Shown here: piece by piece, positions 1-64,000 of the stretch
How the letters are laid out: every line of letters begins with the position of its first letter
Numbering within the stretch: the first letter of the stretch is position 1
DNA from: Desmodesmus armatus
Lineage: Eukaryota > Chlorophyta > Chlorophyceae > Sphaeropleales > Scenedesmaceae
Length of the DNA: 64,000 nt
Assembly (NCBI GenBank): GCA_007449985.2
Contig: VIIQ02000075.1
Coordinates: 1 to 64,000, forward strand
Reading direction: 5' to 3'
Notes under the pieces: model-generated
What the model was told of the DNA's origin: nothing
Databases searched by the model: none
The model's input: the letters and a program-made list of their open reading frames with translations, nothing else
Made by a program: the position numbers and the translations under genes

Positions 1-520
1 TTTGCAGAGCACTACAAGAGGTTTTGGGACAAGGTGCTGCGGGCGCTGGCCTCTGCCGACCTGCTGTTTGACGACTTTGAGCTGATGACAAGCTGACAAG
101 ACTGGTGACGGCACTCACATGTGAGTTGACAGAGTCAATGCTGGGGTTAAGGGTTGCGGTGGTGGGTTTCAGACTTGCGAGCGGTGGGGGTGTCATGTTA
201 TGGGACAACCTGCTGCAAGCACTGGCCGCTGCAGACCTGCTGTTTGACGACTTTGAGCTCAATGACAAGCTGACAAGACTGGTGACGGCACTCACATGTG
301 AGTGATGCTTGGTGGTAGGGGTGGCAGTGATATGGTTACAGGGTTGTGGTGGCGAGTGCAGGGGGTGTGGTGCAGGTTGAGGGTCACAGCAGTGGGCTTT
401 GAGTGAATTGGTGGTTCAAGACACTTGAAACAAGTGCTGCGAGCACTGCCTTTGCCGACTTGCTGTTTTTGCGACTTCGAGCCCAGCGGCAAGCTGACAA
501 GACGGGGGCGCGCACTCAAC
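1..520 (+). repeat. Three tandem copies of one SCC3 exon, the first frameshifted
   Basis: An exon encoding RFWDKVLRALASADLLFDDFEL and DKLTRLVTALTC occurs about three times: to about position 110, about 195-301, and a strongly decayed form at about 425-520. Copy 1 reads GAGCTGATGACAAG where copy 2 reads GAGCTCAATGACAAG. This net one-base loss puts a TGA in frame in copy 1. Copy 2 stays open and runs to a donor after position 301 that is in phase with the exon at 2909. Copy 1 contains the HYKRFWDK part that copy 2 has altered. A single-base sequencing error in copy 1 is the main alternative to a true lesion. Confidence 0.7.
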
Positions 521-3500
521 AAGTTTTGGTGGGATTTAGGATTGGCCGGGCACGGCAAAGCATGCAAAAATGCGGCAGACCGATTTTTCTGAGCTAGTGC
601 GGACCTGCACAGTGCATGGTAAGGAGCTGGCCCAGAAAGTCCACATCGTTTTGTGTAGCAGCAGTAGCACTAACACCAGGTATACAGGCGACCCTGTTGT
701 GACAGGAACCTTCTGCACATGTCTGGCATACCCCTGCATGTCCTTGATCCCCTGTTCTACGTTGCGGCTATGATGTACCCCCTCCAGATTTGCTGTGGGA
801 GAGTATGTGACAGCTGGGATGCAGCAATCAGGGCTGTGGCCATATGTGTTTTCTCAACTTTCAACATGCAGAGTGGGCGGTGTCAGCAAGCAAGTCAGCC
901 ATGAGGAAGGGGCAGCTGCTCTGATGCATTGCTGGTACAGGCAGGCAGTGCACAAGTGCAGCTGGCCCTTGCCTGAGGTCCTCATAATGTGTGACGTCAT
1001 CGTGTCGCTTTTGCATTGCTAGAGAAGGGCGGAAGCATAGGGCCATGCGGTTTGGTACTACCCCCTCCTCACTTACACCTCCCCACCTAAAGCGTACGCA
1101 ACTCCCGCGTGGCTGGAGGGCCTGTTGATTGGCTGTGTGATGAATCTAGGTTTAGGGTTTAGGTGAACTAAACCCCCAAACCAACCTAAATCCTAACCAT
1201 CTTCCCTGGCACCATGGTGGCCATGCCTGATTTGATCATGGAAACAGTGTATTTATCGGGAGATTTCAGTACGGCGGGGGTTCACCATCTTGACGGTCCT
1301 TTTGCATGAATGCATGCTGTGTGGCTCATCGGGTAATCGGGGGGCATAACATCTTGGTGAAGTGTCTGCCTCACAGCTCATATGCGCTACTTTGCTTATA
1401 AGCAAGCAGCACATTGAGCTGCAGGGCCACACTTCAACAGGCCACCGCCCATCACCCCCCCCCGCCCCCCCTCGGAGCCACCAACCTACCTCTCACTAGG
1501 TGTTGCTGTATGAGTGCATGCTGTGACCTTGTGTGTGGCTGCATGGAGGGCTTGGTGCAGGGTGTTTTGTGCTGGTGAAGAGTTGGCCTCACAGCTCTCT
1601 TGCGCTTGATGCTGTCAACATGCAAGCAGCACAGTGAGCTGCAGGGCCAACACTTCATCAACCTCTCGCCATCACCCCCCCCCCCAGGGCCACGCAACCC
1701 ACCTCTCACCTGGTGTTGGCTGTATGAGTGCATGCTGTGACTGTGTGTAGCTGCATGGAGGGCAGTGTGAAGGGCTGCTGGTGAAGAGTTGGCCTCGCAG
1801 CTCCGGGTGAAGCTCGTCCACACGCAAGCAGCACAGTGAGCTGCAGGGCCAACACTTCATCAACCTCTCGCCCCCCCCCCCCGGGGCAGGGGTCACGCAA
1901 CCAACCTCTCCCTAGATGCTGATGTATGAGCGAGTGTGAAATAAAACTCAGGTACTGTGACCTTGTGTGTAGCTGCATGGAGGGCTTTGTGGAGGGTCTT
2001 TCAGGCTGTTGAAGTGTCCGCCTCGCAGTTCATGGGTGATGCGTCTGTATATGCAAGCAGCACACTGAGCTGCAGGGCCAACACTGGATCAAGCTCTTGC
2101 CTATCCACCCCCCCAGGGGCCACGCAACCCACCTCTCCCTAGGTGTTGCGGTAGGAGTGCATGCTGTGACCTTGTGTGTAGCTGCATGGTGGGCTTGGTG
2201 GAGGGTTTTCGTGCTGGTGAAGAGTTGGCCTCGCAGCTCGCATGTGCTTCTTCTGCACATGCAAGCAGCATACTGAGCTGCAAGGCCTACGCTTCATCAT
2301 GCTATCACCCATCACCCCCCGTTTGCACCCCACCCCACCCTGTATGTTCCTGTATGAGTGCACGCTTTGTGAAACTTGTGTGAAGCTTGTGTGTAGCTGC
2401 ATGGAGGGCTTTGTGGAAGGTCTTGCGTGCTGGTGAAGAGTTGGCCTCGCAGCTCGCGGGTGAAGCTCGTCCACACGCAAGCAGCACAGTGAGCTGCAGG
2501 GCCGACACTTCAACAGGCTCTTGCCCATCCCCCCCCCCCCCCCCCCCCCCCCCCCCGGGCCACGCAACCCACCTCTCCCTAGGTGTTGCTGTAGGAGTGC
2601 ATGCTGTGGGAGTGCATGCTGTGACCTTGAGTGTATCCAGCTCAACCCCACATCCAGCTCAACCCCACATCCAGCTCAACCCCACATCCAGCTCAACCCC
2701 ACATCACTGCTACTACCGCCACCCACACTGCCACTCTTGCTGCCGCACTTTGTATGTGGTTTTCTGTATGTGCAGCTCCCAGGTTCGCCCCTTCAAGCAC
2801 GCCGCCACCCTGACTGCCCCCCCCCCTCTTTCCCAGCTATTCTTGTCCCCCATAACTGCTGCCACCGCCACCAACACTCCCCCTCCCCCATGTTCAATTG
2901 CTGTGCAGCTCCCAGGTTCGTCCCTTCAGGCACGCCGCCACCCTGACTGCCGCGCAGCTGGTGAGCAGCTGGATTGCTGTCAGCAACGGGCTGGCTGAGA
3001 GCAGGAACCTGACACAGGCTCAGCTGGACGCAGAGGAGAGGAAGAAGGGCAAGGTGAGGATGGGTCACTTTTTTGAGGGTGGGTGGGGGTGCACATGCAT
3101 GTTTGCCAGCAGCGGTGTGAGCATTGAGATCGGTCCAATAAAAGGTGTGTCAAATGTGCCAGCCACCGAGCTGGGGTGCTATACATGGGCAACAGGCTTG
3201 AATTGCTGTCAGCAACGGGTTAGCGGGGAGCAGGAACCTCACACAGGCACAGCTGGATGCAGAGGAGAGGAAGAAGGGCAAGGTGGGTGTGGGCAGGGTG
3301 AGGGGGGCTGCGCGATTGTGTTTGCTAGCACTGACAGGTTGAATGTTGAGGCACAGCTGGACGCAGAGGAGAGGAAGAAGGCAAGGCGTGTGTGTGTGGG
3401 GAGTGGGGCGAGGCTGCACGAGTGCTTGTAATTTGCTAGCGCCAGGGAGGTCGACATTGATGTTGCATTGGAATATACACGACAAAGCAAAACCTGAAGA

Positions 3501-6500
3501 AGTGACCTGGAGTAGCTCGCATTGAGCAACGGCGTGAGTCTGTGCCGTCAATGCACGGCTTCGTAATTGCCACCACCCTTTGTTTCCTGAGCGGCGTCAC
3601 TGCTGCTGCTGCTGCTGCTGCTGCTGCAGGGTCAGCACCAGCAGGTGATCAATGGGCTGCGGCGCACGCTGGAGCGCACCCACGCGCGCGTCGAGGACCT
3701 GCGCAACTTCAGGAGCCTCGTGTTCAGTGGAGTGTTCAGCCACCGCTTCAGGTGTGTGCGTGCGTGTGTGTGTGTGGGGGGGGGGGGGGGCTGCTGGTGA
3801 GGGGGGGGGGGCAGCATGCTGCCGCAAAGGTAGTGGCTTGTTGTTTGATTGGTTTGTTTGGTGGGCAGTCAGCCTGTGGGTGTGGTTGTCTTCAGCAGCC
3901 TCGTGTTCAGCGGAGTGTTCAGCCACCGCTCCAGGTATGTTAGCACATGGATTACTTGAGTAGCTAGCATACTATGAAACATGCAAGTCACATGCAAGCA
4001 GTCTATCAGGCATGCCAACATACTCCGACTAGGACAGCAAACCAGGGAGTGCATCGACGGCAGGTGGAGCAAGTGGACAGCATTGGGGGGGGGGGGACAG
4101 CCCACCTCCAGTTGGGGCGGAGAATAGTGCCGCACAGGCAGTGGCTTCCTTGTGTTTGTTTGTGTGGGAGGGGGGGAGGGGGGGGGGGGGGGTAAAGAAG
4201 GGGAGTAAGTGTGGGAGGGGGGAGGGGTGTAAAGAAGGGGAGTAAGAGGGGGAAGGGGGGGTGGGGCTTGCGCCAGCATGCTCTCTCCCTGCGCTGCTGC
4301 TGCCGCCGTCGTCAGAGACCTTGCTCAGGAGGTCCATGCCATTGTGGTCCATACTACGGCAAGCCGCTGTTCCTTTCACTCCTGCTGTTGTTTTTGTTGC
4401 TCCTTTGCCTGCTGCTGCTGCTGCTGCTGCTGCCGCCGACAGGCACGTTGCTGAGGAAGTGTGATGGGGTATTGTGCCATCATGATATAGGCCATGGGGG
4501 AGTGGATGGAGGCGGTGGCCCATCAACTTCACCATCAACCACATTGTGTTTTTCCGTCTGTTGATTCCCCAACTGCTGCTGCTGCTGCCAACAGGGACGT
4601 TGCTGAGGAGATTCGTGCCATTGTGATTGAGGCCATAGGGGAGTGGGTGGAGGCGCTGCCACTGGCAGATGAGAGTGGCAATCTCATTTCTGTTGCACTT
4701 TTTGCTTCTCTCCTTGCTGCTACTGCCAACAGGGGCGTCGCTGAGAAGATCCGCCCAAATATGCAACTGTTACTGCCTCGTTTTGCGGGTGGGTGGAAGT
4801 TCTGTTGCCCTTACTTCTTCTTCTTCTTCTGCTGCTGCCAACAGGGACGTAGCTGAGGAGATTCGTGCCATTGTGATTGAGGCGATAGGGGAGTGGGTGG
4901 AGGCGCTGCCCAGCGAGTTCCTGAGTGACAGCTACCTCAAGTACCTGGCATGGGCCCTGAGTGACAGGGCGCCCCTGGTGCGGCTGCAGGCGATCAAGGC
5001 ACTCACAAAGCTCTACAGCGACGGGTAAGCCTGGCTCAAAATAGCGTTGCACCGCCTTCCCCCTTTGGGGTGGGGGGGTGAGGGGCAGCCGAGTTGCCTG
5101 GCGGGTAACTCGCAAGCACTTGCATGCTTGGGGTTTTAATGACGCATGTCTTTGGGGTGTTTAAGTCTTTGAGTGAGTGGTGTGCGCTTACTTCTGGGCT
5201 TAGTTGTTGCATATGACAACATATTCATCTTCATCTCATTGTGATCAACACACATACCTCATCATCCACCACTTGAGTGGCTTCGGTTTGCCGTTTGTTG
5301 CGACTCTGTGGCTCTTGGGTTGGCTTAGTGCACAGGATCACCCGCGTTCAATGCTATCCTGCGGGAGGTGGGCTGGGCTCGGAAGGTTTGAACACTGCAT
5401 CATTGCTGTTTGCTTTTTCTGCAGGGACAACGTGCCCCGCCTGCAGGACTTCTCTCAGCGGTTCACCTCCCGCTTCTGTGAGCTGATGCATGATGTGGAG
5501 GTGGAGGTGGGGGCAGCAGGGCTGCACCTGCTGGCTCTGCTCGTGGAGCACGGGGTCGTCAAACACCAGGTAACGCGGTTTTGTCAAATAATATGGCTCT
5601 GGTCACTGCGGCTTATATGAAGTCTTTCAAAGGTAGATCATGTCATGATTTTGGGTTATGGCAGCGGAGCTGCTGCTGGTGCACCACGTGGAGCACGGCT
5701 TGTGGAGCACGGCTTGCACCAGCGCCGTGCTCGACGGCGTTGCACCAGCGCGGATGTGGGGGATACGGGTCTGCACATAGCACGGGGTCGTGAAGCACCA
5801 AGAAGAATGGCGTGTCTACTTTTGTTGCACTGTTCGGCTCCCAGTATGTTGTCGAACGTGTCTGCAAGGCATCGGTCGCCCTTTCCCAGCTCGCCAAAGG
5901 TCTGCTCATAGCGTCGACCGGACTATGCCAGAATCACTTTCTTGGTTGCGGATTCTGGCGCTTGCTTCAGTTTCGAACCGCAGTTTGTGTCGCCATTTGC
6001 ATTTGTTTGTTGCAGGATGTGTATGGCGTGTACATGCTGCTGGCGATGCCCATTGCTGAGCTGCGTGCTGCATCGGCTGGCCTGGTGGTGCAGCTGCTGG
6101 AGGATCAGGGGAGGGAGGTGTTGGAAGCAGCAGCTGAGCGGCTCAAGGTGGGTGTTGGACATATGGAAATCATGCGAGTCACATGCAAGCAATCCTTGCA
6201 GGCACAACAGGTGTGTGTGTGTGGGGGGGGGGGGGGGGGGAGGCGTACACCGACAATGCCTGAGGGAGGGCAGTGCTGCAGCCAGAGGAAAGGTGGGAGG
6301 AGAGGAGAGTGGGCAGAAGATGGGGCGAGGGAATCGGCATGTAAGAGAGGAGGAGCGAGGACGGAGAGGTGCTGGAGGGACAAGTTGAGCGGCTCAAGGT
6401 GAGTGTTGAACAGTTGGAATACATGACAGACAGACATGCATGCCCTTCTGTACCATCCCATCCCATCCCATTCTGGGTGTGTGTGGGAGGGGGTACACTA

Positions 6501-9500
6501 ATAACGGCTGACGGAGGGCGGTGATTCAGGCAGAGGTGGGAGGAGCAGGAGGACAGGGGGCGGAAGGAGGGGTGAGGGAAGGGTCGTGTACGAAAGGAGG
6601 AATGGAAAAGGCTGGAGGGACAATGTAAGTGGCTCAAGGTGAAAGAAGGGGAGCACAAAAATCGACAACATATTCCTTATTACTGCGACGTCCGTCAGGT
6701 TTATGGGTGGGGCTGTAGGGGCTTTCGTTGCAGTGCCCCTCACAGCACGACTGTGGAGTGTACCGTACGTGTGCCATTTTTTTTTAGCAGTGCATGCTGA
6801 TGTTGCTCAGCCCTCATCAAGTGGGCAAGGGTTTGGGGTTTGTGCGTAGAGCTGTTTGAAGTCAGCTGTCCTCCAGGTGTGAGGCATGGAATACTGTGTG
6901 CTGATGTGCTCTATACAGCTGTTTGATGGAGTGATGTTGTGATGTTGTGATGAGAGGTTTCGGGTGGCAGTAGTGTTGCAGTGATGATGAGCCCTTGTGG
7001 TGCCGTATCCCCCACACCCGCTCTGCTGTTTGTCCCGGGACTTCACACACCATCAGTTGTTTCTGGTGGGAACGAGCTAAACCCCCACCCACTTCTGACC
7101 CACCGGCCCGTGCTCACCCCACCTTTACCCTCCGCGCCTGCATGTCACCTCTCACTATGTGCGGTTTATGTCACCACTCACCCCCTGTCCCTCAACCCTC
7201 AGCTCGGTCTGTGTGGTCAGTCCTGGGGCTATGCTGGCCTGGGTGTGATGCAGAGCTGCTGCCGCTGTGTGCCTGTGGTGTGCACTGTGGTGATGGCAGG
7301 TACCTGCTGGGATAATCTGCGCACAGATGCGCTGCTGGACTCCTTCACATGTTGCCTGGCCTGTTGATGGCGGTGGTCTGGCTGTTGACCATGATGGTGT
7401 TGGTGGTGTTCATAGAGGTGGTGCTGTTGATGTTGGTCATGGTGGTGGTGATGATGATGGTGGTGGTGGCGATGGTGGTTTCGTTGGCTGTTGCAGCAGT
7501 TATGTGGCTGGCAGGCCCCTGTGCCCTCTCGCACGCATGCGCACGTTGGTGAATTAACCACAAAAAGTATGTTGCGTGACAGTTTTGATCAGTGTCTTTG
7601 GTTGCGCACCATGTCCTCTTTAACCCCGAATCGTTGTGCAGTAAGGTTTGATTTTCCCCACAAAGTATGTTTTGCGGGGAAATTGCTGCAGTGATGATGA
7701 GCCTTTGTGGTGCCGTATCCCTCAAACCCAGTCTACCAGCTGCCTTGGGACTTCACACACCACCGATACTGTTGTTGCTGGTGGGAACGAGCAACCCCTC
7801 TCCTCTTCCTCCCCCCGCCTGTGCTATGCCTACTGACCCTTACCCCCAACCCTATCTCCCCGACCATCGTAACTCCCCTTGCTCGGTCTGTGCGGTCGGT
7901 TCTAGGGCTGTGCTGGCCTGGGTGTGTTGCAGTGCTGCCGCCGCTGTGTGCCCTTTGTTGTGCACAGTGGTGATGGCAGGTGCCTGCCGGGATGTTTTGC
8001 GCACATGCGCTACAGGACTCCTGAACTGCACGTTGGTGTATCGGCCGTTGTGATGGCGGCTGTTGTGGCTGCTTTTCTGCTGTTGCTCAATATCATTTGT
8101 TGCGTGGTGTTAATTTTGGGTTTTCATGCACCGCAAGCGCCCCAATTGTTCCTCCACTTCGTGTATGGGCGTTGCCTACCACACGCATCTTCAAGTGACA
8201 CCATACTGCCTTTTTTGCTTTCTGATGCTGTCGCAGGCCGCTGCTGCTTCTGCTGCACCCCAGGCTGCCAAGGGCAAGGGCCGAACCAGCAAGGGCGGTA
8301 AGGCAGTACAGCAGGCCACTGGCGCTCATGCTGCTGCTGCTGCAGCTGCTGCCGCCCTTTTGGAGGACTCCAGCAAACTCAAGCTGGCTGGGCTAGTGGC
8401 AGTTATGGGCAGGCTTGCTTCTGCTGAGTCATTGGTGAGTGTGACTACAGGTCACCCATGACTGTCCCACACAATTCAAATGAAGTTAGTTTTGAGGTTG
8501 GGCACTCTTCGAGGGGTTTTCACACACCTCTGTAGACTGATGAACTTAGCATGACAGGGCATCAGGCTCATTACTTGATGCGTGCATGGCATGGCATGGA
8601 TGCATGCATGCATGGCACAAGTAACACTCCTGGTGCACTCGAAGTCATCATTTTCGCTCAAGCAGTTGCCTGCTGTCACTTGCTGTAGGGCGGCAGCAGC
8701 AGCCTGACAGCTGGCGAGGCACGTTCCCGCGCTCAAATGTCTCAGGCCAGCATGCAGCAGGCCACTCCTGCTGACGGCAGCGGCAGCATTGGCAGCAGCC
8801 AGCTGCCCACCCTGCCACAGACTGAAGTGGCGAAGCTGGTGGATGCTCTGTGGGGAGAGATGCACGCGGTGGGTGGCTGCATGCCATTCATCTTGCAAAC
8901 ATCATGGTTTTTCATTTCATGAAAACAAGGAGGAGTAGTTGTAGTTCACTTTGTGCCTGTCTTGGATGCTACAAACAGCAGCAGCAAGGCATCGCCACTC
9001 ACCGACAGAAGCACATGTCATGCAATCACAATGGGCTTGGCTTCCCATGCTGCAATATGAGCAGACTTTGCTGTTCAGAAGCGCAGCACGGTGAAGACAT
9101 CACGATGCTGATCTGCCACTTATTAGCAGCCGCAAAATAATCCAAGCATTGGGCACAATCAAAGCCAACAACACTACCCTGGTGTTCTGCTATCCTGTGC
9201 TGTCATGCCGTGCTGTGCTGTGCTGTGAGCAGGAGCTGTCAGACATCAGGGAGTTGACCTCGTGCCTTGCTGACGACTCTGCCATTGAGCTGTGGGGCAA
9301 AGTGGGCACTGCACACCTGGCCAGCCTCCTCACTGCATCAGCCCACATGTGAGTAGCTTGGGGCTTGGCATCCAGGCTTGGCCTGGTTTGAATGCGGTGT
9401 GGTGTGTTTGGGTTGAGCCGGGCTGTGGTGGGGTGGGGCGATACGCCACCAATTCCCTAAGTCGTGTTGGCTGCTGCTACTGGCTGGTGCTGCTGCACGG

Positions 9501-12500
9501 CAGGTACATCTTTGGCGGTGGTGCTCGTACGGCGGCTGGGCGCAAGGGTCGCATGGCACGCAGCAAAGCAGCAGCAGCGTCAGACGGCCCTGCTGCTGCT
9601 GACGAGGATGCCCAGCAGGAGGTGACTGTGCTCATGATTGAGCAGCTGCCTGCACTGCTGACAATGTACCAGGCAGAACCATTGGTGGTGAGTGGGGAAG
9701 AAGTGTGGGGGAGGAAACAAGTGCTTGTGGGTGTGTGTGGGGGGGGGGAGGTTCAAAAGTGCCAGGGGTGCATTGGAGCCGCATATTGTGCTGATGACTG
9801 AACAGCTGCCCGCACTGCTGACAATGTACCAGGCAGAACCACTTGTGGTGCGTGGGGTCAAGTGGTGTGCGGGCGGCAAGGGGGGGGGGGGGGGAGGGGG
9901 GGAGGAGGAGAGGGGGGGGGGGGACAAGTTCGTGTTTGTTAAACACATGAGTTGCATCAAGCATGTACATACAGTATCATCAAGACATTGGTGATGGTGA
10001 CAGGGCAATTCTCTGTCTGTCTGTCTGTCTGTCTGAAAAGTGCGTTCCGACACGCACTCAAGGGTCAAGAGGCTTATCAAAAGGCAAGTGTTCCACCTGA
10101 CGCTTGTCTGATGTCATTGCACCTTCTGGTATCTCCCTCCGTGTGTGTGAGCCGGGGGGGGGGGGGGAGCTGACTGTGCTCCATGTCCGGCTGTCACGCT
10201 CTAGGAGCCGGCATGCTGTTTGAGTGACAAGCGGCACACTGCGTGTGGTAGCGGTCGGGGCCAGCTGAGAGCATCAGCACGGCCATATACGAGTTGTGCA
10301 GGTGCCACTGTCCAGCAGTGAAGCTTCGAAATGCACAACTTCACACACACCTGCTGCTGCACCTTCTCAACATGCATATGCTGGCCCTCCTCAAACCTTC
10401 CTCTCCCCTTCCTCTCCCCTTCCTCTCCCCTTCCCCCCCCCCCCCCACACACACACAGGTTGCCCCTCTGCTGGCGCTACCCCGGCTGCTGCGCGTGGAG
10501 CTGTATCTACTGAGGGGTGCCTCTGAGTCCTACAGGGCTCTGCTAAGCCAGGTGGACGGCCTGCTCCACACACAAAGGCACATGCCCCCCTCTGCACCAA
10601 CGTTTGTTGCCCCACCCCCCGGGCTGCATCACAATCCTCACCCCCTCCCCATGTGTCGCCCCCCCAACACACACACAGGTCGCCCCTCTGCTAGCGCTGC
10701 CCGGCTGCTGCGTGTTGAGCTGTACCTACTGCGGGGTGCATCAGAGTCCTACAGGGCCCTGCTGAGCCAGGTGGATGGCCTGCTGCACACACAAAGGCAC
10801 ATGCCCCCCTCTGCACCAACGTTTGCTGCCCCCCCCCCTTCAACCCCCCCCCCCCCCCCCCCCACACACACACAACCCCGTCTGCAGCACATTCCTCCAC
10901 CCATGTGTCAAACACCTCCCCCCCCCTCTGCCCCTGCCCCGCCCCCACACCCCCCAAACCCCAGGTTGCCCCTCTACTGGCACTTCCTCGTTTGCTGCGT
11001 GTTGAGCTGTACCTACTGCGGGGTGCCTCAGAGTCCTACAGGGCCTTATTGAGCCAGGTGGACGGCCTGCTGCACACACACAACCAGCAGCAGCTCATCG
11101 TGGAGGCTGCGGGAGCACTGGTGTATGCCAGCAAGGCGGGACCTGAGGCGCTGCAGGAGATCGGCAGGCAGGTGTTGGCCACCAATTCCACCACTGCCGC
11201 CCACAAGCTGGCTGCTGCTGCGTCTGCTGTGTCGAAGCTGAGCGGCTCACAGCTGGCCGAGGGTGTGGCAGACCTGGCTGAAGCACCAGAGGAGGCTCCT
11301 GATGCCCTGCTCAGCCTGCTCACAGGTGGGTTCTGGTGTTTGCTTGTGGAGGGGGGGTCCTTACGTAAGTATTATTGGTTCCCTGTTCATGCGCTACGCA
11401 CATCCTGGTTTCACCCCAACACAAGTTCCATGAGCGAGGGGGCTTGCTGGCACGCTTGGTGCTGGCTGAGGGGGTGGCAGACCTGGCTGAAGCACCTGAA
11501 GAGGCACCTGATGCCCTGCTCAGCCTGCTCACAGGTGCGTCAACAGAGTTGTCGTGTTTGATAAATCCTGTGCATTGTGGCAAACTGTTGAGTAGAGAGG
11601 GTGTGTGGTGGAGTGTGCTGGTGGTGGGGGGGGGGGGGGGGGAGAGGGTGAAAAGTCAGGGCATGTGAGGCAAGGATGATGGTTGGTGTGTGTCTGTTTG
11701 GTAGTCACCACTGTGCGGTGGTGGGTGGGTGGGTGGGTGAAGGGGTTGTGGACCTGGCTGAAGCACCAGAGGAGGCTCCTGATGCCCTGCTCATCCTGCT
11801 CACACGGTAGTTTATCGGTGTTTTGCTGTAGTGTGTTGTGGCATTGACTGAGCGTCAAACTTGTCATGTGGAGGATGGCTGGGGGTGTTGGTACCACTAC
11901 GGGGCTTCAACTGCATGTGATCAGGGCACTCAGTGGAAATGGTCTAGCTTTCTTGGTTTGTAGCACTCAAATTACTCAGGGGGCCGGTGTGCAGCCTAAA
12001 TGATATGCCAACATACACAAGGCAGCGCTGCACATTTCCAGCCAGGCGGTTGCATAGCAGTTTTGCAGAAATGCAGTGCTGCTGTGTTACCGCCAGAATG
12101 CAACTGTGCGGCTGCAGCTGGGGGTGGGGGTGGGTGGTGTGTTGACTGTGTGTGTGTGGGGGGGTGCGTCTGTGTGTGATTGCATGCGCTGGTTACTTTC
12201 AAAAAAACATATATCTTTGCGTATGTCAGTGACTTTGCTATGCTGCCTCTGCACACTTTTTTCAATCATCAACAACCGCAGCACTGCTGCAGCTGCACCT
12301 TGTTGACAAGGTGTGTACAATGACTCCTGCTGTCCTGGTGCTGCTGTGCCACCTCCTTGCTGCAACTGTACTGCTGTAACTCTGCTTGGGTGCGTGTGGA
12401 GGGGCAGGACATCTACATCATGCCCTCCTATCTTGTGTGCGTGTCGTTCCTTTTCGTTTCCCCACAACATCAACAGAAGCAGCTGCGCTTGTTGTCCAAG

Positions 12501-15500
12501 TGGTGATACAGAGGTACACAGACGCCTGATGCTGCTGTGCCACCTCCTTGCTGCAACTGTACAGCAGCAATTCTGCTTGGGTGCGTGTGGGACGGGCAGG
12601 AAGCCTTTTCAACATCACGTCCTCCAATCTTGTGCGCGTGTCGTTGCTTTTGTTTCGTCACACCTTGAACAGATGCAGCTGCACTTGTTGGCCAACTGGT
12701 ACCTAACCAGCACCAGAATCCCTGATGCTGCTTTGCTACCTCAGGCTGCAACTGTGCTGCTGTAATTGTTTGTGTGCTGGGGGGGGGGTGGAAGGGGGTG
12801 TTCTTTAAAATCATTTTTTGCTGACCATGATGGCTTTTGCTTAGCTGCAGCTACAGCTGTCACTGCACACTGCCTCTCATCATCTGCAGCTGTATCTTGC
12901 TGGCTAGGCGGTCGCAGAGTGATCATGAGTCAAAGTTAGAGCACGGCTGGCTTGCTGGGTGTGCAGTGCAAGAGCGGGGGGGGGGGTGCATGTTGGTGTG
13001 AAGTGCATCCAGCCAATGCATCAACCAGTTAAAGTTCATCTTTGGCAAGTTGCAAAATGTTGAAGTTGTGAAACAACTGCGTAGGAAGTGTGTGTGTGGG
13101 GGGGGGGGGGTGCTGATGGGCATGACCATGCTCTAGTCATTGCTCATGAGCTCAATCCACCGGGCAGCTGGCACTTACAGTTACCACACAGACACGCATA
13201 CATCACTGTAGCTGTGCTGTTCTGGTCAAAGGTGTCTCTACAGCGTCCATGGGTCTGATGTTGCTGTGACACCTTTGGTCGCAAGCGTGCAGCTACCATT
13301 GTGATGGCCTCATGTGCAGCTGAGTGCGTAGTGTAGACTTGTCGCTTGTATGGGTCGCAATCCTTCTGCGACTGAGCAGCTGGCGTGCAGGTGACAAAGC
13401 TTTCAAATTACAAGGCGGTACTGCACCTTTCCAGTCAGGTGGTCGCACATCGCCGCCAGCAACTCCTGGTGCTGCTGTGTCACCGCCAGGCTGCAACAGT
13501 ACAGCTGCATGAGTGTGTATGTGAGGGGGGGTAGGGCAGGGATGTGTGCGTGTGTCGGCATACATGGCTGGTTCCATGCACATGGTTCCTTGGTTGCCCT
13601 GGGTGGATGTTGCGCTTCTGTCACTGTACACTGCCCTTCATCGTGATCATCAGCAATTGCAGCAATGCTGCAGCTGACTTGTCGTCCAGGTGGTGGGCAC
13701 CAGCGCCAGCATCCCCAGCGCTGCGGTCCCACTTCCAGGCTGCCAAGGTGTGTGGCAGCATCCATAGTCCTGACTGTGTGGGTGTGGGTGGGGGTGGGTG
13801 GGGGTGGGGGGAGGGGGGTCAGTCCAAGTTCCAGCATATCGGCATAGAATCCAGCAATCGGGGCATTGCTGCAGCTCACCTTGTCGTCCTGGCGGTGGTA
13901 CAGCAGCACCGCCATCCGCGATGCTGTTGTGCCACCTCCAGGCTGCAAACCTGTTCTGCAGCACGAGCAGCAATGAGTGTGTGGGTGTGTGTGCATGCAT
14001 GCCTAAGCGCTGGGGGTTTTGGCGTTGAAATTCGGAGGTAGATGTGCATAACTGTGCGGCTGTAAGCACGCCGAACCTTTTGGGGTCTCCTGAGTAGTCG
14101 GTGTGTGCAGCACAAACTTGGACCTCAGCGCAGAGGCACAGCACAGTGCTGCAGCTGCATTGTTCCAGCCAGGGGGTGCAAAAGTAGCACAAGCATTTCT
14201 AATGCTACTTTGGCACCACCGGCTGGCACTAAGCAGCTGCATGCAGCATGTACTTGAGGTGTGATTGATTGACTGCATGTGTGTCTCTCTGTGTGTGGGT
14301 TTGCCTGGGGGCAGATACTGACCAGGCTTTGGGGTCCAACAGGCATGACCTTGCAAATTGACGTGTGGTTCAGGGTCTGCGGGTTGTTCAGTAGCTGGGA
14401 TTGTCCGGCTCAAAGGCAACACACGTCTGCAGCTGTGCTGTTTGGTTCAGAGGTTGGACCTTGGCACCTGGCAACCTGGTGCTTTTGCTCCACCCCTTGG
14501 TCGCAACTGTACAGCTGCAGGTCATCTGTGAGTGAGATCTCGGTGAGGTTTTTGTTTTGTTCTCTTCACAAGTTGCCGTCTGTGTGTGTTGTGCAGGTGC
14601 GCGGCGTGTGCATGTGCTGCTGGCCGCGGGCAGCAGCAGCCTGGCAAAGGACAATCAGCTCAACAAAACATGCCAGGTGCGCTGGGCAGGGTAGGGTGGG
14701 GTGGGTTTGAGATGCTTGCCAAATCAGCTTTGTTGAGGTCGTATAATTTGGGGCAAGGTTCAATCCCAAGTTGGGGTGGGGAGGCCTCCCTGCTGCTCCG
14801 TTCTTATACTCCCCCCCCCCCCCCTCTGCATACTTTCTCGCTGCCCACGCGTCCACACAGACCTCCTGCAGTAGCAGGTAACGCAGGGCAGGCAGCTGGG
14901 CCTGCCGTCACCTCCATGCTGCTCCCTTCTTTTATTGACCCACCCCCCCTTTCCCGCCTGCATCCGCCTTTGCTGTCCATTCGCCTGTGTCTACACAGAC
15001 CCTGTTGCAGCATGTGATGCAGGGCAGGGAGCCCTGTAAACACTCGCTGCTGCTCCATTCTCGTCTTCAACCCCCCCCCCCCCTGCTGCCTCCTTTCTTG
15101 TTTTTCATGGGTCCACACAGACTCTCCTACAGCAGGTGATGCAGGGCAGGGAGCTGGGTCCCGAGAGCATATCCATGCTGCTGCCACGGCTTTGCACTGC
15201 AGCCCCCCTTCTGCCATGTGCATGAATCCACCTAGACCCTGTTGCAAAGAGGGAGCTGGGCCGCGAGATAACCTCCCCGCTGCACTGACTCAACCCCCCC
15301 CCCCCTTGCCTCCCGTTCTGTCCATTCACACAGACCCTGCTACAGCAAGTGATGCAGGGCAGGGAGCTGGGCCCCGAGATCACCTCCAAACTGCTGCATC
15401 CTTATACTGACCGCCCTTCCCCAACCCCTACCCTCCTTTCCTGTTCTCCTTACTTCCACAGACCCTGTTGCAGCAGGTGATGCAGGGCAGGGAGCTGGGC

Positions 15501-18500
15501 CCCGAGATCACCTCCAAGCTGCTGCACATCAGCAGCCTGAGGCTCATGTGGCACGTAGCAGCAGCAGGGGCTGCAGGAACAGATGCAGCACCAGATACAC
15601 CAGCACCCGACATCACCGCTGTCAACGCATACGTGCAGCAGCGTGGGGCGTTTGCAAAGGTCCTTGAGGAGATCTTGGACAGTGGGGCGACTGAGCAGCT
15701 GGTTACACCGGAGCAGCTGCTCTTGCAGCAGTGGTGGAACAGTACAGGCAGCCAGGCAGCAGGCAGCCAGGGGAACAGCGGCCAAGTGCCTGCTGAGCTA
15801 GCTGAACAGCTGTCAGTGGGGCTACACACCCTGCAAGACCTCGCATTCCAGCTGCTCACGGACCTTATGTTCCTTGAAAATGCCAATGCAGCGGCAGCAG
15901 TGCAGCAGCAGCAGGGAGGCGGCCGCCGTGCGGCGGCTGGCGGCGGCTTTGGTCAGATGTCGTTCAGCAGCAGTGTGTTGGAGCGGGTGTGGCGGTACTG
16001 TGTGGGGGTGCTGGGAAGGGAGGCGCCAGAGGTGCCTGCTGCAGGGGAAGGCAACGAAGAAGAAGATCAAATCGAGGAGGAGGAGGACGATGTGTTTGAT
16101 GACTATGACGCAGAAGGTGGGTGTGGTGGTGGTGGTGGTTGTGTTTGGGGGCGTGGGGGAGGGGGGGGGTGACAGTGGGGTTGGGATTGAGTTTGGAAGG
16201 CCTGGTGGCGGAGGGTGTGTTGGAGCGGGTGTGGCGCTACTGTTTGGGGGTGTTGGGGAGGGAGGCGCCTGAGGTGCCTGCGGCAGGGGAGGGTGGTGAA
16301 GAGGAGGAGGATCAGATCGAGGAGGAGGAGGACGATGTGTTTGATGACTATGATGCAGAAGGTGGGTTGGTGGCGTCCTGTTGCTGTGTCCCCGCCTGTG
16401 TGTATGTGTCTGTGTACAGGCTGAACACACCGAATGCATGAGAGGCATGCATGTGGTCTGTGTGTGTGGGGGGGGGGGCAAGGAGGGTGGGGAACCTGGC
16501 AACTGCCACCAATGCAGGCTTGTCCAACATGTGCTGTGTGCTGCTAAGTTACCACACGCACATGGCATCAGCTAGTGTTGACAGGCTAGCTGTCAACACT
16601 ACCTTTTGTGTGAACATCCTTGTTGAGCCGCTCGCGTCTTTTCTGTAATGCAGGTGCTGCCGCCCGACGTGCTGCACGGGCTGCCGCCCGTCGCAACGCC
16701 CTTGCTGCCGCTGCTTCTGGCCTTGAGAGCCTAAAGCAGCGAGTGCTGATGGCACTGGGAAGGCTACTGGGCTACAGGTCAGTTTGTGTGATGTGCAAAG
16801 CTTTTTCCTTGAGCTGTGATGCTGCGCCTGATGCATGCATACTGACCTGACCAGACCAGACACGGCACCATCTGAACCTGACCTTGTAAGCGGGCAGGAC
16901 GACTGTCATGTTGATCAATGAGCTGATCTTATATGGGCATGGTTCGGGATCAGCCCCAGTTCAGTGCTTGTTGTTTTGCTGCAAGGATTAGAAGCTGAGG
17001 TGTGTGCTGCCCTGTGAGATGTGTGGCTGAGAAGTGCGGGTTTCATGAGCTGGCAAGTTTGGGCATGGCCTTTGTGTGAAAGACACTGAGCTTGAGGGGA
17101 AACAATGCGCCTGTGTCTGTGTCACACACGCGGCGTTGCCTAAACCCCACGCCTGACCTAAGAGACTGGGGTACGGCAAGTTGAAGGTCCAGTGGGCACC
17201 CTCATGAGCCCTTGGCTTGCTGGCTAGTGCCGGGGTTGGGACCCTGTCCCCAAATTACTGTACTATACTGTAAACCGTTTTTGCTGCAGGGTTGTGCCTG
17301 AGCCTGGTTTCAGTTGGCTGTTGAGTCATGTCATCACACTGCTGGATGGGTACGGCGCACAGGTGCGGGGGGCACTGATGACACAGCATCATCAGCACCA
17401 AACACAGAGAGCAAAGCGCACACACAATACACACGCACAGTACAAGCATATGTGTTGGGGCACAGTACATGTTCAGGTGTCAGGGACAGAGTTCTAGTCA
17501 GTCAGCACAGCAAGATGCTGTGCAGATGCTGTGCAGATGCTGTGCAGATGCAGCCAGTCACCCAACCCCTTGCAGCAAGGGCGTCCCTGCCACCAGGAAG
17601 GCCGACCCTTAGGGTTTAGGTCCCACAAACCCCTAGTCTCCCCCTCAGCCCCTGATCACGCCGCAGCAGCAACATATCCGACGACCATTGCAGTCCTAGT
17701 TGATCAATTGACATCATTTGCTGCCTTGCTGCATGCCTGGCTGGCTGCCTCCCCGCCACCCTTTCTGCAGGCGGCCGCTTCTGTGCGTGGGCTGTTGGTG
17801 CACCTAAAGTCCACGAGTCGGGATGGTGGGCTGGTGTCGCACCTTGTTGACTAATGGCCTTGCTGCCTGCCTGCCTCCCCGTCACCCTTTCTGCAGGCGG
17901 CCGCTTCTGTGCGTGGGCTCTTGGTGCACCTCAAGTCCACGAGCGGGGATGGTGGGCTGGTGTCGCACCTTGTTGACTAATGGCCTTGCTGCCTGCCTGC
18001 CTCCCCGTCACCCTTTCTGCAGGCGGCCGCTTCTGTGCGTGGGCTCTTGGTGCACCTCAAGTCCACGAGTCGGGATGGTGGGCTGGTGTCGCACCTTGTT
18101 GACTAATGGCCTTGCTGCCTGCCTGCCTCCCCGTCACCCTTTCTGCAGGCGGCCGCTTCTGTGCGTGGGCTCTTGGTGCACCTCAAGTCCACGAGTCGGG
18201 ATGGTGGGCTGGTGTCGCACCTGGTGGAAGGGCTGACACTGCTGTATGATGAAGCACAGGAGCTGCACGGGGACGAGGACGTGCTGACAGCAGCAGGTGG
18301 GTGGTTGGTTGACACATGAGGTGCATCCATCAGGTACATGTCTTGATTAGGGATGTTGAGGGTGTATGTGTGTACGGGGTATAATAATACGGCCGATAAC
18401 TACGGTTCTACGTCTATGGAATGTATCGAACTACGCCAGCGGTGACCCTCAAACCTACGGTTGACAACACCCTACTCACGATGGCCAGTCTGTGTGTGTG

Positions 18501-21500
18501 GTAACAGGAGGGGCAGCAGCTGCACATGTTCCTGCACATGAGGCATATCTGAGGCGGAGAAACCATAACAAATTCCATTTTCAGCCTTTGTTTGTACATA
18601 TCCAAGTATATTTTGCAAAACAATGTGTCTGTCCTTTCTGCCCTTTTTTATTGATGGGAGGGGTGAAAGATGTGCTTAGGTAAACATGTCCAGTAGAACA
18701 ACCGGGCAACTATCTTGCTCTGCTGCTCTAATGCGCAACTCCTAAACTGACGCATCGGTCGGCTCTAAGGACTGGAGCCATTTTCTGCCTTGCCCTGTCT
18801 GTCCTGCAGGTCACCAGCACCGTGCTGACAGGCAGGACACAACCTCATGGGCACACGTGGCTGCAGTCAGCAGCAAACTGGCAGGCATATTCCAGGGTGA
18901 GTCATCCAATGTTATTTTACTGTAACTGCTACTGTTACTTAGCTATTGTTACTCTGCTTTTGTCATCAGGGGGCAAAATTCCCACTGGGTGGGCACACAG
19001 CAATCAGGCGGATTGCTCAGCGTTGGAGGCAAAGCCACACCGTCGAGATGTGCCTAGCACCCCGTGTCGCTGGAGGTGCCCAGCACCCGGACAACGGACC
19101 AAAAAACTAAGGACTTGAGTCAGCCAGAGTGGCAGTGAGCTGCAGCCAGGAACAGGGTGGGTGGGTGGGATGGTGGTCTGCGAATCCCCTAGACCATCAG
19201 CAATCTGCAGTCTTGTTGCTAGCCCTCACAATAGAAGCACAAGGGGCGGGAATCACATCCAAATTGTCTCTTGTGTGTCCGCCTCTCTCTCACAGACAGG
19301 GGTCCCCCACACCTCTGCTTCACCCCCCCCCCCCCCCCCCCCGTCCTCTGCGCTTCCCAATTGTGCATCCCTGCAGGTCACAACTTGTCCCAGGTGGTGC
19401 TGGGCTCTCCAATGGACAAGGGTGTCAACTGGGCCCTAAAGGAGCCTCTCAGCAGGTCCACTTTCACGCAAACAACCCCACCCTTTGGTGCACACCCTTC
19501 CCCACACCCTTCCACCCTCCACACCCGGCCCTGACACCCCCCCCCCCCCCCGTGCCTCCCCCCCTTTCTCATTCTCATCACCCCTCCCCTGTAATCGGCT
19601 GCAGGTCACAACTTGTCCCAGGTTGTGCTGGGTTCCCTGATGGACAAGGGTGTCAACTGGGCCCTAGAAGAGCCCCTCAGCAGGTCAGCCTTCCCCCTGG
19701 TGTGCCTGGGCCCCTTCCTATCCAAGCTGTCCCCCTCTGAGGCAGAGAGGGTGGGGCAGGGCCTGACACAACGGCTGGAGGGGCTGGGGCTGGGTGAAGA
19801 TGATGAGGAGGCGCAGCAGCAGCTGGAGGCTTTCCTTGGACACCTGCAGGTGGGTGGGGGGCGGTACCTGGTGTGTGATGCGTAACAGCAGGTGAGCTAC
19901 AGAGGTGAAAATGCCTCCCCGCATGTGGCTCCCTAGTGGTTCGGGGCTCTGCAGTGGCTGCAGGGGCTGGGTGAGGAGGAGGAGGAGGCACAGCAGCAGC
20001 TAGAGGCTTCGTTGGACACCTGCAGGTGGGTGAGGGGGGGGGGCACCTGGTGTGTGATGCGTAACAGAAGGTGGTTTACAGAAGGTGAAAAAGCTTCCGC
20101 ACATGTGGCTCCCTAGTGGTTCGGGCTCTGCAGTGGCTGCTGGGGGGGGGCTGCAGGGGGTGGGGGGGGTTCGGCACCTGGCATGTGGTTGGCGAGACAG
20201 GGCAACTGAAGGTGGTTAGGGTACAGCCTCTGACTGTAGAGTGGTCTGGTCTTTGCGGGGCTGGGGCTGGGTGAGGGGGAGGAGGAGGAGGAGGCACAGC
20301 AGCAGAAGCTGGGTGCTTTCTTGGGGCACCTACAGGTGGGTGGGTGGGGGGGGGGGGGCAGGACATGTTTCTGGGGGCGGAGAAGTGGCGGGTCGAGGGG
20401 TCGGTATGAATGGTACCATCAACATGGTCACTACTAGCTTGTGCAGCATGCAAGCTCGGGCGTGTGACATCGCTGTTCCGTGCTGCTGCTGCGCTGCTCT
20501 CCTTCCCCCCTCTGTCACACAACAGGAGCGTGCAGCAGGCAAGAAAATTACCCGTGGCGTGCTCAAGACGCCGACACGTGCAGCAGCAGCAGACGCAGCA
20601 GCAGCAGACGATGAAGAAATGGAAGATGCAGAGGCAGAAGCTGCCGAGGGTGCAACCACAGCTGGCAAGTCCAAGGGCAGGGCCGCTGCCGGCAGGCGGA
20701 AAGGCAGCAGGATTCGCTTTGCAGCAGATGTTGAGGAGCCAGAAGGGACTCAGGAGGATCAGCCAGCAAGCGTTGCAGCAACAGCAGCAAGAGGCAGAGG
20801 CAGTCGGGCTGCTGGTAGGGCTGGTGCCGCTGCTGCTGCTGGTAAAGGTGGCAGCAGTAGTGACGGCGGCTGGATCTCTAGACAGAAGGAGAGCCCACAG
20901 GGTGCGAAAGAGGGGAAGCAGCAGCGGGCCAAGCGGCAGCAGCACCGGCAGCAGCAGCAGAGTGATGAGGAGTTGGAGGATGCTGTTGAGGAGGAGGAGG
21001 AAGAGCCTCAGCAGCCCAGGGGGAGAAAAGGTTGGTGCTCTAGGGACAGCGTTGGGTCAGGGCTTTGTTGTTGTTGGGGCTGACTGTGAGGGTCATGACT
21101 GCAGTGGCTCTGTTTCGAGGGTTGCTTGTTGGGTGTGGGGGTTGGGTGCCTGATAGGCTGCCAATGATGGTGCTAGGGGTGGCACAGACAAGTGTTGAAT
21201 GCTAGTCGCTGGTGATCTTCAATGTCGTGTATTGTCCTGTTCGTCGGACCTTACAAGCGCACAAGGAGCTTGTGGAAGCGCACACCACGCATCGTTTGCT
21301 GGAACAACCAGTTGCATGCCTTTAGTGTTCAGGGAACCACTGGCACCGTTGCACAGACTGCTGCTCTTGACAACTCTCTGTGTGTGTGATGCCTGCCTGC
21401 AGGTGCTACAGCCCCCAGGGGCCGCCAGGCAGCAGCAGCAGCAGCCCCCCCTGCCCTGCACAGCCAGAGTCAAAGCCACAGCCAGGGCCGCAGGCGGCAC

Positions 21501-22136
21501 CTGCAGCAGCAGCAGCAGGCTGACAGTGCTGCTGCTGTGGGTTCAGAGGAAGAAGAGTATGCAGACAGTGAGGGTGCAGCAGCAGCAGGTAGCAGCGGGG
21601 GTGGGGGTGGGGGTTCTCTCATGGCTCACTCTCAGGATGAGGATGGTGCACCGGTGTTCTTCTCTGCAGAGCAGCTTCCAGGAATGGGTAGGCCACGCGG
21701 CAAGCAGCAGCAGCAGCATAGGGGCCGGGCAGCAGCAGCAGCAGCAGCTGCTGCTGAGGATGCGCACAGCGGGGACGAGGACGAAGAGATGCTGGATGCT
21801 GCTGCTGATGCTGAAGATGCTGATTTTGAACAGCATGGGGGTGAGGAGGGAGAGGGAGAGGATGGTGGGTATGATGCAGTGGGAGGTGAGGCTTCTGGGA
21901 GTGACGATGGGGCTTACGCGGGTGAAGGGATGGGTGCGATCGGTAGCCTAGAGGCTGCTTCAGAAGAGGAGGAGGCAGGGTGGGATTCTGATGGGGGTAT
22001 GGAGGGAGGGGAGGTGGGGCTCACAGCCTCTCAGAGCACGCTGCCTAGCCTGCAGGTGATTGTTGATGATGACCCTGACATGGGGGAGGAGGTGGACGAG
22101 CCGCCACCCACACGCCGCTTCGGCCGCAGGCGCTGA
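1..22136 (+). CDS. SCC3: Cohesin subunit SCC3/STAG (stromalin), 5'-partial, multi-exon
   Basis: SCC3/STAG is the HEAT-repeat cohesin subunit that binds the kleisin and DNA in sister-chromatid cohesion (family knowledge). Exons that join in one frame: 2909-3053, 3630-3751, 4845-5024, 5425-5569, 6016-6147, 8237-8434, 8689-8868, 9233-9348, 9504-9687, 10965-11325, 14597-14676, 15462-16116, 16654-16777, 17290-17362, 18149-18296, 18810-18896, 19605-19849, 20526-21030, 21403-22136 (TGA). An upstream exon ends at 301; using the GTGATG donor it restores DSQVRPFRH, like the animal STAG DSQVRAFRH. The diagnostic stromalin conservative domain is at 4845-5569: FLSDSYLKYLAWALSD, then RLQAIKALTKLYSDG and FTSRFCELMHDVEVEV. 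These exons encode about 1,470 aa, longer than a typical STAG, with a long C-terminal tail of basic, polyAla/Gln and acidic blocks ending PPPTRRFGRRR. Introns hold many decayed copies of their neighbouring exons. The start codon is outside the window. Exon usage between 11.3 and 14.6 kb is the least certain part. Confidence 0.93.
1380..2620. repeat. Degenerate ~200-230 bp intronic tandem repeat, about 6 copies
   Basis: Within one SCC3 intron the phrase GAGCTGCAGGGCC followed by ACACTTCA recurs near 1417, 1637, 1839, 2070, 2276 and 2493. Each copy is followed by a poly-C tract, then CACGCAACC, a CACCTCTC block, GTGCATGCTGTGA and TAGCTGCATGG. Spacing varies from about 200 to 230 bp and the copies differ by substitutions and C-run length, so the array is old. 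It contains no coherent reading frame. The stretch 520-1380 before it holds intron sequence with no feature that I recognise. Confidence 0.8.
2635..2703 (+). repeat. 17-bp minisatellite, 4 units
   Basis: Four head-to-tail units of ATCCAGCTCAACCCCAC lie in the intron just upstream of an SCC3 exon. They directly follow the last unit of the larger repeat ending near 2620. Confidence 0.85.
2765..3390 (+). repeat. Fragment copies around SCC3 exon 2909-3053
   Basis: The true exon is 2909-3053. Its 5' end, including the acceptor (TGTGCAG|CTCCCAGGTTCG), is copied at about 2770-2815. Its 3' end (GCAGAGGAGAGGAAGAAGG plus donor) is copied at about 3200-3282 and again at about 3350-3390. The 5' copy lies upstream and the 3' copies downstream, so each fragment extends from the exon outward. 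Confidence 0.75.
4290..4760 (+). repeat. Four decayed partial copies of the STAG-domain exon start
   Basis: The functional exon begins at 4845 (ACAG|GGACGTAGCTGAGGAG). Upstream are shortened versions of the same acceptor plus exon start near 4310, 4440, 4591 and 4732. The 4591 copy matches about 70 nt, through GAGTGGGTGGAGGCGCTGCC, and then diverges; the others are shorter and carry stops or indels. A short GCTGCTGCT-like tract precedes several of them. If spliced, they would shift or stop the frame. Confidence 0.78.
5660..5800 (+). repeat. Scrambled copies of the 3' end of exon 5425-5569
   Basis: The exon ends in GTGGAGCACGGGGTCGTCAAACACCAG. Related GTGGAGCACGG motifs follow in the intron near 5690 and 5703, and GCACGGGGTCGTGAAGCACCA occurs near 5778. 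The sequence between them includes small inverted repeats of GTGCACCA/TGGTGCAC type. Confidence 0.6.
6350..6642 (+). repeat. Two partial copies of the 3' end of exon 6016-6147
   Basis: The exon end and donor (GAGCGGCTCAAG|GTGGG) recur as GAGCGGCTCAAGGTGAG near 6388 and as GTGGCTCAAGGTG near 6628. Each follows a GCTGGAGGGACAA segment. G-rich spacers of about 200 bp lie between them. They do not extend an open frame. Confidence 0.65.
6981..8010 (+). repeat. Diverged intronic direct duplication, ~330 bp at ~710 bp spacing
   Basis: The segment at about 6981-7330 is repeated at about 7692-8010. Both start GATGATGAGCC, then have TGTGGTGCCGTATCCC, GGGACTTCACACACCA, GGTGGGAACGAGC, CTCGGTCTGTG, GCTGGCCTGGGTGTG and TGGTGATGGCAGGT. 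They differ by many substitutions and by loss of pyrimidine-rich tracts. This lies inside the long SCC3 intron 6148-8236. I see no exon in either copy. Confidence 0.75.
10460..11085 (+). repeat. Triplicated SCC3 exon start; the third copy is the full exon
   Basis: The sequence coding for VAPLLALPRLLRVELYLLRG and ASESYRALLSQVDGLLHT occurs at about 10460-10574, 10678-10797 (slightly damaged at the start) and 10965-11085. The third copy continues to 11325 and is in phase on both sides. Copies 1 and 2 end in CACACACAAAGGCACATG, without an obvious donor. They are separated by poly-C tracts that run into CACACACACAG acceptors. Confidence 0.85.
11455..11810 (+). repeat. Two copies of the 3' end of exon 10965-11325
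   Basis: The exon end coding for VADLAEAPEEAPDALLSLLT plus its donor is copied at about 11461-11536 and, slightly more decayed, at about 11747-11810. The second copy has changed CTCACAG|GTG to CTCACACGG, so its donor is lost. Confidence 0.8.
12060..14530 (+). repeat. About ten decayed exon-like tandem copies
   Basis: A motif of the form GCTGCTGTGCCACCTCC, TGCTGCAACTGTACAGC recurs near 12075, 12340, 12530, 12725, 13260, 13475, 13720, 13920, 14205 and 14485. Several copies are preceded by CAGCTGCACTTGTTG-like sequence. The best frame reads DAAVLLCHLLAATVQ-like in some copies, but stops and indels differ between copies. Exons 10965-11325 and 14597-14676 join in phase without any of them. I therefore regard the block as intronic debris of an exon whose intact parent I cannot find here. 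One copy could still be a real exon. Confidence 0.6.
14861..15461 (+). repeat. Five truncated copies ahead of SCC3 exon 15462-16116
   Basis: The exon starts ACCCTGTTGCAGCAGGTGATG and continues CAGGGCAGGGAGCTGGGCC. Shortened copies with their own CACAG acceptors occur near 14861, 14999, 15121, 15235 and 15334. They are separated by CCCCCC-rich spacers of about 100-130 bp. Most lose similarity after CACCTCCA-type sequence. The nearest copy (15334) is the best preserved. Confidence 0.8.
16200..16361 (+). repeat. In-frame duplicate of the acidic 3' end of exon 15462-16116
   Basis: This 162-nt block repeats the coding end of the upstream exon (VLERVWRYCLGVLGREAPE, then DQIEEEEDDVFDDYDAEG) and ends at the same kind of GAAG|GTGGG donor. 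Read from the AG at 16198-16199, it enters and leaves in phase 1, so its inclusion would add 54 residues without changing the frame. The upstream sequence is G-rich rather than pyrimidine-rich, which argues against efficient use. It is either a latent cassette exon or a recent, still intact duplication. Confidence 0.6.
17192..17272 (+). mobile_element. Dispersed repeat, middle part, opposite orientation
   Basis: It reads GGGCACCCTCATGAGCCCTT, then GGCTAGTGCCGGGGTTGGGA and CCCCAAATTACTGTACT. This is the reverse complement of the centre of the 30500-30655 element. It sits in the SCC3 intron just before exon 17290-17362. Confidence 0.6.
17771..18148 (+). repeat. Three 126-bp tandem copies preceding SCC3 exon 18149-18296
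   Basis: The acceptor and exon start (CTGCAG|GCGGCCGCTTCTG) lie at 17771, 17897, 18023 and 18149, close to an exact 126-bp period. Differences are few (for example GAGCGGG versus GAGTCGGG), so this is the youngest exon duplication in the gene. Copies 1-3 switch from GTCGCACCTTGTTGAC into intron sequence. Copy 4 reads GTCGCACCTGGTGGAAG and continues as the full exon coding for AAASVRGLLVHLKSTSRDGG. Confidence 0.9.
19376..19465 (+). repeat. Upstream copy of the start of exon 19605-19849
   Basis: Acceptor plus HNLSQVVLGSPMDKGVNWAL coding sequence, near-identical to the functional exon (which has SLMDK). It stops matching after the Ser codon following CTCAGCAGG. A CCCTCC-rich spacer separates it from the full exon. 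Confidence 0.75.
19950..20337 (+). repeat. Two copies of the 3' end of exon 19605-19849
   Basis: The exon end (GAGGCGCAGCAGCAGCTGGAGG, then CACCTGCAG|GTGGG) is repeated at about 19955-20028 and again at about 20255-20337. Both have altered lengths in the GAGGAGGAG tract, and each is followed by a G-rich run. Confidence 0.7.
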
Positions 22137-23060
22137 GAAGTGCCTGTTGATGGGTTTGTCGTTTGAATCTGAAAGCATTGTACAGCTTTGACATCACTGC
22201 ACATGTGGGACACGTGTGCAGCATCGGATCCGTGTGGTCCACTGGAGGGGCCACTCAGCATGTGGGCCGCCGTGTATGCTGTTTAGTATGGTGCATCCCC
22301 TACTCGAGTGCGTGAACAATGCACATGTGCTTTTTACACACACGGAGTGGTCTACATTTGGTGTGGTTTTGGACTGTGGATGCATGGAGCGGCGACCTTG
22401 CTACACTCTGTGCCAGTGTGGTCAGGTGCCTAGAGCAACTTCGTTGCCAAAGTGGCTCGCAAGATGGCTCCTTACCAGTGTCACATGTCACGTTTGAACT
22501 TTGATACATTTTGTGTTTGGTGGTGACAGGAGTTTGGGTTCACATTGTGCAGGGCGTGGGCAGGCAGCCTGCTCCAGCTTCCAATGCAACACAGACGTGT
22601 CGTTTGACGGCTACCTATGTTCCGACTGTGAGATCCCAGCCATTATCATACTTTGTGCGCACCCGGCTGAGTGTGCCGGCTTGAGTGTGGCAAATTTGTG
22701 TAAACAAAGGTGTTCTTGTACCAAGGTGTACATGGTGTATATCCTGTACCAGTCATGACACCAACAAGCCATGTCAAGGGCCCTCCTGTGCTGTCAAGTT
22801 ATGCTGTCATGGGCCTGCAACACCCCTCTGGGGCACTTCAAAAGCGCATGGATTCACCAAAGACCTCAACCCCTCAGTAATGTAGGCAACACAACTGCCT
22901 CGGCCGCCGAGATGTATGCTGCTGCTGCTGCTCTGGCAGCACAACACACAACAGTGGTAACTAAACATGTGTACAATGCTCCTGTCGTCTCCTTGATGTT
23001 TGCCAACACAGCAGGCACAGGCAGTGCAGCACATCTCAGCAATACCTTATGGTGCCTGTT
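22110..23060 (+). repeat. Segmental duplication, copy A (end of SCC3 and 3' flank)
   Basis: This block contains the last codons of SCC3 and its 3' flank and is homologous to 28205-28880 in the same orientation. Shared landmarks are CGCCGCTTCGGCCGCA, GTGCCTGTTGATGG, TTGTACAGCTTTGACAT, TGTGGTCCACTG, GGGGCCACTCAGCA and, further on, TGCTGCTGCTCTGGCAGCA. About 400 bp of copy A (22340-22770) is largely missing from copy B. No gene is visible between 22136 and 23491. Confidence 0.8.
22699..22703 (+). promoter_or_regulatory. Candidate TGTAA polyadenylation signal for SCC3
   Basis: TGTAA is the usual chlorophyte polyadenylation motif. This one lies about 560 nt after the SCC3 stop codon, with no earlier copy noticed. 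Chance occurrence of a 5-mer is likely, so this is only a candidate. Confidence 0.3.
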
Positions 23061-23491
23061 GCATAAATAAACTGGCAGATCAAATTCACCTTATGTACTG
23101 CTGCAGCTGCCCTGGCAGCACAACACATCCTATGACACCCTACACTGCCTCCTGAGCAACCCATATGCAATACTCAAATGAGCGGCGAAATCAAGTTCTG
23201 GGGGCGATATGCGGTGCTGCTGGCACGCTCCAGTTTCCTGCGGTGGAAGGTCAGACGGCGAACCCCGATGTAAACCCCAAGGACTGAAAAATCGCACATA
23301 ACACCATTGGTCCAAGCTGCATTCCACAACCACTTCCAATCGTCCACCTTTCTGTACGCTCTTGAACTATACTTCCTGAACCACCGCGGGAATTTGACTT
23401 TGTGCCAACAACACTTCGGCCCAGCTTCACAGCAGTCTGAAAAAGGTAAGAGGATGATTTAATACATGTATGGACTGTATGGTTTTCTAAG

Positions 23492-23850
23492 ATGCGGTTC
23501 CGCAGCTGTCTACTGCTCTGTGTTGCTCTTGGACAGGTGGTGCAGCCCTAACTCAGCTCTGTAGCGCACTGTGGTCGGCGACAACTCACAAGACAGCCTT
23601 ACTTCGTGTTACAATATGCTTTCTCTGACTTGACTGTGTCTGGCTGGCGCTCTGCTCTTTTTCATGCAGACCAACAGCAGCTGCTGCTGTCAGCATTGCC
23701 AACATGCTGTGCCTGTTTTCCTGGGTCCCGTTCGTGGCCACAAACTCCATGGGGCTTGCTGCAAAGAGTTTTATGTACTTGGCGGTGAGTTTGGTTCGGC
23801 TGTCCAGCTTTTGTGCACATTTGCTGCTGTCACTTGCAGCTGTCAATCCG

Positions 23851-23904
<54 letters not shown>

Positions 23905-25734
23905 AACACCAGAAGTGAGCATGTGGCAAAGGGAACATGTTGCCTGAGCTTTCCACAACGCACAATGGCAGCAAGTCAAGCCCCAGCCGTTTCACGTATT
24001 ACCTGTGTGCAAGTGTACTACAGTACATGCAGCCTTGTCGGGAGTCTGTTCGCAGCAGACTGTTGACAGTAGCGCAAGCAAAAAGGTGCTTCCGTGAAAC
24101 TGACATCATTGTGCCTGGTTGCCCGTGTATCGTTTCAAACACAGGCTGTGCAGCCTGTCAGCAGCCAATACTGCAGCCAGCTGGCATCGGACTATGTTTG
24201 GAGGCAGTTGGGTTGGGATGACAAAAGGCTCTCCTGCTTTGGACAATTCACAACACAGCTCTCTGAGGTGAGAAGCATCTGGCAATCACGACTGTTTTTA
24301 TCACTTTTGCTGCTGTCTGTTCACACATGCATTTACCAATGGGGCGCATCATCAGGTCAGCAGCAGCAAATGTTGTGGATCTGATGTATATGCATGCTGC
24401 GCATTTTGGCCGTGCAGGTGCCACCTTCAACAACATCAAGCAGCAAGTGTGACAAGCTGGCAACGCTGACTGCCAGCTGGGACCAAGAGCGGCAGCAGTA
24501 CAAGGTAGGTTTGCTGCTTGGTTGATACCACTTGCACTTTGGCAAGCGGCTGGAAGCCCCTAGGTACCAGGTTTGCTGATGTCAAGCACGCATCACAGTC
24601 ACTGGTGACATTGGCATGCCATGCTTAGTAAGCACACAGCACATGTGCTGTACAGCAAGCCTCCTAACAGCATGGATGCTTGTTTGAAGCACCCACGGCT
24701 GTGTACACGTGTGGTATGCACATGGGGCCAGGAAATGGGGCATGCCATGCCCACATGCGACCTGTGCTCAACAAGCATTCTTGGCACACTACACAACATG
24801 TCGCATGAGCGTGGGTTACAGCATTTTGCTGAACGCGTGGTGTCCCCGCCTGTCCTACCTGCCTCTATTTCCTGACAGGCTGAGATTGAGAGACTCAAGG
24901 CACTGATTGACACTACAGAGGAGGACAAGAGGCGCCAAGAGCAGGTAGGTCGCAATGGCACCTTCCACTGTCAACAGTCTCCATTACCAATAGCTTGCAA
25001 GCATTGCAACAGGATAGTCTATGCGCCTGCTGCAGTGGCTGTCGCACACACTGATTGGTGCAGTCACTGCTTATGAGACTCATTGATCAAAAAAGTGACT
25101 GCAAGACACATTTACATGTGCTTGATGCTTTCCTTCTGCTGCCTTATGCTGTGCAGGCCCGTGAGTTTGAGCAGCAGGAGTGGGAGGAGCAGGCTGAGAT
25201 GGAGATCCAGATGCTTGATGCTTTGGCACAGCAGCGGGCCAAGTATGAGAGGGCTCGTGAGTTCCAGCAGCAAGAGCACGAGGCACAGCAGATTGAGCTT
25301 CAGGATGCGGTGGTCGAGGCCCTGGCACAGCAGCAGGCAAACTTGGAGGAGGTGAGCAGGGGCGCACAACAGAGCTGTGTCTACAAGTGCATGTCTAGCC
25401 CTGGAAGCAGCAGCCTGCAAGGCACAACATTGTTACCATGACATAAAGATAACATTGTGCAGTCCAACCTGACCCAGCGCTGCTGTGTCCTGCCCCGTGT
25501 CTCTTTGCCTTGCAGGCTTGTACAGCAGCGTACCATGCTGGCTACTGGGCTGGCCACCAAGCTGGCAACGCTTCAGCAAGCAAGCGCAGCAACAGCTACC
25601 TCTCCCGCGCTGTGTCACCCAAGTCGGAAGGCTTCCTGTGCTACACAGACAGCGGCAGTGTAGGTTTTGCACTGAATGCCAGGGACCCATATGCAGCGGA
25701 GCCCAGCTGCAAGCGCTGGCTGTTCATGGGATGA
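23492..25734 (+). CDS. Putative secreted Cys-rich/coiled-coil protein, 9 exons, ~325 aa
   Basis: Not assigned to a known family. Exons: 23492-23536, 23670-23784, 23840-23914, 24033-24085, 24145-24267, 24418-24504, 24879-24944, 25157-25351, 25516-25734 (TGA). All eight junctions are GT-AG and keep one frame. The first ATG gives MRFRSCLLLCVALGQ, a short hydrophobic signal-peptide-like start. A Cys/His-rich stretch follows (NSSCCCQHCQHAVPVF, then GACCKEFYV), then polyAla, a globular-looking block (SQYCSQLASDYVWRQLGWDD), and a Glu/Gln-rich heptad region over exons 7-8 (AEIERLKALIDTTEEDKRR, AREFEQQEWEEQAEMEIQML) that should form a coiled coil. The C-terminus is Tyr/Gly/Ser-rich (ACTAAYHAGYWAGHQAGN). 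Secretion and coiled coil are inferences from sequence. The first two exons are the least certain. Confidence 0.72.
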
Positions 25735-25848
25735 TGTAGTCAATGCTGATCTGTATATAACTGCACATGCACATCTCTGGCTGAGCTATATATTGCCTGC
25801 GTATCGTGCTTTGCTGGCCCTCGGGGGAATACAGCATAATCAAAAAAA

Positions 25849-25984
25849 TACAGCATAATTCAGGGGTGGTGGATGGGGCCCCCCTTCGGGCCTTGGGCCC
25901 TCAGCTGCGCCTCCCATATACCCTGATGTATGGGAGGGCCCAAGGCCCGAGGGGGGCCCCATATACCCCCCCTGATATTGCTGT
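25849..25984. mobile_element. Foldback (MITE-like) element with nested hairpins
   Basis: The outer ends TACAGCATAATTCAGGGG (25849 on) and CCCCTGATATTGCTGTA (to 25984) are imperfect inverted repeats. Inside, 25875-25901 and 25935-25960 form GGGGCCCCCCTTCGGGCC-type arms that pair over about 26 nt with one indel. A smaller palindrome, CTCCCATA...TATGGGAG, sits in the loop. It lies 115 nt after the stop codon of the coiled-coil gene, so it may be in its 3' UTR. No coding capacity. Confidence 0.65.
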
Positions 25985-26986
25985 ACCCCCCCTCGGGCTG
26001 GCGCAAAGCCCAAGACAACTACCACAAATTTAATAACACGTGTGGTTGTCTGCGGTGTCTGCCTGGCAGGTTTCACTGCAGGCGCAAGGGAGTTGGCATC
26101 GACACAGGATTGGAGCTGACCATTTGACGTGCAGGATGCTCAAGAGTAACAAGAACTGTCCCGGACACATAGTTGCATGAAGGCACAGGAAGCATAGTGC
26201 AGTAGAGGCACTAAATATGGTGCCTGGTGGTTTAGGGTTTGGGGTTCAGGTTGCTTGTGTAACAAATGCAGACGGGGACTTTCAGTGTGATCAGGTGGTG
26301 AAGATATTCATGATGGGTGTGTGTACGTGTGCTGACGTCCCTCCTGTCAGCAACTGCTAGTAACACCATAGGTCCAGCAGCAGGTGTGTCAGCTTCGCAT
26401 CAGCACTTCCAGCACATTTCAGACAGCAACGCATTATGAATGCAGTGCAATCATTGCACATCGGATGTGGCAGCTTTGTTAGCCTTGGAATTTATCAGAG
26501 CCAGCTGGCTGCAGCCAAAAAGGTCGGGTACACTCACAACAACGGTACATGCCTGGCAGCACCTGAGAGCCAGCATGGCATTCATCAAAGGCAGTCCACA
26601 AATTCATCTGGAACACTGTGAAGTGACTTGTTTGCCTGAGTATGAGCGTCCAAGAGTCATAGGGATCATCAAAATCATAACAAGTTTTCCCAGCAGGTTG
26701 GCTGTGAATACAGTAACAACTCTACCTAGGTGCCGTACAGCGCACAACTAGATCAATCCAGTGCCATACAAGTGACCTACAAGAGACACACTGAAAGTCC
26801 TGGGCCGGTTACAGCCCTCAATCATACGCAGTACCTGGAAACACTGCGTTGCTCACAGAAATCGGCAGCCGTGTACTCAATGACAAAGCAACTGCAAGGT
26901 GTGCACAGTGTGCACACTGTGACAGACATCAGCCTAGACGAGTCCTTACAAGCAGCACGAACAAGCTGTCACCAGCATTGTGGGTG
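25985..26986. other. Intergenic stretch without a supported gene
   Basis: I see no splice-consistent reading frame on either strand. A TGTAA at 26258-26262 could serve the coiled-coil gene. A short TTTAGGG-like stretch near 26230 is too degenerate to be telomeric. Confidence 0.5.
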
Positions 26987-27736
26987 TCAATCATCGTCCT
27001 CACTGCTGCTGTCCGTCTCAGGAGCCGCATGAGTGGCCACCTGTGTGCTGCACCTGCTGCTGCTCCACCCGATGGCACGGCAGCAACACTGCTTGCCTTG
27101 CCAGCAGCCCGCCTGCCTGCAGTGCTGCTGCCAGCTGCAGCCTGGAGTCCTGTGCATGTCAACACCGCCAGCAGCTGCAGTATCACTGCTGTCACCGGCG
27201 TCTCTGCTGCTGCTGCTGCTGCTGCTGCACGCACCACTCTCCTGTTCGCCGCTGCTGCTGTCTTTGTAGGCAGGCTTTGCCTTGCTGCTGCCCCCAGCGG
27301 CTTTCACAGACCCCTACAAAGACACCAACAACACAGGCAGCTGCATGAAACTGTGCAGGGGCGCTGACTGGCAGTCAGCGCCCTGCGCTGGGAGCACTGC
27401 ATCATCATGATCATGGCATGGACGTCTCACTGTTGCAATACATCGTGCGTAAACGCCGGGCCGCAGCCGCCCAATCATCAACATCATAGGCCTTTCCGCA
27501 ACATAATTAGGTGATATGGCCCATACACGGTGTATGCTGGATGTCTGCTTTATCTGCGCATGCAAGCTCCAAACACCACTGCATGCGCCCCGCTGATGCG
27601 CCATGATTTGACAGCATAGAGCAACAATCCTTGCATTACATCCTACCTTGACAGCTTCCTGCTCCTTCTTGACGCCAGCAGCGGCGGTCGTCCTGCGCGA
27701 CTGCCCTGCAACGGGAGCAGCCGACTTCCTGCTGCA
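26987..27736 (-). CDS. Ser-rich, acidic-tailed protein, 3' exons only
   Basis: Two minus-strand exons join in phase 0. The first, 27736-27647, reads CSRKSAAPVAGQSRRTTAAA and then GVKKEQEAVK, with a GTAGG donor. The second, 27313-26987, reads GSVKAAGGSSKAKPAYKDSS, has a polySer tract and ends TDSSSEDDD before TGA. A basic Lys/Arg/Ala segment followed by polySer and an acidic tail is typical of chromatin-linked or nucleolar proteins, but no domain is recognisable and I infer no function. The 5' exons should lie above 27760; I could not place them, and the region 27760-28200 is low-complexity. The gene may be inactive. The opposite strand gives an Ala/Pro-rich frame that I consider a shadow. Confidence 0.4.
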
Positions 27737-28204
27737 CTGCACGCAGACAGCAGATACAGACCCGTCACAACAGTCAACATGCTACACGGTGAATTGAGGC
27801 GACACCAGCTGGTCCCTTGCCGGTTGAGGGGGCCACAGTTTGATGTGCACTTGGGGCTTCACATAATAGGAACATGTTGCTGTGTAGTGCAAACTGAGGG
27901 AAAACACAGGCAATGGTTGGAGTGCCTGCAGATGCATGTGTGCCACCCAACTCAGACTTGCTGCTGCTGCTGCTGCAGGTGCTACTGCTGCCAGCTGCTG
28001 CAGAGAGGCTGGTACCCAAAGATAGTCTTGGCGCCAGCGCTAGCCATTGAGTGGTGGTGCAGCGGCTCAGCGCAGGCTAGTGTGCTGCAGTGTTGTGTCC
28101 TGTGTCCACATGTGGGTTCAGAGGGCAACGTGGTGCTTGTTATGGTGGTGGTGGTGGTGGTGGTGAACATCACCACTGCGGCAGCGGCAGCGGCTGCGGC
28201 AGCC

Positions 28205-28880
28205 GCCATCTACTCGCCGCTTCGGCCGCAAGCGCTTAGCAGTGCCTGTTGATGGCTTTGTTGTTGGGGTTTTACAGCTTGGAAAGGAAGGATTGTACAG
28301 CTTTGACATGACTGCACATATGGGATAGGTGTGCGGCATCGGATTCATGTGGTCCACTGAAGGGGCCACTCAGCACGTGGGCATCCTTGTGTGATGTGTA
28401 GTGTGGTGCCTCCTTTGCACAAGTGTGTTAATTATGCATATTTGCTTTGACACCGTGTCATGTGACATAAAGCACAGTGGAGTGGTACACAGCCAACTCG
28501 TGCGCGCAGGGGTGCATTAGCGCCGACATTCGTGCGTGTGAGTTTACCGCATGTACCAGGTTTAATGCTGTCAAATCACAAACGAGTCCTCCTCACCGAT
28601 ACGGCTCTGGGATCAGAGTATGCTGCCACAGGCCTGCACCACCCTTCTGGGGTACCACCCCCGTACTGACACTAGTGCATTGATTCAGAAGGGACCCAAA
28701 CTCTCTCAAAACACTGAGACAGCTGCCTCAGCACTGCTGCTGCTCTGGCAGCAACACACACGTCAGTGGAAGCCATGTGCTGCCTTTTGGCGTCTCCCCA
28801 ATATTTGCCAATACAGCACAACGCAGCAGAATTGAGTGCCACAGGCAGCACAAGACATCCCAGTGGGACCTGTTGCTGCC
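28205..28880 (+). repeat. Segmental duplication, copy B
   Basis: Diverged direct copy of 22110-23060. It begins with CGCCGCTTCGGCCGCAAGCGC, equivalent to the SCC3 C-terminal Arg-rich codons, but the stop TGA has become TTA. Only the extreme 3' tail of the gene was copied, so this is a pseudo-fragment with no upstream SCC3 exons. It sits between two minus-strand genes. Confidence 0.78.
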
Positions 28881-28977
28881 TGCTGCGAAAAACCTGCCGA
28901 AAGGAGCATGAACAACACTACGGCATCATGATGATGTCCTCACAGCCGCTGAGCGTCAAACCTCATCAGAATGAAGC

Positions 28978-31868
28978 TCAGCGGTACAGCTGCCCAGGCA
29001 GTACGACACGCAGCGCTGACTTGTGTGGCGCGCAGTTGCTGTCGTAGAGCTCCTTAGCGCCGTCAAAGACGCGCAGCTCCATGGGGCTGGATGCGGTGTA
29101 GCTCTGACGCAGCAACTCCTTCTTGAACTCACGCACCTGGAAAAAGGCAGCGGCAAAGAATGGTGAAGACAGCACCAGCAGCAGATGTCACAGTGGAGGG
29201 TTGTGTACCACATGTTGAGGTGGAAGCCAGCACAACAGCGGATTGATGAGTGAGGGTGATGTGAAATCTTGCAGCCGTGGAGCTGTTGTGCCCCGTTCAA
29301 AAAAGTGTTGCGCCCCCTTCCAAACAGTGCTCCTGATTTGCAGGGTGTTCACTGTGGGTTGCAGCAACAGCCAACACAAGCTGACACACAAACACAGTCA
29401 ACCTCGCACAAGGCGCGCACCGTCAAGCCCTCAGTGGCTCTGATTGCGTAGGTTTGTGCGGGCCTCAGGTTGGTCGCTGCCATGTTGACAGCAATCCTCC
29501 AGGGCATGCCGTAGGGCTCTGGCGCCTCTGGGCTGCCTTGCTGGCCACATGACTCTGCCTGAACGTACGCCTGCATATGCATGGTGACGTGAGACAATTG
29601 TGAGACATTGAGTGGGTGACGTGCTGACTCAACCACTGAGAGGGTGAGTACGTGAGGCATGCCATGATGTGAGTGAGTGAGGCATTTGAATGCCACCCGG
29701 TGAGGCATTGAGTGAATGAGTGACTCATGCATTGAGTGGGTAGGTGCGGGAGGCATAATCCATGTCAGGGAGTGAGGCACTGAGTGGATGAGTGAGTCAA
29801 GATACCACTCAGTTGACACTGGGTGACACAGCTGAGCAGCTGTTACCAACAGTACCCAGCTAGAGCTCTCAAGGGAAGCAGACCTGAGGTCTAGACCTGC
29901 TAAATACTATTGGTAGCACTACTAGAACCAGATGATGCCGTTGCAACTGCATGGTAGAGCTCTGCAGCAAATCATATGCTGAGCAGAGAACTGTTGCTGG
30001 CTGAGCGATGCTGCCTGTCTTTTTGGCAAAGTAGACGTACACACATAATCGCTGCAGCTTATGGAAAACATAGGGCTTCTGGTTTCAAATTGAGATGAGG
30101 TCGCACCTGCAGGTCCGCTGTCAGCTGCTGCTGCTGTTCTGAAGATAGCGCTGGGGATGTGTACATCAGTGGCCCACTGAAGCAGCGGCTGCTGCATAAA
30201 GGCATGATCATGGGGGATCCAGGCTCCTGCAGTATCAGAGGTACAGACAACAAAGGCATGCCAGGCAGTAACAACCGCATGTAGGCAGGTGTTGCTTTGG
30301 CGATTTTGTAAGTTACAGGCTCCCGCAACAGGCAGTGACTGCCCTGCACTGCAGCATGATCGGCAGTAATGACACAAGTTGAGCAAAGCAGCACACAAGA
30401 CAAGCAACCGGCGGTGCATGCGCTGGGCAATTCTGTGCAACACACCCCGCACGTTGCTTCAAGCAAGTTGGGGCACATCCATGTCCAAGTCCTCCTTTGA
30501 AGTTACACCTGTAGCTATACAGTACAGTACAGCAGAGTAATTTGGGGGCAGAGTCCCAACCCCGGCGCTAGCCAGCGAGCCAGCTCAAGGGCTCATGAGG
30601 GTGCCCAGAGGGCCGACTAACTATGAAGCTCGAGAGTTCATGCCAGCCATTCACTGATATCACGGAGATGACAGAACAAACCAGAAAGGACAAAACACTG
30701 AGGCTCAAGCCACAGAGTTGCTGACGCTTTTTGTGAAGATGAAAACCAGCCCCTCCGTCCCATCCCTCATGCATCAGGCGATCACCTGCCACAGCTCTCG
30801 GACCAGCACAGTGCTGGTTGGTACCCCGCCTGCACTCTCTATGTGCAACCAACCCATATGCCCACGGCATGAAGCAGACGTTCTTGCTGCCCTGTTGCAG
30901 CATGCCGTCACAAAGGCAAATTTGCCTTTGTTGGTTTGCAAATCCCCCTCCTATCCCTGCAAACCCGCCTCCCATTCCAGCAAACCCCCCTCCTATCCCT
31001 TATGCCCTGTATCACGCATGAGGTAATCACCTGCCACAGCTCCAGTGCTGGTTTGTATCCTTCCTGCACTCTCTATGTGCAATCGACCCATGTGCCCCCA
31101 ACATGACACAAAAATTCTGGCTGCCCTGTTGCAGCAATTGCACCCCCCCCTACCCCCCAAATGGAGGGACTCATATCCCTTAGTAAGGGCGGCCCTGCAT
31201 TGAGCATGAGGTAATCACCTGCCACAGCTCCAGTGCTGGTTTGTACCCTTCCTGCACAATGACGTTGAGGGCGTACAGCCTCTCCACCAGCACATCAGTC
31301 TCGCTGAGCCCCTCATGCATCCTGTTGGGGCCATCAACGGGCCCGCCCACCAGCCCTGACACCACCTCAGCCGCCTGTAGAACAGCAAGCGTGCATGGGG
31401 GAAAGAGCAATTATCTGAACAAAGAAGGGGGGTGTGTGAAGCTCTGCTCTGGCCGTTCTGCTCAGACTTTGTCACAAGGGCGGGTACTCAAGTGTAAGAC
31501 ATTTTGGGGCAAGACAGCATTGTGGTTTCAATTAAAACTGAGGGGTGGTGCCGCATGGGGCAGCTGCCTCGTTGACACTTATCAGAAGGTGGAGGTGCTG
31601 CTGAGCAAGATGAGTGGCTGCATAGTTGATGCTACTAGCAAATTAGTACACAGCAGTTTCAGGAACTTGCCTGTGGGTTGTCTGCAAGCCACTGCCAGAG
31701 CTGCTCCAGTTTGCTGCTTGGAAACATGTGCTGCTCCAGGCCCAGCCCGCTTTGCTTCTGCGCACAGATGAGATACTTCAGCAGCTCTGTAGCAGCTTCA
31801 TTGGACAGCCCAAGCATCCGACAGCCGTCCTGGAGTGCACATGCTGCAGCCGAAGAGTACAAGTCCAT
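28978..31868 (-). CDS. Protein with C-terminal ubiquitin-like domain, 5 exons, 266 aa
   Basis: Exons: 31868-31671, 31374-31219, 30226-30107, 29570-29403, 29136-28978; every junction is phase 0. Intron 1 uses a GC donor (CACAG|GCAAGT). The start is MDLYSSAAACALQDGCRMLG. The N-terminal half is helical-looking (LLKYLICAQKQ, LEQLWQWLADNPQ, VLVERLYALNVIVQEGYKPA). The last about 90 residues fit the ubiquitin beta-grasp pattern: strand WRIAVNM, strand TYAIRATEGLTV, helix VREFKKELLRQ, then PMELRVFDGAKELYDS and final strand ALRVVLPG. In ubiquitin these correspond to the first two strands, the main helix, RLIFAGKQLED and TLHLVLR. There is no terminal GlyGly (it ends GQLYR), so it is unlikely to be conjugated and is probably an adaptor-type UBL. 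The UBL call is by eye; partner and pathway are unknown. Confidence 0.72.
29580..29830. repeat. Degenerate GAGTGA-type minisatellite in an intron
   Basis: Intron 3 of the UBL gene contains many imperfect units of the type GTGAGGCATTGAGTG and GGATGAGTGAGTC. The unit length is irregular. Confidence 0.6.
30500..30655 (-). mobile_element. Small dispersed repeat, longest copy
   Basis: Landmarks are AGTTACACCTGTAGCTAT at the left, CAGAGTCCCAACCCCGGCGC in the middle, and TGCCAGCCATTCA at the right. The middle part is found inverted at 17192-17272 and, more decayed, at 33786-33880. The two ends, without the middle, are found at 57327-57373. The length and lack of coding capacity fit a non-autonomous element, but I find no clear terminal inverted repeat or target-site duplication. 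It lies in an intron of the UBL gene. Confidence 0.6.
30770..31219 (-). repeat. Two partial copies of the 3' end of UBL exon 2
   Basis: The exon end CTGGAGCTGTGGCAG|GTGATTACC (minus strand, ending at 31219) recurs at about 31021-31075 and about 30775-30830. Both copies carry roughly 150 bp of shared downstream intron sequence, giving a tandem period of about 200-245 bp. The farthest copy has an insertion in the exon part. A CCTCCTATCCCTGCAAACC-like minisatellite (about 30945-31010) separates them. Confidence 0.75.
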
Positions 31869-32023
31869 GTCGAATCGAATAAATTATACCAACTTTGACA
31901 ACACTTGTGAAGATAAAACTATCCGCTCGACTTCATCGCATTCTTGGTGCCGCTACAGCCAGTACAGTACCGTGATGTGACATTACTCATCACAAAACCG
32001 CGCTTTTCAGCGGCGTGGCTGCA

Positions 32024-35000
32024 TCACGAACTTGCTGTTAGAAGATTCATATCGAGTATTTTCATCACGGGCACTGGCTTGAGCCAGTCGTGCTGCAGCA
32101 GCTCTGCAGCTGATGCTCTGCTGCTGGGCTCCCACCGCAGCATCTTCGACAGGAACTCTGCAAACTGCCTCGACTGCGAGCAGCATCATAGCAGTAGCGG
32201 CAGCAGCAGTGGCAGCAGCAGCACATCATGATGTGACACCTCATATGCTCTCGATACATCTTTATACGGAACCTCATGCAGCTTACTACTACCAAACCCA
32301 TCCTAGGGCATCTACATGTGCACAGCATCCCAAACACATAGCACTGTAGCAAAACCTGCTAGACGGCAGCTCTCTAGCATTAACATGCAGTGCAACAGTT
32401 CCACACAAGCAGCAAGCGATGTCACTGATCGGAGACCAAACACAAACACACAGATACAGCCCATTTCTTTGCACCACAACCATACCTGTACGACCGTGTC
32501 CGGATGTGCGCTGAACTGATCGAACAATGTTTTGTCCTGCAGCTGCTGCTCCAAAGGGGTTATGCTTGGTGAAATATCCAGCATACCAGAGAGTGCAACT
32601 TGTATCTTCAGCGTATCTGTGTTGGCATCAGCATAGTCCCTGCTCTGATAGAAGTACTCCTTGCGGTGGGCAGCGTAGCGCGCATACTGCAGACATGATC
32701 ATGACAGCAGCAGCAGTAGCAGCAGCAGCAGCAGCGGCAGCAGCAGCACAGTCAGGGAGCCGCAAGTGGCTTACAGAACCTCTGCACATGGCTGGTGCTG
32801 AGTTATGGGTAACTTTTGTAAGGGGCCGATACCTGTCAAGGTGTGAAGCAGTGAATTTCAGTGAAGTAACAGGAAGGTGTGATGCAGTAGATTACAGTGA
32901 AACAGTACACTATTGCAGACAGAACCGTCATCATCGGCACCAGCCAGAAAAGCAAGGGCTCACTAGGGCGCCATTTGGGAATATCTTTTGATCTACCCCG
33001 GTCACACAGGTCAGATATGAGGCCAATCAAAATCGCCCGCCCCGCTTTGAAAAAGTCCTGTGGCACATACGCCCAGCCCCTACCTCAAAAGTAAGAGCCC
33101 TAGCACTCATACCACACATGCCAGTCAGCACGTAGTGCTGGCAACCGTCGATACTGTATTGCACTACACTGTACTGCAGTGTACAGTCATGTGCCATACT
33201 GTACTTCCCCCCCATTACTCCACGAGGAAACAGCTCCAGCGTTCTGACCATACATGCCAGGATGTAGTGCTGGTCATTGCCCTGCACTGTGCTGTACTGT
33301 ACTTTCCTGTACTGTACCGTATCATACTGTACTTCCCCCGCATTACCTCACGAGGAAAGAGCTCCAGCATTCTGACCATACATGCCAGGATGTATTGCTG
33401 GCCGTTGCACTGCACTGCACTGTACTGTACTGTAGTGCTGTGTACCATACCATACTGTACTTCACTTGCATTACCTCACGAGGAAAGAGCCCTAGCGTTC
33501 TGACCATACAGGCCAGGATGTAGTGCTGGTCGTTGTACCCGTGGTCATTCTTCCTGTACTTGAGGTGCAGCTGCCGCAGGTCTGCATTGAAGAGCTTTTT
33601 GCCTGTTGCTGCCTCAAACAGCAGGCAGCCCAGCTTCCACATGTCATAGCTGGGAGCAATGTAGCCCATCCCAAAAGTCTCCTGCAAAACCACCAGGTTC
33701 AGCAATACGTGCATGTTACAAACTGTAGCTGAAAGCTCAAATCTCAACCCTGAACTTCTAGCTGGGGTCTCATGAAATGGGTTGTAAAGTACAGTCAAGA
33801 ACAGAACAGGTAGTGTGGAACAAAGTCCCACCTTGGCACTGGCCAGCCAGCAAGAGGTTTATGAGGGTTTCCAATAGGGCCTCCCTATCTCTCAGGCCAT
33901 GCATCGGTTCAGGTAACAATGCCGTGATGAACCAAGGTGGAAGATCCTATGGCGTTGGGATACGGGGGGGGGGGGGGGGTGTCCCTTTCTTTCTTGTTCT
34001 CTCAGTAAAATACACCCTTACCTCAGGGGGGTGGTATGAGAGGTTTGGAGGAACAGCAGTGCCGCCTGCCGTAAAGCCTGACAGGCTTCATCAACACCTG
34101 CCTGGCCTTACATAAGGCCAGATACATCTGACCGGGCTGGCCCACTAAACATAGCATGTTTCCACTGAGGCATGCTGCCTGTGCCAGTAACTAAAGCTGC
34201 TGTAGCACGTACATCCATCCCTCCACATGCCCCCCCTCCACCCCCATCCCCACCAACCCTCCCCGTCAGAACAGTACCCCACCCTCACCTCAGGGGGTTG
34301 GTATGAGAGGTTTGGAGGAACAGCACTGCCGTCTGCCGTGAACAGCTTGGGAGGCTTCAAAAGCACCTGCCTGGCCTGATCTGATGGAGTGCCCACTAGG
34401 TAGGGCATGTTTGAATTGAAGCATACTGCCTGTGACACCCCCCTCGGTTTGAAGGTGGCCTTTGAGAGGTTCAACTCTGTCCGAGCCCCCCCCCCCCCCC
34501 ACACACACCAGCCTTCCCTGTCAGAACAGCACCCCACCCTCACCTCAGGGGGTTGGTAAGAGAGGTTTGGAGGAACAGCACTGCCGTCTGCCGTGAACAG
34601 CTTGGGAGGCTTCAAAAGCACCTGCCTGGCCTGGTCTGACGACTGGCCTATGAGGTAAGGCATGTTTCCATTGGAGCAGACTGCCTGTGACAGCCCCCTC
34701 AACTTGAAGGTGGCCTGTGAGAGGTCCAGCTCTGTCCTGATCTTCTCCTGACTGGTCTGCAGGACCATGGCCTTCTCCCACTGTGTAACAAAGGGTATAG
34801 GAAACGAGAAGAAGAGAAGAAGAGGAGAAGGGAAAATGGAAGGAGTGTTGATGAAGGTGAGAAGGTGGTAGCAGAAATGTGGGCATATGTATGTGGTACA
34901 GTCACCCAAATCTTGTCCTGGCTGGTCTGCAGGACCATGGCCTTCTCCCACTGTGTACAAAGTGGTCAAGGGAAAGGAAAGGAGAGAAAGGGGAAAAAAT

Positions 35001-38000
35001 GAAGGGGTGTTGATAAAGGGTGGAGGACATAAGTAAGAAAGTAAGTGAATTTTCTCCTGACTGGTCTGCAGGACCATGGCCTTCTCCCACTGTGTAAATT
35101 GAGGAAAGGGGAAAGAAAGGACGGCGTGTTGATGAAAGGTGGTAGTGTAGATGAGGACATGCAGCTAGTCTGGGGCCTGCTGGGTCCAAAGTTTGGACCC
35201 CGGATGCAGCGTGCTGAGCAGGCTGACGATCAAGGCATGAATCCACCCTCCCAGCAGTGGGAACCATGGAATCATCAAGGTCCTGAGGCTTAACATGTCC
35301 CTTCCTCACCACACACCAACCACCTCCACAACGTCACACCCACCCTTTGGGTCAGTTCTTGAAGGATCTTGTTTTCCCTTTCTTTGTCGCCAAAAATCTC
35401 ACGTGCCCACCACAGCTTTGACTTCAAACGGTCCGTCTGCTTCGCATCGTTGTAACTGGTCTCCAAAGGGCCCAACTGCAAGAGCAGCAGCGGCAGGTGT
35501 GCAGGGTTCAGTGATGAGGGCTGGGTTCAGGATTGAGTAACCCTGAGGTTTGGCTTTAGGTTTTAGTAACCAGTAATTCAAATGTGCATAGGTCAAGATG
35601 CATCGATGATTTGTGGGCGGGCTAGCAACCACCAGCAGCTTCGGAGGATGGATGCAAGTAGCACTGCAATGGCTATTAGGCACACAAATAGTGACCCCAA
35701 GATACTTGCACCCGCAGTTTTGAGCGGCAAAACCCACCTCCCTGATTGACTTGAACTGCCAGTCAAGCACCACATTTGCTGGCTCCACCGCCATGTGCAC
35801 GACGCCGCGTCTGCAGCCACGGCAACCGCACACAGCAACAATGGCAGTGAGCGCATCGCAATATTGGCGCTCTCTCTGTCTTTCTCCCAGGGAGTGCAAG
35901 ACTTGCACTCCCTCCCTCTGCCCTCCTCCCCTGCCCGCATACTCCATCTCTCTTTCTCTCTCACACAGACACAAACACACATACACACTCACACCTCCTC
36001 TCACTCTCTCACTCTCTGCGCCCCTGTGTTGAACACGTCGAACGCATCAACTACGTCAACAACCTTTTGAACCCTCAACCTTCTCACTCTCCAATCTCTG
36101 TTGTCACTGTGTGAATCACTTGTGTAGGTAGTTGAGTCCAGTCAGCAAGACATGCACTCCCTCCCTCTGCCCTCCCCTCCTCCCCTGCCCACTCCATCTC
36201 TCTTTCTCTCTCACAGACAAAAACACAAACACACATACACACTCACACCTCCTCTCACTCTCTCACTCTGTGCGCCCCTGTTTCAAACACGTCAAATGCA
36301 TGTGTGACTCACTTGTGCAGGTAGTTAAGTCCCGTCAGCAGGTCCAAGGCTAGGGATTTGAGAGTGTTTGGGTCATCACAGATGCCGGACCACCTATCCA
36401 TGGATTTGGCCATGATCTCCATATACGGGTGACCTTCATTTTCAGACTGCGTAAATAGGTTGCTGTAGCGCGCTGTTACCTGCACAGCAGCAGCCAGACA
36501 ACAAGCCATGGGGGCGGTAGCCCTGAGCACATGACATGCTGGCCCTCCCTCCTTCTTTTATGTTTGCATGACTTTGGGGGGGGACCCCTGTCGGCTGGCA
36601 TCACACAACAGCCAGGTAAACGTCACTGCCAGGAGCCAGAGGCAAAGCCCCACCAAAGAGGCACACCTAAGAACCCTAAGACAGGAAGTGCTCAGCACCC
36701 GGAACCAAAACCTGTTGTAGTTGAACCGGTTCTGGCCTTCCCTACCTTCCTGAACCAGCTACACACCATCAGCACCCACGCCCTGTGTTACTTGCAACCC
36801 GCCGTGCTCGGTCGACAGGCACAGCCGATTCTGCCACCCACCCATGTCAAGACTGCTGGCACACACACATGCTCTCGTGCATTACAACAAATTTGGGGCT
36901 TGACTTTTCAGGTTCAGGGTTTCTCAATCCTAAACCCCAAACCTTTATCTCAAACCCTCACTACATGCTGCCGCTGCTCTCCACAGCCACGAGACTCAGC
37001 AGCAACTCACGCTCTCAAGTGTGTCTCCAGTCTGCTCAAACACCATGACAGGATGTCTGCCGCTGCTGCTCCTGTGCTCGAAGGCATCCAGCATGGGGGA
37101 CAGGTTGCGGCAATGGCCCAGCGCTGCATGCAGTGCTGCCTCGCGCATGCCAGCGCTGTAGCTGCCTGCATCACCAGCCTCCAGGCACTGCAGGAAACAG
37201 TTATGATTACGTAAACATGTAAGTATGTACATGTTTACGTAATCATAACTGTTTCAAACAGTTATGATTACGTAAACATGTAAGTATGTACATGTTTTGG
37301 ACAGACCCAAGGTGGCACTGAGGGCCTCTGGGTCGGGGCTTGTGCAGCAGAAGCACGTTGCTGCTGCCCTTTAACCCTGTACTGCACTGCACTGGCACAT
37401 ACTGCACTTTACTGCGATGTACTGCACTGTAGTGTACTGTACTGTACTGTACGGTGATGTACTCAGTGCAGTTGTACTGCACTGCCCTGCATCAGCAGCG
37501 CCCCTTGTTGTTACCTTCAGGTCAACATGTCTGTTGTGCAACTGGTCCCAGCCTCTCCACAGTGTTGCACGGCGGCCGCTGATAGGACTAGGCAGGGTCC
37601 CGATTCGCTGCAGCAGCTTGTACCTGCAAAGCAGGCCAGGACAAAGATTGCTATCAGCATTGCATTGACTTGGCGTCATGTGTTGCTGTGACGTAACACC
37701 AGCGTTGAACAGCAGATGTGGCCAGCACCAACGGCGACAAGCAGCTGCAGGACTCAGGGACAGGGCTGCTATGGCTTGCCGTCCGCACCCTTCTGCCTAG
37801 CCCATGCTGTATGATGTACTGCACATGCAGCAACTCCCACTAGTGACCTGAGCCACAAGCAATGTGCAGCAGAAACTTCGCGATCACAGTTCACTAACAG
37901 CATGACTGCTGACATGGGGCAGAGCTGGCCTTGCTTAAATAAGCAACCTGGGAGCATTGCCCCAAAGCTGTGGAGCAGCTGCTTACCTGCCGCCAGCAAG

Positions 38001-38459
38001 CTCTTGGTGCAGCTGGAACACCGTAAAGCGAGGTGCCATCTGCTGCTGGTGTGTGGTTTGGCTGCTGCCATAGCTGCTGCTGCTGTTCCATGCTGGCTGC
38101 ATAGCCGTGTGCTTCCAACGGCGGTGCTGCTGAGATGCTGCAAGCTGGTGGCCGCAAGCACTGCTGTTGTCATAGCTGCAGCAGCTAGCGGTAGGGCGGC
38201 CGTGATGGGATCCATCCAGCACTGACGAAGCACTGCTGCTTTCTGGGTGTGTGGTGCTGCTGTGAAGGCCCCTGCTGGCTTGGCTGCTTGTTTGATGTGC
38301 GGGAACTGTCGTACTGGGCTGCCTGTTCAGCGCAGTCCAGCAGGCAAGAAGCTGAGAGCTTGGGCTGCTGCTACAGCTGCTGCTGCTGTGGCCATGGGCA
38401 CCGCAGTAGTCCAGAACCAATCGAAGCACCTGAGATTGCTTGAATGCGTTGTGCAGCAT
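32024..38459 (-). CDS. SRPK/CMGC-like pseudokinase, 10 exons, ~641 aa
   Basis: Exons: 38459-37987, 37623-37515, 37187-37011, 36479-36313, 35810-35738, 35475-35344, 34780-34544, 33681-33475, 32686-32486, 32173-32024 (TGA). All phases agree. After a Ser/Gln-rich N-terminus the kinase fold is visible: beta3 lysine HVDLK, alphaC SAGMREAALHAA, catalytic loop VVHMAVEPANVVLD, activation-segment end SYQPPE, subdomain IX YDMWKLGCLLFEAATG and C-terminal RWEPSSRASAAELLQHDWL. The piece YNDQHYILACMVRTLGLFP followed by YARYAAHRKEYF matches the SRPK pattern 'DHIALIIELLG...P....AGKYSKEFF'. The HRD aspartate is Ala (GCG), the HRDxxK lysine is Glu, and the DFG position reads LRG (TFKLRGLSQAV). Phosphotransfer is therefore unlikely, and a scaffold or regulatory role is inferred. 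It is a tandem paralogue of the next gene upstream. Confidence 0.82.
33060..33474 (-). repeat. Three tail copies of kinase exon 33681-33475
   Basis: The 3' end of the exon (minus strand ATGTATGGTCAGAA, GCTGGAGCTCTTTCCTCGTG) is repeated near 33351-33405, 33223-33282 and, most decayed, 33068-33140. Spacing is about 128-155 bp. Runs of CTGTACTGTACT separate the copies. Confidence 0.78.
33786..33880 (-). mobile_element. Dispersed repeat, decayed copy
   Basis: CAAAGTCCCACCTTGGCACT, GGCCAGCCAGCAAGAGG and TTATGAGGGTTTCCA align with the 30500-30655 copy at reduced identity. It lies in a kinase-like gene intron. Confidence 0.45.
34010..34500 (-). repeat. Two extra copies of the activation-segment exon of the pseudokinase
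   Basis: Copy 2 (about 34284-34490) still encodes ELNLSKATFKPRGVSQAV and ARQVLLKPPKLFTADGSAVP and ends at a good donor, but its 5' end runs into a poly-G tract with only a weak acceptor out of phase. Copy 3 (about 34020-34150) has lost 2-3 bases around the KLFTADGSAV codons and reads into a stop. The functional exon is 34780-34544. Confidence 0.75.
34910..35100 (-). repeat. Two start fragments of exon 34780-34544
   Basis: The acceptor and first about 42 nt (CAG|TGGGAGAAGGCCATGG, TCCTGCAGACCAG) recur at about 34915-34957 and 35055-35092, upstream of the functional copy on the minus strand. Each is followed by A/G-rich (minus-strand T/C-rich) spacer. Confidence 0.8.
35890..36310 (-). repeat. 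~245-bp intronic tandem duplication including an exon end
   Basis: The block ACTCCCTCCCTCTGCCCTCC, CTCTCTTTCTCTCTCACA, CACACATACACACTCACACC, TGCGCCCCTGT occurs at about 35905-36035 and about 36150-36285. At 36117-36150 it also carries a copy of the 3' end of exon 36479-36313 (TGTGTAGGTAGTTGAGTCC versus CTTGTGCAGGTAGTTAAGTC). Confidence 0.7.
37194..37294. repeat. Perfect 28-bp inverted repeat plus a third direct copy
   Basis: 37194-37221 (starts GAAACAGTTATGATTACG) and 37228-37255 are exact reverse complements around a 6-nt loop AGTATG. 37256-37294 then repeats 37195-37233 in direct orientation. The structure begins 6 nt upstream (minus strand) of exon 37187-37011. The paralogous intron at 43690 has only a single, non-palindromic version (GAAACAGTAATGATTATG), so the hairpin arose after the gene duplication. 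Confidence 0.9.
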
Positions 38460-39242
38460 TGCAGTCAAGTTGAGTTACCCTAAAGGCAGGGAAGTGGTGA
38501 ACGAGAGAGATAGATCGGTGATAGATCGATTTGAGCTGGACGTTGGAAGACTACTGAAAGGGGGCAAAATCAATCCCAGACACGTGCACAAACATGATTT
38601 GCTTAGCAGTACTGATCTCCACCTTGCTGTCAGATAGTCGACCTGTTGTTATGTTATTCCTGTAGCTGTAGCTGTTACTATATACTTTCCCCTTGCTTGG
38701 CAGACTGCCTTCATCGCCCGTGAGGCTTGCTGACATGTCGACCAGTAACTGCCTTGTGGTCACTTCCCTGCCCAACTTGCGGCCCTCTGTGCATGGCGCC
38801 CTGGGTGCTCATGCCTGCACCCATGCGCCAACTGCCTTGTAGCTGATGGGCACCATGGTGACACATGTCATGACATGACATCATGTAGTGCATATGCATC
38901 CCAGCCACTCTATGCAGCACACCACCTGTTTTTTGCAAGTTGATGTACAGTCTGAAAACGCCACGGTGCTTGTGTGTGCACAAATAAGCCGTTCCTTAGC
39001 ACTACTACGGTATAGAAAAGGTTTGCTGCACCAAGGTTGGCTGCACAGCAAAAACATTTCATGACGTTGTGCATGGTTCTGCAACAGCCACGATGGCTCA
39101 GCCAGCAGCTAGAGATTAAAATAATACAACAGCACGGGCTTTGCATGACATAGACCAGCTGATAGTTGAGCTCTCCGGCTCTGGTACATGTTACACATGT
39201 TGATACATCCAGGCTTTGCCAGGTGACCCATAGACAAAGCTG

Positions 39243-42200
39243 TTACTGCTGAAGCGGCTCTATGCTGGTCAGCCACTCGTGCTGCAGCAACTGCTCAGCT
39301 GTTGCCCTGCTGCTTGGCTCCCACTTCAGCACCTCAGACAAGAAGCCAGCCAGCTGCTGGGCCTGCATACACCAAAATAGCAGCCAGACAAGCAGGGAAA
39401 TAGTGCAATCCCTGGTCAGTTTGGTGTTCACAGGGTACAACCAGCCGCGCCATGGCACTGCAAACAGCAGTACCAGACAGCTTCTGGGCCTGCACACACC
39501 AACAGCAGCAGCCAGACAAGCAGGGATATAGGGTGATACCTGGTCAGGATGGTGTACAAAGGTTACAACCAGCCGCGCCATTTTGCTACTGAGCTACCAA
39601 GCTGGCAACCCTACATGGACGCATGCGGTGAGTGCAGCCTTACCTCCTGTTCACTCAGTACTGTGCGTTCCAGCAGCTACCTCCTGCCCATAGTTACTGT
39701 AGCTCACTTCACCCTCAGCTTTCGGGCCACCAAGCTGGCACCCGGGCTCCAGGGACCCTGAGTGCCCCCCCCCCCCCCCCGCGACACTGTCAGTGCACCC
39801 TCACCTCCTGCTCGTTCAGCACAGTGCGTTCCAGCAGCAGCGCCTGCAGGGGCATGCGCCCAGGTGTTGCCTTGACCGGACCCGCATGAATCAGCAGCAT
39901 ATCCGCTGCAGGTGCCTCTTTGTTGTTGGCGCGCTTCTTCTTGCCCTTTGCTGCTTTTTCCCTGCTTGATACTTGCTTGCTGTCTGCGTCCTGCTGCTGC
40001 ACTTGACCGCAGAAGAAGTCCTGATACAGCGGAGAGCGGCGCCCAAGCTGCGGGAACACAGTGGCAGGGCAGATACAGGGGACCAACACAGCACCAGCAC
40101 CAGCACAACAAGGCACAAGTCACTCACTGATGTAAGCTTTGCAGTTGCATGGTGGCGTGTTTCCAGCCGTGTGCGTAGGTGACCATAGAGCAGACGAAAC
40201 AACCAGTTATGCAAGCGACAAATATGTGGCCAGGTGCACGTTGCCATGTTTGCAACAGCACAAAGTGATCGAACCCTCACAACTCAGGCTGCAGCAATGT
40301 ACTGCCCCCTGACCTCAATGGGTATGTGGCCGAGCGTTGTGGTCATCGCGTCGAGCAAGAAGTGCTGATCACTGAAGCCAGTGTCTCCATAACACTCCTC
40401 CAACGGGCCCCGCAGCTGGGCATTGAACAGCTTGCTGTCTGTTGCTGCCTCAAACAGCAGGCAGCCCAGCTTCCACATGTCATAGCTGGGGGCGATGTAG
40501 CTCAACCCCAGGATCTCCTGCAACGCAGCCAGGTCAGCAACACAATCGGCTCAGTTGACAACCTACACTGCAAACACATGTGGTGTACACCACCATGGGG
40601 TTCAGCGGTACCGGTGGCAGCATTTCGGCTCTGGAAGACAGGCTACACTGCAAATGCACCGGCATGAGTAGTGCTAAGTAATGATTGAGGCTCCTTGCAG
40701 CTGATCTTCATTGTAGAGGCATGGCTACTGAGCCATCCAGCACGCTGCTGAGTACATTCCCTGGGAAGTGTCACAAGCGTATACTTTCACCGCTGGGGTG
40801 GTAGTCTCCGCATTACTACTATCCAAACAGAGTGATCACGGGGTGCACCAATTTGCACCGCTGGTGGTACTCTCCACACTTCCCAGACTAAGTAGTTGGG
40901 AGACGGTCAAACTATTATCTTTCACCGCTGGGTGGTACTCCAAATTCTTCTACTCTTCACAAATGCGTGCAGAGTCTATCCAATAAGACTGCATGGGCCT
41001 TACGAGCTACCCTCACCTCCGGCGGCTGGTAGTTTGGATCACTGAACACCACCACACCGTCCTTGTTGTACCGCTGTAGAAGCTGATGAGGGCCCGGTGC
41101 ATTAACCTGGGCTCCGGCAGCCCCACTGGCCGACAGCCCGGGCATGATGTCTTTGTAGGGCACTGCACGCCCGAAGTCTGTCAGAAGGAAGGTTGCTGTG
41201 TGTAGTGTGCCCTCGTGATGTCGGGGGTCTTTGGCAACGCTGGCTTGCATCTGCACACACAAACAGCAGCAGGCAAAAGGTGGGAGAGGTTTACACTAGT
41301 TGTGCCCTCGTGATGGCGGGGGTCCTTGGCAACGCTTGCTTGCATCTGCGCACACGAACAGCACACAACAGGAGGCAGACGTTCACACTGGTTGCTTATA
41401 AGTCTGTCATTATCTTCTGGCACTCATGCCTGTATAGTGATGCAGAAGTGGCACCAGATATGACGGTGCCACCGATTGTTGATGTCGATGTGTTCTGCTG
41501 TGCTATGCTGTGCAGTCAACCAAACCCCAAAACAAATCTTGAGGCTTGGGGAGCTGCATGCAAGTGTGACTCAAACTTTGTCAAGTGAGCCGTGCAGCGC
41601 ACGGCATCGGCAGCAAACATTCGCACTGCTGTTCATCAGCCTTGCCAGCAAGGCCAAGGGATCATGGAGCAGGAGGGGTGGGGGTTGAGCAATACGTGCA
41701 CCAGCTTGGCACAGAAGCTGACAACAACAACACCGCCAGAAGGTGCACCACCCAGTCCATTGTCCATCACGGTACCCACCCACCTCGTCTAATAGGCTTT
41801 GCTCGGCCTGTGATGCCTTGTCAGGCTGGCTGTCCGCCCTCAGTACTGCCTGGAACAGCCGCCACTTGGTCTGCAGCCCCTTGAGCCAGTTGCCCTGGGG
41901 CATGAGGGCCCTAGCATGCAGCTACAGCAACCACAGCAGGGCAAACAGGCAGCACCTTCTCTGGTTCAAAAGAGTCATTCTGCCTCTCCTTGATGTCAGT
42001 GAAAGGCTGGCATGATCTCTGACAGCTTCAATGCTACAGGCGTGACATGGAATATGAATAATTTAGTCATGTAAGCAGGCACCGATCAAATGAAGTTGAG
42101 TTCCCTGCCTGCCGACAGCATCAGTTGGTAGAGGCCCACCATCCACCATGCCAGCCCCCACACCCACAACAGCAACGCAGCTGGCATCCAGAGCAATAAA

Positions 42201-45200
42201 ACAGTAAAACACAAAAAATACACCCAGCCCCCTCACCTCCTGCTGCGATAAAAACTCCTTGTCCAGTACAATGTTGTCAGGGGACACATCCATGTGCACC
42301 AGGCCGTGCCTGCACAAGAAGGTAGTTGTTGGTAGTTGGCAACCGAAGGCCAAGGAGCAGTGCAGGTCCAACACAATGCGTGCAGCTGAAGCAGGTGCCT
42401 GGGTATGGCCATGGTGAGCAGACTGAGCTGCACATATTCTTCGGTGTTACCTCATAGCAACTTCCCAAACCAACTGGTCAAAACGTCCACCCAAGACCAA
42501 CATCTTGCCAACCAGCTCTGCCCCCCACCCTGCGCTCCTTGTAGCAGCACCAAAGTAAGCACGGCTCATGCTGACTGAGGTATGAGTTTCAAGGCTGCAC
42601 ATGTACGCAAAGCTTGTCACACGATGTGACCAGCCAGCACAGGTTGAAGGTGTTTGCAATGCACATTCTACCTGTACACGTGGCCAGCCAGGAGCTTCCG
42701 CCCCCCTGTTTTCCCAACAAAAACAGTGTGACCAGCATCTCACTCACTTGTGGAGGTGGCTGAGTGCCGTCAAGCTGTCCTTGGCCAACCGCTTCAGGGC
42801 TTTGGGGTTGTCACAGATGCCAGAGACAGCAGCGTCATCCCGCGCACTCACATCCCTGGCCTCCGGCGAAGCATACAACGCAATCACCTGCACACATGTG
42901 CGGCACACAAACACACAGGTAGTGTTGCCTGAATTGACTATCCCAGTAGGACGGTCCCTAGTGAGCATGCATGATAGTACATGCACTACCTCTGCTGACA
43001 CACAGCTGGCCTGTCAAGCAGCACAGGGAGGTGCTGCTGGCATGACACATAAGCCTCTCCCTGCTGTCTGCACTTCCCTCAATCCTGTGAACGGTGTGAT
43101 CATGGGAAGTTTTTGGCAGGCGCAAACGTGACCATCACCTGCCGCCAGTGACCCTATAGAAACAGCTGCGTTACCAGACAAGTGATGATCACAAAAGCCA
43201 CTGTGTTATCAGACCAAACCCTGAAACCTTCTACAGGCGCCACACTCACGCAACCCGCTTGCACCTCCATTCAGTAATTGGATGTTACACAGAACATCGC
43301 CCATTCACTTGGAGCAGGTTGGTCCCACAGGGAGCAAGTATCGTGAAAGTACAGCACAGTGACGTCCAGTACAGTGCGGTACGGTGCGGTATGGTATGGT
43401 ATGGTATGGTATGGTACAGTACGGTAAGGTACAGTAAAGTACAGTACAGTAAATTACAGTAAAGTACGGTAGGGTGCAGAACAGGTGAAGGGAACAGCGC
43501 CACTTCTCTCACATGGAGGAGGTTGGTCCCACAGGGAGCCAGCACCATGACCGAATGCCTGCCGCTGCTGCTCCTGTGCTCGAAAGCATCCAGCAGGGGC
43601 ACAATGTTGGGGCAGCGGCCTGCTGCTGCATGCAGTGCTGCCTCGCGCATGCCAGCACTGTAGCTGCCTGCATCGCCAGCCTCCAGGCACTGCAGGAAAC
43701 AGTAATGATTATGTCAACATGGGAAGATGTGATTGCTGGTGTGTATCTGTGGAAGGAGGCACTCAGGGCCAGTGTGATTCAGCGTGCCTGTGAAGCCTTT
43801 GCAAAACCAGGCGGCGTGGACTTTCAAATGACAAGTGAAGTGTTGGGTGCCAATTGCGCCGCGCAATGACTCAACAGCAGCGGGGAGGCTGCGGAAGCAG
43901 GGACATCTCTTTGGTGTTTTGCGGCAATTGAGGAGCCACCAGGAACAGTGCACCCTAGTCAGGCAAGCTCTGAGCATTGGATGCCCTTGTAACCTGAGCC
44001 TGGCAACCTCATGGGTTGCATGGCATTGGGGTGGCGTTTTTTTGAAGCTGATACACCCTGTTCGTCTGACCCGGGGGGGGGGGGAGCGAGTAGCGAAAGC
44101 ACGGTTTTGGGCAGCTCAGGGGGGGGGGTAGCGACTGGAATGTGGCCTGGTCTGCCTGGATCTGCAGTAAAACAGTGCTGGGAGGGGGGTGAGCAAGGAG
44201 CACTTTGGCCCCTGAAACCATGCACCCCGGGGGGGAGCAACTCCATCCCTGACACAAATGAACACGGTGTGTCAGCTTCAAAAAACGGGCACCCTTGCAC
44301 ACATGTGCCAGTGTCTGTTACTGTAGTCAAGGTAGTGAGTGCGACTGTAACTGTCACAAAGTGGTCCCACAGACCTTGAGGATGACGTCCTTATTGTTTG
44401 TGAGATCCTTGCCCTGCCATATGGTTGTGAACCGCCCGTCAGCCAACCCCAGCTTTATGGGAATCTTGTCAATGAGCTTGTACCTAGAGACCAGCAGTAG
44501 GCAAGCGGGCAGACGGGAGTAAGGTTCAGCGAGTGAGTCAGCAACAGGGCAGAGGGCGTTGGGGTTCAGTAACCAAGTGCCTATGAGCTTGTACATGGAG
44601 ATCACCAATAATGAACAGAGCAGGGGGCAGTAGGGGTTCAGGTAGTGACTAGGCCGATGGAGGAACACTGAGAAGGGTGTGCATGTGCAGCTTAGACTAC
44701 CATGCCCTTCCAGCTCTAGGGTATGGAGAGGGCTTTGTGGGGATGTTCAATGCTCTTGGGAGTGTTCCCTGTGGTCTTGGTCAGACCTGAGGTGTGGGGT
44801 GCAGACACTGTCGATGCGGCGCACAACCAGGAAGGCATGCAACCCATGCTGACGCAGCCAGGCCGTGCCCAAGTACATCTGGTGTGACCGTCACTACCGG
44901 GTAGTGTTACATGCTGATAGATGCATGCAGATCAGACCTGGTCCTTTTGCACTGCTGGTTTTGTTGGCTTTCTGGCTGCCAGTGATGTATTTATCTGCCA
45001 CAAATTCTGTGGAATGTCAGTGGATGCGTCCCCAGGTGCCTCCAAGGTAAACAAGGCAGGATATCGAGTGGAAAAGCTGATGCATGCGGTGGTCTGTTTG
45101 CAGTGTCAGCACATGGGATGTGCCACCTGCCAACTCCGATCTGGCCCGGAGGGTACGCATGCACACGGCGCAGTTTGGGCCCTCAGGGTAAGCCTGCACA

Positions 45201-45434
45201 CATGCAGCTATGCAGCTTTAGTACTGGACACAGCCAGTCACATGCAGCTATGCAACTGTGATACCGAAAACAGCCAGTCACATGCGGCTATGCAGCTTTG
45301 ATGCTGAACACAGCCGGTCACTTGCCTGCCACCTGCTAGCTCCTGCCCTTTGTGAAAAACATCGCCTGCCAGCTGCTGGATGTCCCGCTCAAGCTGCTCC
45401 TGTGTCAAACCACCCTGCTGGGGTTCTGGCTCAG

Positions 45435-45470
<36 letters not shown>

Positions 45471-45573
45471 TTTGTGCACTGCCGCTGCTGCTGCCATGGG
45501 ACGTTTGGCGAGAGCCTTGCCTCCATGGCTGTGAGGCTTTGCAGCAGCAATGCAAACCCAGCAGGACACACAA
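39243..45573 (-). CDS. SRPK/CMGC-like protein kinase, ~10 exons, 5' end unresolved
   Basis: Exons: about 45573-45326 (start uncertain; polyGln, then LERDIQQLAGDVFHKGQELA), 44483-44375, 43689-43513, 42887-42748, 42309-42237, 41894-41784, 41250-41017, 40517-40314, 40047-39805, 39362-39243 (TAA). The phases match the neighbouring pseudokinase exon for exon, and four exons have the same length (109, 177, 73 and 120/150-type ends). Motifs: beta3 lysine DVILK, alphaC SAGMREAALHAA, catalytic loop LVHMDVSPDNIVLD with Asp and Asn present, LLTDFGRAVPY, NYQPPE, YDMWKLGCLLFEAATDS, and the C-terminus KWEPSSRATAEQLLQHEWL. HRD is HMD and the usual lysine two residues later is Ser. Catalysis is possible but unproven. 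The first listed exon ends at a GC donor (GGCAG|GCAAGT). A Pro/Ala-rich frame at 45942-45760 may be a further 5' exon. Confidence 0.75.
39363..39600 (-). repeat. Intronic tandem duplication beside the last kinase exon
   Basis: CAGCCAGACAAGCAGGGA, CCTGGTCAG and TACAACCAGCCGCGCCAT each occur twice about 126 bp apart (from 39380 and from 39505). CTGGGCCTGCA, the acceptor region of the last exon, is duplicated with them. Confidence 0.75.
41285..41350 (-). repeat. Copy of the start of the DFG exon
   Basis: TGTGCCCTCGTGATG, CGGGGGTCCTTGGCAACGCT and TGCTTGCATCTGCGCACAC duplicate the acceptor and first about 45 nt of exon 41250-41017, upstream of it on the minus strand. Confidence 0.75.
43300..43495 (-). 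repeat. Copy of an exon end plus ATGGT/CAGTA simple repeats
   Basis: GGAGCAGGTTGGTCCCACAG, GGAGCAAGTATCGTGA at 43311-43346 is a decayed copy of the 3' end of exon 43689-43513. It is followed by (ATGGT)n and (CAGTA)n-like pentanucleotide tracts at about 43377-43470. Confidence 0.7.
44029..44294. mobile_element. Foldback element with ~42-bp terminal inverted repeats
   Basis: Left arm 44029-44070 (GGGTGGCG, TTTTTTTGAAGCTGATACAC) and right arm 44251-44294 (GACACAAATG ... AACGGGCACCC) are imperfect reverse complements over their whole length. The interior has two GGGGGGG runs next to GAGC motifs and no open frame. It lies in an intron of the upstream kinase gene and is MITE-like. I see no clean target-site duplication. 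Confidence 0.65.
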
Positions 45574-45959
45574 ATCTCAACTGCTGCCTGATATTCAGGA
45601 GAGCAGCCACCAGCTGAAACAACGGCATGGTACAGAGCACATGTAAATCATACAAGAAAAACTCCGAGCACTAACACCATGCTTTGAAGCTATTCTGTTC
45701 ATGCTAGGGTGCAGTTGCAGGGGAGTGATCAGCAGTCACAGACCTGCAGCTGACAGGCTGGCAAAGGCAGGCCACGTCCATCTGGGGACCTGCTGCGTGG
45801 CTGTACTAGGCTGCATGTGCTGCATATATAGCACTGCTGCCACTTGAGAGCGCTGCCGGTGCTCTGCCGCTGGTGCTGCAGCAGGTGCTGCTGCTGCAGC
45901 TGCTGTTGCTGCTGCTGCTGGCGGTGGCAGCGAAGGTGGCACCTGTTCAGTCCCCTATG

Positions 45960-46646
45960 GCAACATCGTTGAAGATCAAGAGTGACAGTGAAAGAGTGAT
46001 ATTGCAGCTGGACTGGATACTGGATCAGCGCTGAACAAGACGACCCCTAGTCACTGCGTGACCACACCAGCACACGGCAGTCCACAAGAGGTGATGAGGA
46101 GAGGAAAGGAGGCCTTGAAACGAAGTGATGAAGATTCCCAGCCCTCTATGTCAACTTTGTTGCACGATCACAACTGAAAAATATGTCATGGCAGTTTGGG
46201 GTTCACTGAGAGAAGAACCCCACTGGCCAGCCTGTACGGGTCTGTAGAGCCTCACCTGTGCTGCATGTCAATGTGCTGTGGTCACGAGTTCGTGGGTGCC
46301 TGCTTCGCCTGTGTGCTGGGGAACCTGAGGAAGAAACGCCAGCATAAGGGAATCAACGCCAACCAGCGCTCTCAAGTCGTTCTCGTGTATCATTCAAGTT
46401 TCCTGCAACCTCGTTTGCGTCTTTGCAGGTTCAGACAGTCCGGCCACGCAAACCTTCCACGCTCAGACTCATCGACCTGAGACGTAGACCTACTTGCTGG
46501 GGTCGTGCTCTGCTGCGCGATCGGTGTATGCTGGTGCTTTCATACAGCTCAGTATAGTATAGTGTGTGCTTCTGGCTACATCAGCAGCAAGCAGGTGGAA
46601 CCAGCCTGGGCAGTGCAGAGACAGAGAGCACAGGCAGGACACAGAG
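45960..46646. promoter_or_regulatory. Divergent intergenic region, kinase gene / U2AF-like gene
   Basis: The minus-strand kinase gene and the plus-strand U2AF-like gene are divergently arranged, so this stretch should hold both promoters and 5' UTRs. A TATA-like AGTATAGTATAGTG at about 46551-46564 is some 85 nt before the U2AF ATG. Nothing else is recognisable. The exact kinase 5' boundary is unknown. Confidence 0.4.
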
Positions 46647-49139
46647 ATGGACCCGTCACAGCAGGTCCAGCAGCTGCAGGAGCAGCTTACGATCAAGGAG
46701 CAGGAAAACCAGCAGCTGTTGGCACAGCTTGCACACCTGCGGTCGTGGATGAACTCGCTGCAGCAGCGTGCTAGGGCGAACGACCCACATGCGCTGCTGG
46801 TGGCTCGCGAGCTTTACGTTGGAGGTGTCCCCGAGGGAACTACAGAGGTGCGGTGACGTCCCTGCAGTGCTGTGAGGCCTGCCGTTGAGCATGTGGCCAC
46901 GTGAGAAACTGCCAGCAATGCAGGTTTGCCCAGTTCTGTTTGCAGTCACTTGAATCATCACTAAATGGCTTTTCAAGGTTATCCAGAACAGGTGCTGGCC
47001 ATACAGCACAAGCAACAGCTCTTGTGCTGTGCTGGTGACAACCCCTGTCTAGCTGCCCCGTCCATGTCACCCCCAGTCACCCCCTGCGCTGGTGTGATGT
47101 GTCCTGCAGGATGATCTGTGCTCTTTCTTCAATGCCCTGATGACCTGCAGCGGCGCCCAGCTGGACAGCGGCAACTCAGTCATCAACTGCAGCATCACAC
47201 GTGACAAGGGCCCACCCTATGCCTTCATCAAGCTGCGCAGCGTGCAGGAGGCCAGCAATGCTCTGGCGTTCAATGGCATCCAGTTCAGGGGACACACACT
47301 CAAGGTGTGTTCACACAGACAGTGCAAGGAGACTCAGCAGTCACTACGTTTTGTGTGTGGGTTGGCGGCAAGTAGGGCCTGCTCTGCTGCAGCAGCAGTA
47401 GCGCCCAGAGCCGGTCCTGCACCGGCAAGTTTCAATTGCATGCAGCTGTTGCCTGCAGCACCTGACCCAGCAGTGGCAGCCACTTGCTGAATGTCTGGAC
47501 AGGGGTCGGTCGGTCGTCACGACCCCGCGCAAGCAGTTCCCACCGGCCTCGCAGGTGCCCAGGAACTGCTGTGCTGTGCTGAGCCGCTGGGCGTCAAGGC
47601 TCAGCCTTTCTGCATGCGCTGGTGTGCACTGCACTGGCACCCGCGCAAGCTCCACGCTCTTATCGACATCTCCATGCAGCTCGAGGAGCACTGCACACCG
47701 GCAGAAGGATTGACTGCTCGAGGAGCACTGCACACCGGCAGAAGGATTGACTACCCTTCTGAAACTTTGACCCTGTCCTGCTGGTGTGCTGTCTCGGTAT
47801 CCTGCAGGTCAGCCGTCCCAGCAAGTACCATGCAGACTGGGGGGTGCTGCTGGGCCCCACCACCCCAGACCCCACCATCAACACCAGCATGCTCAGCATC
47901 AGCAGCGGCAACGGCACCCCACTGGCCAACGGGGGTGAGGTGCGCAAGCCCTCAAACCCCAACAGACTTTACATCAGCGGCCTGCCCTACAACTGGAGGA
48001 CACAGCACGTGAGTAACAGGGACTGGGCTGTGTGTGGCCCATGTAGCGCAGCCCGGCTGCATATCGGCTGTCCGTATAGGCGCACTTGCAGCAGCTGTGG
48101 GGTCGTTGCATCTGTGCAGGGGGTGTGCTGGCATGGGGACGAACAGCCACCCAGAAGCGCACGAAAGGAACGTTCTGACCGGCAGCTACATCAGGGGCCC
48201 TGGTCCACAGCATGGATCGGAAGTAGGCATGTCGGTGCGCTGCTGTCATAGTCCCAGTGCCTGAAGGGTTGACAACGGTGCTCGTTGGCAGCATCTGCGC
48301 TACGTGTTTTATTTGTGCTGGCATGTGTGCTGACCGGATGCCATCCTGCATTGTTGCACTGCTGGTGCTTTGCACTGCTTGTTGCACACTACACACGCAG
48401 CCGGACGGCATGACCTCAAGACCCAGAGTCTGAGGGTTTGGCGCCGGCTTGTGTGCCAGGTCTGCGCTGTGTGGTTACTGTGCTGGGATGTGTGCTGACT
48501 GGATGCCATCCTGCACTGCTGTTGCTGTTCGCTGCTTGCTGCACACCGCAGCTGGAGGGCATGCTGTCGCCTTTTGGCGAGCTGAAGGACTGTGTGGTCA
48601 TTGTTGAGAAGATGACTCAGAAGAGCAAGGTGAGCCCAGCAGCAGCATCTTGAAACATCAGGGAGTGAGTTACACCATTGACATGTGCAGTTCTGCAACC
48701 GTGGTTGGGGCCAGAGGGTGCGCCAAACAGCGGCCGGGTCTCAGCATGGGCAAAGCATCTGGTGACACACTCATTCTGCTGCATTCACCAGCACTTACGT
48801 TGGACTCATGTCATGGTGTTACAGCCGACCCCTGGCCGCCCTTGCGCAATCAAAGACACGTACCCTGGACCGCCACACGCCTGCAGGACCACATGCTGCT
48901 TTCAGACACACCAGGCACCATGCTGCATGTGCTGACACATATCGTCCGCCCACCACCATCTCCCTGCTGCTGCTGCTTCCGCGTCACAGGGCTATGGGTT
49001 CTGCGAGTTTGCGGATGGAGCGGTGGTCGACGGCGTCATCAAGGCGCTGCACAACAGCGTGGTGGATGGGCGCAAGATTACAGTCAAGCGTGCTGACGAC
49101 GAGAGCGCAGGCACCAGTGTCGACGGCAGCAGTGCATGA
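46647..49139 (+). CDS. U2AF65-like splicing factor with two RRMs, 5 exons, 274 aa
   Basis: U2AF65 binds the 3' splice-site polypyrimidine tract and recruits U2 snRNP (family knowledge). Exons: 46647-46847, 47110-47304, 47808-48008, 48552-48629, 48990-49139 (TGA); all phase 0. The N-terminus is a short coiled coil (QQLQEQLTIKEQENQQLLAQ) instead of an RS domain. RRM1 runs from ARELYVGGVPEGTTE (RNP2) through GPPYAFIKLRSVQEASNALA (RNP1) to FRGHTLKVSRPSKYH, closely following U2AF65 RRM1. RRM2 runs from NRLYISGLPYNW (RNP2) to KGYGFCEFADGAVVDGVIKA (RNP1) and DGRKITVKRAD. The protein stops about 10 residues after RRM2. The C-terminal UHM (third RRM) that contacts SF1 and SF3B1, and the N-terminal U2AF35-binding region, are missing. 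It is therefore a divergent or truncated paralogue rather than a full U2AF65. Confidence 0.88.
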
Positions 49140-49670
49140 GCAGCTCAGAGTGTAGAGCCCATGGTATTGCTCTGTTGCCCTCAGGGCGCACTGTCTGCTG
49201 TGCCGTCTTGTCTTCAGGATCTGTTGTGCAAAGGCGGTTGGCAGCAGCCCTAGGGCGCCGCTGCTGCTCGACAGCTGGTGGTCTATTGAGCTGAGGGCCT
49301 GATTTGCCTTTTGCGCCTTTGACTGCTGCAAGGCGGCAGTGCTCCGTTGTGTTGGAGTGCCGTGCCCTGCGCAGCCACTGCAGTAGCATGCTCTCATCGT
49401 GTGATCCTGTTGTGGAGGTCTTGGTTGTGTTGGTTGTGTCGCACACAGTGCATGGTCTGCATTGGCGTGCATCCTTATGGTGCAGAGCACCTTGCAATGA
49501 TCCTGTGCTGTGCTACTACTTTTCATGTGTTTCTTGCGGCTTGTGCTTGCGGTTTGTGTACTACGAAGTATTGTTGTGTGAGAGAGAGCTTGCCGGCGTG
49601 CAGTCTGGCTGCGCCCCGCCCCGCAGCGTCCAGTTGCGTCATTTCTTGCCTGGTGTATCCTTGGCAGCTG

Positions 49671-49675
49671 TGTAA
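49671..49675 (+). promoter_or_regulatory. Candidate TGTAA polyadenylation signal, U2AF-like gene
   Basis: TGTAA about 530 nt downstream of the stop, in T/G-rich sequence typical of chlorophyte 3' UTRs. Confidence 0.4.
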
Positions 49676-52600
49676 GGTGGGGTGAGCATCGTGTATCTTG
49701 GTGTTTGGTAAGGTGGGGTCAGCACTGTGTGTGGTAGAGGGTTGTGGGGGCCTTTCTGTGGTCGGATGTGTGTTGTGTGCCTGCTGGATGCTGCCGGGGC
49801 ACAGCTGGTGTGCGCAGTGATGAGGTGCGCTGGTGCAGGGGAGCAGGCAGGCTTGGCTTCCTTTGGGGCTATGTGGTAATGCTTGGGGCTCTCTGGTGAT
49901 GCTGGTTGGTTCTCATACTCAGAGGCAGGCATGGCGTCAAGCGTGGGCGCCTCGCTCACGCTCTCGAAGGCATGGCAAGGTGGCATGCGGCATGCTGCAC
50001 TGCTGCTGCATTTCTTGGTGGATGAAGAGCATAACAGTGCGGCAGGCAGGGCTGGGTGACTCCCTGTGGAGCGGGGCCCTGCCTGCGTTCTCTGGTTTGG
50101 TTGGGTGGGGTGGGGTTGTAGCTGATATGGGCTGTACATCACTCTTACGCTGGCACCCTTTGCCGCTGTTGTACTGGCCTTGACTGCCAGCATCTCTGGC
50201 GGGGCGAGGGAAGGTGTTGCGTTGTGCAAGGGCGCTGGGCTGATTGTGCGAGCGGGTTGTTGTGGTACAGCACAGGATTCGTCGCACAGCATGGCAGCTG
50301 TTGTTGCACAGCACAGGGGTTGTTGCACAGCATGGCAGCTGAGTTTGACCCGGCTTGCGAGCGCAGCTTGCATCATGCATGCGTGGTCAGACGTGTACCA
50401 ACAGAGCGCAGGCAGAGCTGACATCATGCGCAACGCATGCATGTGGACACACATCAGGGTGCAGGCAGGAAACTGGCCTGGCCGTTGCTGCATTTCTCGG
50501 TGCTGGCACAGGGCGTGTCTCGTGCTGTGCTGTGCTGGCTTCCAGGACTGGCTGTGTGTTCGACTGAGCCCTGACATGCTTGCTGCAGCACCCTGTCCTA
50601 AGGTGGCCCCCAGCAAAGTGAGGAGAGAGAGAAACATACTTCACCGCAGGCGTAGGTTGCCGTTGTCTCAGCTGTCTATGCCTTTGTATGCACACCCTGT
50701 ACCAGGCAGCATCGGCTGTCGCTGCAACATCAGTACTTCTGTTGCTGTTACCGCCGTCTTCACTGTGGCTGGTCCGGCGTGATGCTTGGCGAGGTGAACA
50801 CGTTTTGTGTGTGCATTTCCAGGTAAATCCCTGGTGTGTGCTGACACAGGTGTGTGTTTGGAGGCGGGTCATGCCTTGCCAGGAGCCACTTTGGCGCTTG
50901 TTGTTGCGCATGCTGGGCCTTTCAGTTATTGATGTATTTTGAGCATCCACAGCGGGGTTTGGGGGGATTGGCAGTGGGGTTGAGGAGGCCTGTAGGTGCC
51001 CTCATACGGCATGCTGCATGTGCCGCTTCTTGCTGGAAGAGCCTACTCCTTCAACGGCTTCTGGCGTTGAGCTGGTGTGTCAACAAAGATGTTGGTGTTT
51101 GCTGAGCCTTGGCTAATCTGTTCTGCCTGCTCGTGCCCTCATTATGACAGGGGTTGGAAGCAAGGGGTGTTGTATGCGGTCGTGCAGTCTCCCTTTGTGC
51201 TGTGTGGTGTGCTACAGTGAAAGGGGTCCTTGTGTGAAGAGGTGGTTGGGTGTGTGCATTGTGTTGTGCAGCCAAAAGGCAGGGTTCCAACCCGGCTTCA
51301 GACTTTGCAGGCTGTTTGTGGAAACACATGGGGCACTTCAGTCTCTCTTGGGGGTTGCCCTACCCCGCTGTATGTGGCTGCAGGCGCCTGCAAACGAGGC
51401 CCCATCTCAGCCCGATGCACTGCAAGACGTTCTCGCTGGGAGCCAGAGCATGTTTACTTCTGCTGTGGGGGATTGAAGGCAGGGTATGGGCGGTTGGCGA
51501 TTGCTGCAAGCTGCCCGAGAGGTGGTGGGTTGAGTTGACGTTGCTTGGGGTGTGCTTTGCCGCTGTAGCTCTGTGCTTCCAGCAGTGAGGATCGTGTTTT
51601 TCGGCATGTGCGGCTGTCTTGGTGCCTTTGCACCAAGCCTGAACTTGGCCCATCCCAACAGCGGCAGGTTCATATGTTGAGCGTTGTACCGCGGCTGTTG
51701 GGCTGCACTGCACTGACCATGCACAGTTGAGTGCTGGCTGCCCAAAGACGCAAGGGCAAAGAGGGTGCACACACTGTGGACGAGAAGGGTGAGTGGTGTG
51801 TTGGGTTGTGTTTGTGCTGTGCTGCACATGCAAGGCGGGCGCTGCTGCTGTTTCTGCCAGAAACACAGCTTTATTGGGTGGCTGTCGGTGTGGTGGATCG
51901 TTATGGTGTGCGTGGCTGCGACCGATCTAACTGTCACACGGTGTGCTCGGTGGAGTTTGATACCTAGCCGTGCCTCTGAATTGTCATTGTGGCTGGTTGT
52001 TGGGCTGCTGAGGTGCGTGCGCGTGTGTGGTCCTGTGCTGTCGTGTGTTGCGTGCGCCCTTGGCAGCTACCATGATGGTGTGGGCAGCCTTCCTGTGACA
52101 GCAGCAGTGGGGCAGAGGAGCCGGCGTCCGCTGCAGAAGTTCCCGACATGCTTCACACACAGACATGTGTGGCTTGAAGGAAGACGGCCTGGTGCCTGTG
52201 TGTGTGCAGGGGTGGCGGCGGGGTTGTGTGTCACTGGTCTGCGGCTCAGTTGATAGTTTGCGCTTGGCAGGTTTGGCAGGTCTTGCCCTTGGGTATGTGC
52301 ATGGTAAGGTGTGTGCATGGCTCAGGCGGTTCGGCAGGCCTTTGCTTGCTTTGCACTCAGTGACCCACCAGGTATCGTGTGTGAATACAGCGGGTGGTGG
52401 TGCCATCCTGGATTCAGCAGGTGACAGTTAGGGCCTCAGAGCACTGGGCCGCTGCATGTACCAAGCATCAGCACACATAAGGTGTTGCAGTTGTCGTTGC
52501 ACGATTGGGCTTCGAACATGGGTTGGGTGGATGATAGAGAGGGAGGTATGAGAATTGAGCTGTGCCGCAAGGGTGCAGTGGATGCAGCACTGTGTTGACT

Positions 52601-53481
52601 GCACTATCTGTACGCAGGGCCATGCAGGGATTGACCCTTGTGCCATTGTAAGATGTACACTGCAAGCATGGCATGTTGTCAGGCAGAAAGGGGACAGATA
52701 TGTTCACAGTGTAGAGTAATACCTGGACTATAAGAGCAAGAAACGGTCACATGTCCCCAGGTCGGCCAAAGTGCAAAAAATGAAAACCGCCAAGAGGTGC
52801 AGACAGCATTGCCATGACCAAGCCGGCAGAATGTCACAGAATGTCAATTCGCTGTCAACCAACAACAGAGGCATGCAAGTAAAACAAAGCAGTTCATCTG
52901 CAGCAAGGATGCATCGCTGCAGGAAGACTCTTTTGGTGACGTGGCGGCACAGCACAATACAGTGCTTTTCAGAGCATGCAATCAATGCAACTGTCCGTGC
53001 CACTGTCATGTCAGCGGCACATGCACACGTACATGCAGTTGGGTTTGGCCCACATCCCACATACACACAGCCGGACAGAGATGCTGCAGTGGCACAGCTT
53101 GGGCTGTCACCGCGAATGGTGCTACTGGGCAAAATTGGCCAAGACTACAGCGCCACGCAGACGATGCTGTATAACTTCAGAGTGATCAATGGTTGCATGA
53201 CCGATGTGGCGCTGAACACACTCTGGCAATCCCGCCTTGCGCATGACCCAGAAACCTGTATGCACGTGATCAATGCAGACCATGCCAATCATCAACAGGA
53301 CCCCCTTTGCTCAGAAGGCCTCGATCAAACACCCACAAAGGGCCTCACCAATAGCCGCACACTGGACCGCAGACCAAGCTGCAAGGCACCCCCCACATCA
53401 CCACACCTCCTGCACAGCCTCCTCACAGCACCAAAGCCCCTGCCTGAAACCTCTTCAGCACCACACATCCGCCCCACTACC
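49676..53481. other. ~3.8 kb without a convincing gene
   Basis: The plus strand is strongly G/T-rich (TGTG, GCTGTG) from 49.7 to about 52.4 kb. No splice-consistent chain of exons was found. Long open frames on the minus strand here (up to 332 codons at 50637-49639) are A/C-rich and are expected by chance opposite a G/T-rich strand. The 52.4-53.4 kb part is more balanced and may be the 3' UTR of the minus-strand modular gene. Confidence 0.5.
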
Positions 53482-56400
53482 TCATGGAAGCTGAGCTCCT
53501 GCTGCCACGCAGCGGCATTTGGCACATGCTGCCACAGGAGGTCCACAGCTGCCTTGCCACCCTTGTTGCTCAGCATCCTTCACCGCCTGAGACAGGGCAG
53601 CCCCTGACAACACCTGTGGGACAAGACGCATCAGTTTCGGGCCCGTGGGGAGAGCTGCAAGCTTCATTATGCACGCTGCCGGGCCCTTGCCTAAGACAGG
53701 GACAGATGTCGGGCAGCTACTCAGAGCCTCTGCACTTGCTGGACCAGCTGCAAGCACATCCTGTTGCTGGTCTACAGGGACCCGTATTGCTGCCTCAGGC
53801 GAGTCGCTGTCTGCGTGCCTGACTTCCACACCCTCCTGCATCAGCTGCCGCGTCAGGCCATGCGCCACTCCAGCCGGCAGCTGCTGCGCTGCAGGGCACC
53901 CAAGCAGAACCTCCACCGCCCTCCAGTCATGAGCCGCCACACCCTGCTGCAGCAGATGACCCACAAGCTGGCTGCTGTCTCGTGCTGAAGGCAGCGCCAC
54001 CACAGCAGCCACTGCAGCCATGACTGGGACGCACAGCCCGTCCTGCATGCTGCCAGCACCCCACTGCTCTGCTGCTGCCTGGGCCAGCAGCTGCAGGGTG
54101 TAGGACACCACTGGCTCTGGCAGCTGCTGCGCGGTCCGGCTCAGGCACAGCACCCGAACAGCGCTGCAGTCCCCCACACTGGCTGCTAGCTGCACCAACA
54201 CCTGGACCTGGTCGCTGCTGAAGCAGTTGTTGTTTGGGGAAGTGGCACCCCCAGAGTGCCGCATGACAAACGTGACGATCCTGATGTCAGGGTGGGCGCA
54301 GCGCAGACGGCTCTGCAGGGAGCACTGCAGGATGTCAAACCAGTCTGAGGGTTGGAGCCGCCTGGCAACAGGGGCATGCCAGGGAAAGTGCAGGTCGCTG
54401 GGGTTTGAGACCGCCTGCAGCGCGGCCTTGAAGCACTGCAGGAAGCGTGGGATGTCCGTGGACATCTGGTGTGACAGCACGCTCACGAGAGTGTTCCACC
54501 AAGCAGAAGTGTGGCCCCTGCCATAGCAAGAAGTTATAGACAACGGCGTGATTCGTTTACTGTTGCTGCTGACAAGCTGACAGGTGTGCGCAGACTTATA
54601 GCCTGCTACACTGGGCAATTTCAAATATGGCAGCGCGCCCCAAGTGCTGTTCGAGTTTGAAAGACGTCCAAGCTCAACTGCTAGCAAGACCTCACATGGC
54701 CGCATGGCGAACGTCTGCTGGCATTGCCATGCACGGGCACAACCAGAGCATACCCCGCCACCCCAGATGGGCCATCTGCCGACCCGTCAGTATCCATGCG
54801 GGTCAGACATCATGAATGCAGTCTTGCTTGTGACGACCTCTACTGCGCACAGCCTAACTGTCCACACAGCACTCAAAAAGCTCCAGCACGTCATCTCCAG
54901 TCAGCTTGTCCTGCATGCCCATGCTCAACAGGTCTGCGAAGCAACCACGGCAGCTGTGCTCGCGACACTGCCAAGGTGCCTCGGCAGGGGCACCAACCCA
55001 TGGACCGCTGATGAGCGTCTTTAGCATGGCCATGACGTGCTGTCGTTCCGCGCTCAGCACGACCAATGCAAACCTGCAACACGCCACACAACAGGCAGCA
55101 CAATGTAAGCCAGGTAACCCCGCCCAGTGTTGCCTGGTGAGAAGCTCTGAATGTGGCTGCAAGCTGTGCTATAGGCCAATCTCAAGTGTGTGTGCCCATG
55201 GCGACAGGGACGGCACAACGCGTCTTGCATGACAGCTGCACAGGGCCATTGTGACTCACAAATTCCTGAAGCTGCTCACACATATCTCACTCACCTGCCC
55301 AGCTCCCTCACGACGGCACCCAAATCTGCCTGCACTGCAGCTGGCAGCAGCCCCAGCACGTTGCCTGGGGACATGTGCCTTGCAGAGGGCAGCTGCAGGA
55401 TGAGCGCCACACTGGAAGCCTTGTGCCGCACGGCATCCCTCAAGGTGGACCGCACTGCCCCAGCTGGCAGCTTCTGCGCTGCACGAGACCTCAGCAACAC
55501 CCGCACTGCCTTGCAGTCATTGGCAGCTATACCCTGCTCAAGCAAAAGACGCACAAGCTGACCGCTGTCCCGGGCTGACGGCAGCGCAAGCAGAGCGACC
55601 ACTGTAGCCATGATTGGTGCACCTAGCCCATCCTGCATGCTGACAGCACCCCAATAAGCTTCTGCTGCCTGAACAAGAAGCTGCAGGGTGCTGGATACCA
55701 CTGGCTCTGGCAGCTGCTGCGCTGGCTGACTCGTGCACAGCACCCGCACAGCCCTCCAGTCTCCCACGCTGGCTGCCAGTTTCACCAGCGTCTCCACCAG
55801 TTCGCTGCTGAAGCTTGTGCTTGGTGCAGCGGTACCCCCAAAGTGCTGCGACATGTGCAGGATGATCTTGATGTCAGGGTGGGCGCAGCGCAGCGGGCTC
55901 TGCAGGGAGCACTGGAGAAGGTCAAACCAGTCTGAGGGCTGCAGCAGCCGGGCAAAGGGGGCATGCCATGGGAACTGCAGCTCCTTGGCAGATGAGCCCC
56001 CCTGCAGTGCGGCCTTGAAGCACTGCAGGAAGCGTGGGGCGTCCGTGACCCTGTGGTGCGACAGCAAGCCCACCAGGGTGTTCCACCAGGCAAAGGTGTG
56101 GCCCCTGCACACACAGTGCACACAACGCAGTGCACCAAACATTGTGCAAGCACAGTTATCTGCCGGCAAGCGGGGTGCGTCAATGCATGGGGTGCTCCGT
56201 TGGGCAGGTCATTTTGGTTGGCGGCCACTGCTAGCAGTGGCGCTGTCCCCGACAAAAAACAGGAACAAATCCATTCGCAGCGGCTAGTGACCCTCCCTGG
56301 TACCCAGCACTGAAACAAACCACTGGCAGTATACGATACCACACAAACATCAAAACTGCCGCATGTCACCTGCAAACTCCACTAGATGGGCAATGCCCTG

Positions 56401-59400
56401 AGTGGCATCCAGCACACCCCAGCACAAATGCAGGCATCGTGATCCTCACCTGGCCACGCAGTACTCCAGCAGCTCCAGCACATCACCTGCTGTCAGCTTG
56501 TCCAGCAGGCCTGTGCTGAGCAGTGCTGTCAAGGCCCCATAGCAGCTGTGTCCAAGGCACTGCCAAGGTGCCTCGCCAGTGGTGCAGCCCCATGGGTTGC
56601 TGATGAGCGCCCTGAGCATGGCCATGGTGTGCTCTCGTCCTGAGTTGAGCACAACAGCAAATCTGCGACGCAACCAGACAATGAGCAGCAAGCAAAGCCG
56701 TCTGATGTCTCGAGTGCTGCTTGCCTTGAATGCTTTGTCACATGCGGCAGGGGTACACGATACATGACGTTGGCCATCCAGCGTGCGCACACATCCATGA
56801 CACTTGCATGGGCCATGGCCATTGCAAACGTCACGTGGCACGAAGACGCCACTCAAGATGTCGCCCACCTGCCCAACTCCTTCACAAGCGCACCCAGGTT
56901 GGACTGCACTGCAGTTGTCAGCAGCCCCAGCACGTCCCCCACTGACAGCTGCTGCGCTGCAGGCAGCTGCAGGATGGGCGTCACACTGGAAACCTTGTGC
57001 CCCACTGCATCCGTCAGCACAGAAAGCACTGCGTCCGAATCAATCTCGCTGGACCATGGCAGGGCGGTGATCAGGGCGGTCATACTGCTGGCTGCAGACT
57101 TGCAGATTGATGGGCTGTGTATCAAAGCCTGCAGCAGCCCAACGACTGCTGGGGTCCCTGCAGCGCACACACGCATGCACGCGATGCCCACAGACCATCA
57201 GGCCAGCGCGCTGAAACAGTCACAGCAGAAGTGGGCAAGACTGCACAGGCATGCATGCAGCACACGTTCAAAGCCCAGCGGTCCAAGACATGTTGTCATC
57301 ATGCAAGCCACATCAAATCAAATCAAAGTTACACCTGTAGCTATGAAACTCAAGAGCTCATGCCAGCCATTCACATGTCAGGGTAGCTCATGCTGACTTA
57401 CTGATCTCCTGTGCAGCTGGCACGTAGGTCAATAGGTCAAGCACTGCCGCATGGCCGCTCTTGATGCTCGCCAACATGAGTTGCGTGAGCAGCTGTGCCG
57501 CCATAAAGTCCTGGTTGACATGAACCCACACCACCCCATCCACACTGCTGTCTCCTGCCGCATTGGCACCCACATCTCTGCCAACTGTGGGCTCGGGGTA
57601 GTCTTTCAGGGTGTGCAGGAGGTGCACGTGCAAGCTGTCGTGCTGCAGCAGCACGTCCACAGCTGCTACAGCATGTGTTTCACTTGGGTTTGAGATGGCC
57701 ATGTGCAGGAGGTCGTACAAGCTGGCTGGCTTTACGTGCTTGAGGATGTTGTAGAGACGGTGGACGAAGCTGTCAAGGGGCAGAAGCTGCAGGCAACAAT
57801 GCACGAGCAGCATGACAAGCAGAAGTTGGCAAGGTTCCCAGGAAACATGTCTCGGTCTGAGTGCGGTACTGTAACAGCATGTGCTGCATGCTTTCATAGT
57901 GTAGTCCCACTGCACCTTTTGGTGACGACATACGTCCTATCAGGCTTCGGCTGACTGTCCTGCGCGGCCGGCTGTCCTGCAGCTGTTTGGCGGCTGCGTC
58001 GTAGCTGCCTTATGACAAGCACCACTTCGCAGGAGATTCTTTGAGAGCTGCACACTTGCAGCTTGGCAATGCACAGTCCAGTCTTGGGCCGGCGTCAGAA
58101 ATCCTCCTATACAGCTGATTGGCTGTCCAATCCACCGCACAGTTTGTTCAGATACCTGCGCTCGTGGGTGATACACTTACCCCATGGTTGACGGGTCTCT
58201 GCAGCACTGCAAACGTCTTGTAGACTCTACTGCAGCTGTGGTCCAGGTGCTGCAGCAACATGGATATCGTGCCGCACGGCAGCTGCTCCTTGCATGCAAA
58301 GACAAGGAGCGCATTGGTAAGCTGCAGTCCTGCACAGGCAGTTGCACCCGCAGCGGTAAACACCGTGAAACGACATCATGTGCTGAGCATCTGAGGTGTT
58401 GTTGCATGACAATTTGTCAGGCTTAGTCATGGGCTGTGCTTTGCCCTATATATGGTCAGTAGTACCCCTTGCGATGCACTCATTGCATGTGTGTGTGTCG
58501 TGTGTCTTTCAAGGGCACTGATGAGACCCCGTGGCTGGGGTCGAAACCGGTCTGCCTTGCCCGTGTTCCACAGCGCCTGTTGGCTGTGTGGCACGTATTC
58601 ACCAGTCGTTTGCTGGTCAACAAGTTACGTTTGTAGCGTATTCTGCAGAGATCCGCCCAAGCTTGGCGACGCCTGCTATACGATATCGACCTACTTGTCG
58701 ATCGATCAACAAGGGGATGTACTATATGTGTGTGTATGCTGCTGACCCAGTAGTTCATTTTGGAGCTACTGCATGGTGTATATCTGCAGTGTTTACAGTT
58801 AGCTGCTGGGCTGCATGCAAAGATGCATGTGGTGTATCCGGCAGTTTCTGGCTGCATGCAGTTGACTAATGCCGATTTGTCAGGCTTAGTCATGGGCTGT
58901 GCTTTGCCCTATATATGGTCAGTAGTACCCCTTGCGATGCACTCATTGCATGTGTGTGTGTCGTGTGTCTTTCAAGGGCACTGATGAGACCCCGTGGCTG
59001 GGGTCGAAACCGGTCTGCCTTGCCCGTGTTCCACAGCGCCTGTTGGCTGTGTGGCACGTATTCACCAGTCGTTTGCTGGTCAACAAGTTACGTTTGTAGC
59101 GTACTCTGCAGAGATCCGCCCAAGCTTGGCGACGCCTGCTATACGATATCGACCTACTTGTCGATCGATCAACAAGGGGATGTACTATATGTGTGTGTAT
59201 GCTGCTGACCCAGTAGTTCATTTTGGAGCTACTGCATGGTGTATATCTGCAGTGTTTACAGTTAGCTGCTGGGCTGCATGCAAAGATGCATGTGGTGTAT
59301 CCGGCAGTTTCTGGCTGCATGCAGTTGACTAATGCCGATTTGTCAGGCTTAGTCATGGGCTGTGCTTTGCCCTATATATGGTCAGTAGTACCCCTTGCGA

Positions 59401-62400
59401 TGCACTCATTGCATGTGTGTGTGTCGTGTGTCTTTCAAGGGCACTGATGAGACCCCGTGGCTGGGGTCGAAACCGGTCTGCCTTGCCCGTGTTCCACAGC
59501 GCCTGTTGGCTGTGTGGCACGTATTCACCAGTCGTTTGCTGGTCAACAAGTTACGTTTGTAGCGTACTCTGCAGAGATCCGCCCAAGCTTGGCGACGCCT
59601 GCTATACGATATCGACCTACTTGTCGATCGATCAACAAGGGGATGTACTATATGTGTGTGTATGCTGCTGACCCAGTAGTTCATTTTGGAGCTACTGCAT
59701 GGTGTATATCTGCAGTGTTTACAGTTAGCTGCTGGGCTGCATGCAAAGATGCATGTGGTGTATCCGGCAGTTTCTGGCTGCATGCAGTTGACTAATGCCG
59801 ATTTGTCAGGCTTAGTCATGGGCTGTGCTTTGCCCTATATATGGTCAGTAGTACCCCTTGCGATGCACTCATTGCATGTGTGTGTGTCGTGTGTCTTTCA
59901 AGGGCACTGATGAGACCCCGTGGCTGGGGTCGAAACCGGTCTGCCTTGCCCGTGTTCCACAGCGCCTGTTGGCTGTGTGGCACGTATTCACCAGTCGTTT
60001 GCTGGTCAACAAGTTACGTTTGTAGCGTACTCTGCAGAGATCCGCCCAAGCTTGGCGACGCCTGCTATACGATATCGACCTACTTGTCGATCGATCAACA
60101 AGGGGATGTACTATATGTGTGTGTATGCTGCTGACCCAGTAGTTCATTTTGGAGCTACTGCATGGTGTATATCTGCAGTGTTTACAGTTAGCTGCTGGGC
60201 TGCATGCAAAGATGCATGTGGTGTATCCGGCAGTTTCTGGCTGCATGCAGTTGACTAATGCCGATTTGTCAGGCTTAGTCATGGGCTGTGCTTTGCCCTA
60301 TATATGGTCAGTAGTACCCCTTGCGATGCACTCATTGCATGTGTGTGTGTCGTGTGTCTTTCAAGGGCACTGATGAGACCCCGTGGCTGGGGTCGAAACC
60401 GGTCTGCCTTGCCCGTGTTCCACAGCGCCTGTTGGCTGTGTGGCACGTATTCACCAGTCGTTTGCTGGTCAACAAGTTACGTTTGTAGCGTACTCTGCAG
60501 AGATCCGCCCAAGCTTGGCGACGCCTGCTATACGATATCGACCTACTTGTCGATCGATCAACAAGGGGATGTACTATATGTGTGTGTATGCTGCTGACCC
60601 AGTAGTTCATTTTGGAGCTACTGCATGGTGTATATCTGCAGTGTTTACAGTTAGCTGCTGGGCTGCATGCAAAGATGCATGTGGTGTATCCGGCAGTTTC
60701 TGGCTGCATGCAGTTGACTAATGCCGATTTGTCAGGCTTAGTCATGGGCTGTGCTTTGCCCTATATATGGTCAGTAGTACCCCTTGCGATGCACTCATTG
60801 CATGTGTGTGTGTCGTGTGTCTTTCAAGGGCACTGATGAGACCCCGTGGCTGGGGTCGAAACCGGTCTGCCTTGCCCGTGTTCCACAGCGCCTGTTGGCT
60901 GTGTGGCACGTATTCACCAGTCGTTTGCTGGTCAACAAGTTACGTTTGTAGCGTACTCTGCAGAGATCCGCCCAAGCTTGGCGACGCCTGCTATACGATA
61001 TCGACCTACTTGTCGATCGATCAACAAGGGGATGTACTATATGTGTGTGTATGCTGCTGACCCAGTAGTTCATTTTGGAGCTACTGCATGGTGTATATCT
61101 GCAGTGTTTACAGTTAGCTGCTGGGCTGCATGCAAAGATGCATGTGGTGTATCCGGCAGTTTCTGGCTGCATGCAGTTGACTAATGCCGATTTGTCAGGC
61201 TTAGTCATGGGCTGTGCTTTGCCCTATATATGGTCAGTAGTACCCCTTGCGATGCACTCATTGCATGTGTGTGTGTCGTGTGTCTTTCAAGGGCACTGAT
61301 GAGACCCCGTGGCTGGGGTCGAAACCGGTCTGCCTTGCCCGTGTTCCACAGCGCCTGTTGGCTGTGTGGCACGTATTCACCAGTCGTTTGCTGGTCAACA
61401 AGTTACGTTTGTAGTTGTTGCATGGGGAGTGGATGCATCACAGCACGTATCAGGACAGCAGCCATGCCAGCACAAGCAGTGTCAGATGCTGCGCCAGGCA
61501 GCAGCATACACCTGCAGGTTTGTGCTGGGTGGCTTGTGACATGCAGCATGCCACCACGTGCAGGAAGCAGCTGTGCTGACGTAGTGGGTTGCACAGAGAT
61601 GGCGGCATATGTGTGACAAGCACATGCTTGCCAAGTGCGGGCAATGATCAAGATGGTGCTGCTGAAACAGGTTGGGAGGGCTGCACACTGGGCACTGCAG
61701 ACACACCCACCTGCGTCCTTCAGCGTTGCCAGCACATTGTCAGCTGCCAGTTGGGGATCAGCCTTGAGGATGTGCAACAGGCTGCATGCAACATGGTGGC
61801 TGTTGACAAACTGAGGCCCAGCTGTCTTGCATAGCCAAAGCAGACACTTCAACTGCTGCTCCTTCCAGCTGCGCTGCTTGAGCGAGAGCCCCTGTGGAGT
61901 GTGCTGGGAGACTGACTGCTTCCATGTGCGCAGCAGGGCGTATGCTGACAGCTGTGTTGTTTGGCGCGCATAGCTCTGGAAGTGCTTGTTCAGTGTGGAG
62001 CCGATGGCAAGTGTTCTGATGTCTAGCCCATGGCACATGACCAGCTCCAGGACCTGCGAGCAACCCACGAAGACAGTTTGCTGCCATAGGTGCCCTGGTC
62101 CGCATTCACAGCCTGGGCACCTTCTAGGGTCTTCATCACCATGCCGTGGGCCACCAGCAAAACCAACTGTGGTCACCACCCAAACGGCCCAACCAATCTG
62201 CTGCTGTTCTCTGCACCCTCAGGAACCAAACCTTGGACTGTATGGGCCCATGCACATACACCATACACCAAACACCATGTACCCAGTCTGTTGAGTTTCA
62301 CCTGGTGCAAATTGGCATCGGGGTTGGCTTCAACGTCTTGGTCAAGCTGCACCCCAAGTGCCACCCTCCTGCAGCAGAGACTGCTGCGGCGGCGGATAGG

Positions 62401-62565
62401 GCTGGGGCTGCCTCGTTTCAGGGGGCTTCGGGGCAAGGGTGAGGCAGGCTTGCTTGGACTAGGGCACGTGGATGAACACTTGAACTCAAAGTGGGAAGGT
62501 GATGCTGGTGCTGTGTCCAGTTGCTGACCAAGGTCGGAGGCAGTTGTGCTGGCAGCAGTCTCCAT
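53482..62565 (-). CDS. Internally duplicated modular protein of unknown function, 9 exons, ~1,230 aa
   Basis: Family not recognised. Exons: 62565-62302, 62053-61711, 58329-58181, 57786-57402, 57157-56869, 56662-56450, 56104-55295, 55073-about 54858, 54517-53482. All junctions agree except the last. The start is METAASTTASDLGQQLDTAP. A short exon (FAVVLNSGREHTMAMLRALI ... LTAGDVLELLEYCVA) followed by a long one (RGHTFAWWNTLVGLLSHH ... LQPSDWFDLLQCSLQS ... AVRVLLRSRAAQKLPAGAV) occurs twice: exons 6+7 and 8+9. Exon 5 repeats the end of exon 7 (VLGLLTTAVQSNLGALVKELG versus VLGLLPAAVQADLGAVVRELG). The Leu/Ala/Val-rich helical spacing suggests an alpha-solenoid (inference). The donor of exon 8 appears damaged (GGACAGTTAGG where its sister has GGCCAG|GTGAGG), which would shift exon 9. 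Intron 2 (58330-61710) hosts the hammerhead array. Confidence 0.72.
57327..57373 (-). mobile_element. Dispersed repeat, internally deleted copy
   Basis: AGTTACACCTGTAGCTATGA is joined directly to AACTCAAGAGCTCATGCCAG and CCATTCA, that is, the two ends of the 30500-30655 element without its central 100 bp. It lies just downstream of exon 57402-57786 of the modular gene, in an intron. Confidence 0.55.
58399..58408. repeat. Left copy of candidate 10-bp target-site duplication
   Basis: TTGTTGCATG, separated from the first array base by the three extra bases ACA. An identical copy directly abuts the right end of the array. Confidence 0.75.
58447..58452 (+). promoter_or_regulatory. TATA-like box in the hammerhead repeat unit
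   Basis: GCCCTATATATGGTC occurs once per unit, 66-71 nt upstream of the ribozyme core, and repeats every 463 bp. A start about 30 nt downstream would place the whole ribozyme in the transcript. Promoter function is inferred from position only. Confidence 0.45.
58511..58559 (+). ncRNA. Type I hammerhead ribozyme, unit 1
   Basis: Helix I pairs AGGGCA (58512-58517) with TGCCTT (58553-58558), including one G-U. The core CTGATGA is at 58518-58524. Helix II is GACCCC/GGGGTC (58525-58530 with 58537-58542) closed by loop GTGGCT. GAAA is at 58543-58546. Helix III is the self-complementary ACCGGT (58546-58551). Cleavage is predicted after C58552 in the triplet GUC. All invariant hammerhead core bases are present. 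Helix III is too short for a stable monomer, so a dimeric form is likely. Confidence 0.93.
58974..59022 (+). ncRNA. Type I hammerhead ribozyme, unit 2
   Basis: Same core as unit 1: CTGATGA at 58981-58987, predicted cleavage after C59015. Confidence 0.93.
59437..59485 (+). ncRNA. Type I hammerhead ribozyme, unit 3
   Basis: Core CTGATGA at 59444-59450, predicted cleavage after C59478. Confidence 0.93.
59900..59948 (+). ncRNA. Type I hammerhead ribozyme, unit 4
   Basis: Core CTGATGA at 59907-59913, predicted cleavage after C59941. Confidence 0.93.
60363..60411 (+). ncRNA. Type I hammerhead ribozyme, unit 5
   Basis: Core CTGATGA at 60370-60376, predicted cleavage after C60404. Confidence 0.93.
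60826..60874 (+). ncRNA. Type I hammerhead ribozyme, unit 6
   Basis: Core CTGATGA at 60833-60839, predicted cleavage after C60867. Confidence 0.93.
61289..61337 (+). ncRNA. Type I hammerhead ribozyme, unit 7
   Basis: Core CTGATGA at 61296-61302, predicted cleavage after C61330. The array ends 84 nt further on, so this ribozyme would release the 3' flank. Confidence 0.93.
61415..61424. repeat. Right copy of candidate 10-bp target-site duplication
   Basis: TTGTTGCATG begins at the exact base where the unit sequence (ending TACGTTTGTAG) stops. Removing the array and one copy restores a continuous intron of about 365 bp. Confidence 0.75.
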
Positions 62566-63815
62566 GGCAGTTGTGCTGCTGTGGCTCCCTACTGTTCAGG
62601 GGTGCTACGCTTCGTATGCACGTATCAGAAGCCGGATCATGTTGTTTGAAGATGAAATTATCGAGAATAAGCTGGGTGTGCTGATGCAAGGACGGACTGG
62701 CTTTGCATCACTGTACTTATGTACAGTGTGCTGAGTTCAACTGCAGTGGTGGTTGGAAGGAGGTTGGAACGACCTGATACGGTAGCCAGAGAAACTACAT
62801 TAATTTGAGAAGATGCAGCCAACCGTCTCTATGGGCACTGAGTTTGAAATATGACATGTACTGGCTGGCCAGCAGTACACTGCAGTGCAGGTGAGTGGAG
62901 CAAGGACACGTGATGCTGTTGAGACTTCTTCCCCCTGGAAAACGGTCGATGACAAGCTGAAAGCTATTTTCCTTGCCTGCTACCCATTGGGCTGGAGGAG
63001 ATCAGCGGGCAGCTGTGGATGCCACAATCGGGGTGGTGCCTGATAACAGTAACATGAATGCTGCCACCATGATGGTGCCCACAAGTCAGATCAGTCGGAG
63101 ACTGGCTGTGCCATGGCTGCTGAGCTGTTCTGTGCGCTGCACTGCAGCGGGCATGCCAGCCGTATTCTGGTGACTGTTGTGAGATGTTTGTTCTTGTGCA
63201 GCACAGGCTTGCGCTGTTTGCCGTGGAGGGTCAGCAAGAATGTCTGGCAACAGCTGCACACTCTGCCCTCTCTTGTCAAAGATTGAAAATGTCACTGAAA
63301 AGGCCTTGCCTGCTGCACGTGCTAATGTGCTGTACTGCTGCCACCTTGGTGCTAACTGCTCCACTGATTTGTCAACAACCAACAGCACATGCTGGCAGGA
63401 CGGGACTCCTGCCAGGCAAAAGCATGACATGGTGGTTACATTGATACGATTCCACAACCCACAAGTGCCATTGCTGGGGTTACTTGGTACCCAGCTGGGC
63501 AGCCGGCAGTGCCGCAGGCTGACGAGCCTCATGGCTGTAACCGCAGCATTGTGCATCAATCCTGTGCCGACCACAGCCCTCGGCCTGCAAGCAAAACAAA
63601 CATCATGCGACGCATCAGCAAGCACCAACCCATGGCCGTGTGTAGTGGTGGCGACTGCAGGAGGAACCAAGCAGGCAGCATGCCAATGCAACGGAGCGAC
63701 GATGGCTGGACAAACCATGAACCACCATTTTTACAACAACAAAAAAGACAGCACACAGCACACAACGCACGAAGCATGTGCGCCGTGTTCCCAGCAAGCG
63801 GCAACAGTCTGCTAC
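62566..63815. other. Intergenic or undetermined region upstream of the modular gene
   Basis: It should contain the promoter of the minus-strand modular gene near 62570-62800. A long open frame on the minus strand (63590-63086, including RHCRLPSWVPSNPSNGTCGL and LLVVDKSVEQLAPRWQQYST) looks protein-like, but it does not join in phase to the exon at 63816, so I leave it unassigned. Confidence 0.4.
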
Positions 63816-64000
63816 CTGTGTCACAGGCATCCAGAAACAGCTTGCTATGTGCCAAGGCTAGATGCAGCGAGCATCTTGACTCTTTGGCAAAGAAAGCCAT
63901 GCGGCTATCATCCAAATAGGCTACACGCATCAAAACTGGCTGGTGCCCCTGGCTGCAAGGGGTGCCAGGCAAAGCAAACACGAGCCACAACAGCGCAGCC
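63816..64000 (-). CDS. Possible exon of a gene extending beyond the window
   Basis: Open from the window edge to a GTAGCAG donor after 63816, reading WLVFALPGTPCSQGHQPVLM, then RVAYLDDSRMAFFAKESRCS and LHLALAHSKLFLDACDT. It looks like coding sequence, but no family is recognised and the next exon is unclear. The candidate acceptor near 63590 gives only 10 further codons before a stop. Confidence 0.35.

Follow-up and report, generated by a model that had tools for sequence, protein, structure and literature searches.

A candidate retrozyme family in Desmodesmus armatus with Penelope-like hammerheads and insertion ends

Introduction

A contig of Desmodesmus armatus (GCA_007449985.2, VIIQ02000075.1) carries 463-bp units arranged head to tail, each with the motif of a hammerhead ribozyme. 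Has this array grown in place, as the term satellite in a first-pass annotation implied, or was it inserted as a retroelement, and if so by which machinery? We analysed positions 1-64,000 of the forward strand of the contig (64,000 nt, here called the window) and searched the same assembly (115.8 Mb) for related copies, with 20 loci at >=90% identity as the main locus set.

Penelope-like elements (PLEs) have been proposed as helpers of non-LTR retrozymes, with co-occurrence among the reasons, and the mobilising enzyme was left as a proposal (PMC7229834). What the minimal hammerheads of PLEs do has been termed a mystery (PMC7761336). Two papers have each mentioned, in a single sentence, hammerheads or putative retrozyme sequences in algae (PMC4918200, PMC11722881). 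The proposal of the first-pass annotation that the family is undescribed likely holds for the sequence itself: in the open-access literature on algal hammerhead retrozymes or PLEs, no title or abstract was found that describes this 463-bp family. PLEs of the green lineage were reportedly covered by Craig et al. in 2021.

Anatomy of the array

TRF found a repeat in the window with a period of 463, 6.5 copies and 99% matches spanning 58412-61414, and the hammerhead cores lie exactly 463 bp apart, which confirms the array and period described earlier. The seven copies previously counted at 58412..61414 stand as seven cores, but the array consists of six full units plus 224 bp and the element proper ends at 61413. 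The units were rightly called near-identical, as they differ by a single substitution over roughly 3 kb, the T that the first unit has at unit position 230. The lack of coding capacity was also borne out: the longest stop-free frames of the concatenated units are 114 codons (+) and 142 codons (-), the unit codes for nothing detectable and no PLE reverse transcriptase was found in it. An 11-bp direct repeat, GTTGTTGCATG, brackets the whole array. The array has the appearance of a multimer that was inserted in a single step, rather than of a satellite grown in place. The features are as follows.

58398..58408, +, left copy of the target-site duplication, GTTGTTGCATG; the identical 11-mer stands straight after the 3' end of the element
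58409..58411, +, filler ACA (3 nt) between duplication and unit 1, outside the unit
58412..61413, +, retrozyme insertion, six 463-bp units followed by unit 1-224, interpreted as a single insertion event
58447..58453, +, TATATAT, putative core-promoter element, present in every unit (unit 36-42)
58512..58558, +, hammerhead 1, repeated at +463 steps
58512-58517 / 58553-58558, +, helix I of hammerhead 1
58518-58524, +, CTGATGA of hammerhead 1
58525-58542, +, helix II of hammerhead 1
58543-58546, +, GAAA of hammerhead 1
58546-58551, +, helix III of hammerhead 1, ACCGGT, palindromic
after 58552, 59015, 59478, 59941, 60404, 60867 and 61330, +, predicted cuts
58553..59015, +, predicted 463-nt RNA monomer from ribozyme cut to ribozyme cut, based on repeat period and descriptor
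61331..61413, +, 83-nt 'tail' from the last ribozyme cut to the insertion's fixed 3' end, which is the putative start site of reverse transcription, judged from the family 3' ends and by comparison with a PLE (PMC11167929)
61414..61424, +, right copy of the target-site duplication, matching the left copy

The first G of the right duplication (61414) can also be read as unit position 225 of the element.

Hammerhead motif

The seven cores, six in full units and one in the partial unit, are identical. A search with hammerhead models had been suggested by the first-pass annotation, and the Rfam models reported no hammerhead at gathering scores in the window, nor in 58350-61450 with E allowed up to 10, so we used a hand-built descriptor that requires CTGANGA, helix II, GAAA, helix III, the cleavage site and helix I. 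This descriptor matched seven times on the + strand of the window, not at all on the - strand, and not at all on either strand of 200 dinucleotide shuffles of the window. The order of its parts is that of a type I and not a type III hammerhead, and the previously predicted cut after 58552 is correct. To call the motif a 'complete' type I hammerhead is too strong, as helix III is ACC/GGU without a loop and ACCGGU is its own reverse complement. Proper folding is therefore expected only between two hammerheads, and the ribozyme should act as a dimer, like the hammerheads of PLEs.

Dimer action has been reported for vertebrate non-LTR retrozymes (PMC7229834). The newt satellite hammerhead likewise combines tandem repeats of a few hundred bp with a dimeric hammerhead, although in a vertebrate host (PMC6155905, PMC7229834). 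Folded freely, the cleavage region does no better than shuffles (z 0.17), and the double hammerhead has a computed cost of 5.7 kcal/mol relative to the best fold. Viral contigs searched for the 30-nt core gave no matches.

Copies across the genome

The genome-wide search for the unit, also suggested earlier, gave 66 matches, and 28 exact cores are spread over 14 places. The array in the window thus belongs, as one copy, to a retroelement family that is dispersed in the genome. In 19 of the 20 loci of the main set the 3' end lies at unit 224-228, which is 83-87 nt past the predicted cut; at the exception, on contig C180, this end is present only on an inverted arm. The 5' ends of the family are scattered, and the copies thus have one fixed and one variable end, not two fixed ends. 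More than one unit is present in 11 of the 20 loci, or in 12 if an interrupted copy on contig C431 is counted, the pieces of which sum to about 470. By our reading of the sequence, the C431 copy is interrupted by an apparent MITE. A reverse transcriptase beside it was considered as the autonomous partner and rejected, because of this interruption and because, again in our reading, the frame of the enzyme and the GTA repeats at its end resemble those of a LINE.

Flanking duplications of 8-19 bp were found in 10 of the 20 loci tested, compared with duplications of at least 8 bp in 11 of 380 mismatched flank pairs used as control. In all ten loci that have them, the duplications begin directly after GTTTGTA. 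There was no duplication of 8 bp in the other ten loci tested, and none in nine older copies (L072-L080), the ends of which are uncertain. The retrozyme-like biology proposed in the first-pass annotation is thus supported by the number of matches, by the fixed 3' and variable 5' ends and by target-site duplications (TSDs) at half of the loci tested.

In the old short copies L072-L082 the 5' ends cannot be placed reliably. Matches begin at unit 139-142, near the cut, in five old copies of 78-83% identity (on C85, C299, C78, C102 and C190). We base no claim on these starts, since match starts of diverged copies prove little and one of the five was fetched.

Unit concordance within loci

With the window locus excluded, 68 of 75 within-locus allele pairs agree, whereas shuffled allele pairs agree in 48.2 cases on average and in 62 at most, with none of 2000 shuffles reaching 68. 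The site entries comprise 27 concordant and 18 discordant ones, and 15 of the 18 discordant entries involve an allele that is absent from the other loci compared. That the units of a locus mostly carry the variants of that locus fits reverse-transcription laps round a circular RNA, and we infer from this concordance that each insert came from one monomer, probably as a circle. Identical units could also come from multimer transcripts of a homogeneous array.

Penelope-like elements of the same genome

The distance from cut to 3' end is 83 nt in the retrozyme family. In PLE-1 it is 85 in four copies (L083, L092, L093, L097), and the direct arm of L084, one of the five PLE-1 copies read, ends near 79; these 3' ends rest on the copies read, as 38 of 45 search rows end at the last base of the query, where the query was cut. 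In PLE-2 the distance is most often 95, and 92-101 in 30 of 41 matches. The corresponding distance in an Anolis PLE is 85-92 nt, obtained by subtraction from printed positions (Frangieh 2024, PMC11167929). The 95 of PLE-2 falls outside 83-92. All three families have a loop-less palindromic helix III, which is ACCGGU in the retrozyme and ACUAGU and ACGCGU in the two PLEs. Inverted 5' arms were seen in a retrozyme copy (L055) and a PLE-1 copy (L084), and each extends from the 3' end in question backwards as far as the predicted cut; this evidence consists of two cases, with about 3 nt of ambiguity in one.

The PLE-1 copy L097 has an open frame of 983 aa, the reverse transcriptase (RT) region of which shares 27% identity over 479 aligned positions with P0098, a protein whose name in its source refers to the fish Coilia grayii. 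P0098 has a C-terminal GIY-YIG domain above the cut-off and RVT_1 below the cut-off, and the combination of RT and GIY-YIG marks PLEs (PMC11167929). L097 is thus kin of RT-GIY-YIG proteins and encodes a PLE-type RT. It has no C-terminal GIY-YIG: the frame stops after the RT region, and Pfam gave RVT_1 only, below the cut-off. A profile of PLE RTs gave three weak matches in the PDB (best E 0.036).

Two GIY-YIG matches in the genome are above the cut-off, both on the contig that carries rbcL (C38), and a third, on C555, is just below. Among these matches, and with the N-terminus of PLE-2 left aside, there was no PLE bearing a recognisable nuclear endonuclease. The rbcL of the assembly has 19 differences in 475 positions, counted on the alignment, from PDB 1gk8, presumably Chlamydomonas reinhardtii; the green algal host presumed at first is very likely.

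The unit has no match at E up to 1 in L097, L098, L092 or L086, and neither PLE family seen shares sequence with the retrozyme, which is at most a non-autonomous user of PLEs and not a full member of them. The insertion anatomy suggests, as added evidence, that PLE-type machinery mobilises such elements. A hammerhead/SINE-like repeat was called 'tRNA-like' by eye only, and ARAGORN detected no tRNA in L083, L088, L089 and L097.

Discussion

We consider it likely that the family is a non-coding, non-autonomous retroelement of the retrozyme kind, with dimeric hammerheads, 463-nt circles and PLE-type reverse transcription that starts at a fixed internal site and runs in laps. This view draws on the dispersed family, the fixed 3' and variable 5' ends, the duplications, the unit concordance and the PLE-like spacing and helix III, and within it the retrozyme reading holds. 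Hammerheads paired as dimers by way of the ACCGGU palindrome would cut the transcripts, and the monomers would be closed into 463-nt circles. A Penelope-like reverse transcriptase would then start at the fixed internal site, the end observed 83 nt beyond the junction made by the ribozyme. Its primer would come from a staggered cut in the target, which would have left the observed duplications. Proceeding backwards for part of one lap or for several laps, the enzyme would produce the observed pattern, in which the 3' end is constant, the 5' ends are scattered and the window locus has 6.5 near-identical units.

The stronger claim, that these scars record the whole cycle of a PLE-driven retrozyme, is in our view evenly balanced. 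It comprises internal priming at a constant distance, laps on the 463-nt circle and an inverted second cDNA arm that would end at the cut because its template is cleaved linear RNA. If true, a spacing of ~83-95 nt from cut to start would be a rule common to algal and lizard elements, and retrozymes would be tied to PLEs by mechanism, beyond co-occurrence. Retrozyme ends with the start-site spacing of PLEs make both the mobilising enzyme and the role of PLE hammerheads testable in a green alga, and the distance from ribozyme cut to insertion end is a simple genomic test for other genomes.

Metazoan non-LTR retrozymes are likewise short non-coding tandem repeats with type I hammerheads and TSDs (>4 bp there, 8-19 bp at 10 of 20 loci here); they have no LTRs (Cervera and de la Pena 2020, PMC7229834), and the algal copies show one fixed and one variable end. 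The algal family differs from them in its green algal host, its loop-less PLE-type helix III and a unit of 463 nt, slightly above the published ~170-400 nt, and the PLE-like spacing of insertion ends past the cut is a feature not described in the available text of PMC7229834. Like the algal family, the Anolis element Poseidon PAc has a minimal hammerhead, an internal RT start, putative in the alga, and a 'tail' at the insertion end, whereas PLEs encode an RT, the canonical ones with GIY-YIG, and the 463-bp element has no detectable coding (Frangieh 2024, PMC11167929).

The same element might instead be copied from multimeric RNA, transcribed from a genomic array and left uncut, with no circle and little need of the ribozyme for transposition. 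Hammerhead mutants of the Anolis PLE left insertion in vitro unchanged, and unprocessed RNA is considered its main substrate (PMC11167929). The algal inserts also pass through the predicted cut without a break, and none of the 20 loci has a direct arm beginning at the cut. We regard this as rather unlikely: with 68 of 75 pairs concordant it needs every source array to be homogeneous, and 18 of the 20 loci in the main set fall short of two units.

Less probable still is a LINE (non-LTR) reverse transcriptase that starts at the RNA's own 3' end in the manner of SINEs. Variable 5' truncation and TSDs of 8-19 bp are also LINE-like, and RVT_1 loci are many in this genome (150 scored among 627 candidates). 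The constant 3' end, however, lies inside the unit and away from the ribozyme cut, longer inserts continue through it, the copies read have no poly(A) or microsatellite tail, and the spacing from cut to end is near that of PLEs.

Plain satellite DNA that expanded locally, through unequal exchange or by DNA rolling circle, and that carries an incidental hammerhead would explain the clean head-to-tail array of 99-100% identity, but is very improbable given dispersed copies with a common 3' end, single-lap and sub-lap copies elsewhere in the genome, and a duplication round the entire array.

Plant LTR retrozymes are likewise non-coding hammerhead retroelements, with a circle model that includes solo, monomeric or multimeric cDNA; their LTRs come with a PBS and a PPT, and they are linked to Ty3-gypsy elements (Cervera 2016, PMC4918200). 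An element of this type moved by Ty3-gypsy machinery is scarcely credible here, even though inserts of 1.5-2 units inherently have terminal direct repeats and many RVT_1 matches resemble, in our reading, RTs of LTR elements in length, because plant LTR retrozymes have a type III hammerhead and a TSD of 4 bp (PMC4918200), whereas the algal family has a type I order, TSDs of 8-19 bp and copies in which not both ends but only one is fixed, the other being variable. In both its ribozyme and its insertion ends the family conforms to the Penelope-like type and not to the plant LTR-retrozyme type.

The hammerhead array and its copies in the genome

A tandem-repeat search of the window found a head-to-tail array with a period of 463 and 6.5 copies. 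It carries seven hammerhead cores at exact 463-bp spacing, and a single base in the first unit is the only difference among its units, which bears out the first-pass annotation of seven hammerheads at an exact 463-bp period in near-identical units. A full-motif descriptor gave seven matches in the window versus none in 200 dinucleotide shuffles. The features of the window are:

58412-61414: head-to-tail array of the 463-bp retrozyme unit
58398-58408 and 61414-61424: target-site duplication GTTGTTGCATG of the window copy, with filler ACA on the left
53482-57936 and 61403-62218, minus strand: several long frames of similar composition on both sides of the array (by eye)
17737-18222: second tandem repeat of 126 bp, 3.9 copies, 97% matches

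The array may be intronic or lie between genes of one family.

The assembly comprises 115.8 Mb in 831 contigs, with the window at C71:1-64000. Its rbcL differs at 19 of 475 positions (counted from the alignment) from PDB 1gk8, which we take to be the Chlamydomonas reinhardtii protein, and this similarity fits a green-algal host. Exact copies of the retrozyme core number 28 in the genome, spread over 14 places. The genome-wide unit search proposed in the first-pass annotation yielded a dispersed family with at least 66 matches (40 of 43 candidates scored). The pattern CTGATGAN{6,30}CGAAA matched 294 times in the genome versus 148 times when reversed, so about 150 hammerhead cores exceed the control, of which 28 belong to this retrozyme.

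Insertion ends and target-site duplications

Ends were analysed in 20 loci, those with a best match of 90% identity or higher to the unit; the window copy, with 3.0 kb, is the longest. In 19 of the 20 the copy ends at unit position 224-228 (counted from 58412), the exception being C180, where this common 3' end is found on the inverted arm only. The 5' starts are scattered across the unit and no direct arm starts at the predicted cut. Eleven loci exceed 463 bp, and the C431 copy, which is interrupted by other sequence and whose pieces sum to about 470, is a possible twelfth. Two loci, both on C671, share their flanks and look like one insertion that was later duplicated.

The test for duplications covered 20 loci: 18 of those above, which leaves out L054 as a duplicate and L055 as rearranged, and the less similar C233 and C22. 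Directly after the terminal GTTTGTA, 10 of the 20 tested loci show a perfect repeat 8-19 bp long, compared with 11 of 380 mismatched flank pairs reaching 8 bp. In three loci the duplication extends 1-2 nt into the start of the element. An 11-bp repeat in L063 lies a few bases too far along to satisfy the counting rule; no duplication of at least 8 bp was found in the remaining tested loci, nor in nine older copies with uncertain ends (L072-L080). The common 3' end, scattered starts and duplications uphold the retroelement part of the earlier reading and speak against calling the array a satellite.

The left repeat of locus L057 lies 37 nt off. Just upstream of position 1043, three and a half CCCTAAA repeats, like the plant-type telomere repeat, separate the duplication CCTGTTGC from the retrozyme 5' end; the insertion process itself may have added them at this junction.

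Relation to Penelope-like elements

The fixed 3' end of the retrozyme lies 83 nt beyond the predicted cut. In the Penelope-like element (PLE) of Anolis the cut lies 26 nt into the ORF and reverse transcription starts at 111-118 (PMC11167929), which by our own subtraction is 85-92 nt past the cut. The algal genome itself has two PLE families, PLE-1 and PLE-2. PLE-1 ends 85 nt past its own cut in four of the five copies read (L083, L092, L093 and L097), with a base or three more possible; in the fifth, L084, the direct arm stops at around 79 nt. For PLE-2, 30 of 41 matches end 92-101 nt past the cut, with a mode of 95 (13 of 41). The hammerheads of retrozyme, PLE-1 and PLE-2 all have a loop-less palindromic helix III. 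The retrozyme sequence matches neither PLE-1 nor PLE-2, so the case for a shared mechanism is stronger than that for any named helper.

PLE-1 has an open frame of 983 aa, whose RT region is 27% identical across 479 positions to P0098, an RT protein that its source names after Coilia grayii and in which a GIY-YIG domain scores above cut-off. Pfam reports no endonuclease domain in PLE-1. The PLE-2 and PLE-1 proteins are 38% identical over 283 positions, and searching the genome with both recovered these two families plus weaker fragments. Both above-cut-off GIY-YIG matches lie at C38:155161-155859, on the contig of rbcL, and thus probably represent a chloroplast intron endonuclease rather than a PLE. 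At C201:57353-62049, PLE-2 sequence from just beyond the tail reappears some 4.6 kb further upstream in the same orientation, an arrangement like that of tandem PLE copies.

Two copies, L055 of the retrozyme and L084 of PLE-1, open with an inverted piece that starts at the common 3' end and reaches back to the predicted ribozyme cut; the fit to the cut is exact in L084, and in L055 an overlap leaves it ambiguous by about 3 nt. Cleavage and extension of both strands are reported for the Anolis enzyme (PMC11167929). If a second cDNA began at the same start site with cleaved linear RNA as template, it would run off the template end at the cut and leave such an inverted arm, a picture drawn from two cases, which are few. 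At the 5' junction of the PLE-1 copy L093, roughly 19 nt of flanking DNA recur immediately afterwards in inverted form, a fold-back seen by eye.

A probable single template monomer per insertion

Allele pairs within a locus agreed in 68 of 75 comparisons with the window excluded (2000 shuffles: mean 48.2, maximum 62) and in 303 of 315 with it included (mean 210.5, maximum 252); L054 was left out and sites of one locus are not independent. Counted from the listing, 27 site entries are concordant and 18 discordant. In 15 of the 18 the allele is private to one compared locus, and the remaining three comprise a TG microsatellite and, in two loci, a C-to-T change at one CpG. Given this within-locus sharing, each insert resembles a single monomer copied several times and mutated afterwards, as expected from an enzyme running round an RNA circle. 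A homogeneous multimer transcript used as template instead of a circle would look alike. Template jumping, which seems to have occurred in PLE-1 at C330 (three adjoining pieces with a common end point), predicts unit breaks at 224, and none were found inside the retrozyme arrays.

A life cycle with a circular template and cDNAs of varying length was proposed for plant retrozymes in 2016 (PMC4918200), and the same circle-template model for animals in 2020, naming PLEs as candidate helpers (PMC7229834). Hammerheads or putative retrozymes in algae are mentioned without detail in the relevant passages of PMC4918200 and PMC11722881. Added here are a green algal family with PLE-type ribozymes, retrozyme insertion ends with PLE start-site spacing, and allele patterns pointing to one template monomer per insert.

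Predicted ribozyme structure and folding

Helix I has 6 bp (AGGGCA/UGCCUU, one G-U) and helix II 6-7 bp; helix III, ACC/GGU, lacks a loop. Since ACCGGU is palindromic, one 6-bp helix III can form between two hammerheads. In an unconstrained cofold of two 76-nt strands, read from the bracket string, the shared helix III and both helices II formed, with helix I shifted in register. Forcing the double hammerhead in two adjacent units cost 5.7 kcal/mol relative to the best fold, so there is a competing fold, and a protein might conceivably assist. The single hammerhead region folds no better than shuffles, and the search with hammerhead models suggested by the first-pass annotation came back empty, as Rfam does not report the retrozyme motif. 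Folded as a circle, the 463-nt RNA reaches -179.8 kcal/mol (shuffles: mean -154.4, sd 6.4, 1 of 100 as low).

Other hammerhead repeats

A second hammerhead repeat of about 184 bp occurs at:

L088:938-1121 (C68)
L083:966-1149 (C71:265365-265548)

It has 49 matches, of which 47 reach query positions 177-184 (query end 184). Inspection by eye places a tRNA-like B box after the cut and suggests a resemblance of the 3' part to the PLE-1 tail (GGGTCGCTGG, CCCACA, GTCTGTAC); ARAGORN found no tRNA in it. It is possibly a SINE using PLE machinery. Pieces of this repeat begin 4-7 bp past PLE-1 3' ends in the same orientation at L097 (C557), C558 and C791, and may reflect template switching within one insertion. 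Another, tandem hammerhead family is present at L086 (C74:232900-236500), C389 and C18, with unit spacings of 949 and 1055 bp; its helix I is long, and the sequence at its cut is CCGGTC or CTGGTC.
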